From positions 1-64,000 of the forward strand of contig NZ_JAOSZE010000035.1 in NCBI RefSeq assembly GCF_025630775.1: a stretch of 64,000 nt of DNA, read 5' to 3'. Made by a program: the position numbers and the translations under genes. The notes beneath the pieces were generated by a model. That model had not been told where the DNA came from. It made no database searches and saw nothing but the letters and a program-made list of their open reading frames with translations. The DNA comes from Actinoplanes sp. KI2 (GTDB lineage: Bacteria > Actinomycetota > Actinomycetes > Mycobacteriales > Micromonosporaceae). This document shows positions 1-64,000 of this stretch, piece by piece. How positions within the stretch are numbered: position 1 is the first letter of the stretch; every line of letters starts with the position of its first letter.

Positions 1-1
1 C

Positions 2-91
2 TCGAGCCTGCTGGCCAAGCTGGGCCTGGAGCGCCGCACCCAGGCGGCGGTGCTGGCCACCCGCCTGCTCGGCGAGCATCCGCACGGCTGA
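2..91 (+). CDS. DosR/DevR-like response regulator, C-terminal fragment (cut by window start)
   Basis: Only the last 29 codons and the stop are inside the window. They read as the end of a LuxR/NarL-type helix-turn-helix: the recognition-helix tail (LLAKLGLERRTQAAVLATRL) followed by a short Pro/His tail. From memory, this nearly matches the end of mycobacterial DosR/DevR (LLAKLGMERRTQAAVFAT), closer than a generic LuxR protein would be. DosR regulators switch on dormancy genes under hypoxia, NO or redox stress. The downstream genes (VIT transporter, ppdK, zinc alcohol dehydrogenase, PPOX protein) fit such a regulon. The receiver domain and the start are outside the window, so the DosR assignment rests on this tail and on context. 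Confidence 0.7.
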   Translation, partial: SSLLAKLGLERRTQAAVLATRLLGEHPHG

Positions 92-160
92 CATCCTTCG
101 TGCCGCACGGCCGGGCATGGGCCAGAATCGGTGCGGGCAGCACTGAGGCGAGGAGCCGCC

Positions 161-868
161 GTGAGCACGCATCCCGGTGAACCGCACGACGACGCCCTGT
201 CCGGGCGGCTGAACTGGCTGCGGGCCGGGGTGCTGGGCGCCAACGACGGCATCGTGTCGACCGCCGGCCTGGTCGTCGGCGTGGCCGGCGCGACCACCTC
301 GACCGGGCCGATCCTCACCGCCGGTGTCGCGGGGCTGGTCGCCGGCGCGGTGTCGATGGCGCTGGGCGAGTACGTCTCGGTCAGCAGCCAGCGCGACACC
401 GAGCGGGCACTGCTGGAGAAGGAGCGCGGCGAGCTGGCCGACTTCCCCGAGCAGGAGCTGGCGGAGCTCACCGAGCTGTACCGGGCGAAGGGGCTCAGCG
501 AGGCGACCGCCCGGCAGGTGGCCCGGGAGCTGACCGACTCCGATGCCTTCGCGGCGCACGCCGACGTGGAGCTGCACCTCGACCCGGACGAGCTGACCAA
601 CCCGTGGCACGCCGCGCTGGCCTCGGCCGTCGCGTTCACCACCGGATCGGTGCTGCCGCTGGTCGCGATCCTGCTGCCGCCGCCGGGCGCCCGGGTCCCG
701 GTCACGTTCGTCGTGGTCGTCGCCGCGCTCGCCGCGACCGGGTATCTAAGCGCCCGGCTCGGCGGTGCCCGGCCCGGCCGCGCGGTGCTGCGGCTGGTGC
801 TGGGCGGCGCCGTCGCCATGGCGGTGACCTACGGCATCGGCGGGCTGGTCGGCACCGCGGTCGGCTGA
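161..868 (+). CDS. VIT1/CCC1-family (Fe2+/Mn2+) transporter
   Basis: This is a membrane protein of about 235 residues. The N-terminus carries the VIT signature LRAGVLGANDGIVSTAGLVVG, followed by a second hydrophobic segment ending in SMALGEYVSVSSQRD. A charged central segment rich in Glu (EKERGELADFPEQELAELTELY) corresponds to the cytosolic metal-binding helices of the family, and three further membrane segments follow. Relatives move Fe2+ or Mn2+ out of the cytosol, so metal sequestration is the likely role. The GTG at 161 is preferred over the ATG at 131 because GAGGAG lies just upstream of it and the family conservation begins soon after. It follows the DosR-like gene by about 70 bp and may be co-transcribed with it. 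Confidence 0.85.
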   Translation: MSTHPGEPHDDALSGRLNWLRAGVLGANDGIVSTAGLVVGVAGATTSTGPILTAGVAGLVAGAVSMALGEYVSVSSQRDTERALLEKERGELADFPEQELAELTELYRAKGLSEATARQVARELTDSDAFAAHADVELHLDPDELTNPWHAALASAVAFTTGSVLPLVAILLPPPGARVPVTFVVVVAALAATGYLSARLGGARPGRAVLRLVLGGAVAMAVTYGIGGLVGTAVG

Positions 869-899
869 CCTCGCCGCCTCGCCGAGCTGCCGAGCCGCC

Positions 900-1271
900 T
901 CAGCGGCGCACGACCAGGCGGTGGGCGCCGAGCAGGCGCGCCCACCACGGCCGGGGCGAGCCGTCGCGCAGCGGCGGGCAGGCCGAGCGCTTGACGCTCA
1001 CCCACCCGCCGGGCCCCATCGTGACGGCGCCGATCGCCGGCCGGCGGCGGGCCGTGGCGACCACCGCGGAGGCCGCGATCGCGACCGCGGCCGCCGTGGC
1101 CAGGGCGGCGCCGGCCAGCCGGGTGACGTCGACGACCGGGCGGTAGGTCGCCGAGTCCGGCCCGACCAGCCAGGCACCGACCTGGCGGTCACCGTCCATC
1201 ACCGGCATCACGGTGATTCCGGGGCTCATCGCGTCGCTCCGAGCCGGTATGACGGTGACTTGCGGGTTCAT
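900..1271 (-). CDS. small single-pass membrane protein, unknown function
   Basis: This 123-residue protein is not recognised. The first 50 residues are polar. A single Ala/Val-rich membrane segment (VTRLAGAALATAAAVAIAAS and onward) lies near the middle, and the C-terminus is basic and Trp-containing. The start follows an AGGAG at good spacing. It begins 10 bp after the stop of ppdK on the same strand, so it is probably the last gene of the ppdK transcript. It converges on the VIT gene. An internal ATG at residue 15 is an alternative start. Being next to dormancy-type genes suggests a stress role, but nothing in the protein itself shows one. Confidence 0.55.
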   Translation of the reverse strand: MNPQVTVIPARSDAMSPGITVMPVMDGDRQVGAWLVGPDSATYRPVVDVTRLAGAALATAAAVAIAASAVVATARRRPAIGAVTMGPGGWVSVKRSACPPLRDGSPRPWWARLLGAHRLVVRR

Positions 1272-1281
1272 CGCTGCGCTC

Positions 1282-3888
1282 CTAGCGGCTGTCCGAGCCG
1301 GTGGCCCCGGTCAGGGCCGCGCGGCCGGCCTCGAGCCGGGCGATCGGCACCCGGAACGGGGAGCAGGACACGTAGTCCAGCCCGGCGTCGTGGAAGAAGT
1401 GCACCGAGGCGGGGTCCCCGCCGTGCTCGCCGCAGACCCCGACGGTCAGGTCCGCTCGGGTGGCGCGGCCGCGCTCGACGGCGATCCGGACCAGTTCGCC
1501 GACACCGTCGTTGTCGATCGACTCGAACGGCGATATCGAGAAGATGCCCAGCCCGAGGTAGCGGCCGAAGAACGCACCCTCGACGTCGTCGCGGGAGAAG
1601 CCCCAGGTCATCTGGGTCAGGTCGTTGGTGCCGAAGGAGAAGAACTCGGCCGCGCCGGCGATCTGCCCGGCGGTCAGCGCCGCGCGCGGCACCTCGATCA
1701 TGGTGCCGATCCGGATGGGCGGCGCGCCGGGCACCGATGCCAGGACCGCCTCGGCTTCCGACCGTACGATCTCCAGCTCCTGAACGGCGCCGACCAGCGG
1801 CACCATGATCTCCGGCCGTGGGTCGCCGCCCGCGGCGACCCGGGCCGCCGCGGCCTCCGCGACCGCACGCACCTGCATCGCGAACAAACCGGGAACGACC
1901 AGGCCCAGCCGCACGCCGCGCAGCCCGAGCATCGGGTTCTGCTCGTGCATCCGGCGCACCGCGGCCAGCAGCACCCCGTCGCGGCCGGGGTCCTCGCCCA
2001 GCGCCGTGGCCCGGGCCACCCGCGCGGTCAGCTCCTCCAGCGACGGCAGGAACTCGTGCAGCGGCGGGTCGATCAGCCGCACCGTGACCGGCATCCCGTC
2101 CATCGCCGCGAACAGTTCCTCGAAGTCGGCGCGCTGCAACGGCAGCAGCTTGTCCAGCGCGTCCTGGCGCTCGGCGTCGCTGTCGGCGAGGATCAGTCGC
2201 TCGACCAGCACCCGCCGGCCGCCGAGAAACATGTGCTCGGTGCGGCACAGCCCGACCCCGGTGGCACCGAACCGCCGGGCGCGGGCCGCGTCGGCGGCGG
2301 TGTCCGCGTTGGTGTGCACGCCGAGACGGGCGGCGTGATCGGCGTGGATCATCAGGCGCTCGATCGCGGAGAGCAGCGGGTCGCCGTGCGCGGTCAGCTC
2401 GCCCTCGAAGTAGCGGACCACCTTTGACGGGTGCACCGGGACCGTCCCGGGGTAGACGCGCCCGTTGGTGCCGTCGATCGAGATGACGTCGCCGGCGTAC
2501 AGCGTCCGGCCGCCGACGGTCAGCGTCTCGCCGTCGATCCGCAGCTCCTCGGCGCCGCAGACACAGGTCTTGCCCATGCCGCGGGCCACCACGGCCGCGT
2601 GCGAGGTCTTGCCGCCGCGCGCGGTGAGGATGCCCTGAGCGGCGATCATGCCGGGCAGGTCGTCCGGGTTGGTTTCGTTACGGACCAGGATGACCGGGCC
2701 CTTCGCGGCGGCCGCCGCGGCGGAGTCGAAGACGATCGCGCCGACCGCGGCGCCCGGCGAGGCGGGCACGCCGGTGGTCAGCGGCGGGGGCGCGGTGGCG
2801 TCGTCGAAGCTGGGGAACATCAGTTGGGCGAGCTGCTCGCCGGTGACCCGGTGCAGGGCCTCGTCGAGGGTGATGGTGCCCTCGTCGACCAGCTGCGCGG
2901 CGATCACGAAGGCGGCGGCCGGGGTGCGCTTGCCGACCCGGGTCTGCAGCATCCACAGCTTGCCGTTCTCGATGGTGAACTCGATGTCGCACAGGTCGCG
3001 GTAGCGCTGCTCGAGCCGCTGCATGATGGACAGCAGCTGCGTGTAGCTGCCCCGGTCGAAGGTGGCCAGCTCGGCCAGGCTCACCGTGTTGCGGATGCCG
3101 GCCACGACGTCCTCGCCCTGCGCGTTGCGCAGGTAGTCGCCGTAGCTGCCGCGCCTGCCGGTGGCCGGGTCGCGGGTGAACGCGACCCCGGTGCCGGAGT
3201 CCTCGCCCCGGTTGCCGAAGACCATGGCCATCACGTTCACCGCGGTGCCCAGGTCCTGCGGGATGCGCTCCTGCCGGCGGTACAGCACCGCCCGCTCGGA
3301 GTTCCACGACCGGAACACCGCGCTGATCGCGAGGAACAGCTGCTCGTGCACGGCCTGCGGGAACTCCCGCCCGGTGTGCGCCTGGAAGACTTTCTTGTAC
3401 GCGTCGACCAGCTCCCGCGGGTCGTCGCCGCCCTCGAACTCGCCGGCCGGGATGTCGAACACCGTCCGGCCGAACATCTGGATCAGCCGCCGGTAGGAGT
3501 CCCAGGCGAACCGCTCGTTGCCGCTCTGCCGCGCCAGGCCGTCCACCGTGGCATCGTTGAGCCCGATGTCGAGGATCGTCTCCATCATCCCGGGCATGGA
3601 GAACTTCGCGCCCGAGCGCACCGACAGCAGCAACGGGTCGTGCGGGTCGCCGAACGTGCGGCCGATCCGGGCCTGCATCTGCCGCAGGTGGTGCTCCACC
3701 TCGGCGAACAGCCCCGCCGGCATCGACTTCGTGCGCAGGTACTCCCGGCACGCCTCGGTCGTGATCGTGAACCCCGGCGGGACCGGCAGGCCCATCCGGG
3801 TCATCTCGGCGAGGTTCGCGCCCTTGCCGCCGAGCAGGTCCTTGAGATCCTTGTTCCCCTCGATGAAGTCGTACACGTACGTGGCCAT
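1282..3888 (-). CDS. ppdK: pyruvate, phosphate dikinase
   Basis: PPDK interconverts pyruvate + ATP + Pi and PEP + AMP + PPi in the cytosol. The protein is full length at about 868 residues. The N-terminal ATP-grasp region starts with DLLGGKGANLAEM and GLPVPPGFTIT. The phosphohistidine swivel domain has GGKTSHAAVVARGMG near residue 427 with the catalytic His near 431. The C-terminal PEP/pyruvate TIM barrel includes RIGTMIEVPRA, FFSFGTNDLTQM and the catalytic Cys in GVCGEHGGD. ATG 3888 is chosen over GTG 3891 because the GGAGG site lies 5 nt before it. It diverges from adh across a short region holding a DosR-like palindrome. PPi-linked PEP/pyruvate cycling is a known feature of actinobacterial dormancy regulons, so oxygen- or energy-stress control is likely. 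Confidence 0.96.
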   Translation of the reverse strand: MATYVYDFIEGNKDLKDLLGGKGANLAEMTRMGLPVPPGFTITTEACREYLRTKSMPAGLFAEVEHHLRQMQARIGRTFGDPHDPLLLSVRSGAKFSMPGMMETILDIGLNDATVDGLARQSGNERFAWDSYRRLIQMFGRTVFDIPAGEFEGGDDPRELVDAYKKVFQAHTGREFPQAVHEQLFLAISAVFRSWNSERAVLYRRQERIPQDLGTAVNVMAMVFGNRGEDSGTGVAFTRDPATGRRGSYGDYLRNAQGEDVVAGIRNTVSLAELATFDRGSYTQLLSIMQRLEQRYRDLCDIEFTIENGKLWMLQTRVGKRTPAAAFVIAAQLVDEGTITLDEALHRVTGEQLAQLMFPSFDDATAPPPLTTGVPASPGAAVGAIVFDSAAAAAAKGPVILVRNETNPDDLPGMIAAQGILTARGGKTSHAAVVARGMGKTCVCGAEELRIDGETLTVGGRTLYAGDVISIDGTNGRVYPGTVPVHPSKVVRYFEGELTAHGDPLLSAIERLMIHADHAARLGVHTNADTAADAARARRFGATGVGLCRTEHMFLGGRRVLVERLILADSDAERQDALDKLLPLQRADFEELFAAMDGMPVTVRLIDPPLHEFLPSLEELTARVARATALGEDPGRDGVLLAAVRRMHEQNPMLGLRGVRLGLVVPGLFAMQVRAVAEAAAARVAAGGDPRPEIMVPLVGAVQELEIVRSEAEAVLASVPGAPPIRIGTMIEVPRAALTAGQIAGAAEFFSFGTNDLTQMTWGFSRDDVEGAFFGRYLGLGIFSISPFESIDNDGVGELVRIAVERGRATRADLTVGVCGEHGGDPASVHFFHDAGLDYVSCSPFRVPIARLEAGRAALTGATGSDSR

Positions 3889-3934
3889 CACTGCCTCCTC
3901 CCTTTGTTAGTAGGCCCGCATGGGTCCCGCCCAG

Positions 3935-3952
3935 TAGGGCCGCAGGTCCCTA
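3935..3952. promoter_or_regulatory. candidate DosR/DevR-type operator between ppdK and adh
   Basis: The imperfect palindrome TAGGGCCGCAGGTCCCTA sits midway between the two divergent genes. Its core GGGCCG-CA-GGTCCC resembles the DosR-type pattern GGGACY...RGTCCC (right half exact, left half with two differences). With a DosR-like gene end at position 91 and dormancy-type targets on both sides, an operator is plausible. Binding is inferred. Confidence 0.45.
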
Positions 3953-3997
3953 GTGGGCGGGCCACGCGGGGACGACGGTGGAGGAAAGGAGGCCACC

Positions 3998-5041
3998 ATG
4001 AAGGCTCTTGTCTACGGTGGGCCCGGCGCTCGTGCCTGGACCGAGATCCCCGACCCCACCATCCGCGACCCGCGGGACGCGATCATCCGGGTCGACGCCG
4101 TCACCATCTGCGGCACCGACCTGCACATCCTCGGCGGCGACGTGCCCGAGGTCGAGGCCGGCCGGGTGCTCGGCCACGAGGCGGTCGGCACGGTCGTCGA
4201 GGTCGGCAGCGGCGTCGGTGGGCTCGCCCCGGGCGACCGGGTGCTGGCGTCGTGCATCTCGGCGTGCGGCATCTGCCGCTTCTGCCGGGAGGGCGCGTAC
4301 GGGCAGTGCCTCGGCGGCGGGGGCTGGATCCTCGGCCACCTGGTCGACGGGGTGCAGTCCGAGCTCGCCCGGATCCCGTTCGCCGACCTGTCCACCTACC
4401 ACCTGCCCGAGCGGATCAGCGACGAGTCCGCCGTGCTGCTCGCCGACATCCTGCCCACCTCGTACGAGGTCGGCGTGCTCAACGGCCGGGTGCGGCCGGG
4501 CGACACGGTGGCCGTCGTCGGCGCCGGCCCGATCGGGCTCGCGGCCGTGGCGACCGCGCGGCTCTACTCCCCGGCGCACATCGTGGTCATCGACAAGGCG
4601 GAGAGCCGCCTGCAGGCCGCCAAGCTGTTCGGCGCCGACACCACCGTCGTGGCCGGCGTGGAGGACCCGCTCGGGACCGTCCGCGCGCTGACCGGCGGCC
4701 TCGGCGCCGACGTGGTGATCGAGGCGGTCGGCACCCCGCAGACGTTCGAGCTGTGCGCCACGCTGGTACGGGCCGGCGGCCATCTGGCCAACGTCGGCGT
4801 GCACGGCAAGCCGGCCACGCTGCACCTGGAAGACCTGTGGATCCGCAACGTCACCATCACCACGGGGCTGGTCGACACGTACTCGACGCCGAAGCTGCTC
4901 GACATGCTCGTCGCCGGCCAGCTCGACCTCGGCCACATGGTCACGCACCGGTTCGGCCTCGACGACTTCATGCAGGCGTACGACGTCTTCGCCGACCCCA
5001 CCCACACCGGCGCCCTCAAGGTCGTGCTGTCCCGGGCATGA
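3998..5041 (+). CDS. zinc-dependent medium-chain alcohol dehydrogenase
   Basis: A 347-residue MDR-superfamily dehydrogenase. Catalytic zinc ligands are visible at Cys38 (VTICGTDLH) and His60-Glu61 (VLGHE). The structural zinc site has Cys90, Cys93, Cys96 and Cys104 (CGICRFC...GQC). The Rossmann fold begins at VAVVGAGPIGLAAVA near residue 165, with an acidic residue ending strand 2 (VVIDKAE), which favours NAD(H). The start follows a strong GGAAAGGAGG. Substrate is unknown; neighbours suggest NADH balance during respiration arrest. It is divergent from ppdK and shares the 3892-3997 regulatory region. The PPOX gene follows after 12 bp. Confidence 0.92.
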   Translation: MKALVYGGPGARAWTEIPDPTIRDPRDAIIRVDAVTICGTDLHILGGDVPEVEAGRVLGHEAVGTVVEVGSGVGGLAPGDRVLASCISACGICRFCREGAYGQCLGGGGWILGHLVDGVQSELARIPFADLSTYHLPERISDESAVLLADILPTSYEVGVLNGRVRPGDTVAVVGAGPIGLAAVATARLYSPAHIVVIDKAESRLQAAKLFGADTTVVAGVEDPLGTVRALTGGLGADVVIEAVGTPQTFELCATLVRAGGHLANVGVHGKPATLHLEDLWIRNVTITTGLVDTYSTPKLLDMLVAGQLDLGHMVTHRFGLDDFMQAYDVFADPTHTGALKVVLSRA

Positions 5042-5053
5042 CACCCTGAAGAC

Positions 5054-5617
5054 ATGAGCAAGCTTTACGAATCGATCGACGACCGGCTGCGCGCGTTCCT
5101 CCTCGAGCAGCCGGTCTTCTTCGTGGCCACCGCGCCGAGCGGCCCCGGCGGGCACGTCAACGTGTCGCCCAAGGGCGGCAGCGGCTGCCTGGCCGTCCTC
5201 GACGAGCACCGGGTCGCCTACCTGGACTACACCGGCAGCGGCGCCGAGACCATCGCGCACCTGCGGGAGAACGGCCGGATCACGCTGATGGCCTGCGCCT
5301 TCCACGGGCCGCCGAAGATCGTCCGGCTGCACGGGCACGGCCGGGCCGTGCTGCCCGGCGAGGACGGGTTCGCCGAGCTGGTGGCGGCCTTTCCCGGCGA
5401 GCCGGCCAGAGGGCTGCGCTCGGTCATCGAGGTGGCCGTCGAGCGGGTCAGCGACTCCTGCGGCTACCAGGTGCCGCTGATGACCTACGACGGCGACCGG
5501 GACCTGCTGGTCCGCTGGGCCGACCGGAAGAGCGACGAGGACCTGGCGGAATACCGGAGCACCCGCAACGGGCACAGCATCGACGGGCTGCCGGCCTTCG
5601 GCGCCGGTCAGCGGTAG
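5054..5617 (+). CDS. pyridoxamine 5'-phosphate oxidase (PPOX)-family flavin protein
   Basis: A 187-residue protein with the split-barrel flavin-binding fold: VFFVATAPSGPGGHVNVSPKGG at the N-terminus, then AYLDYTGSGAETIAHLRENGRI and a strand-rich middle. Family members bind FMN, F420 or heme; which one applies here cannot be read from the sequence. It starts 12 bp after adh with only a weak Shine-Dalgarno (GAAG), so it is probably co-transcribed and partly coupled. Such proteins often occur among stress and dormancy genes of actinobacteria. A redox or cofactor-reductase role is inferred, not shown. Confidence 0.85.
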   Translation: MSKLYESIDDRLRAFLLEQPVFFVATAPSGPGGHVNVSPKGGSGCLAVLDEHRVAYLDYTGSGAETIAHLRENGRITLMACAFHGPPKIVRLHGHGRAVLPGEDGFAELVAAFPGEPARGLRSVIEVAVERVSDSCGYQVPLMTYDGDRDLLVRWADRKSDEDLAEYRSTRNGHSIDGLPAFGAGQR

Positions 5618-5692
5618 GCCGCGGCCTGCAGCCGGCGTCCACCCGGTGGCTGCCGCGCGATGCGGGCCAGGCCGGTAAATGGATTGCAACCC

Positions 5693-5704
5693 GGAACCGG
5701 TTCC
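5693..5704. promoter_or_regulatory. perfect 12-bp palindrome upstream of the ABC-2 exporter
   Basis: GGAACCGGTTCC is a perfect palindrome 49 bp before the ATG of the ABC ATPase, inside the only non-coding gap before that operon (5618-5753). Its position fits a dimeric repressor site. No regulator is encoded next to it. Confidence 0.35.
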
Positions 5705-5753
5705 GTAGGGTGATGCTTCTCAATGCCGGCATCCATACGGGGGTTGCTTTCGC

Positions 5754-6773
5754 ATGCCGATCGTCGAGGCTCGTGGCCTCACCAAGGTGTTCCGCCGCCC
5801 GGACAAGGGCTCGGGCCTGAAGGGCTCGGTCAAGCACCTGTTCGCCCGCCGGTACACCGACAAGGTCGCGGTGGACCACGTCGACCTGTCCATCGAGGCG
5901 GGTGAGGCGGTGGCGTACGTCGGGCCCAACGGCGCCGGCAAATCGACCACCGTCAAGCTGCTCAGCGGCATCCTGGTGCCGACCGCGGGCGAGGTGCGCA
6001 TCGACGGGTTGCACCCGCAGCACGACCGGACCACCGTGGCGTACCGGATCGGTGTGCTTTTCGGTCAGCGCACCCAGCTCTGGTGGGACCTGCCGGTGTC
6101 CGAGTCCCTCGCGGTGCTGCGCGACATCTACGGGATCGACCACGCCACCTACCGCAAGCGGCTGGCCCGTTTCGATGAGGTCCTCGAGCTCGGCGAGATC
6201 CTGCCGATCATGGGCCGGAAGCTGTCGCTGGGCCAGCGGATGCGCGCCGACCTGGCCGCGGCGCTGGTGCACGGCCCGCGGGTGGTCTACCTCGACGAGC
6301 CGACCATCGGCCTCGACCTGGCCGTCAAGGACCGGGTCCGCGAGTTCTTCCGCGGCATCCGCGACGAGGGCACCACGGTCATGCTGACCAGCCACGACCT
6401 CGCCGACATCGAGGGCTTCTGCCGCCGGCTGGTGATCATCGACAAGGGACGGATCATCTTCGACGGCGACCTCGAGGCGGTCAAGGACCGGTTCGCCCGC
6501 GAGCGCATCCTGCACGTCGAGACGGCGCAGCCGGTGCCGCTGGAAACCCTGCGGGACTCGCTGCCGGGCGCGGAGGTCACGGCCGAGGAAACCCCGTTGC
6601 GGTACGCCGTGCGCTTCGACCGGTTCGCGATGACGGCCGGCCAGGCGGTGACCGCGCTCGCGGCCCTGACCGAGCTGGTCGACTTCCGGGTCGACGAGCC
6701 CAGCATCGAGGACGTGATCCGCCGGGTGTACTCGGGCGACCTGGTGCTCGACGAGACGGGCGCGCACCGGTGA
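5754..6773 (+). CDS. ABC-2 type exporter, ATP-binding subunit
   Basis: A 339-residue ATPase. Walker A is GPNGAGKST at residues 57-65, the signature loop reads LSLGQRMR near 156, and Walker B is VVYLDEPT followed by the D-loop IGLDL. The switch His lies in TSHDLAD. About 90 residues follow the nucleotide domain and are probably a regulatory tail. Subfamily features are the long basic insert before strand 2 and the QRTQLWWDLP Q-loop region, typical of the actinobacterial three-gene exporters with two six-helix permeases. It overlaps the first permease by 4 bp. Substrate unknown. Confidence 0.93.
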   Translation: MPIVEARGLTKVFRRPDKGSGLKGSVKHLFARRYTDKVAVDHVDLSIEAGEAVAYVGPNGAGKSTTVKLLSGILVPTAGEVRIDGLHPQHDRTTVAYRIGVLFGQRTQLWWDLPVSESLAVLRDIYGIDHATYRKRLARFDEVLELGEILPIMGRKLSLGQRMRADLAAALVHGPRVVYLDEPTIGLDLAVKDRVREFFRGIRDEGTTVMLTSHDLADIEGFCRRLVIIDKGRIIFDGDLEAVKDRFARERILHVETAQPVPLETLRDSLPGAEVTAEETPLRYAVRFDRFAMTAGQAVTALAALTELVDFRVDEPSIEDVIRRVYSGDLVLDETGAHR

Positions 6774-7558
6774 ACGGTTACCGGGCGCTGGCCCGGGCCA
6801 CCGCGCGGGCGGCCCTCACGTACCGGTTCAGCCTGCTGCTCGGCATGGGCGCGGTCCTCGTCCAGCTCGTCGCGCTCCTGGCGGTGTGGCACGTGATCCT
6901 CGCCGAGGCGCCGGTCAACGGCTTCACCTGGCCGCAGATGCGCGCCTACCTGCTCGTGGCGTTCGCGGCCGGCACCCTGGTGTCGATCCTCGGCGACTTC
7001 CGGATGGCCTTCCGCATCCTCGACGGCGACGTCGCGCTCGACCTGGTCAAGCCGATCGACTACCAGAAGGCGCGGCTCGCCGAGTCGATCGGCGGGCTCT
7101 GGATCGAGCTGCTGCTGATCGGCGCCGTGGTCGGTGTCGCGCTGGCGCTCACCGGCGGCGGCGTGGACACCCCGGCCGGGCCGGCGCTGGCCCTGTTCGC
7201 GGTCAGCATGCTGCTGCTCGTACCGCTGAAGTTCCTGATCGTGTACGTGAGCACCCTGGCCTGCTTCTGGACCCAGAACTACATGGGCGTGCAGTGGGCG
7301 CGGCTGGCCGTGGTGAACCTGCTCTCCGGCGCGCTCATCCCGCTGGTGTACCTGCCGCACTGGCTCGCCACCCTCGCGCAGTGGTCGCCGTTCGCCGGGC
7401 TCACCTCGACCCCCGCGCTGATCTTCCTGGGTCGCGTCGGCGTACGGGATGGGTTGGTTCTGGTCGGAGTCCAGCTCGCGTGGGTGCTCGTGCTGTGGTT
7501 CGGCGCCCGCCTGGTGTGGCGGAAAGCGCTGCGCCGGCTCACCGTGAACGGAGGCTGA
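6770..7558 (+). CDS. ABC-2 type permease (first membrane subunit)
   Basis: A 262-residue protein with about six hydrophobic segments, the first at LLLGMGAVLVQLVALLAVWH and the last at VLVGVQLAWVLVLWFGARLV, ending in a basic tail. It starts with GTG inside the stop of the ATPase gene (GTGA overlap), so translation is coupled. Together with the next gene it would form the heterodimeric channel of the exporter. It belongs to the ABC-2 families usually found as adjacent dissimilar permeases. No periplasmic-binding protein or accessory gene is present, which supports export rather than import. Confidence 0.88.
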   Translation: MNGYRALARATARAALTYRFSLLLGMGAVLVQLVALLAVWHVILAEAPVNGFTWPQMRAYLLVAFAAGTLVSILGDFRMAFRILDGDVALDLVKPIDYQKARLAESIGGLWIELLLIGAVVGVALALTGGGVDTPAGPALALFAVSMLLLVPLKFLIVYVSTLACFWTQNYMGVQWARLAVVNLLSGALIPLVYLPHWLATLAQWSPFAGLTSTPALIFLGRVGVRDGLVLVGVQLAWVLVLWFGARLVWRKALRRLTVNGG

Positions 7559-7559
7559 G

Positions 7560-8348
7560 ATGCGTACGGTACGTCTCTACCGGCGGCTGCTCGGCGCCCA
7601 CTTCCGGTCGCTTCTGGAGTACGAGGCCGATTTCCTGATCCTGGCCGCGGCCACGGTGCTGATCCAGGTGGTCAACATCGTCTTCCTGTCGGCGCTGTTC
7701 GCGAAGGTCCCGGTGATCAACGGCTGGACGTTCTGGTCGGTGCTGACCATGTTCGGCGCGGTGGCGCTGGCCGAGGGCGTCGGCTCGCTGTTCTTCGACG
7801 GCATGTGGAGCCTGGCCTGGCAGATCAACCGCGGCGAGCTGGACTACTGCCTGGTCCGGCCCTACCCCGTGGTGTTGCAGTCGAGCAGTGCCCAGATCGG
7901 CATCAACGGGCTCAGCAACATCGTCACCGGCGGCCTGATGATCGGCGCGGGTCTCGCCCACTCGGACATCGAGTGGACGCCCTGGCTCGCGGTGCTCGGC
8001 GTGCTGCTGCTGATCAGCTCGGTGGTCATCAAGGTCGCGATCAACCTGGCCACCAACTCGGCGTGCTTCTGGCTGTCCAGCCCCAGCCCGATGTTCGCCT
8101 TCGCCCTGCACCAGGTGGGCGACCTGGCCCGGTTCCCGCTGTCGATCTACCCGTTCGCGCTCAAGGCGGTGCTCGGCCTGGTGCTGCCGTTCGCCTTCGT
8201 CAGCTTCTTCCCGATCGCGTACCTGCTGGACACCGGGTCGTCGCCGTGGGTCGGCCTGCTGACGCCGCTGGCGGCCGCGTGGTGCGCCGTGGTCGCGGCG
8301 TTCATCTTCAAGCGCGGCCTGCGCCGCTACGAGAGCGCCGGGAATTAG
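7560..8348 (+). CDS. ABC-2 type permease (second membrane subunit)
   Basis: A 262-residue membrane protein with about six hydrophobic segments. It begins MRTVRLYRRLLGAHFRSLLEYEADFLIL and carries VVNIVFLSALFAKV as its first strong membrane stretch. It starts one base after the previous stop, behind GGAGG. It is distinct in sequence from the first permease, as expected for a heterodimer. A strong stem-loop begins 2 bp after its stop, so it is the last gene of the exporter operon. Confidence 0.88.
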   Translation: MRTVRLYRRLLGAHFRSLLEYEADFLILAAATVLIQVVNIVFLSALFAKVPVINGWTFWSVLTMFGAVALAEGVGSLFFDGMWSLAWQINRGELDYCLVRPYPVVLQSSSAQIGINGLSNIVTGGLMIGAGLAHSDIEWTPWLAVLGVLLLISSVVIKVAINLATNSACFWLSSPSPMFAFALHQVGDLARFPLSIYPFALKAVLGLVLPFAFVSFFPIAYLLDTGSSPWVGLLTPLAAAWCAVVAAFIFKRGLRRYESAGN

Positions 8349-8349
8349 G

Positions 8350-8387
8350 GTCTGTCCTGCCGCTCCCTCGTGAGCGGCAAGACAGAC
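8350..8387 (+). terminator. strong stem-loop terminator after the ABC-2 operon
   Basis: GTCTGTC (8350-8356) pairs with GACAGAC (8381-8387), and TGCCGCTC (8358-8365) pairs with GAGCGGCA (8372-8379). One C/A mismatch separates the two helices and the loop is 6 nt. No T-run follows, as is common in actinobacteria. It lies directly after the permease stop and before the next gene. Confidence 0.7.
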
Positions 8388-8406
8388 TCTGGGGCACGAT
8401 GACGGC

Positions 8407-9147
8407 ATGCGGCACTACATGGCTGACCTCGAGTCGCCGGCCGGGGCCTGGGGCAAACTGGCCGCCTACGGGCACTACGGCCGGCCGGTGCTGGTGTTCC
8501 CCTCCGAGGGCGGGTACGCGGGCGAGTTCGCCGACCGCGGCATGGTGTCGGCGGTCGAGGACCTGATCGACGCGGGCCGGGTCAAGCTCTACTGCGCCGG
8601 CTCGTTCGACGGCGGCACCTGGTCGGCCGCCGACCTCCCGCTCGAGGAGCGCGCCCGGCGGCACGGCGCGTACGAGTCATGGGTCCTCGACGCCGTGGTG
8701 CCGCACATCCGGGCCGACACCGGCGACGCCGCCGAGATCGTCACGGCCGGGTGCTCGCTGGGCGCGTTCCACGCCCTCAACTTCGCCTTCAAGCGGGCCG
8801 ACCTGTTCCCGCTGGCGCTCTGCTTCTCCGGCAACTACGACCCGACCACCTGGCGCGGCTGGGGCGAGCCCGGCGACGCGGTCTACTTCAACAACCCGAT
8901 GGCGTACGTGGCCAACCTGCACGGCGACCACCTGGACTGGCTGCGCTCCCGGCTCTCGATCCTGCTCGTCTGCGGCCAGGGCCAGTGGGAGGACACCACC
9001 GGCTCGCTGGACTCGACCCGGCGGATGGCAGGACTGCTGGCCGCCAAGGGCGTACGGCACGAACTGGATCTCTGGGGTTACGACGTGCCGCACGACTGGC
9101 CGTCCTGGCGCGCCCAGCTGGCCCACCACCTGCCCCGCTTCTGCTGA
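8407..9147 (+). CDS. alpha/beta-hydrolase esterase (esterase D-like)
   Basis: A 246-residue cytosolic hydrolase. It starts MRHYMADLESPAGAWGKLAAYGHYGRPVLVFPSEGG. The nucleophile elbow is GCSLG (Ser near residue 119), and a late His in VPHDWPSW would complete the triad. The short core and the GRPVLVFPSEGG oxyanion-hole strand match the esterase D-like group often annotated as 'esterase family protein'. No signal peptide is visible. It is separated from the exporter by a terminator and converges with the next hydrolase, so it is probably a single-gene unit. Substrate unknown. Confidence 0.85.
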   Translation: MRHYMADLESPAGAWGKLAAYGHYGRPVLVFPSEGGYAGEFADRGMVSAVEDLIDAGRVKLYCAGSFDGGTWSAADLPLEERARRHGAYESWVLDAVVPHIRADTGDAAEIVTAGCSLGAFHALNFAFKRADLFPLALCFSGNYDPTTWRGWGEPGDAVYFNNPMAYVANLHGDHLDWLRSRLSILLVCGQGQWEDTTGSLDSTRRMAGLLAAKGVRHELDLWGYDVPHDWPSWRAQLAHHLPRFC

Positions 9148-9287
9148 GACGGCTCCTGGGCCGGCGTCGCGCGCCGACGTTCTCGGCGACGCCGGCCCGG
9201 TGCCGGTCCTCCGGGCGATCGCTGCGGACCAGCCGTTCCACCTCGGTGGGGTCGAGCACGTCCGGCTCCTCCTGGTGCGGCTCTTGC

Positions 9288-10127
9288 CTATCCGGACAAT
9301 GGACCGGCCAGCTCGGCGATCGCGTCGATGAGCTGGGCGCCGTTGAGCAGGGACGCGTCGTTGTGGTCGGCGCCGTGGACCGCTACGACCCGCACCGGTC
9401 CCGCGGCCCGGCCGGCGACCTCCAGGCTCTGCTGCGGGGGCACGATCGAGTCGGCCGTGCCGTAAACGATGAGCGTCGGCGCCGCGACCCGCGCGATCTC
9501 CTCGGCCACCGGGAAGCGGTCGCGTGCCAGGAGGCGCACCGGCAGGAACGGATAGTGCCGGCGGCCCGCCGCGGGCAGGTCGGTGAACGGTGAGCGCAGG
9601 ATCAGGCCGGCCGGCGGGTGTTTCGCGGCCAGCGCGGTCACCACCGCCGCGCCGAGGCTCTCGCCGTAGTACAGCAGCCGTTCGACCGGTATGCCGGCCT
9701 GCTCGACGAGGTACGTCCGCGCCGCTTCGATGTCGCGGGCCAGTCCTTCCTCGCTCGGGCTGCCGGGGTTGCCGCCGTAGCCGCGGTAGTCGACCAGCAG
9801 CACGGTGAGGCCGCGCCCGGCCAGGGCGGTGGCGAGCGGAACCCGGGCCAGCCGGTTGCCGGCGTTGCCCGGCGCGAGCAGCACCGCCAACCGGCGTCCG
9901 GCGGTCCCCGGTGGCGGCTCGACCAGCCAGGCGGTCAGGCGTAACCCGTCGGTGGTGCGGAGGGTGACGTCGCGCGCCCCGGGAATGACCCGGGCCGCAG
10001 CCGGCGGCGTCGACCGGTCCGGGAAGTAGATGAGCCGCCGCTGCAGCAGCCAGGCTGCCGCGACGACCAGCGCCCACAGCAGGACCACGGCGAGCGCGAC
10101 GCGCAGGAGGGTCGACACCCTGGACAT
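9288..10127 (-). CDS. membrane-anchored alpha/beta hydrolase
   Basis: A 279-residue protein. Residues 5-27 (STLLRVALAVVLLWALVVAA and onward) form an N-terminal membrane anchor or uncleaved signal. The hydrolase domain follows, with LAPGNAGNRLARVP at the oxyanion hole, nucleophile elbow GESLG, acidic residue in VYGTADSIVPP and His in GADHND. This layout matches the serine hydrolases annotated YfhR/BEM46-like. The ATG at 10127 is chosen because the anchor begins there and GGGA precedes it; an open frame extends upstream but lacks coding character. Substrate unknown. It probably acts at the outer face of the membrane. Confidence 0.85.
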   Translation of the reverse strand: MSRVSTLLRVALAVVLLWALVVAAAWLLQRRLIYFPDRSTPPAAARVIPGARDVTLRTTDGLRLTAWLVEPPPGTAGRRLAVLLAPGNAGNRLARVPLATALAGRGLTVLLVDYRGYGGNPGSPSEEGLARDIEAARTYLVEQAGIPVERLLYYGESLGAAVVTALAAKHPPAGLILRSPFTDLPAAGRRHYPFLPVRLLARDRFPVAEEIARVAAPTLIVYGTADSIVPPQQSLEVAGRAAGPVRVVAVHGADHNDASLLNGAQLIDAIAELAGPLSG

Positions 10128-10176
10128 CGTCCCATTGTCGGACCGCCCGGCACCGGCCCGCCAAGTCGGCCGATGC

Positions 10177-10875
10177 CTACGAAGCTGTGCAGGCGTTCGT
10201 GACGGTGCTGGTCCACACCTGCGGGTGGGTGAACCAGAAGTCGTGCGGAACGTCCGGCACGGTCGAGAACCGCCCGCGTGGAAGCAGCGCGGCGACCTGG
10301 GCCAGTGGCCACGACGGGCGAATGTCGTCACCGGCGGCCAGGAAATGCATCGGTACGCCGCAGGCGGCCAGCTCGCGCCACAGATTCGGTCGATGAATCC
10401 ACTCGGTGAACGAGTCGCTGAGAGCCGCATGCACCGCAGGCACCCATTCGATCTCGACAGCGGGCTCTGCGGCCTTACCTTTCTCGTACGCCTCGGACCA
10501 CGTCCGGTCACGCTGCGGACCTCTGCCGGCGACGCCGACCACCGCTGTCACCGCCTCCGGATGTTCGACCGCATAGCGCACACCCAGGTCACACCCCCAC
10601 GAATGGCCCACCACGATCCACGTACCGACACCGACCGCCGCGCGAATGCCTTCGAGGTCGGCGATCGCCTCTGCCATGGTGTGCGGGCCGCCGCCGGACC
10701 GGCCGACGCCACGCGGCTCCGGATACCAGGCGCGATGGTTGCGCGGCGCAATGGCGTCCCGCTCCAGATACTGCACACAGCCGGGACCACCGCTCAGGAC
10801 GACTACGTCAGGACCATGGCCCGTCACTCCAACGTGCAACGCCGTAGCGCCTACCTGGATCGTCCGCGACTCCAT
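10177..10875 (-). CDS. alpha/beta hydrolase, proline iminopeptidase-like
   Basis: A 232-residue hydrolase beginning MESRTIQVGATALHVGVTGHGPDVVVLSGGPG. The GGPG oxyanion motif, PRGVGRS, and the nucleophile elbow GHSWG are the S33 (prolyl aminopeptidase-like) signature set. An acidic residue (AAGDDIRPSW) and a terminal His (DVPHDFW) complete the triad. It is shorter than true proline iminopeptidases (about 300 residues) because the cap domain is small, so it could be a general esterase or lactonase. It sits 49 bp upstream of the other hydrolase gene on the same strand and they may share a transcript. The start at 10875 avoids overlap with the upstream secreted-protein gene. Confidence 0.8.
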   Translation of the reverse strand: MESRTIQVGATALHVGVTGHGPDVVVLSGGPGCVQYLERDAIAPRNHRAWYPEPRGVGRSGGGPHTMAEAIADLEGIRAAVGVGTWIVVGHSWGCDLGVRYAVEHPEAVTAVVGVAGRGPQRDRTWSEAYEKGKAAEPAVEIEWVPAVHAALSDSFTEWIHRPNLWRELAACGVPMHFLAAGDDIRPSWPLAQVAALLPRGRFSTVPDVPHDFWFTHPQVWTSTVTNACTAS

Positions 10876-10883
10876 GCCCCCGA

Positions 10884-11444
10884 TTATTCGCAGGGTTCGA
10901 AGGCGTCGGTGATGTAGGTGATTCGGCCCGTGCCGTCCTGGCGGTCGCCGGCCCACATCATTCGAGCCGCGCGCGGGGTCGTGATCCAGTACATCTGGAA
11001 GACGTCGTCCCAGTGTGCGGTGGCGCCGGGGATGGTGCGCATCGCGTCGCGTACGGTCGTCGAGGTTGTTATCCGATATGGCAGGCGCAGGCCTGGTGGA
11101 ACGTTTCCGCTGCTGACGGTCCAGCCGACGAGGCGGCCGGCGCCCCCGGTGGGTGCCAAGGTCACCGTCAACGCTCCCCAGACAAGGAAGCGGCGCGGTT
11201 CCGCTGACGGGCCGGCGAGCTCGCACCCCTTGCTGTTCTGGGCCTTGTCCGGTGGGCCCAGGACCTGGCGCAGCATCTTCTCCGCGGCGGTGGCCGAGCC
11301 GCCGACCCGGACGCGGCCGACCGCTGTCGGGGTCAGGTCCAGGCCCTGGATCACCGAGCTGCTCGCCGCTTTCGCTTCGGCGCCGGCCGGGACGAAGGCC
11401 GCCATCAGCGCGCCGGTCAAGATCCAGTGGGTGGTCCGTCTCAC
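10884..11444 (-). CDS. secreted protein of unknown function
   Basis: About 186 residues starting at GTG 11444 (VRRTTHWILTGALMAAFVPA), giving a clear signal peptide with an Arg-Arg n-region and a likely cut after GAEA. A longer version starting at GTG 11468 would add eight residues. The mature part has a central GCELAGPSAEPRRFLVWGAL region, two cysteines (one in GCEL, one near the C-terminus in FEPCE) that could form a disulfide, and a Tyr/Thr-rich end. No family recognised. It ends 9 bp before the downstream hydrolase start, so the two are probably co-transcribed. Confidence 0.7.
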   Translation of the reverse strand: MRRTTHWILTGALMAAFVPAGAEAKAASSSVIQGLDLTPTAVGRVRVGGSATAAEKMLRQVLGPPDKAQNSKGCELAGPSAEPRRFLVWGALTVTLAPTGGAGRLVGWTVSSGNVPPGLRLPYRITTSTTVRDAMRTIPGATAHWDDVFQMYWITTPRAARMMWAGDRQDGTGRITYITDAFEPCE

Positions 11445-11527
11445 CGGCTCATGGTAGGAGACGGTCACCCTGCGCTTAGCCTTGTTCGAGAAAGGCGATC
11501 AGGTCTACCGTCCGTTTTCCCGGGTCC

Positions 11528-12889
11528 TCAGCTCCAACCGGGCCGCGCTCGCAGGTAGGCGGGTGGCAGGTGCGGCCAGCTCAGCGGGCGGCCGTCGAGT
11601 TGACCCGGTGGGCTGATCCCGCTCCACCCGTTCCCCAGCGCTGTCCGGTAGGCGTCGGCCTGGCGCGCCGCGTCCTCGCCCGTGCTCCGCCCGGCCGGCT
11701 TGCTGCCTTGGTCGAGCAGCCACCGTGCCGTCCTGGCGAGGGATAGCGAGACGTGCGCGGCCTCGCCGGTGCGCGCCCGCCGAGCCAGCCCGGCCAAGGC
11801 GCCGGCGGCGATGAGGTAGCCGGTGGCGTGGTCGAGCAACTGACAGGGAAGGGTGCCGGGCTGGATGCCGTCGGTGCTGGTGGCCCAGCCGATGCCGGTG
11901 GCGACCTGCACCAGGCTGTCGAACCCCCGTCGTGTCCCCCAGATCCCGGCCGTTCCCCAGGCCGAGAGGGTCACGACGACGGTGCCGGGGTGCCGGTCCG
12001 CTACCTGGTCGGGATCCAGGCCGAGACGACGCAGCGCTCCGGGCCGGTAGCCGGTGACGAGAACGTCGGCTTGATCCAGGAGGCGATGCAGGGCTTCCCG
12101 GCCGTGCGCCGTGCCGGCATCCAGGCCGCAGCTTGCCTTGCCGATTACTCCGTCGACGGCATGCAGCGGCAACTCCGGACGACGCGGAGCATCGACCCGG
12201 AGCACGTCGGCGCCGAGCGCGCCCAACATGCGGGTGCCGACGGGGCCGGCGATGACCCGGGTCAGATCAAGTACCTTCAACCCGGACGCGGGAAGCCGGC
12301 CCGGTTCGGCCAGTGGCAGCGAGCCACGACTGAGCGGCGCCACGCTCACCAGCGGCGGCTTCCCGCCGGCTGCCTGCCACTCGGCCTGCGTACGGGCCGC
12401 CACGGCCAGCCCGCCCCCGGCGTACACGACCCGCTCGACCTCCAACGCCGGCCGCGCGGCAATGACGTTTGCCAGCGCCGCCCGAACCGTGGTGTCGCTG
12501 CCGTCGGGTACACCGAGGGACGCCAGCAGAGCCTTCCGATGCCACGGATAGTTCGCATGGGTACGCACCCAGCCATCCGCAGCCCGCCACAGCCGGGACA
12601 GCGGTGCGAAGCCGTCGATGCCCCGCCCGTCCGCGTCGCGAAGCCAGACCTCGCTGCGCATCGCCGCCGCCACGTGTGCCGTGTCGAGCGCGATGTCGGG
12701 CCGCCGACCGGCGCGCGCCGAAGCCAGATCGGCGGCGGCAGCGAGGCAGGCGGCCACGGACACGATCGCACAGTCAGCGACGGCGAGCGGCGACGCCAGC
12801 ACGGCCGGCTGCGGGTCTCCGGCCAGCCGGGGTCCCGCGACGTCCGTCAACCCCAGGTCTGCCAGCACGCTGTCCAACAGAGGCACCAT
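11528..12889 (-). CDS. CaiB/BaiF family (class III) CoA-transferase
   Basis: A 453-residue protein. The conserved family III segment is near the middle: GLKVLDLTRVIAGPVGTRMLGALGADVLRVD, followed by the FDSLVQVATGI region. Family III enzymes move CoA between carboxylic acids through an Asp-linked acyl anhydride; here the segment LLDHATGYLIAAGALAGLARR aligns with the second conserved block. The N-terminal ~180 residues form the first half of the interlocked dimer fold seen in double-length members. No acyl-CoA dehydrogenase or ligase lies nearby, so the substrate cannot be guessed. The start at 12889 lacks a strong ribosome site. Confidence 0.85.
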   Translation of the reverse strand: MVPLLDSVLADLGLTDVAGPRLAGDPQPAVLASPLAVADCAIVSVAACLAAAADLASARAGRRPDIALDTAHVAAAMRSEVWLRDADGRGIDGFAPLSRLWRAADGWVRTHANYPWHRKALLASLGVPDGSDTTVRAALANVIAARPALEVERVVYAGGGLAVAARTQAEWQAAGGKPPLVSVAPLSRGSLPLAEPGRLPASGLKVLDLTRVIAGPVGTRMLGALGADVLRVDAPRRPELPLHAVDGVIGKASCGLDAGTAHGREALHRLLDQADVLVTGYRPGALRRLGLDPDQVADRHPGTVVVTLSAWGTAGIWGTRRGFDSLVQVATGIGWATSTDGIQPGTLPCQLLDHATGYLIAAGALAGLARRARTGEAAHVSLSLARTARWLLDQGSKPAGRSTGEDAARQADAYRTALGNGWSGISPPGQLDGRPLSWPHLPPAYLRARPGWS

Positions 12890-12912
12890 GTAGGCATCTT
12901 GCCCCGTGCGGG

Positions 12913-13512
12913 TCAGCGCGCGACGTCGATGTAGATGCGGTTGCTCAGCTCGCCGATGTGGTAGTTGTGGACGCCGTTCACGCCCAGCGCGATCGAGACG
13001 TAACCCTCGTAGTCGCCGGCGACGGCGTAGGCCTCGACGCCGGCCAGGCCGGTGCGGTGCGTCCCGCTGACCGTCGCGGTGCCGTCGTCCCGATGCGCCT
13101 GCGCCGGGTTCAGCACGATCAGCAGAAAGGCCTTGCCCGGCAACGACACCGGCTCGCCGGAGCCGTCGCTGCGGACCTCCGGCACGTACTTGGCCGAGTA
13201 GCCGGGAAGGGGACCGGGGATGTCCAGCACGACCCGGTCGAAGCCCGGGTGCGCGGCGTACCGGATCCCGCTGAGCACCGGAACCGGCGGAACCGGTGGC
13301 TCGTGCCGCACCGTGACGGGGGTCGTCGCCCACCCGGTCGGCGCGGTGGTCGTGGCGGTGATCTGCCGGGCTTCGGTCACGGGCGGCGTGGCGGCGGCGG
13401 AGGCCGGTGGCGTGCCGGTCGGAGCCGGGGTGGCGGTCCGAGCCGGGCCGCCGGCGCAACCGCCGGCGACGGTGAGTGTGGCGAGGACGATGAGTGCGCT
13501 GATTCCCTTCAT
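12913..13512 (-). CDS. secreted lipoprotein with AMIN-like domain
   Basis: A 199-residue lipoprotein. The signal ends in the lipobox VAGGC with the lipid-carrying Cys at 19, followed by a Pro/Thr/Ala linker to about residue 70. The folded C-terminal domain (RYAAHPGFDRVVLDIPG ... NRIYIDVAR) has the pattern of the AMIN-like domain, a beta-rich module thought to bind cell-wall glycans. The conserved FDRVVLD strand and terminal IYIDV strand are clear. It is encoded alone, 23 bp upstream of the CoA-transferase. A cell-envelope role is likely; the partner is unknown. Confidence 0.8.
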   Translation of the reverse strand: MKGISALIVLATLTVAGGCAGGPARTATPAPTGTPPASAAATPPVTEARQITATTTAPTGWATTPVTVRHEPPVPPVPVLSGIRYAAHPGFDRVVLDIPGPLPGYSAKYVPEVRSDGSGEPVSLPGKAFLLIVLNPAQAHRDDGTATVSGTHRTGLAGVEAYAVAGDYEGYVSIALGVNGVHNYHIGELSNRIYIDVAR

Positions 13513-13595
13513 GGCCGTTGCCTCCGTCGAATCCGCAAGGTGAGAACAGGTTAGGAACTCCTGGTCGGGTTGTGCTCCCGGATTCGTGCCGCGGT

Positions 13596-15356
13596 TCAGT
13601 GCGGGACGGCGAAGGGGGCCGGGATCACCAGTTCCACGTTGCGGTCGGTGAGGGCACCGCGGCGGCCGTCGACGCCCGGGACCGGGCGGGATCGGGACTG
13701 CCAGTCGTTACCGGCCAGCTCGCGGGAGAACGAGGCGAGCCCGAGCGGCTCGGTGGTCGGCCAGGCGTACGCCGGGGGAGCGGCGGTGTCGACGACCGTG
13801 CCGAAGACCGACAGGGTGCCGTCGCCGTTGTCCGCCACCTCGACCAGCCGGGCCTGCTGGGGCCAGTCGATCAGCGAGGCCGTGGTGATCTCGAAGAATC
13901 CGCCCGGCACCGCGGAGCCGGGCGGCCGGGTGTGCGCGGTGATGCCGTTGACGTGGGTGTGCCCGTTCACCCAGAGGATCGCGTTGGGAAAGCGCAACAG
14001 CAGATCCCGTACGGTGTGACCGAGCACCCGGCCGGCGTCGGGCGGGGCGAGCCAGTTGTCCATGGTGGCCGCCGTGTGATGGCTGAACAGCACGAAGAGC
14101 CGGTCGGCGCCGGTCTGCCGGACGACCTTGCCGGCGGTGTCGAGGTATTGCCGGCTACCCGCGGTCAGCTCCGTCTCGAGCCAGGCGAACTGCTTGCGGT
14201 CGAGCGAGCCGTTGGGGCCGCCGTAGCCGTTGACGGTGTCCAGCACCAGGCAGCGCACCACGCCGGCGTCGAAGGCGTAGTAGGCGGTCCCGGCCGAGAG
14301 GTTCGCCTCGGTGAAGCCGTGCCCGGCCGGGGCGCCGTGCGTGGTGAAGTGCTCCCGCACGACGTCGGTGCGGGAGACGAAGCGGCGCGCCGGATCGGGG
14401 GTGACGTCGCGGACCACCGCGCCCTCGACGTGCCGGAGGGCCGTCGCGTTGCCGCGCAGGAAGTCGTCCGCGAGCCGGGCGATGTCGACCCCGCCGGGCA
14501 GCTCGACGATCTTGTCGTCGCCGGTGGCCAGCGCGCTCGCGTCCGGCACCCGGGGGATGTTGCCCTGGATCAGCGCGTCGTGGTTTCCGTAGCAGGCGTA
14601 CCACGGCATGGTGAGCCCGGCCGCGGTCAGCTCCGCGCGGGCGGCGTCGAGCAGGCCGGGCGCCGTGGGAAAGCCCCAGCGGGCCCGGGGCTGGTCGTCG
14701 GTCTGGCCGGCGGGCGTGCCGTCCGGGTGCCAGTAGTGCGTGTCGTAGTGCACCAGGTCGGCGACGCCCTCCCACCTGGTCACGTCGCCCGAGTCGGGCC
14801 GGACCGGGCCGCCGTCCAGGACGTCGATGTACCAGCGCAGCTCGTTGTGCTGGCAGTTGTCGCAGCTGTCGCCGGTCACCACCGCGAACGCCGGTCGCCC
14901 GCCGAGGGCCGGCCCGGCCAGCTCGTTGACCGCCCGCACGGCCGCGTCGGCGACCTGCACGCTCAGCATCTCCTGCGGCCGGTAGGCGCCGCTGATCCGG
15001 TTGAACCCGCCGAAGAGCGAGCCCGGATCGGCGTACCGGTCGAGATACTCCACTCGCGCGGGTGACTGCGCGTCGACGATGTGAATGTCGGTGAGGTGCA
15101 CGAACGCCACGATCGGCGTCCGCGGCCCGGCCGGCTGCGCGGCGCCGGGCGCGAGGTCGAGCCGCCGGAGGTAGGGCTCGCCGGCACCGGGCTCGATCGG
15201 GCGGTACCCGCCGCGGCCGGCCGCGCCCAGCAGCAGGGTCTGTGCCAGCGTCGTGCCGGCCGGGGCGGCGGGCCGCAGCGCGCTCTGCCCGGGTAACGGC
15301 ACGGGGCTGGGTGCGGCGTGGTGAAACAGGCCGACAATCCACCGCCAGAGCTTCAT
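13596..15356 (-). CDS. metallophosphoesterase (TIGR03767-type)
   Basis: A 586-residue protein with calcineurin-like metal motifs in order: [15 protein letters not shown] (Asp, His), VVTGDSCDN (Asp), CYGNHDAL (Asn-His-Asp), FSHH and NGHTHVNG (His). The long insert between the GD and GNHD motifs, and the overall length, fit the actinobacterial TIGR03767 subfamily. The N-terminal 25 residues are moderately hydrophobic ([16 protein letters not shown]), possibly a weak export signal. Substrate unknown; family members act on phosphomonoesters or diesters. It diverges from the XRE regulator gene across 191 bp. Confidence 0.88.
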
Positions 15357-15547
15357 CCCCGCAGGTTATCGACCGTCCAACATGGTGACCATCACGCGGT
15401 CGGCTGGACTCGACCGGTCGGCGGGGGTGCGCCGGCAAACCAACTCGGACCGTGTTTGCGCGTGCACTTTCGGTCTCGCGGATCTCGGCGGTATGGTGTG
15501 GTCAATTTTGCCCGCCTGGTCTCGCGGCCGCGTACGGAGGAGAGAAC

Positions 15548-16366
15548 GTGCCGGTCACCGGTCAGCGTGTGGTGCGCCGGGCCCTGGGGCGCAGGCTCAC
15601 TCGGCTGCGGACGGCGGCGGGCATGAGCAGACGCGAGGTCGCGGAGGCCAAGCTCGGCGTCTCCGAACCGACCCTGCACCGGATCGAGACCGGCAAGGTC
15701 CCGGTCACGGTCGCGAACGTCCGCGCCCTCTGCTGGCTGTACGGGGTGGACGAGAGTGTCGCCAACGCCCTGTCCGACCTCGCACTGGGCACGTCCCAGG
15801 AGGAGTGGTGGGACGTGAACCCGGCGATCCCGGACTGGTTCAAGCTCTACGTCGGGCTCGAGGCGAGCGCGTGCGCGATCAGCACGTACGAGGGTGAGGT
15901 CGTCCCCGGCGAACTGCAGACCGAGCAGTACACCCGGGCCATCTACAGTGCCGAGCAGTCCCTGGAGGCGGAGACCGAGCGGCACGTGAACCTGCGGATG
16001 CAACGCCAGGCCGCGATGGCGGCCCGGCAGCCCAAGCCGCGTCTGGTCACCGTGCTCGGCGAGGGCGTGCTGACCCGGCAGGTCGGCGGTCCCGAGGTGC
16101 TCGCCGCGCAGATCGAGCACCTGCGCCGGGCCGCGCGGCTCAAGAACGTCGAGATCCGGGTGCTGCCGTGGTCGGCCGGCGCGCACGCCGCGATGGCCGG
16201 CGCATTCCGGATCATGGACTTCGAGGACGCCGAGGATCCCGACGTGGTCTATCTGGAGTCGCACGTCGGTGCGCTGTACCTGGAGGAACCGGCGGAGGTG
16301 CGGGAGTACCGGCGCATCTTCGACCTGATCTGCGCGGCCTCCGTGCCGATCGCGGATTTTCACTGA
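15548..16366 (+). CDS. XRE helix-turn-helix regulator with DUF5753 domain
   Basis: A 272-residue protein. Residues about 12-70 form the HTH (LTRLRTAAGMSRREVAEAKLGV, then SEPTLHRIETGKVPV). Residues about 90-265 are the DUF5753 ligand/partner domain, with YEGEVVPGELQTEQYTRAI and IRVLPWSAGAHAAMAG as landmarks. GTG 15548 is chosen because GGAGGAGAGAAC precedes it. Such regulators are abundant in sporulating actinomycetes and typically work with a small DUF397 partner (as in the WhiJ/AbaA-like modules of Streptomyces). A DUF397 gene is encoded at 17188-17394, beyond one methyltransferase gene. Targets unknown. Confidence 0.92.
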   Translation: MPVTGQRVVRRALGRRLTRLRTAAGMSRREVAEAKLGVSEPTLHRIETGKVPVTVANVRALCWLYGVDESVANALSDLALGTSQEEWWDVNPAIPDWFKLYVGLEASACAISTYEGEVVPGELQTEQYTRAIYSAEQSLEAETERHVNLRMQRQAAMAARQPKPRLVTVLGEGVLTRQVGGPEVLAAQIEHLRRAARLKNVEIRVLPWSAGAHAAMAGAFRIMDFEDAEDPDVVYLESHVGALYLEEPAEVREYRRIFDLICAASVPIADFH

Positions 16367-16384
16367 ACGGGGGCATGGACCGGC

Positions 16385-17182
16385 ATGACGGAATTCGCGG
16401 CCCGATCGACTCGTAAGGCGGCCACTGCCGCGCGGATGTACGACTACTACCTCGGCGGCATGCACAACTTCCCGGCCGACCGGGAGGCCGCGGACGCGGT
16501 CATCGAGCGCTTCCCGTTCGTTCCCGGGGCCGCCCGGGCCAACCGCGCGTTCGTCGTGAACGCGGTGCGCCGCCTGTCCGAGTCCGGGATCCGGCAGTTC
16601 CTCGACATCGGCTCGGGACTTCCCACCGTGGACAACGTGCACTCGGTCGCCCGCCGGATCCACCCGGACACCCGGGTCGCCTACGTCGACCTCGACCCGG
16701 TGGCGGTCGCCGAGAGCCTCGACATCCTGGACGGCGACGGACTGGCCGTGGCGGTGCTCGGCGACGTGCAGCGGCCACAGTCCATCGTCGACCACCCCGA
16801 GGTCCGCCGGCTGCTCGATTTCGACCGGCCGATCGGCGTGATCCTGGCGGCCGTGCTGCACTTCGTCCCGGAGCATCGGGTCGCGGACGAGGCGGTGGCC
16901 ACGCTGATCGCATCCGTGGTCGCGGGCAGCTACTTCGTCATGTCGCACACCGCCACCGAGAGCTTCGAGCTGTTCACCGCCACCGAGGACGTCTACCAGC
17001 GACGGACCTCGACGCCGGGCACGATACGGACCCACGCGGAGGTCGAGCGGCTGTTCACCGGGCTCGAGGTGCTCGATCCCGGGGTGGTATGGGCGCAGGA
17101 GTGGCGGTCCGGCGCCGTCGGCGAACGGGTCGAGAGCCCGGGGGCCGGCGGTGTGTGGGCCGGCGTGGGCCGCAAGCCCTGA
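16385..17182 (+). CDS. SAM-dependent methyltransferase, DUF574 (Methyltransf_19) family
   Basis: A 265-residue protein with the family's N-terminal MYDYYLGGMHNFPADR signature, then the SAM-binding loop FLDIGSGLPT, the acidic strand end RVAYVDLDPVAV, and a central GVILAAVLHFV motif. This family is largely restricted to actinobacteria and often sits beside XRE/DUF397 regulators; its substrates are not established. It begins 18 bp after the DUF5753 regulator and is probably co-transcribed with it, and converges on the DUF397 gene (5-bp gap). Confidence 0.92.
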   Translation: MTEFAARSTRKAATAARMYDYYLGGMHNFPADREAADAVIERFPFVPGAARANRAFVVNAVRRLSESGIRQFLDIGSGLPTVDNVHSVARRIHPDTRVAYVDLDPVAVAESLDILDGDGLAVAVLGDVQRPQSIVDHPEVRRLLDFDRPIGVILAAVLHFVPEHRVADEAVATLIASVVAGSYFVMSHTATESFELFTATEDVYQRRTSTPGTIRTHAEVERLFTGLEVLDPGVVWAQEWRSGAVGERVESPGAGGVWAGVGRKP

Positions 17183-17187
17183 CGTCG

Positions 17188-17394
17188 TCAGCCGGACAGC
17201 AGCCGGTCGAATTCGCCCTTCTTTGCACCGTCCAGGAACGAGTCCCACTCCTCGACGGTGAAGTGCACCGTGCTCGCCTCGGGCCGCTTGCTGTTGCGCA
17301 CCTCGATCACACCGGCGTGCCGCCGTACCTCCACGCAACTACCGCCGTTGCCGGTGGACCGGCTCGACATGATCCATTCGCTGTCCCCGTGCAT
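17188..17394 (-). CDS. DUF397 small regulatory partner protein
   Basis: A 68-residue protein with the DUF397 layout: WIMSSRSTGNGGSCVEVRR, then VRNSKRPEASTVHFTVEEWDSFLDGAKKGEFD. DUF397 proteins are small partners of XRE/DUF5753 regulators and are thought to modulate their DNA binding. Here the likely partner is at 15548-16366 on the other strand, so the module is a convergent arrangement around the methyltransferase gene. Confidence 0.92.
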   Translation of the reverse strand: MHGDSEWIMSSRSTGNGGSCVEVRRHAGVIEVRNSKRPEASTVHFTVEEWDSFLDGAKKGEFDRLLSG

Positions 17395-17715
17395 GGCACT
17401 GCTCCTTCTTCAAATGATGTGTACCGATGGCCCCTGCGGGCTGAGCAGCAGCTATCGCCGGTGATCACTCTTGGTAATGGGGCGGCGCCACTTAGTCCCC
17501 CGACATTGGGACATACCGCGCAAATACCGGCTTAAAATCCCCGTTCTTCTTTCGTCATGAAATCTTGTGTACCGAGCGTAGGCGATGGCACGGCGTCGCA
17601 GCGAGAGGTCAGACCGAACTTCTGCACGATGAAATCTTGCACCGTGGAAGTTTGACAGGGGATGATGACCACCGTGTCGGCCGGTGACCGTCCGCTGTGG
17701 TCAGAGGGGGCATCC
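17395..17715. other. AT-richer intergenic region with short repeated boxes
   Basis: The gap between the divergent DUF397 and diguanylate cyclase genes is AT-richer than its surroundings. ATGAAATCTTG occurs twice, at 17557-17567 and 17629-17639, and TGTGTACCGA occurs near 17419 and 17565. These could be regulator boxes for either gene. No gene is seen unless the cyclase starts at ATG 17662. Confidence 0.4.
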
Positions 17716-18342
17716 ATGGACATCCTCCGTCGCGCCGACCGCCTGGCGGCGGCGGCGCCCGACGGCGAGGATTCTGCCGGTGCCGAGCTGGAGCGGCTGC
17801 GGGCGCAGGTTGCGGTGCTGGAGTCGGAGCGCGCCGCCCTCTGGTGGGCCATCCATCACGACGAGCTCACCGGCCTGGCCAACCGCCGGCTGCTCAACAC
17901 GGTCGGACCGGCTCTGCTCCGGGAGGCCACCCGGTACGCCGTGGTGGTGCTCGACCTCAACGGATTCAAGCCGGTCAACGACCACTTCGGGCACGCCGTC
18001 GGCGACGAGGTGCTGTGCACGGTCGGCCGCCGGCTGTCCGGCTGCCTGGTCGGCGACCTCGCGGTCCGTCTCAGCGGCGACGAGTTCGCGGCGGTGCTCA
18101 CCGAGTCGTCGCTCGGCGGCGCCCACCACGACTTCTCGGCCCTGGTCGGCGCGATCTGGCAGGCGGTGGCCCAGCCCATGAACATCGGCGGCAACCGGCT
18201 CGCCGTCACCGCGTCGATCGGCGTCACCACGGGCACCCGCGAGCCGGCGACGATGACCGAGCTGATCCGCCGCGCCGACCTGGCGATGTACCACGCCAAG
18301 AGCAACCGCCACTGCTCGTACATCGCCTGGGACCAGCTGTAG
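17716..18342 (+). CDS. GGDEF-domain diguanylate cyclase
   Basis: A 208-residue protein made of a short coiled-coil N-terminus (residues about 22-42) and one GGDEF domain. The signature reads SGDEF at 120-124; SGDEF variants can remain active. HHDELTGLANRRLL and DLNGFKPVNDHFGH are the conserved metal and nucleotide segments. The product would be c-di-GMP, which controls development through BldD in actinomycetes. There is no sensory domain, so the coiled coil may set dimerisation. GAGGGGG sits 6 nt before ATG 17716; an in-frame ATG at 17662 would add 18 residues. Confidence 0.88.
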   Translation: MDILRRADRLAAAAPDGEDSAGAELERLRAQVAVLESERAALWWAIHHDELTGLANRRLLNTVGPALLREATRYAVVVLDLNGFKPVNDHFGHAVGDEVLCTVGRRLSGCLVGDLAVRLSGDEFAAVLTESSLGGAHHDFSALVGAIWQAVAQPMNIGGNRLAVTASIGVTTGTREPATMTELIRRADLAMYHAKSNRHCSYIAWDQL

Positions 18343-18471
18343 TCGCGAGCCCGGCGGAGTTGTCCAGAACCACTCCACCGCCGGGCCGGTGGCTGGTAGA
18401 CGTGGGACGGGCCAGAACCCGGCCACGTCACCACCACCTTGACCATGCAGGCGGCGAGAGGAGAAGCCGGG

Positions 18472-18963
18472 ATGCTGGGGTCGCCTCGGCGCCGGACGCT
18501 GATCGTCACCCGGGGCCTGCCCGGGGCCGGGAAGACCACCCGGGCCCTCCGCTGGGTCGCCGAGGACCCGGAGCACCGCGCCCGGGTGGGCACCGACCAG
18601 ATCGCCGCCATGCTGCACCCGCACGTGCTGACCGGCGGCGCCGCGTACCCGTTGCCCTATGCCAAGCGGGAGCAGTTGGTGGTGAACGCCGCGATCGAGG
18701 CGCTGTTGCGGTCCGGGATCGACGTGGTGTGCGACGACCTCTTCCTGCAGGCCCGCTACCTCGACGAGATACGCGAGCTGGCCGAGCGGTGCGGCGCCGA
18801 CCTGGTGATCTGGGACATGACCGACGTCGACGTCGAGGAGTGCATCGCCCGCGACGAGCAGCGGGGGAGGGCCGGCGGCCGGCGGATCGGCGAGCAGATC
18901 ATCCGATCACAGCATCAGCTGTACCGCCGCCACCACGCGGCCCCCGCGTGCGAGGACAGATGA
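18472..18963 (+). CDS. P-loop kinase of the AAA_33/polynucleotide-kinase type
   Basis: A 163-residue protein starting MLGSPRRRTLIVTRGLPGAGKTTRA, with Walker A GLPGAGKTT at about residues 15-23. VGTDQIAAML fits the substrate-binding helix and VVCDDLFLQARYL the Walker-B-like strand of T4 polynucleotide kinase-like or small-molecule kinases. The lid has several Arg residues ([18 protein letters not shown]). The substrate could be a nucleic acid 5' end or a small metabolite. ATG 18472 has AGGAG upstream. Its stop overlaps the start of the GT39 remnant. Confidence 0.82.
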   Translation: MLGSPRRRTLIVTRGLPGAGKTTRALRWVAEDPEHRARVGTDQIAAMLHPHVLTGGAAYPLPYAKREQLVVNAAIEALLRSGIDVVCDDLFLQARYLDEIRELAERCGADLVIWDMTDVDVEECIARDEQRGRAGGRRIGEQIIRSQHQLYRRHHAAPACEDR

Positions 18964-19281
18964 CCAAGCCCACCGACGACCGTCTCCCGCTGCCGGTCTG
19001 GGTGATCGCTGCGGTGTTCGTCGTCGTCGAAGTCGCGCTCAGTGCCGGCTCCGGCTTCCGACAGGACGAGCTCTCCTTCGTTCAGGCCGGCCGCCACCTG
19101 GCGTTCGGCTAAGTCGACCAACCGCCGATCGCCCCGCTCCCGGCCCGCCTGTCCACCGCGGTCGGCAGCGGTGCGGGCGCTGCCCGCCCAGGAAGGCGGC
19201 GCAATCATCGTGCTGGCCGCCCGGCAGGCCGTGATCCTCGGCGCCGGCCGCATCGGCCGCATCCTGGCCCGCCGCCCTTAA
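18960..19281 (+). pseudogene. GT39-type membrane glycosyltransferase, N-terminal remnant (stop plus frameshift)
   Basis: The first 50 codons read like the start of an ArnT/GT39 protein: a membrane helix (VWVIAAVFVVVEVALSAGSG) then FRQDELSFVQAGRHLAFG. A TAA follows exactly where family members have a Tyr codon (GY-VDQPP), and the same frame continues with VDQPPIAPL and ARLSTAV. After that homology shifts frame (VRALPA, GGAIIVLAARQAVILGAGR) and stops. The catalytic DE/D motifs of the extracytoplasmic loop and all later membrane helices are missing. This is a decayed gene at the edge of the accessory stretch. Confidence 0.7.
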
Positions 19282-19716
19282 GCGCACCGTAGAGCGCCGC
19301 CACGCCAGCCGCGATCCGCAGTAATTGGAACGCGGCTTCACCCGCAGCCTGCCAACTCAGCCGTTTTCCGGCCGACCGGCAGTCCTTCGGTTCGCCGTCC
19401 ACCACATCTGGCCCTTCCTCCCAGAGCATGGTCGTCTCCGGGCGCCCAGGAGACGGGTGCCCCAAGCGGATCGGGTGGGAGGTGGACGTCATGCCAATTA
19501 GGGTACGGATGGCGAGTGGCTCGCTACCGTGAGTGAATACGCGAAACCTTTGGTTGGTGGCCTGGCCGAGGTCGACCCGAAATCCCGCCGCGGGTTGACT
19601 GCAGCATCAGCGCCGGCCAAACCCGAGCACGACGCCCGTCATCGGTCATGCCGCGAGCTACGGCGGCTCGATCATGGAAGCCCGGATGATTCGTGCTGGC
19701 CTGCCACCATGACGGC
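19282..19716. other. non-coding stretch, no supported gene
   Basis: About 430 bp between the GT39 remnant and the next gene. A minus-strand open frame (19205-19492, about 95 codons) contains a plausible helix (AFQLLRIAAGVAALYGAL) but has no ribosome site and overlaps the pseudogene. It is left uncalled. No RNA gene or repeat was seen. Confidence 0.4.
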
Positions 19717-20199
19717 ATGGCAGATTTCTGGGGCTCGATCATCGGCGCGCTTCTCGGTGGCGCCGTTGCGATCCTGGCAGGACTTTTGGGCGCTCGGTGG
19801 AGCGCCCGGTACGCGGCACTTCACCTGCGCGCCGCCCAGATGCACGACACCCTCGTCATGCTCTACGCCGACGTGTACGCCGACATCGCCAAGTCCGAGC
19901 AGGAGATTCTCCACCTGACCGAGCCCATGATGAAAATGCACGGTACAGGTCCCGACCGTGCAGCCATCGGCGGTCGAATCCTGATGCTCAGCCCAAAGTC
20001 CGTCCAAACCGCCTGGGCGGCTTACCTGGCGGATTTCGACTACCTACGCGCGTACGTCCATGGTGCGACCAACTTTGCGCACGGAGGCCTGCTCGACGCG
20101 GACGACAAGCAGATCGTCGGCTGCGAAGAGACGATCGCCGCGCTCAAACAGGCGGTCCAAGAACACCTCGCGGCGCAAACGTCCGCGTCAGCCCACTGA
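19717..20199 (+). CDS. hypothetical protein with N-terminal membrane helix
   Basis: About 160 residues. The N-terminus is a single membrane segment (FWGSIIGALLGGAVAILAGLLG), and the rest is a helical cytosolic or extracellular domain rich in Ala, Asp and Glu with two His-containing patches (HLTEPMMKMHG and YVHGATNFAHGG). ATG 19717 is preferred to 19693 because the membrane segment begins there. It is not recognised. Codon use is less GC3-biased than in the neighbouring housekeeping genes, in keeping with an accessory region. Confidence 0.6.
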   Translation: MADFWGSIIGALLGGAVAILAGLLGARWSARYAALHLRAAQMHDTLVMLYADVYADIAKSEQEILHLTEPMMKMHGTGPDRAAIGGRILMLSPKSVQTAWAAYLADFDYLRAYVHGATNFAHGGLLDADDKQIVGCEETIAALKQAVQEHLAAQTSASAH

Positions 20200-20882
20200 C
20201 ATCAACCTGTCGGCGACCACATGACGTCACGATGGCCCGATGCCGATCTTGAGGTTCAAGGACAAGCTCTCAGCCGTAGCCCAGGTAACGGGTGCCTCGC
20301 GCGACCGGCATCGCCGAACCCAGCGGCTCGCCGCAACGGAGGAGCAGCGCCCTGCTTGATCCGGGGCCTGCCCTCTTCGCAATGACTCACCGTGATGGGA
20401 TTCGTCGGGCAAACCGAGCACTCGCACCAGATGAATACGCGAGCCTGCCAGTCATCAGATGATTACGCACTGGTTGGCACGCGCTTCGACCAGGTGTCTT
20501 CTGAGCTGGTAATGGTCGCCTGGTCGCCTGGTTGCGCAGGACCCTCGCCGAAGAAGAGCATCTCGCGATCTTGGGTTGATGGCCGGTGAGCTGGGCCTTC
20601 CTGGCGTTTGTCGCATCTGGTGCGGGATTCCCGCATCGGATGCGGCACCACGGGGAATCTCTGAAACTAACCGCGGCTGGATACGACGGGATCTCGGCGC
20701 CGACCTGGTGGCCGGCACCGAGATCGTGGGGCACCTGAAGTCCTGGCTGAAAATCAACGAGTCGCCAACGCCGGCGGGCCGCTGGAGCCAATACGCGCCC
20801 GGCCGCACGGCGCCCTTGGCTCCGTGCGAGTCGGGTCCCCTAGATGCGTAGCCGCTTTGCACCAGCATCTATAATTGCGCGT
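20200..20882. other. long non-coding gap with a diverged repeat
   Basis: About 680 bp with no convincing gene. Base composition is lower in GC than the window average. It contains one member of the 38-nt direct repeat (20416-20453). A minus-strand frame at 20463-20651 reads plausibly as protein but is short and has no clear ribosome site. Confidence 0.4.
20416..20453 (+). repeat. diverged 38-nt direct repeat, copy 1
   Basis: Begins GAGCACTCGCACCAGATGAA. It matches copy 2 at 22942-22979 at 33 of 38 positions, same orientation, about 2.5 kb apart. Read on the minus strand both copies give DWQ(A/E)xVFIxCECS in one frame. The pair brackets the jelly-roll-like gene and the LuxR-type gene. Confidence 0.6.
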
Positions 20883-21806
20883 TCAGAAGACGTAGCACCA
20901 CACTGGCCCGAGACCTTGATCTGGGGCATCGAAGTACACGTGTGTACCCGCGCCGGTCCCGCTCGCATAGAGGTAGAACTCGTGCGTGAACATGACGATT
21001 GCGGTCTGGCCCGCCCATAGGTACTCGGCTACATGCAGCTGGTCGTTCGGGTTCCCGCCCGGTGTGCCGAAGTCATCGAACTCGTTGTGGTTATCGTTGT
21101 TGAACCTTTGGGCTGAGACGCTCGATCCCGGTGTTCCGCCCGGGGACACGTTGGCCCGGACGGTGATCCTCAGGCGCGCCTCGGCGTCCGGGTTGATCCC
21201 GGTGTCCGACCACACCCAGATGGTGCCGAACTCCGCCGTCGTCGGATAGAAGTGGTAGGTGCGGCTCTCCTGGGCGGTGAACTTCATGAGCCAGTTGACG
21301 GCGATCGTCTCGGCCCGGGCGTCGTCGTCGCCGACGCCGGTTACCCCCAACTGGTGTTGCCAGGCCGCAACCCCCTGCAGGTTGAAGTCGTCCTCCAGCA
21401 CGGTGCCCGGACCGATCCAGACCGAGTCGCGATAGTAGGCGTTCAGCTTCGCGACGCGGCTCGCGTCCAGTTGTGGGACAGGAGGCGGTGCGGCAGGTAC
21501 GCCGCCGGGCGCGGCGACCTTGATGAGCTTGTCCTCGACCTCTTTGACCATTGCGGCGTAGTCCTGCTGGTAGTGGTCCGAGATCTGCTTGACCGCCGCG
21601 CGCCTGTCGCCCAAGGACGTGGTCGCATCGGCAAGCTGGTCGTGCCATCTTTGGCTGTATGGCCCGGTGATCTCTTTTAGCAGAAGGCCACGCTGTCCGC
21701 GCCGTCGCAGAGCGGCATGACGCCTCTCGAGCACTGCCCTACCTTGCTGATCGAGATTGTCGATGTGCATTTGACCGGATGAGAGGTGGAGGGTCGTCGT
21801 GGTCAT
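20883..21806 (-). CDS. hypothetical protein, N-terminal helical and C-terminal beta-rich
   Basis: A 307-residue protein, not recognised. Residues 1-95 are predicted helical, with many charged residues and a HYQQDYAAMVKEVEDKLIKV helix, followed by a Pro-rich hinge (PAAPPPVPQL). The C-terminal ~190 residues are rich in Trp, Tyr, Asn and Gly with short strands (EFGTIWVWSDTGINPDA, VMFTHEFYLYAS), which looks like a beta-sandwich or jelly-roll. There is no signal peptide. The start has a strong GGAAGGAG. The layout (helical neck plus beta domain) recalls phage or contractile-tail fibre tips, but no other phage gene is present, so this stays a guess. Its start overlaps the upstream region of the divergent LuxR-type gene. 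Confidence 0.6.
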   Translation of the reverse strand: MTTTTLHLSSGQMHIDNLDQQGRAVLERRHAALRRRGQRGLLLKEITGPYSQRWHDQLADATTSLGDRRAAVKQISDHYQQDYAAMVKEVEDKLIKVAAPGGVPAAPPPVPQLDASRVAKLNAYYRDSVWIGPGTVLEDDFNLQGVAAWQHQLGVTGVGDDDARAETIAVNWLMKFTAQESRTYHFYPTTAEFGTIWVWSDTGINPDAEARLRITVRANVSPGGTPGSSVSAQRFNNDNHNEFDDFGTPGGNPNDQLHVAEYLWAGQTAIVMFTHEFYLYASGTGAGTHVYFDAPDQGLGPVWCYVF

Positions 21807-21988
21807 GGTCGCTCCTTCCTTCGGAGGGGCTCAGGCGCGGGTCCCCCTTGCTGTACGCCGAGCATTCAAGGCTTCGGCCTGTCTGGAAGTGTCTTCAACG
21901 CACGCCGGGCGGGACCATAAGCTCAATTGCGTACGAGACCTCCGACGTCGAGCCGCCCGGCCGGGTTTGGGGTCAGCCGGAGGGCACG

Positions 21989-22786
21989 ATGTCTCGCTCC
22001 GCCTCGATGTCCGCGTTAGAACTCAGCTGGCTTCTCACCGGGTGCCGCCGCCAACGTCAGGCAGAGGCAATAGTGGGGCCATGGCTACTCGCGAAGATCG
22101 GCGGCGATTACAGCGGGTACAACGCGGTGCACGTCGCCGGCCGACCAACCGCCGTGATTCGGCTCTACCCGGCCCCCACCGACACCCTTGCCTCCTCGCT
22201 CGGGCCTGCGCTGACCAGGCACTTGAACGAACGCGACGGCGGTGACCATCCGCTCGTGAGGCATTACCTCAGGCGGCGTGCTGTCACGCCGATCCGGCTG
22301 GGCGACCTCGTCTCAGATCGGCAACTAGCCGGTACGCGCGCATTCACCGACATTCTCGGACTTATCGGCGCCCGGCGCCAGCTTGCCTTCCCAACCTTGC
22401 TGAGCAACTCAGAACTCGATGGCTACGCCGTCACTCGCTCCGGCACCGAGTTCCCTGATTCCGCGATCGATCTTGCATATGCCGTGCAGCCCTTGCTGAC
22501 CGCGCTCCACCAGTTGCTGCCCGCCGAGGACCTAGTCGCGCCGGACGCGGCTGTGCGAGCCGGCCTGACCACCGCGGAGACCGAGATCCTCACCCAGCTC
22601 GCGACCGGTCTGACGGCCCAGGCGATCGCCAGACTCCGGCGAGTGAGCCCGAAGACGGTCCGCAAACAGCTCGACAACATCTACCGCAAACTCGGTGTGC
22701 ATGACCGCCTCCAGGTGGTCACCTACGCCCGCCACATCGGCCTGCTCAAACCGGTCCAGGAAGCCGGATTCTTTGAGCCGCACTGA
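21989..22786 (+). CDS. LuxR-type transcriptional regulator (HTH only at C-terminus)
   Basis: A 265-residue protein. The last 65 residues are a LuxR HTH: GLTTAETEILTQLATGLTAQ, then AIARLRRVSPKTVRKQLDNIYRKLGVHDRL. The N-terminal 190 residues carry no receiver signature and resemble the orphan regulators with a GAF-like or uncharacterised ligand domain. ATG 21989 is chosen because GGAGGG precedes it; the open frame upstream lacks coding character. It is divergent from the hypothetical gene at 20883-21806 and may control it. Signal unknown. Confidence 0.75.
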   Translation: MSRSASMSALELSWLLTGCRRQRQAEAIVGPWLLAKIGGDYSGYNAVHVAGRPTAVIRLYPAPTDTLASSLGPALTRHLNERDGGDHPLVRHYLRRRAVTPIRLGDLVSDRQLAGTRAFTDILGLIGARRQLAFPTLLSNSELDGYAVTRSGTEFPDSAIDLAYAVQPLLTALHQLLPAEDLVAPDAAVRAGLTTAETEILTQLATGLTAQAIARLRRVSPKTVRKQLDNIYRKLGVHDRLQVVTYARHIGLLKPVQEAGFFEPH

Positions 22787-23183
22787 CGACCCGGCGGCGA
22801 CCGCAGTTCACCGCCTCATGGGTGCAGAGGACCGCTGTCATCGTCGGCTACGAGCGCTGTTCGATCGCGTCGCCGACTGGCAATAGGGGCCCGACACCCG
22901 CCAGAGCGAGGACACAGAGTGACCGGCTCGGCCGGACAGACGAGCACTCGCACAAAATGAATACGCACTCCTGCCAGTCGAGCTCGGTGGGCAAGGCCGG
23001 CACGCTGGCGGAACAGCTTGCTGCCGCGTCCGCGCGAACCTCGCGAGTGTCCCGGCAACCCTGCGAGTGATCTTGCGAGCCGTCCGGAATACCCTGCGAG
23101 TTCACCCACACGTCGCTCTCGGTCGAGGTGGTGGGATCCCAGCGGTCCGCTTGTTGTCGGTGCTGGGAGGTAGTGTCCGCTGC
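22787..23183. other. non-coding gap with a repeat copy and short CCCTGCGAGT repeats
   Basis: This stretch has no supported gene. It carries copy 2 of the 38-nt repeat (22942-22979), and CCCTGCGAGT appears twice about 30 bp apart (starting near 23060 and 23091). No tRNA or terminator was recognised. Confidence 0.4.
22942..22979 (+). repeat. diverged 38-nt direct repeat, copy 2
   Basis: Begins GAGCACTCGCACAAAATGAA. It differs from copy 1 (20416-20453) at two positions near the middle and three near the right end. Flanks are not alike. Origin unknown. Confidence 0.6.
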
Positions 23184-23567
23184 GTGGACGGCACAACTCA
23201 GACCCGGCAGATCGCGATTGCGTACGTCGAGAGCCTTGAACAACGTGCCTGGTCCCGGCTCGATGCCCTGCTCGCCGAGGACGTCGTCTACGAGATGCCG
23301 CAGACCCGCGAGCGCATCAGTGGCAGGTCCGCGTTCCTCCAGTTCAACATGGAGTATCCGGGTGACTGGCATCTGCGGGTCCGGCACGTAGTGGCCGATG
23401 GCAGCCTTGCCGCGTTGTGGCTTGACGTTCGCGTTGGCGCCGACGGGCAAGACGCTTGCGTCTGGGTTGAGATAGATGAGCACGGCCTGATAAACCGGAT
23501 CACCGACTACTGGCCTGAGCCGTACGACCCACCTCCGGGGCGAGAACATCTCGTGGAGCGGTGGTAG
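23184..23567 (+). CDS. SnoaL/NTF2-like protein
   Basis: About 127 residues starting at GTG 23184 (VDGTTQTRQIAIAYVESLEQ). A helix, then SRLDALLAEDVVYEMPQTRERISGRSAFLQF, and a curved sheet (ALWLDVRVGADGQDACVWVEIDEHGLINRITDYWPEP) give the NTF2/SnoaL cone-fold pattern. The end PPPGREHLVERW suits a small-molecule-binding protein or isomerase/hydratase-like enzyme. The start lacks a well-spaced ribosome site (GGGAGG about 14 nt away), so it may start elsewhere. Confidence 0.65.
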   Translation: MDGTTQTRQIAIAYVESLEQRAWSRLDALLAEDVVYEMPQTRERISGRSAFLQFNMEYPGDWHLRVRHVVADGSLAALWLDVRVGADGQDACVWVEIDEHGLINRITDYWPEPYDPPPGREHLVERW

Positions 23568-23994
23568 CAACCACGGCAACCTCCTCGGTGCCGGGAAAGC
23601 GCAAGGTAGGTCCCGACACTTCAGCCTGACATCGTCCGGGCCTACCGTGCGAGCCGCTGATCATCGCCTTGATCATCCGCAACCCTCCGCCGGACGCGAC
23701 ACCTGCCACCCGCAGACCGAAGTCGGCCGTCCCGGGTGGGGGGGCCGGCTTCGGTGTCGATACCCGTTCGCTTCGAGTCAGCCGAGATGATCGCACCTGA
23801 TCACGTTGGGGGTAACGGCGGACAGGCTCGACGCATCGGCGGGGATCCGCTCGGCTTGAAGTACGGACCTCAACTACCCGAAGTAGACGGACAGGAGTCC
23901 GAAGTCCGCGTCAATTCCGTACGCCTGATTGCCACTCATCCACTGACGAGAAAGCGTATGGCTGGAGGACGAACCCTAGCGGTGGAGGGGTTTC
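23568..23994. other. non-coding leader region before malQ
   Basis: About 430 bp with no gene. The last 20 bp hold a GGTGGAGGGG ribosome site for malQ. The rest shows no clear terminator, RNA gene or repeat; base composition returns to the normal high GC toward malQ. Confidence 0.45.
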
Positions 23995-25941
23995 ATGAAC
24001 AGCAATCTCGAAAGGCTAGCTGAAGCGCACGGCGTAGCTACCTGGTACGAGGACTGGCGCCGCGACCGGGTAGAGGTGTCCGCCGAGTCCGTGATCGGCG
24101 TGCTGGGTCTGCTCGGCGTGGATGCGACAACTCCGGAGGCGGTTGACCGGGAGCTCGCGGTCATCGAGAGGACTCGGGCCGAGCGGCGCCTTCCGGGGAC
24201 GCTGATCGTCCGGCAGGGAACGGGCCGGGAATTGGCCGCGCCGGGGACGATCACCCTTGAGCAGGGTTCGAGGCTCGAGGTTGATTCAGTCCCGGACGAT
24301 CTGCCGTTGGGCTGGCATCGGCTGAACACCGCCGGACAGGAGGTCACCCTCGTCGTGGTGCCGACCGAGCTGCCCGAGCCGCCGAAGATCTGGGGGTGGA
24401 TGCTTCAGCTCTACTCTCTGCATTCGGCAGGCTCCTGGGGCATGGGCGACCTCGGCGACCTGCGGACGTTCGTCGAGCACAGCCAGGGGGCGGGGATGAT
24501 CCTGCTCAACCCGCTGCACGCGGTCACCCCGACGCCGCCGATCCCTTCCTCGCCGTATTCGCCGTCCAGCCGGCGCTTCGTCAACCCGTTGTACCTGCGG
24601 GTGTCCGACACCGCGGCCTACCGACGGGCCGACCCGGCCCTACGCGAGCAGGTGGACGCGTTGAGGCCGGCGCCGACCGCCGACGGGCTGATCGACTACG
24701 GTGCGGTGTGGCGGGCCAAGCGAGCCGCGTTGGAGCTGCTCTGGCCGCTCGCCGATGAGGTCGATCTGGCCGCCGATCCAGGGCTGACCGATTTCGCGGT
24801 CTTCTGCGCGTTGGCCGAGGAGCACGGGGCGAACTGGCACGAGTGGCCCGCAGAGCTGCGGCGGCCTGATTCGCCGGCGGTGCGCGCGTACGAAAGTGAT
24901 CGGATCGCCTTTCACGTCTGGCTCCAGCACTTGCTCGAGGAACAGTTGGCGACCGCCAACACCGTGGCCCGTGAGCGAGGCATGCCGGTCGGAGTGGTGC
25001 ACGACCTCGCCGTCGGCATCGACCCGAGCGGGGCGGACAGCTGGCTCCTGCAGGACGTTCTCGCCGAGGGTGTGCACACCGGGGCACCACCGGACGCGTT
25101 CAACCAGCTCGGTCAGGATTGGGGGCTCGCCGCGTGGCGGCCCGACCGGCTGATCGAGACGGGCTACGCGGCGTACCGGGACATGCTGGTCCGAATCTTC
25201 CGGCGCGCCGGAGGCCTCCGGGTCGACCACGCGCCCGGGCTGTGGCGACTCTGGTGGGTGCCACCGGGCATGGGCGCCGCCGGCGGCACGTACGTGCACT
25301 ACGACCCGGAGGCAATGGTCGGCATCCTGGCGCTGGAGGCGCAGCGGGCCGGCGCGGTGGTGGTCGGCGAGGACCTGGGTACGGTGGAGCCGGTGGTCAC
25401 CGAGCGGATGGAACAGATGAACATGCTCGGCTCGGCGGTGCTCTGGTTCACCCGCGACGACGCCGATCCCGACAAGGGTTACCGGCGGGCCGCCGATTAT
25501 CCCCGCAACGCGATGGCCAGCATCTCCACGCATGACCTGCCGACGGCCGCCGGCTTCCTGGTCGGCGAGCAGGTCAGGGTGCGCGCCGAGCTGGGCCAAC
25601 TGGCCGACAGCCTCGAGGACGAGCAGAAGGACGCGGACAAGGACCGCGCCCAGCTGCTCGCCCGGTTGACCGCCGAGGGTCTGATCGATGCGAGCAGCAC
25701 GAACCAGGACATCGTGGTCGCGATGCACCAGTTCCTCGCCCAGACGCCGTGCCGCTTCGTCCTCGCGTCCGTTTATGACGTTCTAGGGGAACTGAGCCAA
25801 CCGAATCTTCCGGGCACCAGCGACCAGTACCCGAACTGGCGGATGCCGCTGACGGCGAGCGTTGCCGAAATCATCTCGGATCCGCAGTTCGGGCGGATCG
25901 CCGAGGCGCTTGGCAAGAAGCACGGAACGCCGGACCAATAG
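23995..25941 (+). CDS. malQ: 4-alpha-glucanotransferase (GH77)
   Basis: A 648-residue amylomaltase that moves alpha-1,4-glucan segments between chains in maltodextrin and glycogen metabolism in the cytosol. Landmarks of GH77 are in order: WMLQLYSLHSAGSWGMGDLGDL, PSSPYSPSSRRFVNPLYL, GAPPDAFNQLGQDWGL, the nucleophile region LRVDHAPGLWRLWW, the acid/base region VVVGEDLGTV, and the transition-state Asp in STHDLPT. The N-terminal ~130 residues are the extra domain common to actinobacterial MalQ. The start has GGAGGGG 8 nt upstream. It stands alone rather than with the sugar transporter at 40-44 kb. Confidence 0.95.
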   Translation: MNSNLERLAEAHGVATWYEDWRRDRVEVSAESVIGVLGLLGVDATTPEAVDRELAVIERTRAERRLPGTLIVRQGTGRELAAPGTITLEQGSRLEVDSVPDDLPLGWHRLNTAGQEVTLVVVPTELPEPPKIWGWMLQLYSLHSAGSWGMGDLGDLRTFVEHSQGAGMILLNPLHAVTPTPPIPSSPYSPSSRRFVNPLYLRVSDTAAYRRADPALREQVDALRPAPTADGLIDYGAVWRAKRAALELLWPLADEVDLAADPGLTDFAVFCALAEEHGANWHEWPAELRRPDSPAVRAYESDRIAFHVWLQHLLEEQLATANTVARERGMPVGVVHDLAVGIDPSGADSWLLQDVLAEGVHTGAPPDAFNQLGQDWGLAAWRPDRLIETGYAAYRDMLVRIFRRAGGLRVDHAPGLWRLWWVPPGMGAAGGTYVHYDPEAMVGILALEAQRAGAVVVGEDLGTVEPVVTERMEQMNMLGSAVLWFTRDDADPDKGYRRAADYPRNAMASISTHDLPTAAGFLVGEQVRVRAELGQLADSLEDEQKDADKDRAQLLARLTAEGLIDASSTNQDIVVAMHQFLAQTPCRFVLASVYDVLGELSQPNLPGTSDQYPNWRMPLTASVAEIISDPQFGRIAEALGKKHGTPDQ

Positions 25942-25971
25942 AGCCGACGACTGACCGAGCCCGGCCGCCGG

Positions 25972-26205
25972 TCAGGACGGGCGGTTGGTGAGCGGGATCT
26001 CGATGCTGATCGGCCGGGCTTCGGACAGGAAGAGCAGCGCCGCCTGCCGCAGGAACTCGTCGAAGGTCCAATAGGCGGCCGGCGCCAGCGGGAACGGCAA
26101 CAGCCCTTCCCGTACGGCGATGAAGGGTCCCCACGCCACCCTCAGCAGCGTGTCCCAGACCGGTTCGGCGGGGATGTTCAGCCACTGGGCGATCTGGTCG
26201 CCGAG
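25972..26205 (-). pseudogene. protein-coding fragment of unknown family, probable gene remnant
   Basis: About 78 codons ending at the TGA at 25972-25974 read as convincing protein (DQIAQWLNIPAEPVWDTLLR, GPFIAVREGLLPFPL, AYWTFDEFLRQAALL). The open frame continues upstream to 26319, but the extra residues are Arg/Pro-rich and lack coding character, and no start with a ribosome site is visible. It most likely represents the 3' part of a gene that lost its 5' end. Family not recognised. Confidence 0.4.
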
Positions 26206-26343
26206 CAGGACGTGAAGGCGCCGAGGACGGGTCGGCTCAGGACGCCGGCCATGCTGGACGGCGGCGTTGCATCCCCTGACGGGGGACCGTCGATTGTCAG
26301 GCCCGGCGTGGATCCGCAACCCGGCGTCGCGGCGACCTTCGGC

Positions 26344-26973
26344 TCAGCCCCGGCAGGTGCCCGGGTACCGGCGGATCCAGTCGCCCTGGTTTATCCAGCC
26401 GTCCGCGGTCCGCATCCGGCGGCCGGACGCCTGGACCGGCTCGGGCGCGTAGAAGATCTGGCTCGGCTGGTACTGCCCGGTCCGGTGCCCGTCCGGGCCG
26501 GGCTGGTCGTAGACGATGACCGGGGCGGGGTCGCCGTCGGTCACGATGTATTGCCATGGGCAGGCGCGGTTGGCGGAGGCGGCCGCCCACGGATGCCAGA
26601 GGACCAGTCCCGCGGTCGTCGCCAGGACCACGGCCGCCGCGATCGCGAGTGGGATGCGCCGGGCGACCCCGCGCCGCCGTGGCGCCGGAGCGGTCGCGGC
26701 CGGCTCGGCCGGGGCCGGGACGCGTGCCGCGGACCGCTGGCGGTTCGCGTGCTCCCATGCCTCCCGCAGGGTCGCCGGATCCCGCCCGGCCGCGGCGCAG
26801 AGCATCTCGACGACCGACCATGGGGGACAGGTCGACCCGGAGAGGTAGCGGGAGAGCGACGAGTCACTCGTCGCGGTCAGCCGCTCCAGCTCCTTGAGGC
26901 TCTTGCCGGTGGCCGCCCGTACCTCGCGCAGCTGCGCGCTGAACGCCTCGTCCGTATCCGCCGCTCCCGCCAC
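26344..26973 (-). CDS. membrane-anchored XRE helix-turn-helix protein
   Basis: A 209-residue protein. Residues about 12-70 form a helix-turn-helix (AQLREVRAATGKSLKELERL, then DSSLSRYLSGSTCPPWSVVE). A Pro/Ala linker and a basic patch (APRRRGVARRIP) precede one membrane helix (LAIAAAVVLATTAGLVLWHP). The outer C-terminal ~75 residues have two cysteines (ACPWQY, GTCRG) that may form a disulfide. This 'DNA-binding inside, folded domain outside' layout suggests a one-component membrane sensor. It starts GTG behind AGGGGAAGG. Confidence 0.78.
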   Translation of the reverse strand: MAGAADTDEAFSAQLREVRAATGKSLKELERLTATSDSSLSRYLSGSTCPPWSVVEMLCAAAGRDPATLREAWEHANRQRSAARVPAPAEPAATAPAPRRRGVARRIPLAIAAAVVLATTAGLVLWHPWAAASANRACPWQYIVTDGDPAPVIVYDQPGPDGHRTGQYQPSQIFYAPEPVQASGRRMRTADGWINQGDWIRRYPGTCRG

Positions 26974-27580
26974 AGCCGACCTTCCCCTCGCCGGTCTTCC
27001 GATGACATCGACATTCTGCTATCGCTTCGATGCGCTCGGAAGGCGATGCCGAAGCGTCAATCCGACAGCCGATCGGACGCCAGGCCGCCAATTACGCAAA
27101 CGCCGCCAAACCGACCACTGTGCATCCCGGAATGCCGGTGGGACGTTTCTGGGACGGCTCTATTGTGCCTTTCGCGAATTTTGCCGTACTGCCGCATGGG
27201 AGTTTCGCAGTAGGCGGGGGCTGGCCGGACCAGGATCACGGGGGTGTTCTGGTCCGTCAGTCGTCCGCCGCGCGCCGTTGTCGTCACCCCGGGTGAGGCC
27301 GCCACTGCGTTCCGATCAAATGCCGCATACCGTGCGGCACCTACGCGCATCACGCTCTGTGTCACCGCTCCAGAACGTGCCAAAACTCGCGAGTAACCCG
27401 AAGAGTTTCCAAAATAGTGGCCGTCACATGGTCGTACGCGCGGCTCTCGGCCGTAAGATCGAGGACCGTCCTGATCGGAACCCTGTCACTTTGAGTGACC
27501 TTCCTTCGCGTACGAGATGGGTATGCTCCGACACTTTGCGAGCGCGATCCGCCGCCGACCGTGGCCCGGGAGCAGCTCCC
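26974..27580. other. long upstream region of the Ser/Thr kinase gene
   Basis: About 600 bp without a supported gene. It contains a perfect hairpin TGCCGCA-TACCG-TGCGGCA at 27321-27339. Just before the kinase start, GGGAGCAGCTCCC (27568-27580) is a near-palindrome that would fold over the likely ribosome site. AT-rich tracts near 27100-27230 and 27390-27420 could hold promoters. Confidence 0.4.
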
Positions 27581-29452
27581 ATGGCAACTAGGCCGTTACG
27601 GCCCGGCGACCCGCGACGACTCGGCGACTACCGGCTGCTCTCGCTGCTCGGCGAGGGCGGGATGGGTACGGTCTTCCTCGGCCGCGACCCGGCGGGCCGC
27701 CCCGTCGCGGTGAAGGCGATCCGGCCGGAGTACGCCGCCGACCGGGAGTTCCGCGCGCGCTTCCGCAGCGAGGTGCATCGAGCCCAGCAGGTCCCGTCGT
27801 TCTGCACCGCCGCGGTCCTGGACGCCGACCCCGACGGCGACACCCCGTACCTGGTCGTGGAGTACGTGGAAGGTCCCAGTTTGCAGGATGTGGTCGAGGA
27901 GCGCGGTCCGATGGCCCCGGGCGACCTGCACAGCGTCGCCGTCGGCGTGGCGGCGGCGCTGACCGCGATCCACGGCGCCGGCGTCATCCACCGCGACCTG
28001 AAGCCGAGCAACGTCCTGCTCGCGCTCGGCCTGCCCAAGGTGATCGACTTCGGTATCGCCCGGGCGCTCGAGGCGACGACCAAGCACACCCGGACCGGCC
28101 GGTGGGTCGGGACCGTCGACTTCATGGCGCCCGAGCGGCTCGACCCCGACTTCGGCCCGGTCACCCCCGCCGCGGACATCTTCGCCTGGGGTGGCGTGAT
28201 CGTCTATGCCGGCACCGGGCGAAACCCGTTCCTCGGCGACACTCCGGTGGCGACCGCCGCCCAGATCCTCACCAAGGCGCCGGAGCTGCGCGGCGTGCCC
28301 GACGCACTGGTCGATCTGGTTCGCCGGGCGTTCGCCAAGGACCCCGGCGACCGGCCGTCCGCCAACGAGGTGCTGCAACAACTGCTCGCGACGAACGTCG
28401 CGCACGGCGGCCTGCCGGGCGGCTCGCTGGCCGGCTGGTCGGCCGAGGGCAAGGCGCGGCGGTCCGGCGGGCGATTCGACGCGCGGGATCTGCTCGGGCA
28501 GGTCATCGCCGAAGGCCCGAAGCCCCCTCCGGCGGCCCGTGCGGCCGCCACGCCGGCTCGCGGTGCGGCCGCCAAACCGGCTCGCGGTGCGGCCGCCAAA
28601 CCGGCTCGCGGTGCGGCCGCCAAACCGGCTCGCGGTGCGGCCGCCAAGCCCGCTCGCGGTGCGGCCGCCAAGCCGGCTCACGGCCAGGCCGCCTCGGCCG
28701 CCGCCGCGGCGCAGGGCAACAGCCGGGCGGGTCGGCGGCGGGCGGCGGCCAAGGCCCGGGGTACGACGCGGCGCCTGACGTACGCGATCGGCGCCGTGCT
28801 GGTGGCCTCGGTGGCCGCGGCGACCGTGGCCTACGCCCGGACGACCGGTGACCCGCCGTCGCAGAAGACCGAACCGCAGACCAAGGCCGCCTCGGCGGCG
28901 CTGACCCCGGCCCAGCGCGGGCCGTCCTTCTTCGACCCGCTGAGCGCGCCGGGCCGGTTCCGGGCGAGCGTCGCGGCGTCGGGCAGCTGCACGTTCCGGG
29001 ACGGCGAGCTGAAGGCTCAGGTCAAGGGCAGGTCGACGTTCCAGTGCCCGGGTCCCGACGACACGTTCGCCGGAAACCAGTCGATCTCCGTACGCGTCGA
29101 GCTGACCGATCCGGCTGCCTGCGCGATGGTCTGGTTCCGCTATCGGGGCGACCGGGGTTACCAGCTGACCGCCTGCGCCGGCCAGGTGGAGCTGGAGGAG
29201 CTGGACGGGGTTCTGCTGACCTCGCTCGGCAAGACGTCGTCGACCACCCTGCAGCCGGGCGGCCCACACCAGCTCGCCATCGTGATCGCCGACCAGCACG
29301 CTGACGTCACGATCGACGGGAAGGACGCCCTGCAGGGCGCGGTCACGAACCCCAGCCTGGCCGGCGGCCGGATTCAGCTCGGCGTCACCAACACCAGCGC
29401 GGCCGCCACGGCCGAGGTGTCCTTCGCGAACCTCGACGCCCGCGCCGGCTGA
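27581..29452 (+). CDS. receptor-type Ser/Thr protein kinase with extracytoplasmic beta-rich domain
   Basis: A 623-residue membrane kinase. The Hanks kinase domain spans residues about 15-275: GEGGMGTVFLG (24-34), Lys45 in VAVKAIRP, HRDLKPSN, DFGIA and the APE loop. A linker of five 8-residue PARGAAAK repeats follows, then basic residues and one membrane helix (YAIGAVLVASVAAATVAYAR). The C-terminal ~190 residues look like a lectin/LamG-type jelly roll (FRASVAASGSCTFRDGELKA, then GGRIQLGVTNTS), with Cys pairs that may form disulfides. There are no PASTA repeats, so the ligand is not simply peptidoglycan. It probably phosphorylates cytosolic targets in response to an envelope or carbohydrate signal. 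Confidence 0.93.
   Translation: MATRPLRPGDPRRLGDYRLLSLLGEGGMGTVFLGRDPAGRPVAVKAIRPEYAADREFRARFRSEVHRAQQVPSFCTAAVLDADPDGDTPYLVVEYVEGPSLQDVVEERGPMAPGDLHSVAVGVAAALTAIHGAGVIHRDLKPSNVLLALGLPKVIDFGIARALEATTKHTRTGRWVGTVDFMAPERLDPDFGPVTPAADIFAWGGVIVYAGTGRNPFLGDTPVATAAQILTKAPELRGVPDALVDLVRRAFAKDPGDRPSANEVLQQLLATNVAHGGLPGGSLAGWSAEGKARRSGGRFDARDLLGQVIAEGPKPPPAARAAATPARGAAAKPARGAAAKPARGAAAKPARGAAAKPARGAAAKPAHGQAASAAAAAQGNSRAGRRRAAAKARGTTRRLTYAIGAVLVASVAAATVAYARTTGDPPSQKTEPQTKAASAALTPAQRGPSFFDPLSAPGRFRASVAASGSCTFRDGELKAQVKGRSTFQCPGPDDTFAGNQSISVRVELTDPAACAMVWFRYRGDRGYQLTACAGQVELEELDGVLLTSLGKTSSTTLQPGGPHQLAIVIADQHADVTIDGKDALQGAVTNPSLAGGRIQLGVTNTSAAATAEVSFANLDARAG
28556..28675 (+). repeat. five tandem 24-bp repeats in the kinase linker
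   Basis: The unit begins GCTCGCGGTGCGGCCGCCAA and encodes ARGAAAKP. Copies start at 28556, 28580, 28604, 28628 and 28652, with a degenerate copy just before. In-frame, so copy-number change would alter linker length without disrupting the kinase. Confidence 0.9.
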
Positions 29453-29482
29453 TCTTCCCGGCGTGTGCCGGCCGCCGCGGCG

Positions 29483-29500
29483 CCGGGCCCCCGTGCCCGG
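29483..29500. terminator. weak stem-loop between convergent genes
   Basis: CCGGGC (29483-29488) can pair with GCCCGG (29495-29500) across a 6-nt loop, in the 61-bp gap between the convergent kinase and DUF4360 genes. No T-run. A shared bidirectional terminator is plausible. Confidence 0.35.
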
Positions 29501-29513
29501 GCGGTCGCGAGAC

Positions 29514-30155
29514 TCAGCATTGCTTCCACTGGAACTGGACGAGGGTGTAGACGTCCCCGTCGGACGTGCGCATCGAGATGTAGCTCTTCGCGGCGGAGGC
29601 GCCGGCGTTCACCCGTAGCTCTGTGTTGATGTTGAGGCTCCGGGTCACGCCGCACGGCGCGTACACCAGGTCGGTGGTGGCGGTGATGTCGGTCGCCCGC
29701 CAGCTGCCGTCCAGCGGCCCGGCGAACGTGTGGTCCGCGTAGCTGTTGTCCGAGGAGCCCTGGAAGTAGTAGTTGGACCGCTCGAGCGCGGTGGCGCCGG
29801 CCTCGAGGTGGGCACGGCCGGTGTAGTCCGCGCGGGCGATCGCGAAGGTGAAGCCCTGCGGGATGTGCACGAGCAGGTTCACCTGGCAGTTCTTGCGAAT
29901 GGCGGTGGGGTCGGCGTTGCCGCCGTCCTCGGCCCGGAAGTCGGTGTATCGGATACGAAAGCCGGTATTGTCGGGTTGCATCGCGACGCTCGCCGTGCCG
30001 GCCGGGCAGCCGGAGCCGTTGACCGTCTGCACGTCGAGGGTGACCTGGCCGGCCGCCGGGGGTGCGGACGTCTCGTCGGCGTGCGAGATGCCGGGCACGG
30101 CGAGAGCGGAGAGCGCGACGACGGACGCGGCGGCCCATCGGAGCCTGAAGCTCAT
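29514..30155 (-). CDS. secreted DUF4360-family protein (paralogue 1)
   Basis: A 213-residue secreted protein with signal peptide MSFRLRWAAASVVALSALAVPGISHA. The mature part has the DUF4360 landmarks VQTVNGSGCPAGTASVAMQPD, KNCQVNLLVHIPQGF and a C-terminal FQWKQC; the paired cysteines should form disulfides. It is about half identical to the divergent neighbour at 30436, so the two arose by duplication. Related proteins are secreted in fungi and actinomycetes; function unknown. The divergent promoter region has three copies of a 16-bp motif. Confidence 0.88.
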   Translation of the reverse strand: MSFRLRWAAASVVALSALAVPGISHADETSAPPAAGQVTLDVQTVNGSGCPAGTASVAMQPDNTGFRIRYTDFRAEDGGNADPTAIRKNCQVNLLVHIPQGFTFAIARADYTGRAHLEAGATALERSNYYFQGSSDNSYADHTFAGPLDGSWRATDITATTDLVYAPCGVTRSLNINTELRVNAGASAAKSYISMRTSDGDVYTLVQFQWKQC

Positions 30156-30189
30156 CGGAGTTCCTTCCTGATCGAGGGAGTGCGGGCAT

Positions 30190-30205
30190 ATTGATCGACG
30201 TCAAT
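30190..30205 (-). promoter_or_regulatory. 16-bp motif copy 1 (ATTGACGTCGATCAAT, minus strand)
   Basis: One of three matches to ATTGACGTSSATCRAT between the divergent DUF4360 genes, closest to paralogue 1. The motif has inverted ends (ATTGA...TCAAT), as expected for a dimeric regulator. Confidence 0.55.
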
Positions 30206-30262
30206 GTCCGTCAAGAATGCTAGCGACGTCCTCCGCGTAACGGCAAGAAGATATTCCTACGT

Positions 30263-30278
30263 ATTGACGTGCATCGAT
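30263..30278 (+). promoter_or_regulatory. 16-bp motif copy 2 (ATTGACGTGCATCGAT)
   Basis: Second copy, midway between the divergent DUF4360 genes. It differs from copy 3 at two positions only. Confidence 0.55.
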
Positions 30279-30359
30279 GATGTTGCAACGCTGAGGTGTT
30301 GCCGCCGAATTTGATCAATCGATTGTCAACCCGTCCAACTGACAGCTATGTGCGAATAC

Positions 30360-30375
30360 ATTGACGTCCATCAAT
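30360..30375 (+). promoter_or_regulatory. 16-bp motif copy 3 (ATTGACGTCCATCAAT)
   Basis: Third copy, 61 bp before the start of paralogue 2. A related element TTGATCAATCGATTGTCAA lies at about 30311-30329. Shared control of both secreted proteins is likely. Confidence 0.55.
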
Positions 30376-30435
30376 GGAATAAATAGCCTGTCGGCATCGT
30401 AGGGCCTACCGCGGGCCTTTTTGGAAGGAGTCCAA

Positions 30436-31101
30436 ATGCGCAAAGCCTGGATCATTTGCTGCGCCCTGATGGGGGTGCTGGCGTCGACGTTGCTGGCTGC
30501 GCCGGCATCCGCGACCGGCTTCATGGACCTCCCCGTTCCGCCGCCGACCGACCGGATCGTGATCGACGTCGTGACGGTCAACGGCACCGGCTGCCCGGCC
30601 GGCACCGCCGCCGTCGCCGTCTCGCCCGACAACACGGCGTTCACCGTCACGTACTCCGCCTACACCGCCCTGGTCGGGGTCGGCGCGACGTCCACCGACT
30701 GGCGGAAGAACTGTCAGCTCAACATCGTCGTCCACGTGCCGCAGGGCTTCACGTACGCGATCAGCAAGGTCGACTACCGTGGCTTCGCCTCGATCCAGGG
30801 CGGCGCGAGCGCGATCGAGCGGGCCAACTACTACTTCCAGGGCCAGTCTCAGACGGCGTACGTCTCCCACACGCTCGCCGGCCCGTTCGGCGACGACTGG
30901 CAGAACTCCGACGAGATTCCTGTTGCCGCGCTGATCTGGGCGCCGTGCGGCGCCCTGCGTAACCTCAACATCAACACGGAGCTGCGGGCGATGGCCGGCA
31001 CCTCCGACACCGCGCACACGACGAGCTTCATCTCGATGGACTCGACCGACGGCGCGATCAACACCATCTACCACTTCCAGTGGGCAACCTGCCCGGCCTG
31101 A
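30436..31101 (+). CDS. secreted DUF4360-family protein (paralogue 2)
   Basis: A 221-residue secreted protein with signal peptide MRKAWIICCALMGVLASTLL, cut likely after APASA. It has VVTVNGTGCPAGTAAVAVSPD, KNCQLNIVVHVPQGF and C-terminal FQWATC, matching paralogue 1 along its length. The ribosome site GGAAGGAG is well placed. The likely structure is a disulfide-bonded beta-rich domain. Both paralogues probably act outside the cell; target unknown. Confidence 0.88.
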   Translation: MRKAWIICCALMGVLASTLLAAPASATGFMDLPVPPPTDRIVIDVVTVNGTGCPAGTAAVAVSPDNTAFTVTYSAYTALVGVGATSTDWRKNCQLNIVVHVPQGFTYAISKVDYRGFASIQGGASAIERANYYFQGQSQTAYVSHTLAGPFGDDWQNSDEIPVAALIWAPCGALRNLNINTELRAMAGTSDTAHTTSFISMDSTDGAINTIYHFQWATCPA

Positions 31102-31252
31102 TCCCGGCGATTCCCAACAGAGCTTCATCTACCGCTGAGACGCGATCGCCGAAGTGTCGCGCCGGCCCTGTCTCCGGCCGGCGCGGCACCGGGGCCCTCG
31201 TCGTTGCGGGCCGCGCCTTTGCCAGTGGATCACCGTTCACTAGGGTGCTGCC

Positions 31253-32047
31253 GTGCGTAAGGTGCTGCTGCTGTCGGTCTGCGGTCTGGTGTTCAACGTT
31301 GTCGTGCTGGCGGCACTGTACGTTCCGGGCGCGTCCTACCCCGGCGCCGTCTTCTGGCTGCCGTTCCTCCCCGCGTTCCTGACGTTCGGCTCCGCGCTCC
31401 TGGTCATCAACGGCGGCCGGCTCGGGCGGCTGAGGTGGGACCGGCTCGGGGGCGCGCTGGTCATGCTGCCGCGTTGGGCGCAGGCCGGGCTCGGGCTGCT
31501 GCTGCCGGCCACCATGGCGCTGACCTGGTGGGCCGGCACGCGGACCGACGCCGGCTCCGAACGCGCCTTCGCCGCCGGCGCGGTGTGGATCGCCGCGGTG
31601 GGTACGGCGCTGCACTACGGCGTTCAGCGGGGCCGTACGCCCGGGGTGTCCCCGCGCCCGATCACCGGCGTCGACAAGGTGATCCGCCTCGTCCGCGGCA
31701 GCAAGGCGGCCGGCTGGTGGTACCGGATCCCCTCGGCGGTGCTCGCCGTGGCCGCCGCCGGCCTGGCCATAGCGTGGTTCCTGGTCGCCGGCGAGCCCAT
31801 CGACGAGAACCCGGGGACGCACGAAAAGCTGGCCGCGCAGTTCGACGGCGCCTCGTGGTATCAGCACCTGGTCGCCGCGAACACCGGCCACGCGGCGCTC
31901 GGCGTGTACCTCGACACCGGCGACGCCGCGGTCCAGGCCGAGGTCTGCCGGGACCTCGGGCCGATGGCGTCCGGGCTCGGCCTGGACCGCGGCGTCGCCC
32001 TGTACCGCGCCACGGGCGGCCACGCCCGGTTCGTGCGGACCTGCTGA
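31253..32047 (+). CDS. integral membrane protein of unknown function
   Basis: A 264-residue protein with about four membrane helices (LLLSVCGLVFNVVVLAALYV near the start; LPFLPAFLTFGSALLV; LGLLLPATMALTWWAG; the last near residue 170, VLAVAAAGLAIAWFLVAG). The final ~75 residues are a soluble domain with conserved-looking Asp/Trp residues (FDGASWYQHLVAANTGHAAL). No family recognised. Starts GTG with no neighbours on the same strand close enough for an operon except the small gene 59 bp downstream. Confidence 0.65.
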   Translation: MRKVLLLSVCGLVFNVVVLAALYVPGASYPGAVFWLPFLPAFLTFGSALLVINGGRLGRLRWDRLGGALVMLPRWAQAGLGLLLPATMALTWWAGTRTDAGSERAFAAGAVWIAAVGTALHYGVQRGRTPGVSPRPITGVDKVIRLVRGSKAAGWWYRIPSAVLAVAAAGLAIAWFLVAGEPIDENPGTHEKLAAQFDGASWYQHLVAANTGHAALGVYLDTGDAAVQAEVCRDLGPMASGLGLDRGVALYRATGGHARFVRTC

Positions 32048-32106
32048 GCCGCCCCCGCCATCGATCTCCGTCACACGGACCGCGACCGGCAGCCTACGCT
32101 GAGACC

Positions 32107-32412
32107 ATGGAGCCCGGCGAACCAGCCACCGTCACCCTGGTAACCGTCGAGAACCTGCAAGGGTATGTGCCGGACCGGTATCTCGGTCAGGTGCAGGCCC
32201 TGGCGGCCTCCGCCGCCGAGGCGACCAAGGACCTCGAGGCGCGTGCGCTCGCTCGCGCGCGCCGGGCGTACGCGGAGGCCGTGCGCCGCCGCGCCAATGC
32301 CGCCGGCATCTACGTGGTGCTGGGCATGCGCCTCGCGGCCGGCATCAACGCCAGCGGCCAGCCGGTCTGGGTGGCGTACGGCACGCTCGTCCGCGGCCAC
32401 CGCGCCCCGTGA
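32107..32412 (+). CDS. small alanine-rich helical protein
   Basis: 101 residues, mostly helix with heptad-like Ala/Leu spacing (AASAAEATKDLEARALARAR). It ends in a Val/Leu/Gly segment (AAGIYVVLGMRLAAGINASG) and a basic tail. Not recognised. Composition and length suit a small cytosolic or DNA-associated protein. Start ATG 32107 has a GAGA upstream only. Confidence 0.5.
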   Translation: MEPGEPATVTLVTVENLQGYVPDRYLGQVQALAASAAEATKDLEARALARARRAYAEAVRRRANAAGIYVVLGMRLAAGINASGQPVWVAYGTLVRGHRAP

Positions 32413-32543
32413 GGTGGGATCGCCCTAGGACGCCGGCCGACATGTCATTCCTGCCGGATGAGGAAGGCGGCGCCCGTTCCACGCGAGGCTGTACCGACGA
32501 GACCGGATGAACGGTCTGCTGTCCGGCCGGAAGGGAACCCTCC

Positions 32544-32855
32544 ATGGCAACCGGTGAAGCACCCGTCCTGGAAGCGCTGACCGAGATCAACGCGGTCTCG
32601 CTGTCCCGGGTCGAGCTCGAACCCGCGACGCTTCTGCTCGTCCGGCTCGCCGCGCTGGCCGCGGTCAACGCGCCGGCCGCCTCGTACCTGCTGCACGTCG
32701 GTCCCGCGGCCGAGTCCGGCCTACGGCTCGACGACATTCAGGACGTTCTCGTCGCCATTGCTCCGATCATCGGCACGCCGCACGTCCTCAGGGCGGCCGG
32801 CGCGATCACCGAGGCGCTGGGAATTGCCCTCGCCATCACCGAGCCCGGCGACTGA
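32544..32855 (+). CDS. carboxymuconolactone decarboxylase-like (AhpD fold) protein
   Basis: A 103-residue helical protein with the CMD signature: LEPATLLLVRLAALAAVNAP, then a helical region and DIQDVLVAIAPIIGTPHVLRAAGAI. The AhpD redox motif CxxC is absent, so alkylhydroperoxidase activity is unlikely; a scaffold or decarboxylase-like role remains possible. GGAAGGGAA precedes the start. A 29-residue membrane peptide follows on the same strand, spaced 38 bp, probably the same transcript. Confidence 0.78.
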   Translation: MATGEAPVLEALTEINAVSLSRVELEPATLLLVRLAALAAVNAPAASYLLHVGPAAESGLRLDDIQDVLVAIAPIIGTPHVLRAAGAITEALGIALAITEPGD

Positions 32856-32893
32856 CGCCGTACCGGAATATCGAAATCAGGAGGTCGCCGCCA

Positions 32894-32983
32894 ATGGGCT
32901 GGCTGATGTGGGGATTGCTGCTTCCGATTCTGCTCATCGTCGCCGGGATCCTGACCATCCGGCGCAGAAGGAGCGGCCGGTGA
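32894..32983 (+). CDS. 29-residue single-pass membrane peptide
   Basis: ATG 32894 follows a strong AGGAGG at good spacing and reads MGWLMWGLLLPILLIVAGIL then a basic tail (TIRRRRSGR). The layout, a single hydrophobic helix with a positively charged end, is that of regulatory or stabilising small membrane proteins. It is 38 bp after the CMD-like gene and has GC3-rich codons like its neighbours. It would be missed by length filters. Confidence 0.6.
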   Translation: MGWLMWGLLLPILLIVAGILTIRRRRSGR

Positions 32984-33373
32984 CGGTGTAGACGAGCCGG
33001 CGCCCAGGCGACCTCGGCGCGCAGCCTTGCGCGCCGAGGCCGCCTCGGCGTGTCTTTCAGACCCCTTCGCCGGTTGCCGGGTCGACGTACGGATGCCGCG
33101 GGCGGCGTTGACGCGGACCGATGTCCTGGGCGAATGCGGTCCATCATGGTCGATTGGCGGAAATCGGAAACCTGTGGCGCTCCGGGCAACTGCATCGGGG
33201 TGCTGAGGTTCCAGGCGGAAAACGGCGTAGCGCATTTGTGGTGATCAAAGTGACGGCTTTTCCGTCCGGCCTTCCCAAGCGCTCGCAACGCGCCGAGACT
33301 GGCCATCGACCCATCACCCTGCGTGGTCATCCACGCACGACGGTGGATCCTTCATCGATGAAGGAGACCCCCC
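32984..33373. other. long leader region of the secreted-protein gene with two hairpins
   Basis: About 390 bp without a supported gene. The 3' end holds TGCGTGG-TCAT-CCACGCA (33320-33337) and the perfect palindrome CCTTCATCGATGAAGG (33349-33364), which overlaps the AAGGAGA ribosome site of the next gene. Confidence 0.5.
33320..33364 (+). promoter_or_regulatory. two hairpins in a 5' leader, second overlaps the ribosome site
   Basis: Hairpin 1 has a 7-bp stem and TCAT loop. Hairpin 2 is an exact 16-bp palindrome ending in AAGG of AAGGAGA, so folding would hide the Shine-Dalgarno. Either a translation switch or, since a DNA dimer site would look the same, a repressor operator. Confidence 0.45.
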
Positions 33374-35284
33374 ATGTTCAGGACAAGATCCTTGGTCGCC
33401 GGTGCCGCGCTCGCCACCGTTCTGGCTTCGCTCGGCGTCCCCGCAAGCGCGTCGGCGTCCCCCGGGGCGAGCCAGCGCCTGGTCCACAAGGTCGGCACCG
33501 GCTCGTACCGGGTGACCGGCACCGGCAGCGGCCTGCCCGCATCGCTCGCCACCGAGATTCGCCGGGACGCCGGACCCGACGAGGGCTTCGCCGCCTCCAC
33601 CGCGGCGCCGGCCGGCGCGCACCGCAGCCTGGCCCCGGAGCGCCGCGCGCCCGGCGCACGCAAGGGCGCGGCGAGCACGGCCGGCACGGTGCACACCAAC
33701 CCCCGGCTGCTGCGCAGCTTCGACGGTCTCAACCACCGCGATCAACGTACCGCCAACAACGGCAACCAGTTCAGCCTGGAGCCACCGGACCAGGGGCTGT
33801 GCGTCGGCAACGGCCACGTCGTCGAGGCCGTCAACGACGCCTTCCGGGTGTTCAACCCGGACGGCACCGCGCAGACCGGCGTCGTCGACCTCAACACGTT
33901 CTTCGGCTACCCGCCGACGATCAACCGCACGACCGGCGTCTTCGGTCCCGAGCTCACCGACCCGAGTTGCCTGTACGACCCCACGACGCGGCACTTCTTC
34001 CTGGTCGTACTCACCCTCGAGTCGACCGAGGACGGCGAGCTGACCGGCGACAACCACCTGGACATCGCGGTGGCCCCCGACCCGACCGGCACCTGGGACA
34101 TCTACCGGCTCGACGTGACCGACGACGGCAGCAACGGCACCCCGGTCCACCCGCACTGCCCGTGCATCGGCGACTACCCGCACATCGGCGTGGACGCGAA
34201 CGGGTTCTACCTGACCACCAACGAGTACTCGTTCTTCGGCACCGAGTACAACAGTGCACAGGTGTACGCGTTCAGCAAGCGGGCGCTCGCCCGTGGCGAC
34301 GCCGACGTGCTGGTCACCCAGCTCGACACGACCGCGGCCGACCAGGGCCTGAACGGCTTCACCATCTGGCCGGCACAGTCCCCGTCGACCAGGGACTACG
34401 AGACGGGCCAGAACGGCACGGCGTACTTCCTGTCGTCCAACGCGGCCGAGGAGGCCACCGGCACCCAGGACTACGTCTCCACCAGCATCGTGACCTGGTC
34501 GCTGACCAACACGAGATCGCTGGACCGGGCCCGGCCGGACGTCCGGCTGCAGGACACCCGGGTCGGCGTGCGCCGGTACTCGCTGCCGCCGCTGTCCAAC
34601 CAGAAGCCCGGGTCCGTCCCGCTGGCCGCGTGCCTCAACGACGACCCGTGCGCCACGTTCCTGCTCGGCGCGCCCGACCCGTTCAAGCCCGAGGTCGAGT
34701 CGCCGCTGGACAGCAACGACACCCGGATGCAGCAGGTGACCTACACCGACGGCAAGCTGTACGGCGCGCTGGACACCGCGGTCACCGTCGGCGGCGCGAC
34801 CAAGGCGGGCATCGGCTGGTACATCGTCCGGCCGCAGACCCAGCACGGCGTCCTCCGGGCCGGCCTGGTCACGCAGGGGCAGCTCGGCCTCGCCGGGAAC
34901 AACCTGACCTATCCCGCGATCGGCGTCAACGCGGCCGGCCACGGCGTCATGTCGTTCACCCTGGCCGGCGACGGGTACTTCCCGTCCGCGGCGTACTCGG
35001 CGTTCGACGGGCGCACCGGGGCCGGGGCGATCTACCTGGCCAAGGCGGGCGTCGGGCCGCAGGACGGCTTCACCGGCTACAAGGCGTTCAACAACCCGCC
35101 GCGGCCGCGCTGGGGCGACTACGGCGCCACCGCGGTGGACGGTACGAACATCTGGGTCGCCGCCGAGTACATCGCGCAGACCTGCACCCTGGCCGAGTAC
35201 GAGGCCACCCCGTTCGGCAGCTGCGGCGGCACCCGCACCGCCCTCGGCAACTGGGCCACCCGGATCAGCCTGATCCAACCGTGA
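33374..35284 (+). CDS. large secreted protein, beta-propeller-like
   Basis: A 636-residue protein with a clear signal peptide (MFRTRSLVAGAALATVLASL, cut near ASASA) and a propeptide-like Arg/Ala-rich stretch to about residue 100. The mature region has repeated Gly/Asp/Trp-containing strands (PPDQGLCVGNGHVVEAVNDA, then YLTTNEYSFFG, PRPRWGDYGATAVDGTNIWV) spaced like propeller blades, with several Cys pairs. Family not recognised, no catalytic motif seen. Ribosome site GGAGA is well placed but lies in the leader palindrome. Probably extracellular, function unknown. Confidence 0.75.
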   Translation: MFRTRSLVAGAALATVLASLGVPASASASPGASQRLVHKVGTGSYRVTGTGSGLPASLATEIRRDAGPDEGFAASTAAPAGAHRSLAPERRAPGARKGAASTAGTVHTNPRLLRSFDGLNHRDQRTANNGNQFSLEPPDQGLCVGNGHVVEAVNDAFRVFNPDGTAQTGVVDLNTFFGYPPTINRTTGVFGPELTDPSCLYDPTTRHFFLVVLTLESTEDGELTGDNHLDIAVAPDPTGTWDIYRLDVTDDGSNGTPVHPHCPCIGDYPHIGVDANGFYLTTNEYSFFGTEYNSAQVYAFSKRALARGDADVLVTQLDTTAADQGLNGFTIWPAQSPSTRDYETGQNGTAYFLSSNAAEEATGTQDYVSTSIVTWSLTNTRSLDRARPDVRLQDTRVGVRRYSLPPLSNQKPGSVPLAACLNDDPCATFLLGAPDPFKPEVESPLDSNDTRMQQVTYTDGKLYGALDTAVTVGGATKAGIGWYIVRPQTQHGVLRAGLVTQGQLGLAGNNLTYPAIGVNAAGHGVMSFTLAGDGYFPSAAYSAFDGRTGAGAIYLAKAGVGPQDGFTGYKAFNNPPRPRWGDYGATAVDGTNIWVAAEYIAQTCTLAEYEATPFGSCGGTRTALGNWATRISLIQP

Positions 35285-35372
35285 ACCGCTGAGTGCCCGG
35301 GCCGCCCCGCGAACATCGGGGCGGCCCGGACCCGGGCCGGAACCCGCCGTCCGGCCGCAGCGTCCAACCCGG

Positions 35373-35900
35373 ATGCCACGCGCACCGCTTCGCACCTCGA
35401 CCGCGGTCCTCGCCGTGCTCCTCGCCCTGACGCCGGCCGCCTGCGGTTCCCGCCCGCCGACGATGAGTCCCCCGATCCGCACCGACTCCCTGGGCCCGCA
35501 ACCGGCCGCCTCCACCACCCCGACGGGCCTCCCGGAACCGATCAGCTCCGCGCCGGTCGGCACGTCGCCGCCGCCGACCGCCCGGCCGCCCGCCGGCGCC
35601 GGACTGCGCGGCCGGACCGTCGTCGTCAACTGCCCGGTGGACCGCGCCGACCCGCCCTGCCCCGGCACTCCGGTGCGGGCCCGCGTCGTCGTCCTGGATC
35701 AGACCGGCCGGACCACGCTCGCCACCGTCGACACCGGCGCCGACGGCTGGTTCACGGTCGCTCTGCCGGCGGGTAGTTACGTGATCCGGGCAGCCGAGAT
35801 CGGCGGCACCATCGCCCGGCGCCCGACGATCCGGCCGGTCACCGTTGCCGCCGGGCGCTGGACGACGATCACCGTCAGGCTCATCACCGGCCTCCGATGA
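35373..35900 (+). CDS. lipoprotein with carboxypeptidase regulatory-like domain
   Basis: A 175-residue lipoprotein. The signal ends at the lipobox TPAAC (Cys24), followed by a Pro/Ser/Thr-rich stalk. The C-terminal ~95 residues form a transthyretin-like beta module with two cysteines (NCPVDRADPPC) and the AGSYVIRA edge-strand pattern of carboxypeptidase regulatory-like domains. Such modules usually bind envelope polymers or act as spacers. It lies in the same direction 88 bp after the large secreted protein and may be co-transcribed. Confidence 0.7.
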   Translation: MPRAPLRTSTAVLAVLLALTPAACGSRPPTMSPPIRTDSLGPQPAASTTPTGLPEPISSAPVGTSPPPTARPPAGAGLRGRTVVVNCPVDRADPPCPGTPVRARVVVLDQTGRTTLATVDTGADGWFTVALPAGSYVIRAAEIGGTIARRPTIRPVTVAAGRWTTITVRLITGLR

Positions 35901-35969
35901 GCGCCCGGTGATGAGATGAGCGCCCGAGGAGACGACGGCCCGGCGATGACATGAGCGCCGGGTGATGAG
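35897..35969 (+). repeat. three short direct repeats (ATGAGCGCCCGG)
   Basis: Three copies of GATGAGCGCCCGG-like sequence start at 35897, 35916 and 35951, the last with CATGAGCGCCGGG. The first overlaps the stop of the lipoprotein gene. They sit just upstream of the sigma factor gene, so a regulatory role is possible, but a decayed duplication is equally likely. Confidence 0.6.
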
Positions 35970-36029
35970 TTCTCGTGCCCGCACCCGTCACATCTACGAC
36001 GGAACACGATGAGCCGGAAGGATGACGTG

Positions 36030-37025
36030 ATGAGTGCGGACACATGGCTGGGGGAAGCGGGTGTGAACGGTCTGGGCGACGTCGACGAGCCGGCGTTCGC
36101 GGGGCTGGCCGAGCGGCACCGCCGGGAGCTGCACGTGCACTGCTACCGGATGCTCGGGTCGTTCGAGGACGCCGAGGACACCGTGCAGGAGACCCTGCTG
36201 CGTGCCTGGCGGCGGCGGGAGACCTTCGCCGGGCGGTCGACGTTCCGGGCCTGGCTGTACCGGATCGCCACCAACGCCTGCCTGGATCTGCTCGCCAAGC
36301 GCCGCCCGGAGCCCGCGACCGGCGGCGAGGTGGCGTGGTTGCAGCCCTACCCGGACCGGCTGCTCGACGAGCTGCCCGCGGGGGACGCGGACGAGCCGGA
36401 GGCGGTCGCCGTCGCGCGGGAGACGATCGAGCTGGCGTACCTGGTCGCGGTGCAGCACCTCGCGCCGCGGCCGCGGGCCGTGCTGATCCTGCGGGACGTG
36501 CTCGGCTGGCCGGCGCGGGACGTCGCGGAGCTCCTCGGCGACTCGGTCAACTCGGTGAACAGCGCGCTGCAACGGGCCCGCGCCGGGATGCGGGAGCACC
36601 TGCCCGCCGAGCGGCAGGACTGGACCGGCGGCGAGGACGCCCGGACGCGCGAGCTGGTGCGCCGCTACACCGAAGCCAGCGTCGCCACGGACGTCGACCG
36701 CCTGGCCGCGCTGCTGCGGGCGGACGTCCGCTTCTCGATGCCGCCGACGCCGGGCCTGTCGGTCGGCCGTGACGCGGTGGTGAGCTGCTGGGTCGAGGGC
36801 GGCTTCGAGGACGTGAAGCACCTGCGCGCCGTCCGCACCGCGGTGAACCGGCAGCCCGCGGTCGCCTTCTACCACTGGCAGAAGCCGGAGGGCGCGTACC
36901 TGCCGCTGGCGATCGACGTCCTGCGGGTCTCCGGCGGGGCGATCACCGAGATCGTCACGTTCCACCCCGACCGGTTCCCGCGGCTGGGGCTGCCGGAGCG
37001 CCTGCCCGCGGCCGGCACGGAGTAG
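36030..37025 (+). CDS. ECF sigma factor with C-terminal SnoaL-like domain
   Basis: A 331-residue sigma-70 family protein. Region 2 spans FAGLAERHRRELHVHCYRML through GRSTFRAWLYRIATNACLDLL. Region 4 has LAPRPRAVLILRDVLGWPAR and the HTH up to SVNSALQRAR. The C-terminal ~120 residues are a SnoaL/NTF2-like domain (RRYTEASVATDVDRLAALLR), as in the TIGR02960 (SigJ/SigG-like) group, in which the extra domain replaces an anti-sigma factor as sensor. ATG 36030 has AAGGA at suitable spacing; 36009 is possible. A DUF6069 membrane gene follows 4 bp later. Confidence 0.92.
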   Translation: MSADTWLGEAGVNGLGDVDEPAFAGLAERHRRELHVHCYRMLGSFEDAEDTVQETLLRAWRRRETFAGRSTFRAWLYRIATNACLDLLAKRRPEPATGGEVAWLQPYPDRLLDELPAGDADEPEAVAVARETIELAYLVAVQHLAPRPRAVLILRDVLGWPARDVAELLGDSVNSVNSALQRARAGMREHLPAERQDWTGGEDARTRELVRRYTEASVATDVDRLAALLRADVRFSMPPTPGLSVGRDAVVSCWVEGGFEDVKHLRAVRTAVNRQPAVAFYHWQKPEGAYLPLAIDVLRVSGGAITEIVTFHPDRFPRLGLPERLPAAGTE

Positions 37026-37029
37026 TCCG

Positions 37030-37446
37030 GTGCCGACGCTTCCGACCCGCCGGCTCGCCGGCACCGGCCTGCTCGCCACGCTCGCGGCGATGGCGGCCAC
37101 CACCCTCGTCGCCGCGCTCGCCCGGGCGGCCGGCGTCGACTTCGAGGTGCCCGACGGCGGCGAGGCGATCCCGTTGGCCGGGTTCGCCGTGATGACCGGC
37201 TTCTTCTCGGTCATCGGCATCGTCAGCGCCGCCGCTCTTCTCCGGTGGAGCGCGCACCCCGCCGAGCGATTTGTCCAGACGGCGGTGGCGCTGACCGCGA
37301 TCTCGTTGGTCGCACCGTTCCTGTCCGCGGGGAACACCGCCACCGTCACCGCCCTCCTCGGGCTCCACCTCGTCGCCGCCGCGGTGATGATCCCCGTCCT
37401 GGCGGGTAGCCTCCGCGCCGTCCCCACCCGGGCCGCATCGGGCTGA
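37030..37446 (+). CDS. DUF6069-type four-helix membrane protein
   Basis: A 138-residue protein with about four membrane helices (TGLLATLAAMAATTLVAALA, FAVMTGFFSVIGIVSAAALL, FVQTAVALTAISLVAPFLS, TALLGLHLVAAAVMIPVLAG). It starts GTG, 4 bp after the ECF sigma gene, and so is co-transcribed. DUF6069 proteins frequently accompany ECF sigma factors or TetR genes in actinomycetes. Likely a membrane partner or target of the sigma factor; direct evidence is lacking. Confidence 0.78.
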   Translation: MPTLPTRRLAGTGLLATLAAMAATTLVAALARAAGVDFEVPDGGEAIPLAGFAVMTGFFSVIGIVSAAALLRWSAHPAERFVQTAVALTAISLVAPFLSAGNTATVTALLGLHLVAAAVMIPVLAGSLRAVPTRAASG

Positions 37447-37448
37447 CG

Positions 37449-40400
37449 TCAGACGACGAAGATGGCCGACAGTTTCCGGAGCCGGTCGATCTCGTCGGCG
37501 CTCAGTTGGTGTCGCCCGGTCAGCAGTGCGGTCACCAGCGGTTGGTGTTTTCCGCCGAGGCGGCCGCGCGCGTGCAGGGCGACCAGGGCGTCGAAGGTCA
37601 CCCGGCCGGGCAGGCGCGGCGCGTCCCGGACCAACGCGCGGAGGAACAGGGTGATCATCTGGGCGGCGCTCTCGGGCACGTCCGGGCCGCCGTACCCGGT
37701 CAGGGCGACGGCGGCGCGCTCGTACGCCATGTGCAGCTCGTCGCCGTCGCGCAGCTCGGACGCCAGCCACAGCCGGATGAGGCTGTGGGCGATGGATTCG
37801 AGCTCGCCCGGCCGTTGGACGACGAACGCCGACAGCGTGTGCGGGAAGGCGTCGATCAGTGGTTGAAGCGCATGCCGGAAGCCGTCCTCGCCGATGTTTC
37901 CGCTCAGGTGTATCGAGCGTTGTTCCGACTCGACAGCGAAGAAGTTCGAGATCACCCCGGTGGCCTCCCACGAGCGTTCCGGGGCGTCGGGTGCGATGCC
38001 GTGGGACCAGAACGGCTCGACCCGTTCGATCGGATCTGCCGGGGCAGCGTGACCGAGCTCGATGTCGCGGCGGCCGTCGGACCAGGTACGCCGGACGTCG
38101 AACGTCCGGGCGACGGCGAACCAGGGTTCGCTCGGCACCGCGGCACGCCACAGATGCGCGGTGTGGCGGAGCGTCGACGCCGGGTCGTCGTCCTCGGGCA
38201 GGAGCTCGCCGGCGCGGACCGGGCCGAGGCGCAGGGTCAGCAACACCAGGTTGAGGGAGTAGACCGCGGTGGCGTAGTCGGGGCCCCCTTCGGCCGGGTC
38301 GGTCCGCCGGAGGGCGCCGAACAGCAGGCGCAGCCGGGCGATCAGCCAGTCCCGTACGGCCGGCCGATCGACCTCGCGAAGCAGGGTGTCCGCGAACGGC
38401 AACACCGTCGTCCTGGTGGACATCGGCAGCGACCTGAGCAGCGACCGAAGGAGATCGTCGGTCGGTCGGCCGGCACCGAGCGCGCGGGCCCAGAACCGGT
38501 CCTGGGCGGCGTCCGAGAGCTCGCGCACGATCAGCCGGGCCACGAGGTATTCGCCGAACGTGGCGTGCAGGAACTCGTACGTGATGAGGGTGTTGCCGTC
38601 CTGCACCGCCTGCGTCCGCTGAATGAAGAAGAACCGGCCGACCAGCTCCTCGCCCGCGGTGAGGGCGCCGCGGAAGGCGGTGCCGGACGAGCGGACCGGG
38701 CCGATGCCGAGGGTGTCGAGGTCGGTGTCGAGCTCGGCCCGGGTCACCCACTGCCGGGAGCGGTTGAACATCGCGAAGGCCACGATCGACAGCCGGGTCA
38801 GTTCCTCCTCGACGGCCGCCGCCAGGTCGGCATCGGGCAGGTCGGGGCGCCGGCGTCGCACCTCCCGGTCGGCGAAGTCGCTGAGCAGCCGTTCGTAGAG
38901 CTCCGCGGTGCCGAACGACCGGTCCGCCGCGCGGCGCCGCAGCGCGCCGTCGGTGGCGTCGTACAGCGCGAGCATGAGCAGCAGCAGAGGTTGCTCGGTG
39001 AGCTCGGGGAACCGGTGCACGACGGCGGTCGGCAGCTCGGGCCGCCCGCGGGCCGCATTGACCCGGTTCCAGCCGGCCAGCCAGCGGTCCACCTGCGCCT
39101 CGTCGAACGGTTCGAGACGGACGGCGAGACCCGGTGCCGGTATCCGCGCGCGGTCGGCGACCGCGACGCGGGTGGTCACCAGGACCGCCACCGGGCGGCC
39201 CTGCCGGGCCTCGCGCTGCTGGAAGGCGAACACCCTTGCCAGGTAGTCGGACTGGTGCACCCCGGTCGCCTGGAGCAGCTCGTCGAAGCCGTCCAGGACG
39301 ATCACCGGGAGCGCGCCGTCCACGCTGCGCGCCAGGTCGGCCCAGGTCACGGTCTCGCCGATCTCGCGCCGCAGGGCGTGTTCGATCTGGTCCTGGATGT
39401 CCGCCTCGGCGGGCACCTCGCGCAACGGCACCCGCACGGCCAGGAAGTCGGCCGGTGGCAGGCGGGCGGCCAGCATCTGGGTCAGCGTGGATTTGCCCGC
39501 GCCGGGATGACCGAGCACCAGCATCGGCGCGTCGACGGCCTCGGGCGTGGTCAGATAGCCGGCCAGGAAGGCGGCCAGGTCGCCTCGTGGCGGGACGTCC
39601 CACCAGTACTCGTCGGCCACCGCGGCGCCGGGCGCGACCGCCTTGACCCGGAATCGAGGGTCCACGTACGCCTCGTCCAGCAGCGGAATGCCGATCTCTG
39701 CCGGCGCGCCCTCGACGATCGGCCGCCGCAGCCCCGCCCGATACGACCGGGCCAGCGCGGCTCGATGCCGATGCGGGTCCCGGCCCGAGGTGGTGCGCAT
39801 CAGGATGTCTTCCACTTCGGCGAGCGCGCCGGCGAGGGCCCGAGCCTCGGTCCGGCCCACCCACATGGCAAACTCGGGCATGTCGATCGCGAGGCGTCGA
39901 TGAGCATCCTCGTACCGCTCGAGCGCGCGGCCGACCAGAGCGTCCCGATGCTCGATGTGCAGATAGCCCAGCAGAGATTGTTCCGCGGTCGCGTAGAACC
40001 GGTGGAGCTCGTTGATCAGGTCGGCGTAGGACCGGTCCGGCGACGGCGCCGGGATCTCACCGGCCATCAGGTCGGCGAGCCAGGTCGATCCGGTCGAGGC
40101 GCCCAGCATGATGGCCACCTGCTCGTTGCGCGTCACCTTGAGCTTCGACGGGGCCAGTTCGTCGAAGGCGTCGAAGAAGGCGGTCACCACCAACACCGCA
40201 TGCGCGGCTTGTAGCCGGCTGCTGCGGTCGTGCCGGGCCAGTCCTCGTACCCGGTCGTGCAATCGATCCGTGAGTTGCCGGCCGAGCCGGATGACCTCGG
40301 CCTTGACGTCGAACAGGCTCAGCGCGACCGTGCTCCCGCCGGCCGTCGCCACCGCCAGGCCCGCACCCAGCACATTGTCCAGTGCCGCCACGGTCGGCCC

Positions 40401-40451
40401 CGACCCGCCGAGCAGCCGTACGGCGTCCAGATAGCGAAGGCGGCGCGGCAC
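37449..40451 (-). CDS. NACHT NTPase (STAND family) with N-terminal helical NNH-type domain
   Basis: A 1000-residue STAND protein. Residues 1-290 are the N-terminal helical domain; MPRRLRYLDAVRLLGG, ALDNVLGAGLAVATAGGSTV and the helical run after it fit the NACHT N-terminal helical (NNH7-like) group, by memory of the pattern. The NACHT domain has Walker A GHPGAGKST (314-322), Walker B VIVLDGFDELL (383-393) and a sensor strand VLVTTRVAVADR. The remaining ~500 residues are helical-rich, probably the sensing arm. Bacterial NACHT proteins are widespread in phage defence. No known toxin or peptidase effector is fused, so the effector is probably in the N-terminal domain. Starts GTG 40451, GGAGG very close. 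Confidence 0.88.
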   Translation of the reverse strand: MPRRLRYLDAVRLLGGSGPTVAALDNVLGAGLAVATAGGSTVALSLFDVKAEVIRLGRQLTDRLHDRVRGLARHDRSSRLQAAHAVLVVTAFFDAFDELAPSKLKVTRNEQVAIMLGASTGSTWLADLMAGEIPAPSPDRSYADLINELHRFYATAEQSLLGYLHIEHRDALVGRALERYEDAHRRLAIDMPEFAMWVGRTEARALAGALAEVEDILMRTTSGRDPHRHRAALARSYRAGLRRPIVEGAPAEIGIPLLDEAYVDPRFRVKAVAPGAAVADEYWWDVPPRGDLAAFLAGYLTTPEAVDAPMLVLGHPGAGKSTLTQMLAARLPPADFLAVRVPLREVPAEADIQDQIEHALRREIGETVTWADLARSVDGALPVIVLDGFDELLQATGVHQSDYLARVFAFQQREARQGRPVAVLVTTRVAVADRARIPAPGLAVRLEPFDEAQVDRWLAGWNRVNAARGRPELPTAVVHRFPELTEQPLLLLMLALYDATDGALRRRAADRSFGTAELYERLLSDFADREVRRRRPDLPDADLAAAVEEELTRLSIVAFAMFNRSRQWVTRAELDTDLDTLGIGPVRSSGTAFRGALTAGEELVGRFFFIQRTQAVQDGNTLITYEFLHATFGEYLVARLIVRELSDAAQDRFWARALGAGRPTDDLLRSLLRSLPMSTRTTVLPFADTLLREVDRPAVRDWLIARLRLLFGALRRTDPAEGGPDYATAVYSLNLVLLTLRLGPVRAGELLPEDDDPASTLRHTAHLWRAAVPSEPWFAVARTFDVRRTWSDGRRDIELGHAAPADPIERVEPFWSHGIAPDAPERSWEATGVISNFFAVESEQRSIHLSGNIGEDGFRHALQPLIDAFPHTLSAFVVQRPGELESIAHSLIRLWLASELRDGDELHMAYERAAVALTGYGGPDVPESAAQMITLFLRALVRDAPRLPGRVTFDALVALHARGRLGGKHQPLVTALLTGRHQLSADEIDRLRKLSAIFVV

Positions 40452-40496
40452 CCCTCCAGTCTGGCCGCCGCGCCACTTCGTTGTCGACGTCGGCGG

Positions 40497-41363
40497 TCAG
40501 CCCTTGACCGCTCCGGCGGTCAGGCCGGAGACGAGGTGCCGCTGGGCGAAGAAGAACACCACTCCGGCCGGCAGCGTGATGAGCACCGCCGAAGCGGTCA
40601 GGTACTCCCACTGCGGGTTGAACGCCGGGACGAACTGCTGCAGGCCGTAGCCGAGGGTGAACTTGCGCTCGTCCTGAATGAACGCCGTCGCGTAGGCCAC
40701 CTCGCCCCAGGCGGTGAGGAAGGTGAAGAACGCGGTGACCGCGATGCCGGGCCGGGCCAGCGGCAGGATGACCCGCCAGAAGGTGGCGAACGGCCCGCAC
40801 CCGTCGAGGTGCGCCGCCTCGTCGAGCTCGGTGGAGATCGTGTCGAAGTACCCCTTGAGCATCCAGGAGCAGAACGGCAGGGCGATGGTGAGGTACGCGA
40901 TCACCAGGGAGGCGGGGGTGTTGATCAGATGGAGGTTCGCCATGATCACGTAGATCGGCACGATCAGGATGGGGACCGGGAACATCTGGGTCACCAGGAA
41001 GACCAGCAGCAGCTTGCGGCGGCCCGGGAAGTTGAACCGGGACAGCGCGTACCCGGCGGTGGCCGCCATCAGCACGCCGATCGCGGTGGTGACGACCGCG
41101 ACGACCACCGAGTTGAGCGCCCAGCGGGGGAACATCGTCTGGGTGAGCACGTACTTGTAGTTGGCCAGGGTGGGTTCCTTGACCAGGCTGAGGTCGCTGG
41201 CCTGGATCCACACCCCGGGCTTGAACGAGGAGAGCACCACCCACGCGATCGGGAAGATCGCGATCAGCGCGGCGACGATCAGGGTGGCGTGCAACGCGAT
41301 CGACGCGACCGGTGAGCGACGGCTCGTGGGCCGACGCCGGCCCGTGTCTACCTGCGCGGTCAT
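40497..41363 (-). CDS. sugar ABC transporter permease (MalG-type)
   Basis: A 288-residue permease with six membrane helices and the EAA loop (ELDEAAHLDGCGPFATFWRV, then ILPLARPGIA) that contacts the ATPase. It begins one base after the stop of the MalF-type gene and completes the importer membrane core. MalG-type loops with SPQWEYL-like region (FNPQWEYLTASAV) suggest oligosaccharide import. No MsiK-type ATPase is encoded here; in actinomycetes a shared ATPase encoded elsewhere usually serves. Confidence 0.92.
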   Translation of the reverse strand: MTAQVDTGRRRPTSRRSPVASIALHATLIVAALIAIFPIAWVVLSSFKPGVWIQASDLSLVKEPTLANYKYVLTQTMFPRWALNSVVVAVVTTAIGVLMAATAGYALSRFNFPGRRKLLLVFLVTQMFPVPILIVPIYVIMANLHLINTPASLVIAYLTIALPFCSWMLKGYFDTISTELDEAAHLDGCGPFATFWRVILPLARPGIAVTAFFTFLTAWGEVAYATAFIQDERKFTLGYGLQQFVPAFNPQWEYLTASAVLITLPAGVVFFFAQRHLVSGLTAGAVKG

Positions 41364-41364
41364 G

Positions 41365-42384
41365 TCACCACACCTCGCCTTGCTTGCGCAGCGCCCGCCG
41401 GTAGTACACCGAGAACACGAGCAGGATGGACAGGATCAGTACGCCGTAGGTCGAGGCGAGCGAGTAGTTGCGGATGCCCTCGAAGGCGGCCCGGTAAGCA
41501 CCGGTCACCAGGATCTCCGTCTCGCCCGCCGGCTGGCCGCGGGTGACCAGGAAGATCACCGGGAACATGTTGAACGTCCAGATCGTGCCGAGCAGCAGCA
41601 CGGTCATGCTGACCGGCCGCAGCCCGGGCAGCGTGACGTTCTTGAAGCGCTGCCAGGGTGAGGCGCCGTCGATGGTGGCCGCCTCGTACAGCTCGGTGGG
41701 GATGGCGGTCAGACCGCCGAGCAGCGACACGATCATGAACGGGACGCCCAGCCAGACGTTCGTGACGATCGCGGTGAACAACGCGGTCCACTTGTTGTCG
41801 AACCAGGCCACCGGCGCCATGCCGACGGCCTTGAGCAAGCCGTTGATCACCCCGAAGTCCTGGTTGAACAGGAACCGCCAGGAGAACGCGCTGACGAAGG
41901 CCGGCACCGCCCAGGGCAGGATCAGCAGGACCCGGTAGATGCTGCGCCCGCGCATCGGGCGGTTGAGCAGCACCGCCAACCCCAGACCGATGCCGTAGGT
42001 GAAGACGACGCAGGAAACGGTCCAGATCATGGTGGTCCAGAACTGCGGCCAGAAGTGGCCGATCTGCCCGTTGAGCACCTGGATGTAGTTGTCGAGGCCG
42101 ACGAACTTCCAGGCGCGCGGGTTCGGCTGGCAGCTCAGCTCGCCGGTGATCGACGGAGTGCACAGCTCACGCTGCTGGTTGGCCTCGGTGAGGTCGGTGA
42201 AGGACAGATAAATCCCCCGGCCGAGGGGGTAGAAGACCAGGGCGCCGAGCAAGATCACCACAGGCGCGACCATCGCCCAGGCGTACCAATGCTTCTCCCA
42301 GCTGCGCCGCAGCCGGCCCGGCGGGGCCGGTTCGCGGACCGGCTCGGGGGTCGACGTAGGGCGTCCGACCGTTGCGGTGCTCAT
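41365..42384 (-). CDS. sugar ABC transporter permease (MalF-type)
   Basis: A 339-residue permease with helices starting at WYAWAMVAPVVILLGALVFY and an EAA loop (PTELYEAATIDGASPWQRFK, NVTLPGLRP). The large periplasmic loop with two cysteines (ELCTPSITGELSCQPNPRAW) is a MalF hallmark. ATG 42384 is chosen because GGAG lies 8 nt upstream. It is translated together with the MalG-type gene (1-bp gap) and lies downstream of the binding-protein gene. Confidence 0.92.
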   Translation of the reverse strand: MSTATVGRPTSTPEPVREPAPPGRLRRSWEKHWYAWAMVAPVVILLGALVFYPLGRGIYLSFTDLTEANQQRELCTPSITGELSCQPNPRAWKFVGLDNYIQVLNGQIGHFWPQFWTTMIWTVSCVVFTYGIGLGLAVLLNRPMRGRSIYRVLLILPWAVPAFVSAFSWRFLFNQDFGVINGLLKAVGMAPVAWFDNKWTALFTAIVTNVWLGVPFMIVSLLGGLTAIPTELYEAATIDGASPWQRFKNVTLPGLRPVSMTVLLLGTIWTFNMFPVIFLVTRGQPAGETEILVTGAYRAAFEGIRNYSLASTYGVLILSILLVFSVYYRRALRKQGEVW

Positions 42385-42462
42385 CGCTGCTCCACTTCCG
42401 GGGGAAGGTTCCAACGCGGCCGGCCGCCGACCCGAGGGCCGGCGGCCGGACGAAGAGAACGA

Positions 42463-43767
42463 TCAGTTGCTGTAGTCCTTGACGACCTCGGACTTGTAGG
42501 TCTTGGCGACCGTGTCCAGCGAGGCCTTCGGGTCCTTGTTCTGCACCAGCACCTCGACGGCCATCTTGTCCATCGGGCCGAAGAACTGGCCGCCCTCGGG
42601 GATCCAGGGACGGGCGACCGCGCTGTCCAGCACCGGCTTGAACGCGGCGATGGTGGCGTTGTCCTTCACGCCCGGCAGGTCGTAGGCGGACTTGCGGGTG
42701 GGCAGCAGGCCGAGCTTCGAGGCGATGAACGCCTGCGACTCCGCCGAGGACATGAACTTGACGAACGCGACCGCGGCCGCGACCTTGTCCTGCGACATGC
42801 CGGACCAGATCGTGTAGTTGTGGCCGCCGACCGGGGCGCCGGACTTGGCGCTGCCGGCGGGCACCGGCGCGATGCCGAGGTTGTCGAGGCCGCCGAAGGT
42901 CGGGGCGTCCTTGATGTTGTTGACCTCCCACGGGCCGTTGATGATCATGGCGACCTTCTGCTCCTTGAACAGGGTCATCATGTTGCCGTAGGCGTCGTTC
43001 GCCGGGGGCTTGACGGCGGTGCCGTCCTTGACCAGGTCCTGGGCGATCTTGACGCCGGCGACGGACTGCGGGCTGTTCACGGTGATCTTCTTGGCGGACG
43101 CGTCGACCATGTCGCCGCCCTCGCCGTAGATGAACGGCAGCAGGAAGTAGCCGCCCGAGTTGATGAACAGGCCCTGCTTGCCGGTCTTCGACTTGATCGC
43201 GGCGGCCGCGGTCTTGACCTCGGCCCAGGTCTTCGGGGCGGCGGTGATGCCCGCGGCCTCGAACATCTTCTTGTTGTAGAGCAGCGCGAGCGAGTCGGTG
43301 ACCTGCGGGACGCCGTAGGTCTTGCCCTCGTACTTGTCCGCCGACATCGGGGTCGGCAGGAAGTCGCTCTCGTCCTTGAGCAGGTCCGAGCCGTCGAGGT
43401 TGTACAGGTAGCCCAGGGAGGCGAGCTCGGGCACCCAGGCGACCTCGGCGCGCAGGATGTCCGGGGCGCCCGACTTGGCGGCCGCGGCGGTCTTGAACTT
43501 GTTCTGCGCGTCGCCGAACGGCACCGACTGGTAGTCGATCTTGACGTTCGGGTAGGTCGCGTTGAACTTCTTGATCAGCTCCTGGAACGCCGGGCCTTCG
43601 TTCTTCGGGTCCGAGGTGTCCCACCAGGTCAGCGTCGCGCTGAGCGACGCGGGGTCGGTCGCGGTCTTCTTGTCGCCGCTGCCGCTGCTGTCGTTGCCGC
43701 CGCACGCCGCGGCAGTGAGTGCCACGGCCAGGGCGGTGGCGATCATACCGACGCTACGAATGCGCAT
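42463..43767 (-). CDS. sugar-binding lipoprotein of the ABC importer (MalE-type)
   Basis: A 434-residue extracellular binding protein anchored by the lipobox ALTAAACGG (Cys22). ATLTWWDTSDPKNEGPAFQE and the motif NGPWEVNNIKDA are typical of family-1 solute-binding proteins for maltose or maltodextrins. It heads the operon for the two permeases. ATG 43767 has AGGAG 6 nt upstream. Substrate type (maltodextrin-like) is inferred from similarity of pattern, not proven. Confidence 0.92.
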   Translation of the reverse strand: MRIRSVGMIATALAVALTAAACGGNDSSGSGDKKTATDPASLSATLTWWDTSDPKNEGPAFQELIKKFNATYPNVKIDYQSVPFGDAQNKFKTAAAAKSGAPDILRAEVAWVPELASLGYLYNLDGSDLLKDESDFLPTPMSADKYEGKTYGVPQVTDSLALLYNKKMFEAAGITAAPKTWAEVKTAAAAIKSKTGKQGLFINSGGYFLLPFIYGEGGDMVDASAKKITVNSPQSVAGVKIAQDLVKDGTAVKPPANDAYGNMMTLFKEQKVAMIINGPWEVNNIKDAPTFGGLDNLGIAPVPAGSAKSGAPVGGHNYTIWSGMSQDKVAAAVAFVKFMSSAESQAFIASKLGLLPTRKSAYDLPGVKDNATIAAFKPVLDSAVARPWIPEGGQFFGPMDKMAVEVLVQNKDPKASLDTVAKTYKSEVVKDYSN

Positions 43768-43902
43768 CGGATCTCCTGTCGTTCTCGCGTCATGGGCCGC
43801 TGCCGGTGCCATGACCTAGGGGTGGGATCGCCGCCGTGCTGCCGGGCGAGGGAGTGCACTCCGGTTCGCCGGAAGGGGTTAGCGGCTGTGGCCGGCGCCA
43901 CG

Positions 43903-43927
43903 CTAACACGACAGTAAAACGTGTTAG
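43903..43927. promoter_or_regulatory. inverted repeat in the MalE-type upstream region (candidate LacI operator)
   Basis: CTAACACG (43903-43910) is inversely repeated as CGTGTTAG (43920-43927), 9-nt spacer. It lies about 136 bp upstream of the binding-protein start, in the region shared with the divergent LacI gene. Confidence 0.5.
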
Positions 43928-44017
43928 GTAACCGTTTAGAAACAAGATCTTCCCTGGGGGTCGCCCAAACGGATCGATCGGCCCGTACGTGGCCTAAAGC
44001 GGGGCAAATCGAGCTGA

Positions 44018-44032
44018 GCGTTTACTAAACGC
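44018..44032. promoter_or_regulatory. perfect palindrome near the LacI start (candidate operator)
   Basis: GCGTTTACTAAACGC is a perfect palindrome (GCGTTTA-C-TAAACGC) with a central base. It is 40 bp upstream of the LacI start and has the CGTTTA/TAAACG half-sites common to LacI-type operators (central CpG differs). Autoregulation is likely. A related element AACCGTTTAGAAAC lies at 43930-43943. Confidence 0.6.
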
Positions 44033-44071
44033 CAGCTGATAACATGACCGCAATTCCGCCAAGAGGACGCG

Positions 44072-45142
44072 ATGACAGCGAATGACGCACCCGCCGCCCG
44101 GCGCCGCCCCACCTCGAGGGACGTCGCGGCGGCCGCCGGCGTGTCCCGCTCGGCCGTCTCCTTCGCGTTCAACGACCCGACCCGGGTGTCCGCGGCGACC
44201 CGCGAGCGGATCCTCGCCGCCGCCCGGGAACTGGCCTACACCCCGCCGCCGTCCGGCCGGACGCTGCGCGACGGCCGCACCCAGAGCCTCGGCGTCCTGC
44301 TCCCGCACGACATTCCCAAGGTGATGGAGAACCCGTACTACGCCCAGTTCCTCATGGGCCTGGGGCAGGTGTGCACCCGCGAGGGGATGTCGTTGCAGCT
44401 CACCCCGCCCGTGGGCGACTCGCTGGTCAAGGCCGTCCGGCACGCCGCCGTCGACGGCTTCGTCGTGTGCGGGCTCGACACCGACCGCGGCGAGATCGCC
44501 GAGCTGACCCGCCGGGGGATCCCCTACGTGCTGGTCGACAGCGACGCCCCCGCCGGCGCCCCCAGCGTCGACATCGACGACCGGGACGGCGCCCGCGACG
44601 TGACGCAGCACCTGCTGGACCTGGGCCACCGCCGGATCGCCGTGCTGAGCGTCGAGCCCCGGTCCGACCGGCCGACGCCGACGTACCGCGACCCGCTGGT
44701 GCGCCGGATCGCCGGCGTCGAGGACGCGCTGGCCACCGTCGGCCTGAGCCGGCGCGACATCACGGTCACCGAGGTCCCCTGCACCCGGATGGACGGCTAC
44801 CGCGCGACCCAGGCCATCATGGCCGCCCAGCCGCGGCCGACCGCACTCGTCGTGCTGGCCGACCTGATGGCCTTCGGCGCGCTCGACGCCCTGCACGACC
44901 TCGGCCTGGAGGTGCCCGGCGACGTCTCGGTCACCGGGTTCGACGACCTGCCGGAGGCGCAGTGGACGCGACCCCGGCTGACCACCGTGCGCCAGCCCAT
45001 CGCGGCCAAGGGCCGCATCGCCGGCGATTTCCTCATCTCCGCGATCCGCGGCGAGGACCAGCACCCGCACCAGGTTCTGCACACCGTCGTGATCACGCGC
45101 GAGTCGAGCAAGCCGCCGGCCGGCGCCGATCACGCCGGATGA
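44072..45142 (+). CDS. LacI-family regulator of the sugar importer
   Basis: A 356-residue repressor. The HTH spans residues about 12-40 ([20 protein letters not shown] then [16 protein letters not shown]), followed by the hinge helix ([14 protein letters not shown]) and a periplasmic-binding-protein-like sugar domain ([20 protein letters not shown], and [17 protein letters not shown]). Divergent from the MalE-type gene across a 304-bp region with two palindromes. It most likely represses the importer and its own gene, released by an oligosaccharide. Confidence 0.93.
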
Positions 45143-45173
45143 CGATCTCTGCACGGTCGTTGACATGTGTTCC

Positions 45174-45200
45174 TAAACACACGGCGCTTCGGGCCGATCA
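45174..45200 (+). promoter_or_regulatory. FliA/WhiG-type sigma promoter before the chemotaxis receptor
   Basis: TAAA (45174-45177), 15 nt, then GCCGATCA (45193-45200) fits the motility/sporulation sigma consensus TAAA-N15-GCCGATAA with one mismatch. The gene starts 37 bp later. Confidence 0.6.
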
Positions 45201-45237
45201 GAGGTGGGGAGCATCCCCGGACCGAAGGGCCACAGCG

Positions 45238-46863
45238 ATGGCGGCACGCACCGTTGAAGTGACGATCCACCGCAACAAGCTGGTCGGCTGGTGCACCGAC
45301 CGATCGGTCACCACGAAGCTGTTCGCCTCGGTGGCCACCATGGGCGTGGTCGCCTTGAGCATCACGGTGCTCGCGGCAATCCGGATGACCCAGCTGAGCG
45401 ACTCGCTCGACGAGATGCGGGCGACGCACGTGGAGAGCGCCCTCTACCTCGGCAAGATCAGCGACGGAATCGCGCTCAACTGGCGGTCGATGATGCTGAA
45501 GGACCTCAAGGACCCCGAGGCGCCGGACGCCAAGAAGACCGCCGACGGCGCCGTGGATGCCGCGATCGCCTCCTACCGGTCGGCCGCCGCGAGCTCTCCC
45601 GCCCGCTTGGCCGCCGTGAACGACTTCGAGGCGGCCGCCAAGGACTTCCGGGCCTTGCGCGACGTCGTCACGTTCGGCGAGGACCCACCGGCGGGCTTCA
45701 CCATGCCGTCGGCCGAGCAGCTCGTGCCGACCTTCCAGAAGTACGAGGGTCAGATGGCCAAGTCCCTCGCCAACCTGCAGGCGATCGAGCGCGCGGAGTC
45801 GGCGCAGTTGGCCGCCCAGGCCCGCGACCAGTACCACAGGTCCCTCAGGAATGCGGCCATCGCGCTTGTCGTGGGCGTGCTGGCCGCCCTCGCCGTGGTC
45901 CTGCCCCTTTCCCGGAGCATCAGACGCCAATTGCGTACGGCGGGGGACGCGCTCGACGCGGTCGCGGCCGGGGATCTCACCCGCCCGGCGGAGGTCCGCA
46001 GCCGGGACGAGATCGGCGTGATGGCCGCGGCGGTGAACCGGGCCCGCGCCGGCCTGCGGGAGACCGTCGAGGACCTGGGCGCCGGGTCCCGCACGCTCGG
46101 CGAGAACGCCCACCGCCTCACCGAGGTCACCTCCCGCATCGGCCGCAGCGCCGGGGAGGCGGCGACCCAGGCCGACGCGGTCGCCGCCACGGCGAGCGAG
46201 GTTTCCACGAACGTCACCACGGTCGCGGCCGGTTCCGAGCAGATGGGCGCGTCGATCCGGGAGATCTCGCGCAACGCCAACGACGCCGCCCAGGTGGCCG
46301 CCGAGGCGGTCGAGGTGGCCGCCACCACCAACCACACCGTCGCCAAGCTCGGCGACAGCTCCGCCGAGATCGGCAACGTGGTCAAGGCGATCACCGCGAT
46401 CGCCGAGCAGACCAACCTGCTGGCCCTGAACGCCACCATCGAGGCGGCCCGCGCCGGCGAGATGGGCAAGGGCTTCGCGGTGGTGGCCAGCGAGGTCAAG
46501 GACCTGGCCCAGGAGACGGCCCGCGCCACCGAGGACATCTCCCGCCGGGTCGAGACGATCCAGGCCGACACGACCAGCGCGGTCGAGGCGATCAGCCGGA
46601 TCGCCGAGATCATCGCCCGGATCAACGACTACCAGCTCACCATCGCCAGCGCCGTCGAGCAGCAGACCGCGACCACGGTCGAGATGAGCCGCAGCGTCGG
46701 CGACGCCTCCACCGGCACCACCCACATCGCCGGGACGATCGGCGCGGTGGCCGGCGCCGCCCGCACCACCACGGCGACCCTCGACGAGGCGGACGCCACC
46801 GTCGCCGAGCTGGCTCAACTGGCCGACGACCTCGACCGGGTGGTCCGCCGCTTCGTCATCTGA
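45238..46863 (+). CDS. methyl-accepting chemotaxis protein
   Basis: A 541-residue receptor. Two membrane helices (about 25-47: [20 protein letters not shown]; about 204-224: [19 protein letters not shown]) flank a ~155-residue helical extracytoplasmic bundle (4HB-like). HAMP follows, then the signalling domain with the hairpin tip [20 protein letters not shown]. Adaptation Glu/Gln sites flank the tip on both sides. It would signal to CheA-CheW. A FliA/WhiG-type promoter lies upstream, as expected for motile-spore actinomycetes. It converges on the GH5 gene across a strong terminator. Ligand unknown. Confidence 0.95.
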
Positions 46864-46900
46864 CCCTCGGCGGCAGAACAATCGACCGGGCCGGAGACGG

Positions 46901-46935
46901 CACGGCCGCAACCCCGGGGTTGGGTTGCGGCCGTG
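46901..46935. terminator. strong bidirectional stem-loop terminator
   Basis: CACGGCCGCAACCC (46901-46914) pairs perfectly with GGGTTGCGGCCGTG (46922-46935), a 14-bp stem with a 7-nt loop. It lies between the stops of the convergent chemotaxis and GH5 genes. No T-run is seen on either side. Confidence 0.85.
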
Positions 46936-46948
46936 GCTCGTACCCGGA

Positions 46949-48466
46949 TCAGTTGGGGTTGCCGACTCCGGTGAGGATGCGGCTGCGCAGGTAGCGGCCC
47001 GCCGGGGTCAGGACGCCCGGGCCGGCGAACGTGGTTCCGGCGCAGGTGCCCTGCTTGAAGACCGAGTTGCTCTCGTGGCCGTCGGAGAAGCTCCACATCC
47101 CGTACGAAATCTTGTTGGCCTTGAGAAGGTCCAGCCAGGCGGTGGTGCTGGCGAAGTCGTTGGTGCCGTCGCCGGTGAAGGTCTGGCTGCCGAACTCGGT
47201 GACGAAGAGCGGGAGCTCGGTGGCCGCCCGGGCCACCACGGCGCGGCGATCGGCACCGTGCGAGGCGGCGTAGAAGTGGAACGTGTACATGACGTTCTTG
47301 AAGTCGATCGGGTCGGCCAGGATCTCCTTCTCGTCGCTGCCGTCGGTGAGGCCCAGCGAGGAGAAACCGCGGGTGCCCACCAGCACGACGCTCTCCGGCG
47401 CGCTCTTCCGGATCACCGGGATCACCTGGTCGGCGTACGACTTGATCGCGGTCCAGCGGACGCCGTTCGGCTCGTTGGCGATCTCGTAGAGCACGTTGGT
47501 GTTGCCGGCGTGCTTGGCCGTCACGTTCGCGAAGAAGGTCTTGGCCAGACCGAGGTTGAAGTTGGGGTCACCCGGCGTGAGGATGTGGAAGTCGACGACG
47601 ACGTAGAGGCCGAGCGCCGTCGCGTCGTCGACCAGGCCGTTCACCTTGGCGGTGAAGCCGGTCGGGTCGCTCGCGAGACCGCCCTCCTGCACGTACATCG
47701 ACAGCCGGACGAAGTCGGCCTTCCAGTCGTTGCGCAGCGCCGCGAGGGAGTTGGCGTTCACGCAGTTCGGGAAGAACTGCAGGCCGTGGCTGCTCATGCC
47801 GCGCAGCTGGATCGCGGTGCCGGACTGGTTGCACAGGTGTACGCCGCAGACGCTCAGCCGGCCGTTGACCGCCACCGGCGAGCCGGCGGGGGACTTCGCG
47901 CCCGGCTGGGCCGGCGCGGGAGCCTGGGTGGTCGGCGCCGGCGCCGCGGAAGTTGTCGCGGCCGGGCTCTTCGGTGCGGCCGGGGTGGACGCCTTGGCCG
48001 TGGCGGCGGTTGTCGCCACCGTGGTCCGCTGCTTCTGCGGGGTGCCGCCGTTCTTGTTCAGCGTGCAGGGCGACCGGGCCTCGGCGTTCAGGTCGGGCTT
48101 CGGGGCGTTGCGGCCGATGGCCGTCTCGATCCGGTTGATGGTGGCGAACCGCTTGTCCTTCAGCGGACCGAGGATCGCGTTGTTGACGAAGTCGGGCCCG
48201 CCCTGGCCGACGGTGCTGCGCAGCCGCTGGTTGGCCTCGTCGATCTGGGTGTTGAGCAGCTCGAGGTTCTTCTGCACATCGGCCCGCTGCTGGGCGGGGA
48301 CGGCGACGTTGACCGCAACCTGGGGACAGTTGACCGTGGGCACCGTCTCGCCCGCCGAGGCGATGCCCAATCCGGCGCCGACGACGACAACGGCGACGCC
48401 GGCGACCCCGTACGCTTGCCACCGGCGTTCCTTCAACCGGCCGAGACCGAACTTGGATCTGTACAT
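46949..48466 (-). CDS. secreted or membrane-anchored GH5 endoglucanase
   Basis: A 505-residue protein. An N-terminal membrane segment (WQAYGVAGVAVVVVGAGLGI) follows a basic 15-residue cytosolic tail. A Gln/Leu-rich helical, possibly coiled-coil region (QKNLELLNTQIDEANQRLRS) and a Pro/Ala/Thr linker lead to the GH5 catalytic domain (about 200-495): the catalytic acid in YEIANEPNG and nucleophile in LPLFVTEFGS are visible. Products should be cello-oligosaccharides. An almost exact CebR-type operator is 43 bp upstream. Confidence 0.92.
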   Translation of the reverse strand: MYRSKFGLGRLKERRWQAYGVAGVAVVVVGAGLGIASAGETVPTVNCPQVAVNVAVPAQQRADVQKNLELLNTQIDEANQRLRSTVGQGGPDFVNNAILGPLKDKRFATINRIETAIGRNAPKPDLNAEARSPCTLNKNGGTPQKQRTTVATTAATAKASTPAAPKSPAATTSAAPAPTTQAPAPAQPGAKSPAGSPVAVNGRLSVCGVHLCNQSGTAIQLRGMSSHGLQFFPNCVNANSLAALRNDWKADFVRLSMYVQEGGLASDPTGFTAKVNGLVDDATALGLYVVVDFHILTPGDPNFNLGLAKTFFANVTAKHAGNTNVLYEIANEPNGVRWTAIKSYADQVIPVIRKSAPESVVLVGTRGFSSLGLTDGSDEKEILADPIDFKNVMYTFHFYAASHGADRRAVVARAATELPLFVTEFGSQTFTGDGTNDFASTTAWLDLLKANKISYGMWSFSDGHESNSVFKQGTCAGTTFAGPGVLTPAGRYLRSRILTGVGNPN

Positions 48467-48508
48467 TGGAACCCGCGCCTCTCCCGAGTTTGCCTACGGG
48501 AACCCATA

Positions 48509-48522
48509 CGGGAGCGCTCCCA
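48509..48522. promoter_or_regulatory. CebR/CelR-type operator upstream of the GH5 gene
   Basis: CGGGAGCGCTCCCA matches the actinobacterial cellulose-repressor operator TGGGAGCGCTCCCA at 13 of 14 positions, with the 12-bp core exact. It sits 43 bp before the GH5 start, so a cellobiose-responsive LacI-family repressor encoded elsewhere probably controls this gene. Confidence 0.8.
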
Positions 48523-48908
48523 CGAGCGGATCGAAACTTAAGGCCGATTTCATCTGCTGAGGTGCGTCACCCTCCTGCCGGACTCCGGCCGGCGTCGAGC
48601 AGAGCATCCTCGCGGCGGCGAAGACCGGCCTGACGCCGTACGCCCGAGGACGTGAATCCGGAGGTGAAGATCGGCACGTACGGCGCGCTCGGGTTCAAGC
48701 CGTGACCCGCGGTGCGATCCTTCTTGATTGTCACACTTTGCGCGGCGTCGCGGTCTTTATTGTCGCTGTTGTGGACCTTATTGGGGCGGCGGCAAACGGT
48801 GGTGGGGCGTATTTCTGTCACATCGATGAACGCTTGACCCCTATAGGGCTCGATGCAAGAATCGCAACTTGGCGGGGGAGCCGGCGCGTGCAACCAGCGG
48901 GGAGATCC
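48523..48908. other. upstream region between the cellulase and cluster regulator genes
   Basis: About 385 bp, the left part high GC, then AT-richer from 48720 to 48900 (TTCTTGATTGTCACACTTTG), consistent with one or two promoters for the LuxR-type gene. No RNA gene or repeat was recognised. A longer open frame (from 48702) precedes the chosen start but lacks coding character. Confidence 0.4.
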
Positions 48909-49589
48909 ATGTTGAGTCTTCAACCAAGGGAACACGCCTCCGAAAAACGCAATGGCAACACTGTTGTGCTGGTGGAGCCAGAAGAGGTCGTGCGCCTCGG
49001 ATTGGTCGCGATGCTGCTGGCAATCGACAGCGTCGACAATGTCGTCTGTTGTGGCGACGCAGAGGAATCCCGTTTCGTCGGCGCGGACGGCTCGGAGATT
49101 CTCGCGGTCTCGTCGCGTGTCGGGCTGGCCGAGCTCGACGAGCTGCGGACGCAGGTCGACGAGGCCGGCATGCGGATGCTGATGCTCCTGCACTCGCTCG
49201 ACGACCTGGCGTACGTGGAGTTCTCGCAGCGGTTCGCGCACGGCGTGGTCATGCTGGAGGACATCACGATCGAGCGGCTACGGCACGCGCTCGACTGGCT
49301 CGACCGGCGCGGGGAGGTCATGCTGCCCGGCGACGTGGCCGGGCGGATCCTCCAGGAGAGCGCCGAGCGCAGGCGGGAACCGGTCCGGCGGCAGCCGGTG
49401 CTGACGCCGCGCGAGAGCAGCATCCTGGCCCTGCTCGCGGAGGGGTACAGCAACAAGCAGATCGCCCCCCGCGTCGGCATCACGCATCACGGGGTGAAGC
49501 GCAACGTGGCGAACATCCTGGCCAAGCTCAACTGCGCCAACCGCACCCAGGCCGTTTCCCTCGCCTTGCACGAAGGCTTGCTCGGCTGA
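48909..49589 (+). CDS. LuxR/NarL-type regulator with degenerate receiver domain
   Basis: A 226-residue protein. The C-terminal HTH is clear (LTPRESSILALLAEGYSNKQ, then HGVKRNVANILAKLNCANRT). The N-terminal ~130 residues follow the receiver fold (VVLVEPEEVVRLGLVAMLLA), but the strand that should end in the phosphate-accepting Asp reads SEILAVSS, with no Asp in place. It therefore probably works without a classic kinase, like other 'atypical' regulators of secondary metabolism. ATG 48909 has GGGGAGAT upstream. It lies beside the terpenoid-type locus and points towards it, so it is the best candidate for its regulator. Confidence 0.8.
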   Translation: MLSLQPREHASEKRNGNTVVLVEPEEVVRLGLVAMLLAIDSVDNVVCCGDAEESRFVGADGSEILAVSSRVGLAELDELRTQVDEAGMRMLMLLHSLDDLAYVEFSQRFAHGVVMLEDITIERLRHALDWLDRRGEVMLPGDVAGRILQESAERRREPVRRQPVLTPRESSILALLAEGYSNKQIAPRVGITHHGVKRNVANILAKLNCANRTQAVSLALHEGLLG

Positions 49590-49971
49590 CGGTCCGCGGC
49601 GCCGCTGCCTGGCGACATCCATGCGGCACGGCTCGCGGGCCGACGTGCGACGACCTGACGGCTCGCGGCGTGCCGCGGGCGGTTGACGACCGGCGAAGCC
49701 GGGCCCCCAGCCTCGGCCGGTCGTCAACCCTGGGGTTGATGCGGTCCGCCGGACGCCATGATCGAATATCAAAAAGAATACCGGTCGCGCCGGCTTCCCT
49801 CGTATCGGCCGCGGCTCACCGGCCCCCATTGTCGACGGAGCGGATCCTGTTTCTACGAGTTTCGAACCGAGTACCGATCAAGGGCATTCATCACGGTCAG
49901 TCCATCCCTCTTGCTTGGATGATCGCCGCCGGGTATTTTCAGGCGCAATCATGCGACCGACCGGGGGATGA
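49590..49971. other. gap before the glycosyltransferase gene
   Basis: About 380 bp with no supported gene. It becomes AT-richer after 49,760 and ends in ACCGGGGGATGA, the likely ribosome site. A promoter for the coupled GT-methyltransferase-toroid genes is probably here. Confidence 0.4.
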
Positions 49972-51291
49972 ATGCCGCGTGCCGAGGTGCCTCATTCAAG
50001 TCCATTGAGAATTGCGCTGCTGACCTACCGCGGGAATCCTTTCTGCGGCGGTCAGGGCGTGTACGTCCGGCACCTGAGCCGCGAGCTGGCCGCACTCGGG
50101 CACCGGGTCGAGGTGCTGTCCGGCCCGCCGTATCCGCAGCTCGACGACGGCGTGACCGGGACCGAGGTGCCCAGCCTCGACCTCTACCGGGAGCCCGATC
50201 CGTTCCGCCTGCCGGCCCTGCGCGAGTACCGGGACTGGATCGACGTGCTGGAGGTCGGCGGGATGCTCACCGCCGGGTTCCCCGAGCCGTTCACCTTCTC
50301 GCTGCGCGTCCGGCGGCTGCTGCGCGGGCGGCGGGACCGCTACGACGTCGTGCACGACAACCAGACCCTCGGTTACGGGCTGCTCGGCCTGGACCGGCTT
50401 GGCCTGCCCCTGGTCACCACCGTGCACCACCCGATCCAGATCGATCGGCGGCTGGAGCTGGACGCGGCGACCGGCTGGCGGCGGCTGTCGCTGCGCCGCT
50501 GGTACGGCTTCGTCGGCATGCAGCGACGCGTCGCCCGGCGGTTGCCGCGCATCCTCACCGTCTCCGACTCGTCGGCTGCGGAGATCGTCGCGCACCTCGG
50601 GGTGGCGCCGCACCGGATCGAGACCGTCCCGATCGGCACCGACGCCCAGCGTTTCTCGCCCGGTCCGCGCGATGCACGCCGACCGGGCCGCCTCATCACC
50701 ACCGCGAGCGCCGATGTTCCGCTCAAAGGGCTGCACCGGCTCCTGGAAGCGGTCGCCGTCCTGCGGGGACGGCGGCCGGGCCGGCCGCTGGAGCTCGTGG
50801 TGGTCGGTGAGATCCGTCCCGCCTCGCTGGCGGCGGCACTCATCGCCCGGCACGGGCTGGGCGGTCCCGGCGGCGTCGTCCGCAGCACCGGCCGGATCAG
50901 CGACGCCGACCTGGTCGACGAACTGCGCGCGGCGGAGGTCGCCGTCGTACCGTCGTTGTTCGAGGGTTTCTCGCTGCCGGCGCTGGAGGCGATGGCGTGC
51001 GGCCTCCCGGTGGTGGCGACCACGGCCGGGGGCCTGCCCGAGACGGTCGGGCCGCACGGCGAGGCCGCGTTGCTGGTCCCGCCGGACGACGCCGAGGCGC
51101 TGGCGACCGCGATCGAGACGCTGCTGGACAACCCGGGCCTGCGCGATCGGCTCGGCACGGCCGGCCGGCGCCGGGTTCTCGACGACTTCACCTGGGCGGT
51201 GGCGGCGCGCCGCACCGAGGCGGCGTACCGGAAGGCGATCGACCTCGGGTCCTCGCCGCGGCCGGCCGAGCCCGCGGTCGCGCCGTGCTGA
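49972..51291 (+). CDS. GT4-family glycosyltransferase
   Basis: A 439-residue GT-B protein: MPRAEVPHSSPLRIALLTYR at the start, donor half with GRISDADLVDELRAAEVAVV and the GT4 EX7E-type segment (PSLFEGFSLPALEAMACGLP, then VVATTAGG). The acceptor half carries a Gly-rich loop near residue 24 (GGQGVYVRHLSREL). Members retain sugar stereochemistry, with a UDP- or GDP-sugar as donor; which sugar is unknown. It ends by overlapping the next gene by 7 bp. Function in the locus is probably glycosylation of the terpenoid or an associated lipid carrier. Confidence 0.9.
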   Translation: MPRAEVPHSSPLRIALLTYRGNPFCGGQGVYVRHLSRELAALGHRVEVLSGPPYPQLDDGVTGTEVPSLDLYREPDPFRLPALREYRDWIDVLEVGGMLTAGFPEPFTFSLRVRRLLRGRRDRYDVVHDNQTLGYGLLGLDRLGLPLVTTVHHPIQIDRRLELDAATGWRRLSLRRWYGFVGMQRRVARRLPRILTVSDSSAAEIVAHLGVAPHRIETVPIGTDAQRFSPGPRDARRPGRLITTASADVPLKGLHRLLEAVAVLRGRRPGRPLELVVVGEIRPASLAAALIARHGLGGPGGVVRSTGRISDADLVDELRAAEVAVVPSLFEGFSLPALEAMACGLPVVATTAGGLPETVGPHGEAALLVPPDDAEALATAIETLLDNPGLRDRLGTAGRRRVLDDFTWAVAARRTEAAYRKAIDLGSSPRPAEPAVAPC

Positions 51292-52064
51292 CCGTCGACT
51301 TCGGCCGGCTGGGCATCCGCCCGGGCGACCGGGTGCTCGACCTCGGCGCCGGGCCCGGCCGGCATGCCGCCGAGTGCTACCGGCGTGGCGCCCGGGTCGT
51401 CGCCCTGGATCTCGGCCTCGCCGATCTGACACAGGCGTCGGCGACGTTCGCGGCGATGCGAGCGGCCGGCGAGGCCGCCGAGGGCGGCGCGGCCGCGGCG
51501 GTGCTCGCCGACGCCCTCGCCGTCCCGTTCCCCGACGAAACCTTCGACGTGGTCATCGCCGCCGAGGTGCTCGAGCACATCGTCGCCGACGCCGCGGTGG
51601 TGCGCGAGCTGGTCCGGGTGCTGCGGCCCGACGGCACGCTGGTGGTGACGGTGCCCCGGTGGTGGCCGGAGCGCATCTGCTGGGCGCTCTCCGAGCGCTA
51701 CCACACCGTCGAGGGCGGTCACGTGCGGATCTACCGTCGCGGTGCGCTGGCCGGGATGATCCGTACCGCTGGGTTGCGTCCGTCGGCCCGGCACCACGCG
51801 CACGCCCTGCACTCGCCGTACTGGTGGCTCAAATGCCTTTTCGGCGTCGACAACGAGCGGGCCGCGATTCCCCGGCACTACCACCGGTTCCTGGTCTACG
51901 ACATCATGCGCCGCCCCCGGTGGACCAGGACGGTGGAGCGGATGCTCGATCCCGTGCTGGGCAAGAGCCTGGTGCTGTACTTCACCAAGTCCGCCGCGCC
52001 CCGAAACTTCACCAAGCCCGCCGCGTCCCGAAACTTCACCAAGCCCGCCGCGAGTGGCGGGTGA
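51285..52064 (+). CDS. class I SAM-dependent methyltransferase
   Basis: A 259-residue methyltransferase with motif I VLDLGAGPGRHAAEC, acidic strand end RVVALDLGLAD, LADALAVPFPDETFDVV and the downstream motif VLRPDGTLVVTVPRWWPE. The start is the GTG overlapping the stop of the GT4 gene (7-bp overlap) and it is therefore translationally coupled. The C-terminus is unusual: three tandem copies of a 9-residue unit ending in FTKPAAS-like sequence, from a 27-bp DNA repeat. It overlaps the next gene by 4 bp. Acceptor unknown. Confidence 0.9.
   Translation: MLTVDFGRLGIRPGDRVLDLGAGPGRHAAECYRRGARVVALDLGLADLTQASATFAAMRAAGEAAEGGAAAAVLADALAVPFPDETFDVVIAAEVLEHIVADAAVVRELVRVLRPDGTLVVTVPRWWPERICWALSERYHTVEGGHVRIYRRGALAGMIRTAGLRPSARHHAHALHSPYWWLKCLFGVDNERAAIPRHYHRFLVYDIMRRPRWTRTVERMLDPVLGKSLVLYFTKSAAPRNFTKPAASRNFTKPAASGG
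51981..52061 (+). repeat. three tandem 27-bp repeats at the methyltransferase 3' end
   Basis: Copies start at 51981, 52008 and 52035, unit beginning TTCACCAAGCCCGCCGCG. In frame; they encode FTK(S/P)AA(P/S)RN and a final degenerate copy. Copy changes would alter only the tail of the protein. Confidence 0.9.
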
Positions 52065-53080
52065 GCGCCCCGCGGCCGGGCCGGGCCGGGCTCGCCCGCA
52101 CCGCGGACTGGATCGCCGGCGTGCAGCGAGCCGACGGCGCGATTCCCTGGTTCCCCGGTGGACAGCTCGACCCGTGGGACCACGTGGAGGCCGCGCTGGG
52201 CCTGGACACCCAGGGACGGCACGCCGAGGCGGCCGCGGCCTACGACTGGCTGCGGCGTACCCAGAATGCCGACGGCTCCTGGTTCCGGGAATACCAGGGC
52301 GCGGCGGTCACCGATGACACCCGGGAGGCCAACTTCACCGCGTACGTCGCCGTGGGTCTGTGGTATCACTACCGCCGCACCGGCGACGAGACCTTCCTGC
52401 GCGGCATGTGGCCGGCGCTGTGCCGGGCCCTCGGCTTCGTGCTCGGCCTGCAGGCGCCCGGCGGCGAGGTCCGGTGGGCCCGGGGCCGCGACGGAAAGGC
52501 GGCGGGCGAGGCGCTGCTCACCGGGTGCGCCAGCATCTACCACAGCCTCGGCTGCGCACAACGCATCGCCGAAGCGCTCGGCGAGGAGCAGCCGGACTGG
52601 GATCTGGCCGCCACCACCCTCGGCCACGCGCTGCTGCGCCACCCCGACCGCTTCGATCCTCGCGACCGCTTCGCGATGGACTGGTACTACCCGGTCCTCG
52701 GCGGCGCGGTGCGCGGGCCGGCGGCGGCCGCCCTGATGGACGGCGGCTGGGACACGTTCGTCGTGCCCGGGCTCGGCGTGCGCTGCGTGAGCGACCGTCC
52801 CTGGGTCACCGTCGCCGAGACCTGCGAGGCGGTGCTGTCGCTGTGCGCGATCGGTGACCGGGAACGCGGCGCCGGCCTCTTCGACGCGATCGGGCACCTG
52901 CGCGCGGCCGACGGGTCGTACTGGACCGGATACGTCTATCCGGACGACGCCCGCTGGCCGGTGGAGAGGACCACGTGGACCGCCGGGGCGGTGCTACTGG
53001 CCGCCGCCATGCTCGACGGCGACCCGGTCGTCGAGGAGCTCTTCGGCGGCGCGGGCGCCGCCGACCCAGGCTGCGTCGGG

Positions 53081-53107
<27 letters not shown>
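52061..53107 (+). CDS. alpha/alpha-toroid protein (prenyltransferase/six-hairpin glycosidase-like)
   Basis: A 348-residue protein built of helical repeats (WIAGVQRADGAIPWFPGG, QNADGSWFREYQG, NFTAYVAVGLWYHYRRTGDE, FAMDWYYPVLGGAVRG). The QxADGxW/F motif and repeated hairpins place it in the (alpha/alpha)6 toroid superfamily shared by squalene cyclases and six-hairpin glycosidases. Genes of this kind, next to a GT4 and a methyltransferase, recur in actinomycetes and are often annotated 'prenyltransferase', without proven activity. GTGA overlap couples it to the methyltransferase gene. Its 3' end lies in a 90-bp tandem repeat. Confidence 0.75.
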
Positions 53108-54928
<1,821 letters not shown>

Positions 54929-54932
<4 letters not shown>

Positions 54933-55951
54933 GGATGCTCCTCGTTCGCAGGTACCAGCACTGGGGTGGGCGCGCCGTCGCCCGGATCGAACTCGTGCCG
55001 CAGCCGCAGCCGGCGCTGCGCGACCCAGGTGACCAGCAGCGCCGCGGTGGTTGCGGCGAGCCCGAGCCGGCCGCCCCCGCCGAGCGCCACCAGCGAACCG
55101 GCGGCGACGATCCGCTCGAGGCAGAGCCACTCGTGCGCGCCCAGCGCCGCGCGCCGGGTCAGGCCGTCGCCCGAGATCAGCAGCCGGGCACAGACGACCG
55201 CCACGGTCAGCACGGCGACGGAGCCGAGCAGCGCCGCCGCGGCGGGCACCGCGACCCCGAGGATCGCCGGCACGGCGGCGAGCAGCGCGGCCCAGCCCAG
55301 GAACAGCGCCGCGACCACGCGCTCGCTGTGCACCAGGCCGCGCCGTACCGGAAGGGTCCGGTAACCGCCGGCGGCGTCGCCCTCGACGTCCCGCAACGCC
55401 CCGACCAGGTTCGAGGCGGCGTCGTGCAGGCAGAACACCGCAGCGGCGGCCACCAGCGGCAGGGAGATCCGGCCGGCGCCGAGCACCGCTCCGAACAGGA
55501 ACGCACAGGAGGTGAGCGTGCCGCGCACCAGGTTGCCCAGCACGCCCCGGCTCTTGAAGAAGGTGTTGTACGACAGACCGACCACGGTGGCGACGCCGAC
55601 GATCGCGACGGCCTGCCAGCGCACCGCGAGCGTCCACCCGGCACCCGCCGCGACGAGGAGCACCATCATGGTCAGCGCGGTGGCCGGTCGCATCCGCCCG
55701 GAGGGAATCGGCCGCTGCGGCTTGGCCACGGCATCCAGCTCGCGGTCGAAGTAGTCGCCGCCGTAGAGGCCGGCGAGCCAGCCGAGGGTCGGGATGGCCC
55801 AGGCCGCCAGCAGCCGCCCGGCGTCGTGCCGGCCGCCGGCCAGCCCGGCGCCGGCCAGTCCGACCAGGCCCACGTAGCAGCTGGTGTACGGCCGCCACGT
55901 CTCCAGATGGCTGCCGGCGACGACGAGCAGGCGATCCGGTCGTACGTTCAT
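54929..55951 (-). CDS. UbiA-family membrane prenyltransferase
   Basis: A 340-residue membrane protein with about eight to nine helices. The first Asp-rich motif is GGDYFDRELDAVAKPQRPIP at about residues 64-83 (NDxxD-type, with Gly in place of Asn) and the second is NLVGALRDVEGDAAGGYRTL. These bind the Mg2+-diphosphate of a prenyl donor, probably made by the GGPP-synthase-like protein next door. The acceptor could be aromatic, a sugar-phosphate or a glycerol derivative; nothing here decides which. It diverges from the polyprenyl synthase gene; GGGGAGG precedes the ATG. Confidence 0.92.
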
Positions 55952-56178
55952 CAGTCACCTCCCCGCTTTTCCCCCGAATGCTCGCGCCGCGGTCCGGACG
56001 CCGGGAATCCCCGCCGGGCAGCGTGAACGACCACCCCGGACGGGCACCCCCGACGGCGATCGACGGTCGGGCTGCCTGATCGGTCACTCCCAACGGAATT
56101 GATTTGGCCCGATGCCCCGGCGAAGCATCGTTCGCGAGCTGGACCAATCGTGTTCGAACCGTTGGGGGGACCGTGCGG

Positions 56179-57216
56179 ATGGAAATGTCGACAGGCGCGC
56201 AGGTGATGACCGCGGTCGGAGCGCCGGAAGAGGGTACGAGCGCCACGGCGGTGACCCGGATCCTCCCGGAACGGCTGGGCGCGCGGTGGCTCGCGGAGCA
56301 GAACCTGCTCGGCGCGATGTGCCGGCACGCGACCGCGGCCGGTGGCAAACTCTTCCGGCCGGTTCTCCTGCTGGAGTCGGCGATGGCCGTCGGCGGGCGG
56401 ATCGAGCAGGTCCTCCCGGCCGCGCTGGGCACCGAGAGCGGCCACGTGGCCAGCCTCGTGCACGACGACATCATCGACAACGACATGCTGCGCCGGGGCC
56501 GGCCGACCGTGCACGCGCAGTTCGGTGCCGACAACGCGATCGTGGCCGGCGACGCCCTGCTGTTCGACCTGTTCCTCTGCCTCGCCGAGTGCCGGCAGAC
56601 GGGCGCGCGGGACGACCGGATCGTCGCCGCGCTGGAGGTGGCCGCCCGGGCCGGCCTGGACCTGTGCCGCGGCCAGAGCCTGGAGTACGAGATCACCGAG
56701 AGCGGCGCCCGGGACCTCGACGCGTACCTGCAGATGATCGCGCTGAAGACCGGTGCGCTGTTCCGCGGCGCCTGCCAGAGCGGCGCGCTCCTCGGCGGCG
56801 GCACCGACGCGGAGGTCGAGGCGGTCGGCCGGTACGGCGACGAGCTCGGCATCGCCTTCCAGATGTGCGACGACCTGTTCACCTACACCGGGCAGAACGA
56901 CGAGGCGATCGGCAAGTCGGTGCTCAGCGACATCCGCAACAAGCGGATGACCCTGCCGGCGCTGCTGGCGTTCCGCGACGCCGACGAGGAGTCCCGGGTG
57001 CTGCTCGAACGGGCCTTCGACAGCGACCTCGACCCGAGCGAGGCGCTGTCGCTGCTCAGCCAGGTCATGGTCCGCACCGGTGCGGTGGCGTCGGCCCGGA
57101 CCGTCGCGGTGCACCACGCCGAGGCGGCGAAGGAGGCGCTGACGGTGCTGGCGCCCAGCGCCCACCGGGATCGGCTGGCCCAGTACGCCGACCTCGCCGT
57201 CGAGCGCGTGCGCTGA
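56179..57216 (+). CDS. polyprenyl diphosphate synthase (isoprenyl chain elongation)
   Basis: A 345-residue trans-isoprenyl diphosphate synthase. First Asp-rich motif HDDIIDND at residues 95-102, second FQMCDDLFTYTGQND, and the conserved GGKLFRPVLLLES. The length and the region before the first motif are compatible with a C15-C25 product; exact chain length cannot be read. The start is placed at ATG 56179; GTG 56173, closer to GGGGGG, is possible. It heads the terpenoid operon, followed by an FAD protein (31 bp gap). Confidence 0.92.
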   Translation: MEMSTGAQVMTAVGAPEEGTSATAVTRILPERLGARWLAEQNLLGAMCRHATAAGGKLFRPVLLLESAMAVGGRIEQVLPAALGTESGHVASLVHDDIIDNDMLRRGRPTVHAQFGADNAIVAGDALLFDLFLCLAECRQTGARDDRIVAALEVAARAGLDLCRGQSLEYEITESGARDLDAYLQMIALKTGALFRGACQSGALLGGGTDAEVEAVGRYGDELGIAFQMCDDLFTYTGQNDEAIGKSVLSDIRNKRMTLPALLAFRDADEESRVLLERAFDSDLDPSEALSLLSQVMVRTGAVASARTVAVHHAEAAKEALTVLAPSAHRDRLAQYADLAVERVR

Positions 57217-57247
57217 CCCGACCGGCGGCGACGAGCGGAGACTGACC

Positions 57248-58525
57248 GTGGACTACGACGTGGTGATCTGCGGCGCGGGCGTGGGCGGGCTGACCCTCGC
57301 CACCGCGCTCGGCCAGCGCGGCCACCGTGTCCTGGTGCTGGAGAAGCAGCGCCGGTTCCGCATGATGCACAAGGGCGAGCTGATCCAGCCGCGGTCGCTG
57401 CACGTGCTGGACTCCCTCGGGCTGCTGGGACCATTGAGCGCGGGCGGCGCGCTGCCGGTGGCGGCGCTGGCGGTGCTCGGGCACGACGGCGCACCCCTGG
57501 TGTCGCTCGACTACGGGATGATTCCCGGCCCGTACCGGCACGGGATGGTGCAGAGCTACCGCGAGATGCTGACCACCATCGCCGACTCCCTCGGCGGCGC
57601 CGTCACGCTCTGGACCGGCGCCCGGGCGGACGGCCTGCTGCGCGACGACGCCGGCCGGATCTGCGGGGTCCGGGTCCAGCGTGGCGGCGAGCAGGACACG
57701 GTGACCGCGGCGCTGACCGTGGCGGCCGACGGGCACGCGTCCCGGCTCCGCGACGCGGCCGGCCTCGCCGTGCCGGCCCACCGCTACGGTCACCAGCTCG
57801 TCGGCTTCGAGCTCGCGGACGCGCCGGCCCTCGGCAACCGGATGAACGCGTACCTGACGCGGGACGGGCTCCGGGCCCTGTTCGCGTTGCCCGGCGGTCG
57901 CGCCCGTCTCTACGTGCAGGTGCCGGCCGGCGCCTTCCGCGACGTGGGCCGGGCCGGTGCGCCGCGCTGGGCCGACGACCTGCTGCGCGGGATGCCGGCG
58001 CTGGAGCCGGTGGCGGAGCCGCTGCGGCAGGGGCTCGACACGGTTCAGGTGCTCTCGGCGTACCGGTTCGTCGCCCCGCGCTGGGCCCTGCCGGGACTGG
58101 CCCTGCTCGGCGACGCCGCGCACTGCGTGCACCCGATGGTCGGCCAGGGCATGAACGCCGCGATCCGGGACGCGTGGACGCTGGGCGCGTGGCTGCCCGG
58201 CGCCCGTGAGTTCGAGCCGGCCCGGGTCGACGCGGCGCTGGCCGGATACGAGCGGCAACGGCGCCCGGACCTGCAGTTCACCGCGCGGCTGAGCCACAAC
58301 CTGGCCACGCTGCTGACCGGCACGTCGCGCGTCGGCAGCGCGCTGCGCCCGTCCCTGCTGCGCCGCAACCAGACCAACGACCGGCTGCGGCGGCAGATCA
58401 CCGAGAACGTGGCGGGGCTGACCGCCCGCCGCTTCACGGTCCGCGACTGGCTCTCGGCCTCCGGGCTGATCCACGGTTCCAAAACTTCGGCGAACAACGC
58501 ACGGACGGAGGAGGTCAACCGGTGA
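57248..58525 (+). CDS. FAD-dependent oxidoreductase (PHBH/geranylgeranyl reductase-like)
   Basis: A 425-residue flavoprotein. The FAD-binding GAGVGGLTLATALGQRGH is at the N-terminus, the second motif VAADGHASRLRDAAG lies near residue 158, and the third is LLGDAAHCVHPMVGQGMN. The fold is that of PHBH-type monooxygenases, which also includes geranylgeranyl reductases and squalene epoxidase-like enzymes. In this operon it could hydroxylate, epoxidise or reduce the prenyl product. GTG start, 4-bp overlap with dxs downstream (GTGA), so coupled. Confidence 0.9.
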   Translation: MDYDVVICGAGVGGLTLATALGQRGHRVLVLEKQRRFRMMHKGELIQPRSLHVLDSLGLLGPLSAGGALPVAALAVLGHDGAPLVSLDYGMIPGPYRHGMVQSYREMLTTIADSLGGAVTLWTGARADGLLRDDAGRICGVRVQRGGEQDTVTAALTVAADGHASRLRDAAGLAVPAHRYGHQLVGFELADAPALGNRMNAYLTRDGLRALFALPGGRARLYVQVPAGAFRDVGRAGAPRWADDLLRGMPALEPVAEPLRQGLDTVQVLSAYRFVAPRWALPGLALLGDAAHCVHPMVGQGMNAAIRDAWTLGAWLPGAREFEPARVDAALAGYERQRRPDLQFTARLSHNLATLLTGTSRVGSALRPSLLRRNQTNDRLRRQITENVAGLTARRFTVRDWLSASGLIHGSKTSANNARTEEVNR

Positions 58526-60453
58526 ATGTTCTTTTCACCCCCACCCGCGAGGCGGCGGCAACAGCCGAGCCGGCGGGGATGAACCTGGCGGCGCTGCGGG
58601 CGATGAGCCCGCCCCAACTGAGCGAGCTGGCGGTGCGGCTGCGTCAGCGGATCCTGGAGGTGACCGCGGGCCGCGGGGGGCACGTCGGTTCCAATCTCGG
58701 CATCGTCGAGGTGACGCTGGCCCTGCACCGCTCGTTCGACTCACCGCACGACCGGCTGCTGTTCGACACCGGCCACCAGACGTACCCGCACAAGCTGCTG
58801 ACCGGACGCTGGGACGCCTTCGACACGCTGCGCACCCGCGACGGGCTCTCCGGGTACGCCAGCCAGGCCGAGAGCCGGCACGACGTGATCGAGAACTCGC
58901 ACGCGTCGACCGCGCTGTCCTACGCCGACGGCCTGGCTCGGGCCTACCGGCTGCGCGGTGAGCGGGACCGGTGGGTCGTCCCGATCATCGGCGACGGTGC
59001 CCTGACCGGCGGCATGGCGTGGGAGGCGCTCAACAACCTCGGCGCGTCCGGCCGGTCCAACGTCGTCGTGGTGCTCAACGACAACGGCCGCTCGTACGCC
59101 CCGACGATCGGTGCTCTCGCGCGGCACCTCGCGATCTCGCGGGGCGGCCTGCCGATCGGTGACCTGCCCGGCGACGCGGCGCCGGCCGGGGCGGCCGCTC
59201 CGGAGACGCCGGGTGCGCTGTTCACCGCGATGGGCCTGACTTACATCGGCCCGGTCGACGGCCACGACATCGCCGCCCTGGAGGCCGCTCTGGCCCGGGC
59301 GAAGAGCGCCGGCCCGGCGCTGGTCCACGTGGTGACCCGCAAGGGTCTCGGCTTTCCGTCGGCGGAGGCCGACGACGAGGAGAAGTACCACGCACCGGGC
59401 GTCTTCGACCTGGTCACCGGCGCGCGGAGCGCTCCGGCGGCGGGCGCCCCGGCCACCTGGACGGGTGTTTTCGGCGACGAGCTGGTGCGGGTCGGCGCCG
59501 AGCGCGACGACGTCGTGGCGATCACCGCGGCGATGCCCGGCCCCACCGGTCTGCTGCGTTTCGGCGAGCGCTTCCCGGAGCGCCTGATCGACGTCGGAAT
59601 AGCCGAGCAGCACGCCATGACCTCGGCGGCCGGCCTGGCGATGGGCGGCCTGCGCCCGGTCGTCGCGCTGTACGCCACGTTCCTCAACCGCGCCTTCGAC
59701 CAGCTGCTGATGGATGCGGCGCTGCACCGGCTGCCGGTCACCGTGGCGCTCGACCGGGCGGGAGTCACCGGCGACGACGGCGCGAGCCACAACGGCATGT
59801 GGGACCTGGCGCTGCTTCAGGTCGTGCCGGGACTGCGCATCGCCGCGCCCCGGGACGGCACCCGGCTGCGCGCCCTGCTGCGGGAGTCGCTGGACGTCAC
59901 CGACGGGCCGACCGTGATCCGCTTCCCGAAGGGTTCCACGCCGGCCGACGTGCCGGCCGTCGCCCGCCTGGGAAGTCTCGACGTGCTGCGCGAGAGCGGC
60001 GTCGGCGACGTGCTCTTCGTGTCGGTCGGCGCGATGGCCGGGGCCGCGATGGCCGCCGCCGCGCTGCTGCACGCGCAGGGGCTCGGCGCGACCGTCGTCG
60101 ACCCGCGCTGGGTCCGGCCCCTCGACCCGGCCCTGGTCGCGCTCGCCCGCCGGCACCGGCTGGTCACCGTCGTCGAGGACGGCTGCCGCTGCGGCGGTGT
60201 CGGGGACGCGGTGGCACGGCTGCTGCGCGACGCGGGCGTCGACACCCCGGTGCGCACCCTCGGGCTGCCGGCGGAGTTCCTCGCCCACGCCAAGCGCGAC
60301 GAGATCCTCGAGGAGCGCCACCTCACCGGCCCCCATCTGGCCCGGGTGACCACCGAGTTCCTGGCTCGGCGGTTCCCGGTGCGCTGGCCACTGCCCGAGA
60401 CCCTGGTGGGCCGTTTCCTGCTGAACGGCACGAGCGCAAGGGACCAGACCTGA
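58522..60453 (+). CDS. dxs: 1-deoxy-D-xylulose-5-phosphate synthase
   Basis: A 643-residue ThDP enzyme that makes DXP from pyruvate and glyceraldehyde-3-phosphate, the entry step of the MEP pathway. The ThDP site [18 protein letters not shown] lies near residue 154, [20 protein letters not shown] is near the start, and the transketolase-like pyrimidine and C-terminal domains follow ([15 protein letters not shown]). Full length. It overlaps the FAD gene (4 bp) and the ispG start (TGATG). A second, chromosomal dxs is expected elsewhere; this copy would raise flux to the locus. Confidence 0.96.
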
Positions 60454-61571
60454 TGACCCAGCTCTTCATGCCGACCTTCCCGCCCCCGACGCTCGCGCCC
60501 CGCCGCCGGACCCGGCAGCTGCAGGTCGGCACGGTCGGCGTGGGCAGCGAACATCCGGTCTCCGTGCAGTCGATGACCACCACCCTCACCTCCGACGTCA
60601 ACGCGACCCTGCAGCAGATCGCCGAGCTGACCGCGGCGGGGTGCGACATCGTCCGGGTGGCGTGCCCGAGCCAGGACGACGCGGACGCGCTGCCCGACAT
60701 CGCGCGCAAAGCACAGATCCCGGTGATCGCCGACATTCATTTCCAGCCCCGGTACGTGTTCGCCGCGATCGAGGCCGGGTGTGCCGCGGTGCGGGTGAAT
60801 CCCGGCAACATCCGCCGCTTCGACGACCAGGTCCGGGAGATCGCCCAGGCCGCGAAGGAGCACGGCACGCCGATCCGGATCGGGGTCAACGCCGGCTCGC
60901 TCGACGCGCGGCTGCTGAAGAAGTACGGCCGGGCGACGCCGGAGGCGCTGGCCGAGTCGGCGATGTGGGAGGCCGGGCTCTTCGCCGAGCACGACTTCCA
61001 CGACGTCAAGATCTCGGTGAAGCACAACGACCCGGTGGTGATGATCCGGGCGTACGAGATCCTCGCCGAGCAGTGCGACTACCCGCTGCACCTCGGCGTG
61101 ACCGAGGCCGGGCCGGCCTTCCAGGGCACGATCAAGTCGTCGGTCGCCTTCGGCGCGCTGCTGCGCCAGGGCATCGGCGACACGATCCGGGTGTCGCTGT
61201 CCGCGCCGCCGGTCGAGGAGGTCAAGGTCGGCGCGCAGATCCTGCAGTCGCTCAACCTGCGCCCGCGCAAGCTGGAGATCGTGTCCTGCCCCGCCTGCGG
61301 TCGCGCCCAGGTCGACGTCTACAAGCTCGCCGAGGAGGTGACCGCCGGGCTGGACGGCATGCCCGTACCGCTGCGGGTCGCGGTCATGGGCTGCGTGGTG
61401 AACGGGCCCGGCGAGGCCCGCGAGGCCGACCTGGGGGTGGCCTCGGGCAACGGCAAGGGCCAGATCTTCGTGAAGGGCAAGGTCATCAAGACCGTGCCCG
61501 AGTCGCAGATCGTGGAAACCCTGATCGAGGAGGCCATGCGGCTGGCCGAGGAGGAAGGTGACGCTTCGTGA
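60453..61571 (+). CDS. ispG: 4-hydroxy-3-methylbut-2-enyl diphosphate synthase (flavodoxin)
   Basis: A 372-residue protein that converts MEcPP to HMBPP in the MEP pathway using a [4Fe-4S] cluster. Cluster cysteines lie in [12 protein letters not shown] and [12 protein letters not shown]. The TIM-barrel region carries [19 protein letters not shown] and [10 protein letters not shown]. Single-barrel bacterial form. Starts at the ATG inside the dxs stop (TGATG), so coupled. A housekeeping copy elsewhere is likely. Confidence 0.96.
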
Positions 61572-62521
61572 GCGACCAGACGCGGCGGGTCCTGCTCGCC
61601 AAGCCCCGGGGTTACTGTGCCGGCGTCGAGCGGGCGGTGCGGACCGTGGAGCTCGCGCTGCAGCGGTACGGGCCGCCGATCTACGTACGCAAGCAGATCG
61701 TCCACAACAGCCACGTCGTTCGTACCCTGGAGCAGCAGGGCGTGATATTCATCGACGAGACGAACGAGGCGCCGCGCGGTGCGGTCGTGGTGTTCTCCGC
61801 CCACGGTGTCGCTCCGGTCGTCCACCAGGAAGCCGCGGCGCTCGACCTGCGGACCATCGACGCGACCTGCCCGCTGGTGACCAAGGTGCACAACGAGGCA
61901 CGGCGTTTCGCGGCCGAGGACTACGACATCCTCCTGATCGGCCACGAGGGCCACGAGGAGGTGATCGGAACCGCCGGTGAGGCACCCGAGCACGTCCAGC
62001 TCGTCGACGGCCCGGCCGAGGCGGCCGCGGTGCGGGTGCGCGACGGGCGCAGGGTGGCGTGGTTGTCGCAGACCACCCTGTCGGTGACCGAGACCCGCGA
62101 GACCGTCGAGGCGCTGCGGGACCGCTTTCCGGACCTGGCCGGGCCCGCATCCGACGACATCTGCTATGCCACGCAGAATCGGCAGACCGCCGTGCGCACC
62201 ATCGCCGCGGACTCCGACCTGGTGCTGGTGGTCGGCTCCGGCAACTCCTCCAACTCGCGCCGGCTGGTCGAGGTCGCGCTGGAGGCCGGCGCGGGCGCCG
62301 CATACCTGATCGACGACGCCGGCGAGTTCCGTCCCGAGTGGCTGCAGGACGTCCGCACGGTCGGCCTCACCAGCGGCGCCTCCGTGCCCGCGGTGCTCGT
62401 GGACGACCTGCTGCGGGTGCTGGCGGGGCACGGGTTCGGCACCGTCGAGGACGTGGAGTCGGTGCCCGAGGACGTGCACTTCGGGCTGCCCCGGGAGGTC
62501 CGCGACCTGGACCGGGGCTGA
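61568..62521 (+). CDS. ispH: 4-hydroxy-3-methylbut-2-enyl diphosphate reductase
   Basis: A 317-residue iron-sulfur enzyme making IPP and DMAPP from HMBPP. The three cluster cysteines are Cys17 ([11 protein letters not shown]), Cys101 ([11 protein letters not shown]) and Cys199 ([11 protein letters not shown]). HNSHVVRTL, the [10 protein letters not shown]-like region ([13 protein letters not shown]) and [15 protein letters not shown] are also conserved. It overlaps ispG by 4 bp (GTGA). With dxs and ispG it covers the first and the last two MEP steps; dxr, ispD, ispE and ispF are not in the window. Confidence 0.96.
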
Positions 62522-62622
62522 CCGGCCCGGACGGCGCGGCGTCAACCTGTGGTTCGACGACAGCGGCCGGAGCTGCTCGTAGCGTCCAAGGTGTCACATC
62601 GGCCGCAAATTGGAGCAAAATC

Positions 62623-63186
62623 GTGAGTCTGGTGATCCTGGGCGTCAACCTCTTCGTCTTCCTCGTGGCCATGGAGAGCGACATCGGGCGCCGGAAGATC
62701 AGCCGGTTCCGGGTTTTCCGGCCGGTGGCCGCGGCGGTCATCATCGTCCCGTTCTTCTTCAAGGGCCTGGACCTGTCCGGCAAGGGGCTGCTGCTGGAGC
62801 TGGCGGGCATCGCGCTGGGCATCGTCATGGGCCTGGTGGCGCTGTCCTTCATGCGATTCGAGTACGACGGCGGCCAGAAGCGGGTCTTCACCCGCGCCGG
62901 CCTGCTGTACGTGCTGGCCTGGATCGCCATCACCGCCGCCAAGATCTTCTTCTCGTACGGCTCCAGCAACCTGTGGAGCCACGAGATCGGCAAGTTCATG
63001 TACGAGAACCAGATCTCCGTCGACGCGTTCCGCGACACGATCATCTTCCTCAACGTGGCGACGATCGGCACGCGGGCCGCGGTCATCTACGTCCGCGGCC
63101 GGGGCACCGCGACCGCCAACGGGCAACAGCGGCTGTTCGTCCGAGGGTCCAAGACCCGTTCGCCGAAGTCCAAGCAGCTCGTCTAG
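62623..63186 (+). CDS. multi-pass membrane protein, unknown function (CcdC-like pattern)
   Basis: A 187-residue protein with about five membrane helices (VILGVNLFVFLVAMES; PVAAAVIIVPFFFKG; ELAGIALGIVMGLVALSFM; AGLLYVLAWIAITAAKIFF; a final one near 150) and a charged C-terminal tail. RRKISRFRVFRPV and the layout remind one of CcdC/DUF1453 proteins, unproven. The start GTG 62623 has GGAG at 9 nt. It stands 101 bp after ispH and 22 bp before the cyclase-like gene. It may help transport or anchor the product; context only. Confidence 0.6.
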   Translation: MSLVILGVNLFVFLVAMESDIGRRKISRFRVFRPVAAAVIIVPFFFKGLDLSGKGLLLELAGIALGIVMGLVALSFMRFEYDGGQKRVFTRAGLLYVLAWIAITAAKIFFSYGSSNLWSHEIGKFMYENQISVDAFRDTIIFLNVATIGTRAAVIYVRGRGTATANGQQRLFVRGSKTRSPKSKQLV

Positions 63187-63208
63187 CCAACCAAACGGGG
63201 GAAGGCAC

Positions 63209-64000
63209 GTGCGCGAAGAACTCCTCGCCGACGCCGGGCCGGCGATCAAGCAGGCCGCGGAGGCACTGCTGGCGGCCCGGCGGCCGGACGGGTCGTGGCA
63301 GGACCACCTGCCGTCGGCGGCCATCTCGACGGCCACCTCCGCCGTGGCCCTGTACTACGCCGATCCCGCCGGGTCGGCCGACCTGATCCGAGCCGCGGTG
63401 ACCTGGCTGCGCGACCACCAACTGCCGACCGGCGGGTGGGGCGACGGTCCGGGTCTGCCGGCGACGCTGCCGGCGACCGCCTTCGCGACCGCCGCCCTCC
63501 GGCTGCTGGCGCCGGAGGCCACCGGCGACGACGTCCGGCGTGCCCTGGCGTGGATCGACCTGCGGGGCGGCATGGCGGCCGTCGCCAACCCGGAGCGGTG
63601 CGCGCTGCACGTGTTGTGCCTGCAGTTCCTGGCCCTGGCCGGCCTGTACGACGAGACCCGGATCCGCCGCATGCCGGCGGCCGTCGCGCTGCTGCCCCGC
63701 CGGCTGCGGCAGAAGGTGTCCTTCGTGGTGCCGGTCACCTTCTCCTGGACGGTGATGCAGCGGCACACCTGGTCGTTCGGGCCGGTGCTGCGCGCGGTGT
63801 TCCGCCTCGCCGAGCCGCGCGCCCTCGCCTACTTCGACGAACTGCTCCGCCAGCAGGGCGACGAGGGCGGCATGCAGGAGTCACCGCTGCTGGTCTCGAT
63901 GGTCTGCTTCGCGCTGGCCCGGGCCGGCGTACGGCCCGACCTGGTCGACCGGATGGTGCATTACCTGCACGTCACGGTGCGCCCGGACGGCTCCTGGGCG
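63209..64000 (+). CDS. squalene/hopene cyclase-like terpene cyclase, N-terminal part (cut by window end)
   Basis: 264 codons are open to the window end, starting GTG 63209 behind GGGGGAAGG. The sequence has repeated QW-type motifs (RRPDGSWQDHLPSAAIS, LPTGGWGDGPG, then RPDGSW at the end), and helical hairpins typical of the gamma/beta domains of class II terpene cyclases (squalene-hopene type). The DxDD acid motif would lie further on, beyond the window, so cyclase activity is unproven. It could cyclise the prenyl diphosphate or a linear triterpenoid-like chain. Second toroid protein of the locus, next to the MEP genes. Confidence 0.8.
   Translation, partial: MREELLADAGPAIKQAAEALLAARRPDGSWQDHLPSAAISTATSAVALYYADPAGSADLIRAAVTWLRDHQLPTGGWGDGPGLPATLPATAFATAALRLLAPEATGDDVRRALAWIDLRGGMAAVANPERCALHVLCLQFLALAGLYDETRIRRMPAAVALLPRRLRQKVSFVVPVTFSWTVMQRHTWSFGPVLRAVFRLAEPRALAYFDELLRQQGDEGGMQESPLLVSMVCFALARAGVRPDLVDRMVHYLHVTVRPDGSWA

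Follow-up and report, generated by a model that had tools for sequence, protein, structure and literature searches.

Within the window, a stretch of 64,000 nucleotides from a contig of Actinoplanes sp. KI2, three overlapping genes raise a simple question: what do a GT4 glycosyltransferase, a methyltransferase and a toroid protein do together? The original prediction described a recurrent but unexplained trio. The trio is real and recurrent; however, the unit is a quartet, as a convergent fourth gene, meT1, had been overlooked. Very probably, the trio and meT1 form a four-gene set for the copying and recycling of MMP, an intracellular chain of α-(1→4)-linked 3-O-methylmannose with 11–14 units in mycobacteria. 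What speaks for it here is orthology together with conserved active sites and fold, as well as a gene linkage seen across many diverse genomes.

Gene layout and overlaps

The first gene, manT (49972–51291, plus strand), starts with ATG and encodes a GT4 α-(1→4)-mannosyltransferase of 439 aa, assigned to MMP extension with GDP-mannose as donor. It is followed on the same strand by pmeT3 (51285–52064, GTG start), encoding a putative MMP 3-O-methyltransferase of the class I SAM type, and by mmpH (52061–53107, GTG start), which encodes the toroid protein of 348 residues, assigned as an MMP α-(1→4)-endomannosidase. On the minus strand, meT1 (53243–53890), for an MMP 1-O-methyltransferase that would cap the reducing end, converges with the trio. 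All three trio genes display strong coding composition, with codon GC of 0.91–0.93 at the third position versus 0.53–0.57 at the second. A Pfam search named GT4 and SAM methyltransferase profiles for the first two and returned no family for the toroid protein at E 0.001.

The manT stop overlaps the pmeT3 start by 7 bp (51285–51291, plus strand, GTGCTGA) and the pmeT3 stop overlaps the mmpH start by 4 bp (52061–52064, plus strand, GTGA), exactly as first described. The start of pmeT3 is supported by a start codon followed by Leu-Thr in 11 of 11 aligned rows, and ATG, GTG or TTG stands at this position in 150 of 151 loci. It is this Met-Leu-Thr start that makes the 7 bp overlap possible, because xTG CTG A contains the upstream TGA stop. 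In a script count over 151 loci, which include the window, a SAR324 MAG and the pairs L009/L091 and L043/L096 each twice, the manT/pmeT3 overlap measured exactly 7 bp in 72 loci and the pmeT3/mmpH overlap exactly 4 bp in 99, the MmpH start being placed at the in-frame start closest to the upstream stop, which biases toward small overlaps. These recurring overlaps suggest translational coupling; the equal protein ratio that had been read from them does not follow.

A tandem repeat of 27 bp in 2.7 copies (51979–52052, plus strand) encodes the C-terminus of pMeT3, and among 155 MeT3 loci the repeated FTK unit occurs in this one alone. Another, of 90 bp in 2.4 copies with 95% match (53080–53291), extends over the 3′ end of both mmpH and meT1. 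Next to meT1 lies a sulfotransferase gene (Sulfotransfer_3, 53904–54920), which ends 13 bp before the meT1 start, and downstream of the trio follow isoprenoid genes for a polyprenyl synthase, an FAD oxygenase, DXS, GcpE, LytB and UbiA (54929–62521). The meT1 gene of the window appears to form an operon with the sulfotransferase and UbiA genes that precede it, an atypical arrangement.

The toroid protein and its partner enzymes

Judged by its sequence and its predicted model, the toroid is the (α/α)6 endo-mannosidase MmpH. Compared with M. hassiacum MmpH (7qsj_A), it gave a phmmer E of 1.7e-112, with 169 of 308 residues identical (55%), and this characterised homologue (PMC9883506), of the kind that the original prediction itself had named as refuting, overturns the view that the toroid is unexplained and its role open. 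The published MmpH site residues are kept at ten of ten positions (D37, W39, D40, F92, T154, M206, Y210, E253, E256 and W306 in the window protein), with D37, D40 and E253 corresponding to the catalytic D47, D50 and E262; for MmpH as for ManT, the site residues compared were taken from the same paper. Across 155 MmpH rows, which contain two places twice (L009/L091 and L043/L096), 40 have H, V, M, C or T in place of F102 and 24 have N in place of D50, so that the finer substrate preference may vary from lineage to lineage. Both F and D are retained in the window MmpH.

The AlphaFold model of the window MmpH (pLDDT 87.5) matches 7qsj with Z 50.9 and an rmsd of 1.5 Å over 333 residues. Dextran dextrinase, GH63, GH94 and glucoamylase chains are among the next fold matches (Z 27–35), and the proposed affinity of the toroid to six-hairpin glycosidases is borne out in this order, MmpH ranking first. 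It has alternatively been considered that the trio tailors a terpenoid, with the toroid working for the downstream isoprenoid cluster in the manner of a terpene cyclase or prenyltransferase. The isoprenoid genes do adjoin the set, the toroid contains a QW-like stretch (QNADGSW), and drimenyl diphosphate synthase and squalene-hopene cyclase occur among the weaker Foldseek matches. However, a similar stretch, QRPDGSW, occurs in MmpH itself, and the query TM amounts to 0.56–0.61 for squalene-hopene cyclase, for oxidosqualene cyclase and for drimenyl diphosphate synthase, versus 0.90–0.91 for 7qsj. The list also contains 8pak at TM 0.60–0.62, well behind 7qsj. DXDD is the protonation motif of squalene-hopene type cyclases, and none was found on reading all 348 toroid residues. 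The ten conserved site residues also argue against a terpenoid, and elsewhere among the mapped MMP loci the isoprenoid and sulfotransferase genes of the window find just a weak polyprenyl-synthase match in L084 and, at the border of L187, a DXS fragment. This explanation appears extremely improbable, and a prenyltransferase or terpene cyclase identity, for which no Pfam profile speaks either, was rejected. The comparison of the predicted structure with squalene cyclase and GH15/GH63 folds, suggested in the original prediction, favours the glycosidase side, with MmpH as the best match.

It is also very improbable that the toroid degrades an imported glycan, as a catabolic α-mannosidase or an enzyme like glucoamylase, and shares no more than a transcript with its neighbours. 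The GH63, GH94 and glucoamylase folds ranking after MmpH would fit such a role, as would the sole NCBIfam match, TIGR01577 oligosaccharide amylase, which lies far under its cut-off (46.9 versus 820.7 bits), yet the linkage of the toroid to manT, pmeT3 and meT1 holds over phylum-wide distances. By Pfam the toroid matched neither GH15 nor GH63, with which it shares the fold.

Besides MmpH, ManT and MeT1 also have PDB sequence matches far above the next family. ManT matches M. hassiacum ManT (7qsg_A) with a phmmer E of 4.7e-130, the next best PDB chain reaching 1.2e-26; 224 of 406 residues are identical (55%), and nine of ten published residues are kept (G15, H142, K240, D293, E313, G314, F315, L317 and E321), L291 being replaced by I. 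In the PDB, MeT1 matches nothing at E 0.001 other than 6g7d/6g80/6h40 (E 7e-82). With M. hassiacum MeT1 (6g7d) it shares 130 of 200 residues (65%), and Pfam assigns it to Methyltransf_24. The second trio protein belongs to the Pfam families Methyltransf_11/23/25/31 and is 50–57% identical to its counterparts in loci L129, L131 and L133–L140 of one family (f2), while its model resembles many SAM methyltransferases with none singled out (best Z 22.6). In the mapped loci its gene is flanked by manT and mmpH, and this position, together with the literature, where the function is likewise putative, points to pMeT3 as a putative 3-O-methyltransferase.

Linkage and spread of the gene set

The survey of gene neighbourhoods proposed at the outset revealed that the linkage of manT, pmeT3 and mmpH recurs, with meT1 usually added. 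Among 80 named loci, ManT was found in 78, MeT3 in 80 and MeT1 in 72. The corresponding numbers were 22, 23 and 23 for 23 loci of the window's family (its own counted; 7 of 30 matches were dropped as noise, with E 8e-5 to 9e-4 over 53–72 residues), and 19, 20 and 18 for 20 loci of other classes, drawn from 20 of 40 genomes and chosen among those not already represented as loci. All four loci of the SAR324 phylum, one of which is also among the 80 named loci, carry ManT, MeT3 and MeT1, one MeT1 being truncated to 46 residues at the end of a contig. Within the available flanks, MeT1 was missing in 8 of 80 named loci, 2 of 20 other-class loci and 14 of 29 short-flank loci of the phylum, a group that includes 7 further other-class loci. 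Where present, meT1 lies on the strand opposite to mmpH in nearly all loci. A comparison of 30 loci for a fifth shared gene, conducted on raw ORFs, so that antisense ORFs cluster too, yielded no further family in more than 8 loci besides the quartet and antisense or overlapping ORFs. A TetR-type gene lies on the strand opposite to manT in 65 of the 80 named loci (by similarity, one member being Pfam-tested); none adjoins the window set.

New relative to PMC9883506 (2023) is the reach of the MMP set into other classes of Actinomycetota, the phylum of the window, and into the SAR324 phylum, where it occurs in 4 of 52 genomes of the phylum, as grouped by the collection, to which a SAR324 MAG belongs. 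The other three MmpH proteins there are 75–85% identical to that of the MAG. Since four genomes of the phylum have the locus, its GC in the MAG is 0.44 and the surrounding genes were judged by eye to be ordinary chromosomal ones, MAG contamination is an unlikely source. A plasmid origin is unsupported, the only matching plasmid record being a chromosome-sized Nonomuraea record of 11.85 Mb. Streptomyces other than S. griseus, among them S. coeruleorubidus ATCC 13740 (L075), have this gene set too, and a quick tree (SH-aLRT support only) places Streptomycetaceae as sister to the lineage of the window.

An MMP with further decoration, either acetyl groups as in S. griseus or sulfate added by the 53904–54920 sulfotransferase, would refine the recycling explanation and is compatible with it. 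The sulfotransferase shares its apparent operon with meT1, acetylated MMP is stated for S. griseus (Fig. 1 legend, PMC9883506), and a hexapeptide-repeat transferase gene stands beside manT, divergent from it, in four of four SAR324-phylum loci (one Pfam-tested, the rest by similarity). However, no acetyltransferase adjoins the window set, and around 19 sulfotransferase relatives besides that of the window, manT, mmpH and meT1 were absent within about 1.5 kb, with one weak 33% methyltransferase match. No relative was matched beside meT1 in other loci of the family, where flanks past meT1 are below 1 kb. Decoration of the product in the window is rather unlikely. On the evidence of the 19 relatives, the sulfotransferase was rejected as a core member; it has a match in 55 of 250 family genomes, the window's included. 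At E 1e-8, the hexapeptide transferase of L078 had no counterpart among the other loci of a first neighbourhood set.

Role of MMP and known systems compared

In M. hassiacum, the activities of MmpH and ManT and the action of MeT1 on MmpH products have been demonstrated (PMC9883506). For the four-gene recycling set, MmpH would cut mature MMP inside the chain into fragments that serve as primers. ManT would add α-(1→4)-mannose to these from GDP-mannose, pMeT3 would methylate O-3 of the newly added units, and MeT1 would methylate the free O-1 of fragments that have no cap, so that one old MMP chain primes new daughter chains. The Actinoplanes host probably makes MMP or an acylated form of it, and the set likely performs the same recycling job here as in mycobacteria.

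The idea that MMP regulates FAS-I goes back to in vitro experiments with enzymes from mycobacteria (PMC2674218). With PF08354 as stand-in, the FAS-I marker was absent in 68 of 80 mmpH-bearing genomes, the window's own included, in a phylogenetically clustered sample, and 11 of the 12 positives belong to one family (f2). The sample covers 80 of 91 strong-mmpH genomes, leaving out G527, G532, G542, G561, G570, G597, G606, G614, G622, G630 and G638. FAS-I regulation is therefore unlikely to be the general role of MMP, and the standing idea that MMP exists for it is weakened. If the set moves between lineages while the model needs an old chain, some enzyme would have to start MMP de novo. A fifth gene shared by the loci was not found for this task, so the starter would be either a member of the quartet or a housekeeping enzyme. 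Tentatively, and with somewhat less than even confidence, these observations can be joined: MMP would be old and widespread in Actinomycetota and work without FAS-I, with another job, for instance as a soluble carrier or buffer of FAS-II acyl chains or as a cold-stress solute; it would have passed to the SAR324 lineage, where the linked hexapeptide transferase would make the acetylated form known from S. griseus, and some enzyme would start it from scratch. As most of the mmpH genomes sampled show no FAS-I marker, tractable hosts such as Streptomyces could reveal the role of MMP and the priming of the first chain. An open label can meanwhile be closed in many genomes: a toroid beside a GT4 and a methyltransferase is the enzyme that hydrolyses MMP, and its methyltransferase neighbours belong to the MMP pathway as well.

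All four genes, manT, pmeT3, mmpH and meT1, are common to the window and the MMP cluster of M. hassiacum and M. smegmatis (PMC9883506), and the likeness extends to the 55% (ManT), 55% (MmpH) and 65% (MeT1) identities with the M. hassiacum enzymes, the site residues and the MmpH fold. The window differs in its convergent meT1 placed after a sulfotransferase, its exact 7 and 4 bp overlaps, its C-terminal tandem repeats and a host without the FAS-I marker. A further known system is the acetylated MMP of S. griseus: the quartet of the window is also found in Streptomycetaceae, whereas no acetyltransferase lies beside the window set. The mycobacterial MGLP pathway is of the same class of intracellular polymethylated polysaccharides, with glucose instead of mannose, and MmpH is reported not to cut MGLP. 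The (α/α)6-barrel glycosidases and phosphorylases of GH15, GH63 and GH94 have the fold in common (Z 27–35) at 10–18% identity; MmpH differs in being an endo-mannosidase with specificity for methylated mannan.

The MMP enzymes encoded by the gene set

On the plus strand, manT (GT4 gene, 49972-51291), pmeT3 (SAM methyltransferase gene, 51285-52064) and mmpH (toroid gene, 52061-53107) follow one another, and a fourth gene, meT1 (53243-53890, minus strand), is convergent with them. The toroid protein, whose role the original prediction had left open, matched the characterised methylmannose polysaccharide (MMP) hydrolase MmpH of Mycolicibacterium hassiacum (PDB 7qsj) at E 1.7e-112 with 169/308 identical residues, the second PDB chain reaching only 0.045, and mmpH is the orthologue of that gene. 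The minus-strand methyltransferase matched 6g7d (also 6g80 and 6h40) at 7e-82, with 130/200 residues identical to 6g7d and no other PDB match at 0.001. Deposited under the bare title 'Methyltransferase domain protein', 6g7d is presumably MeT1. The GT4 protein, the orthologue of M. hassiacum ManT, matched 7qsg at 4.7e-130 (224/406 identical; second PDB chain 1.2e-26). The PDB title of 7qsg is 'D-inositol 3-phosphate glycosyltransferase', and it was identified as ManT by its numbering, which agrees with all ManT residues that PMC9883506 names. Only generic PDB matches were obtained for pMeT3, the model of which (pLDDT 84.0) resembled many SAM methyltransferases at Z 18-23, none of them prominent. 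The trio thus belongs to a known kind of gene set, namely that of the MMP enzymes.

Cyclase and glycoside hydrolase (GH) folds, the comparison proposed earlier for a predicted toroid structure, were searched with an AlphaFold model of the window MmpH (pLDDT 87.5, pTM 0.88, 16-row alignment). The best match was 7qsj (Z 50.9, rmsd 1.5 A, 333 residues). Next, at Z 27-35, came glycosidases and phosphorylases of the (alpha/alpha)6-barrel type, GH63 and glucoamylase among them. Foldseek also listed squalene-hopene cyclase, oxidosqualene cyclase and drimenyl diphosphate synthase, at query TM 0.56-0.61. At a guess, the QW-like motif QNADGSW may be the source of the prenyltransferase label on such proteins.

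All ten published residues in or at the MmpH binding site, D47, W49, D50, F102, T163, M215, Y219, E262, E265 and W315 (PMC9883506), are kept in the window protein. In ManT, G15, H142, K240, D293, E313, G314, F315, L317 and E321 are retained and L291 is replaced by I. Across 155 MmpH rows, W49, M215, Y219, E262 and E265 are invariant; T163 is altered in three, and at the W315 position 17 rows have Y and two a gap. PMC9883506 could not settle whether D47 or D50 is the catalytic acid. D47 is Asp in 153 rows and altered in two; D50 (D40 in the window protein) is replaced by N in 24 rows, every one of which comes from another class of the phylum (loci L144-L147 and L168-L187). This pattern of conservation favours D47 rather than D50 as the putative catalytic acid. 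Two loci fit this reading poorly: L147, in which both residues are N, and L109 (genome G042), in which D47 is N. The latter is a divergent Micromonosporaceae set with meT1 and mmpH on the same strand.

Gene layout and neighbourhood

The codon composition of manT, pmeT3 and mmpH is that of real high-GC bacterial genes, and the host genome comprises 10.06 Mb in 201 contigs. Overlaps of 7 and 4 bp within the trio, as originally predicted, agree with the window coordinates. Among 151 loci, not de-duplicated, exactly 7 bp are shared by manT and pmeT3 in 72 and exactly 4 bp by pmeT3 and mmpH in 99. The overlaps suggest coupled translation of the three proteins. A 27 bp tandem repeat (x2.7, 51979-52052) at the 3' end of pmeT3 encodes FTKPAASRN-like units at the pMeT3 C-terminus, which were found in no other of the 155 loci checked. 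Another tandem repeat, of 90 bp (x2.4, 53080-53291), lies at the 3' ends of mmpH and meT1.

The set recurs around mmpH. Of 80 named loci, mostly of Streptomycetaceae, 78 held ManT, 80 MeT3 and 72 MeT1, some misses being contig ends, and MeT1 was opposite in strand to mmpH in 72/72. The 23 family loci held ManT in 22 and MeT3 and MeT1 in 23 each (MeT1 opposite mmpH in 22), another 29 phylum loci, with shorter flanking DNA, held 29, 29 and 15, and 20 loci of other classes held 19, 20 and 18, respectively. All three were present in each of four SAR324-phylum loci; in one of them MeT1 is a fragment lying where the contig ends. Actinobacterial loci mostly have a downstream, convergent meT1, and SAR324 loci an upstream, divergent one. 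Beyond the four genes, no further family was common to all 30 compared loci.

In addition, a TetR-type gene lies upstream of manT on the opposite strand in 65/80 named loci (L075, 6831-7589, and 64 others), with Pfam TetR_C_20 in the one member tested; a LuxR-type gene (48702-49589) takes its place in the window. On the other side, UbiA (54929-55951), a sulfotransferase gene (53904-54920; gaps of 8 bp to UbiA and 13 bp to meT1) and meT1 form an operon-like minus-strand run (53243-55951). No sulfotransferase or UbiA match was found beside meT1 in the other MMP loci compared, many with short flanks. An isoprenoid gene cluster (54929-62521), of which UbiA is the first member, adjoins the set, with polyprenyl synthase (56104-57216), FAD-binding oxygenase-like (57248-58525), DXS (58522-60453), GcpE/IspG (ending at 61571) and LytB/IspH (61568-62521) genes.

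Distribution and the SAR324 sets

The family search gave 30 mmpH matches at threshold, of which seven were dropped as noise, leaving strong matches in 23/250 genomes. Strong matches were also found in 65/396 phylum genomes, 40 of them from classes other than that of the window. A MAG titled SAR324 cluster bacterium (L078) carries the complete set, 42-53% identical to that of the window, at GC 0.44, and mmpH occurred in 4/52 genomes of its phylum. A hexapeptide-repeat transferase gene is divergent from manT in all four of these loci (L078, 6743-7570; L193, 6283-7005; L194, 12382-13104; L195, 228-983) and is a candidate MMP O-acetyltransferase. A thiolase gene adjoins meT1 in three; the fourth contig ends there.

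In a quick tree built on MmpH and MeT3, the SAR324 rows form one clade (support 100) nested among actinobacterial rows (86-90, below the 95 mark). This suggests transfer of the set into SAR324, a provisional reading because the SAR324 rows differ in letter make-up. The window groups with six other Micromonosporaceae rows, which represent five distinct genomes (99), and this group is sister to Streptomycetaceae (97). Thirteen same-genus rows form a separate clade (100), grouping weakly (83-89) with family f2, which was taken as the mycobacterial family from its order, FAS-I and nearness to the M. hassiacum enzymes. Therefore, two lineages of the MMP set seem to be present in the genus.

FAS-I and the known MMP system

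FAS-I can be regulated in vitro by MMP and methylglucose lipopolysaccharide (MGLP), which led to the hypothesis that both regulate mycobacterial lipid metabolism (PMC2674218). The FAS-I helical domain, PF08354, was searched as a marker in 80 mmpH-bearing genomes and was present in 12, comprising all 11 of f2 and one of family f7. It was not found in the other 68, including those of the window, 22 other family members and four of the SAR324 phylum; among 14 control genomes, Corynebacterium glutamicum was the sole positive. Thus, regulating FAS-I cannot explain in general why MMP is kept, though it may be its role in mycobacteria.

According to the model in the literature, MmpH cleaves the mature polysaccharide into 4-5-mers and 7-8-mers, which ManT extends with GDP-mannose as donor, MeT1 methylating the free O-1 and pMeT3 very likely O-3 (PMC9883506). 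The window set would run the same cycle, with cutting by MmpH, extension by ManT, and methylation at O-1 by MeT1 and at O-3 by the putative pMeT3. MmpH homologues were already noted in Corynebacterium, Rhodococcus, Streptomyces and Nocardia in 2023 (PMC9883506); none of the matches listed from open-licence literature reported the set from Actinoplanes or SAR324. To the known MMP set, the present analysis adds its occurrence in other classes and in SAR324, together with the FAS-I result.
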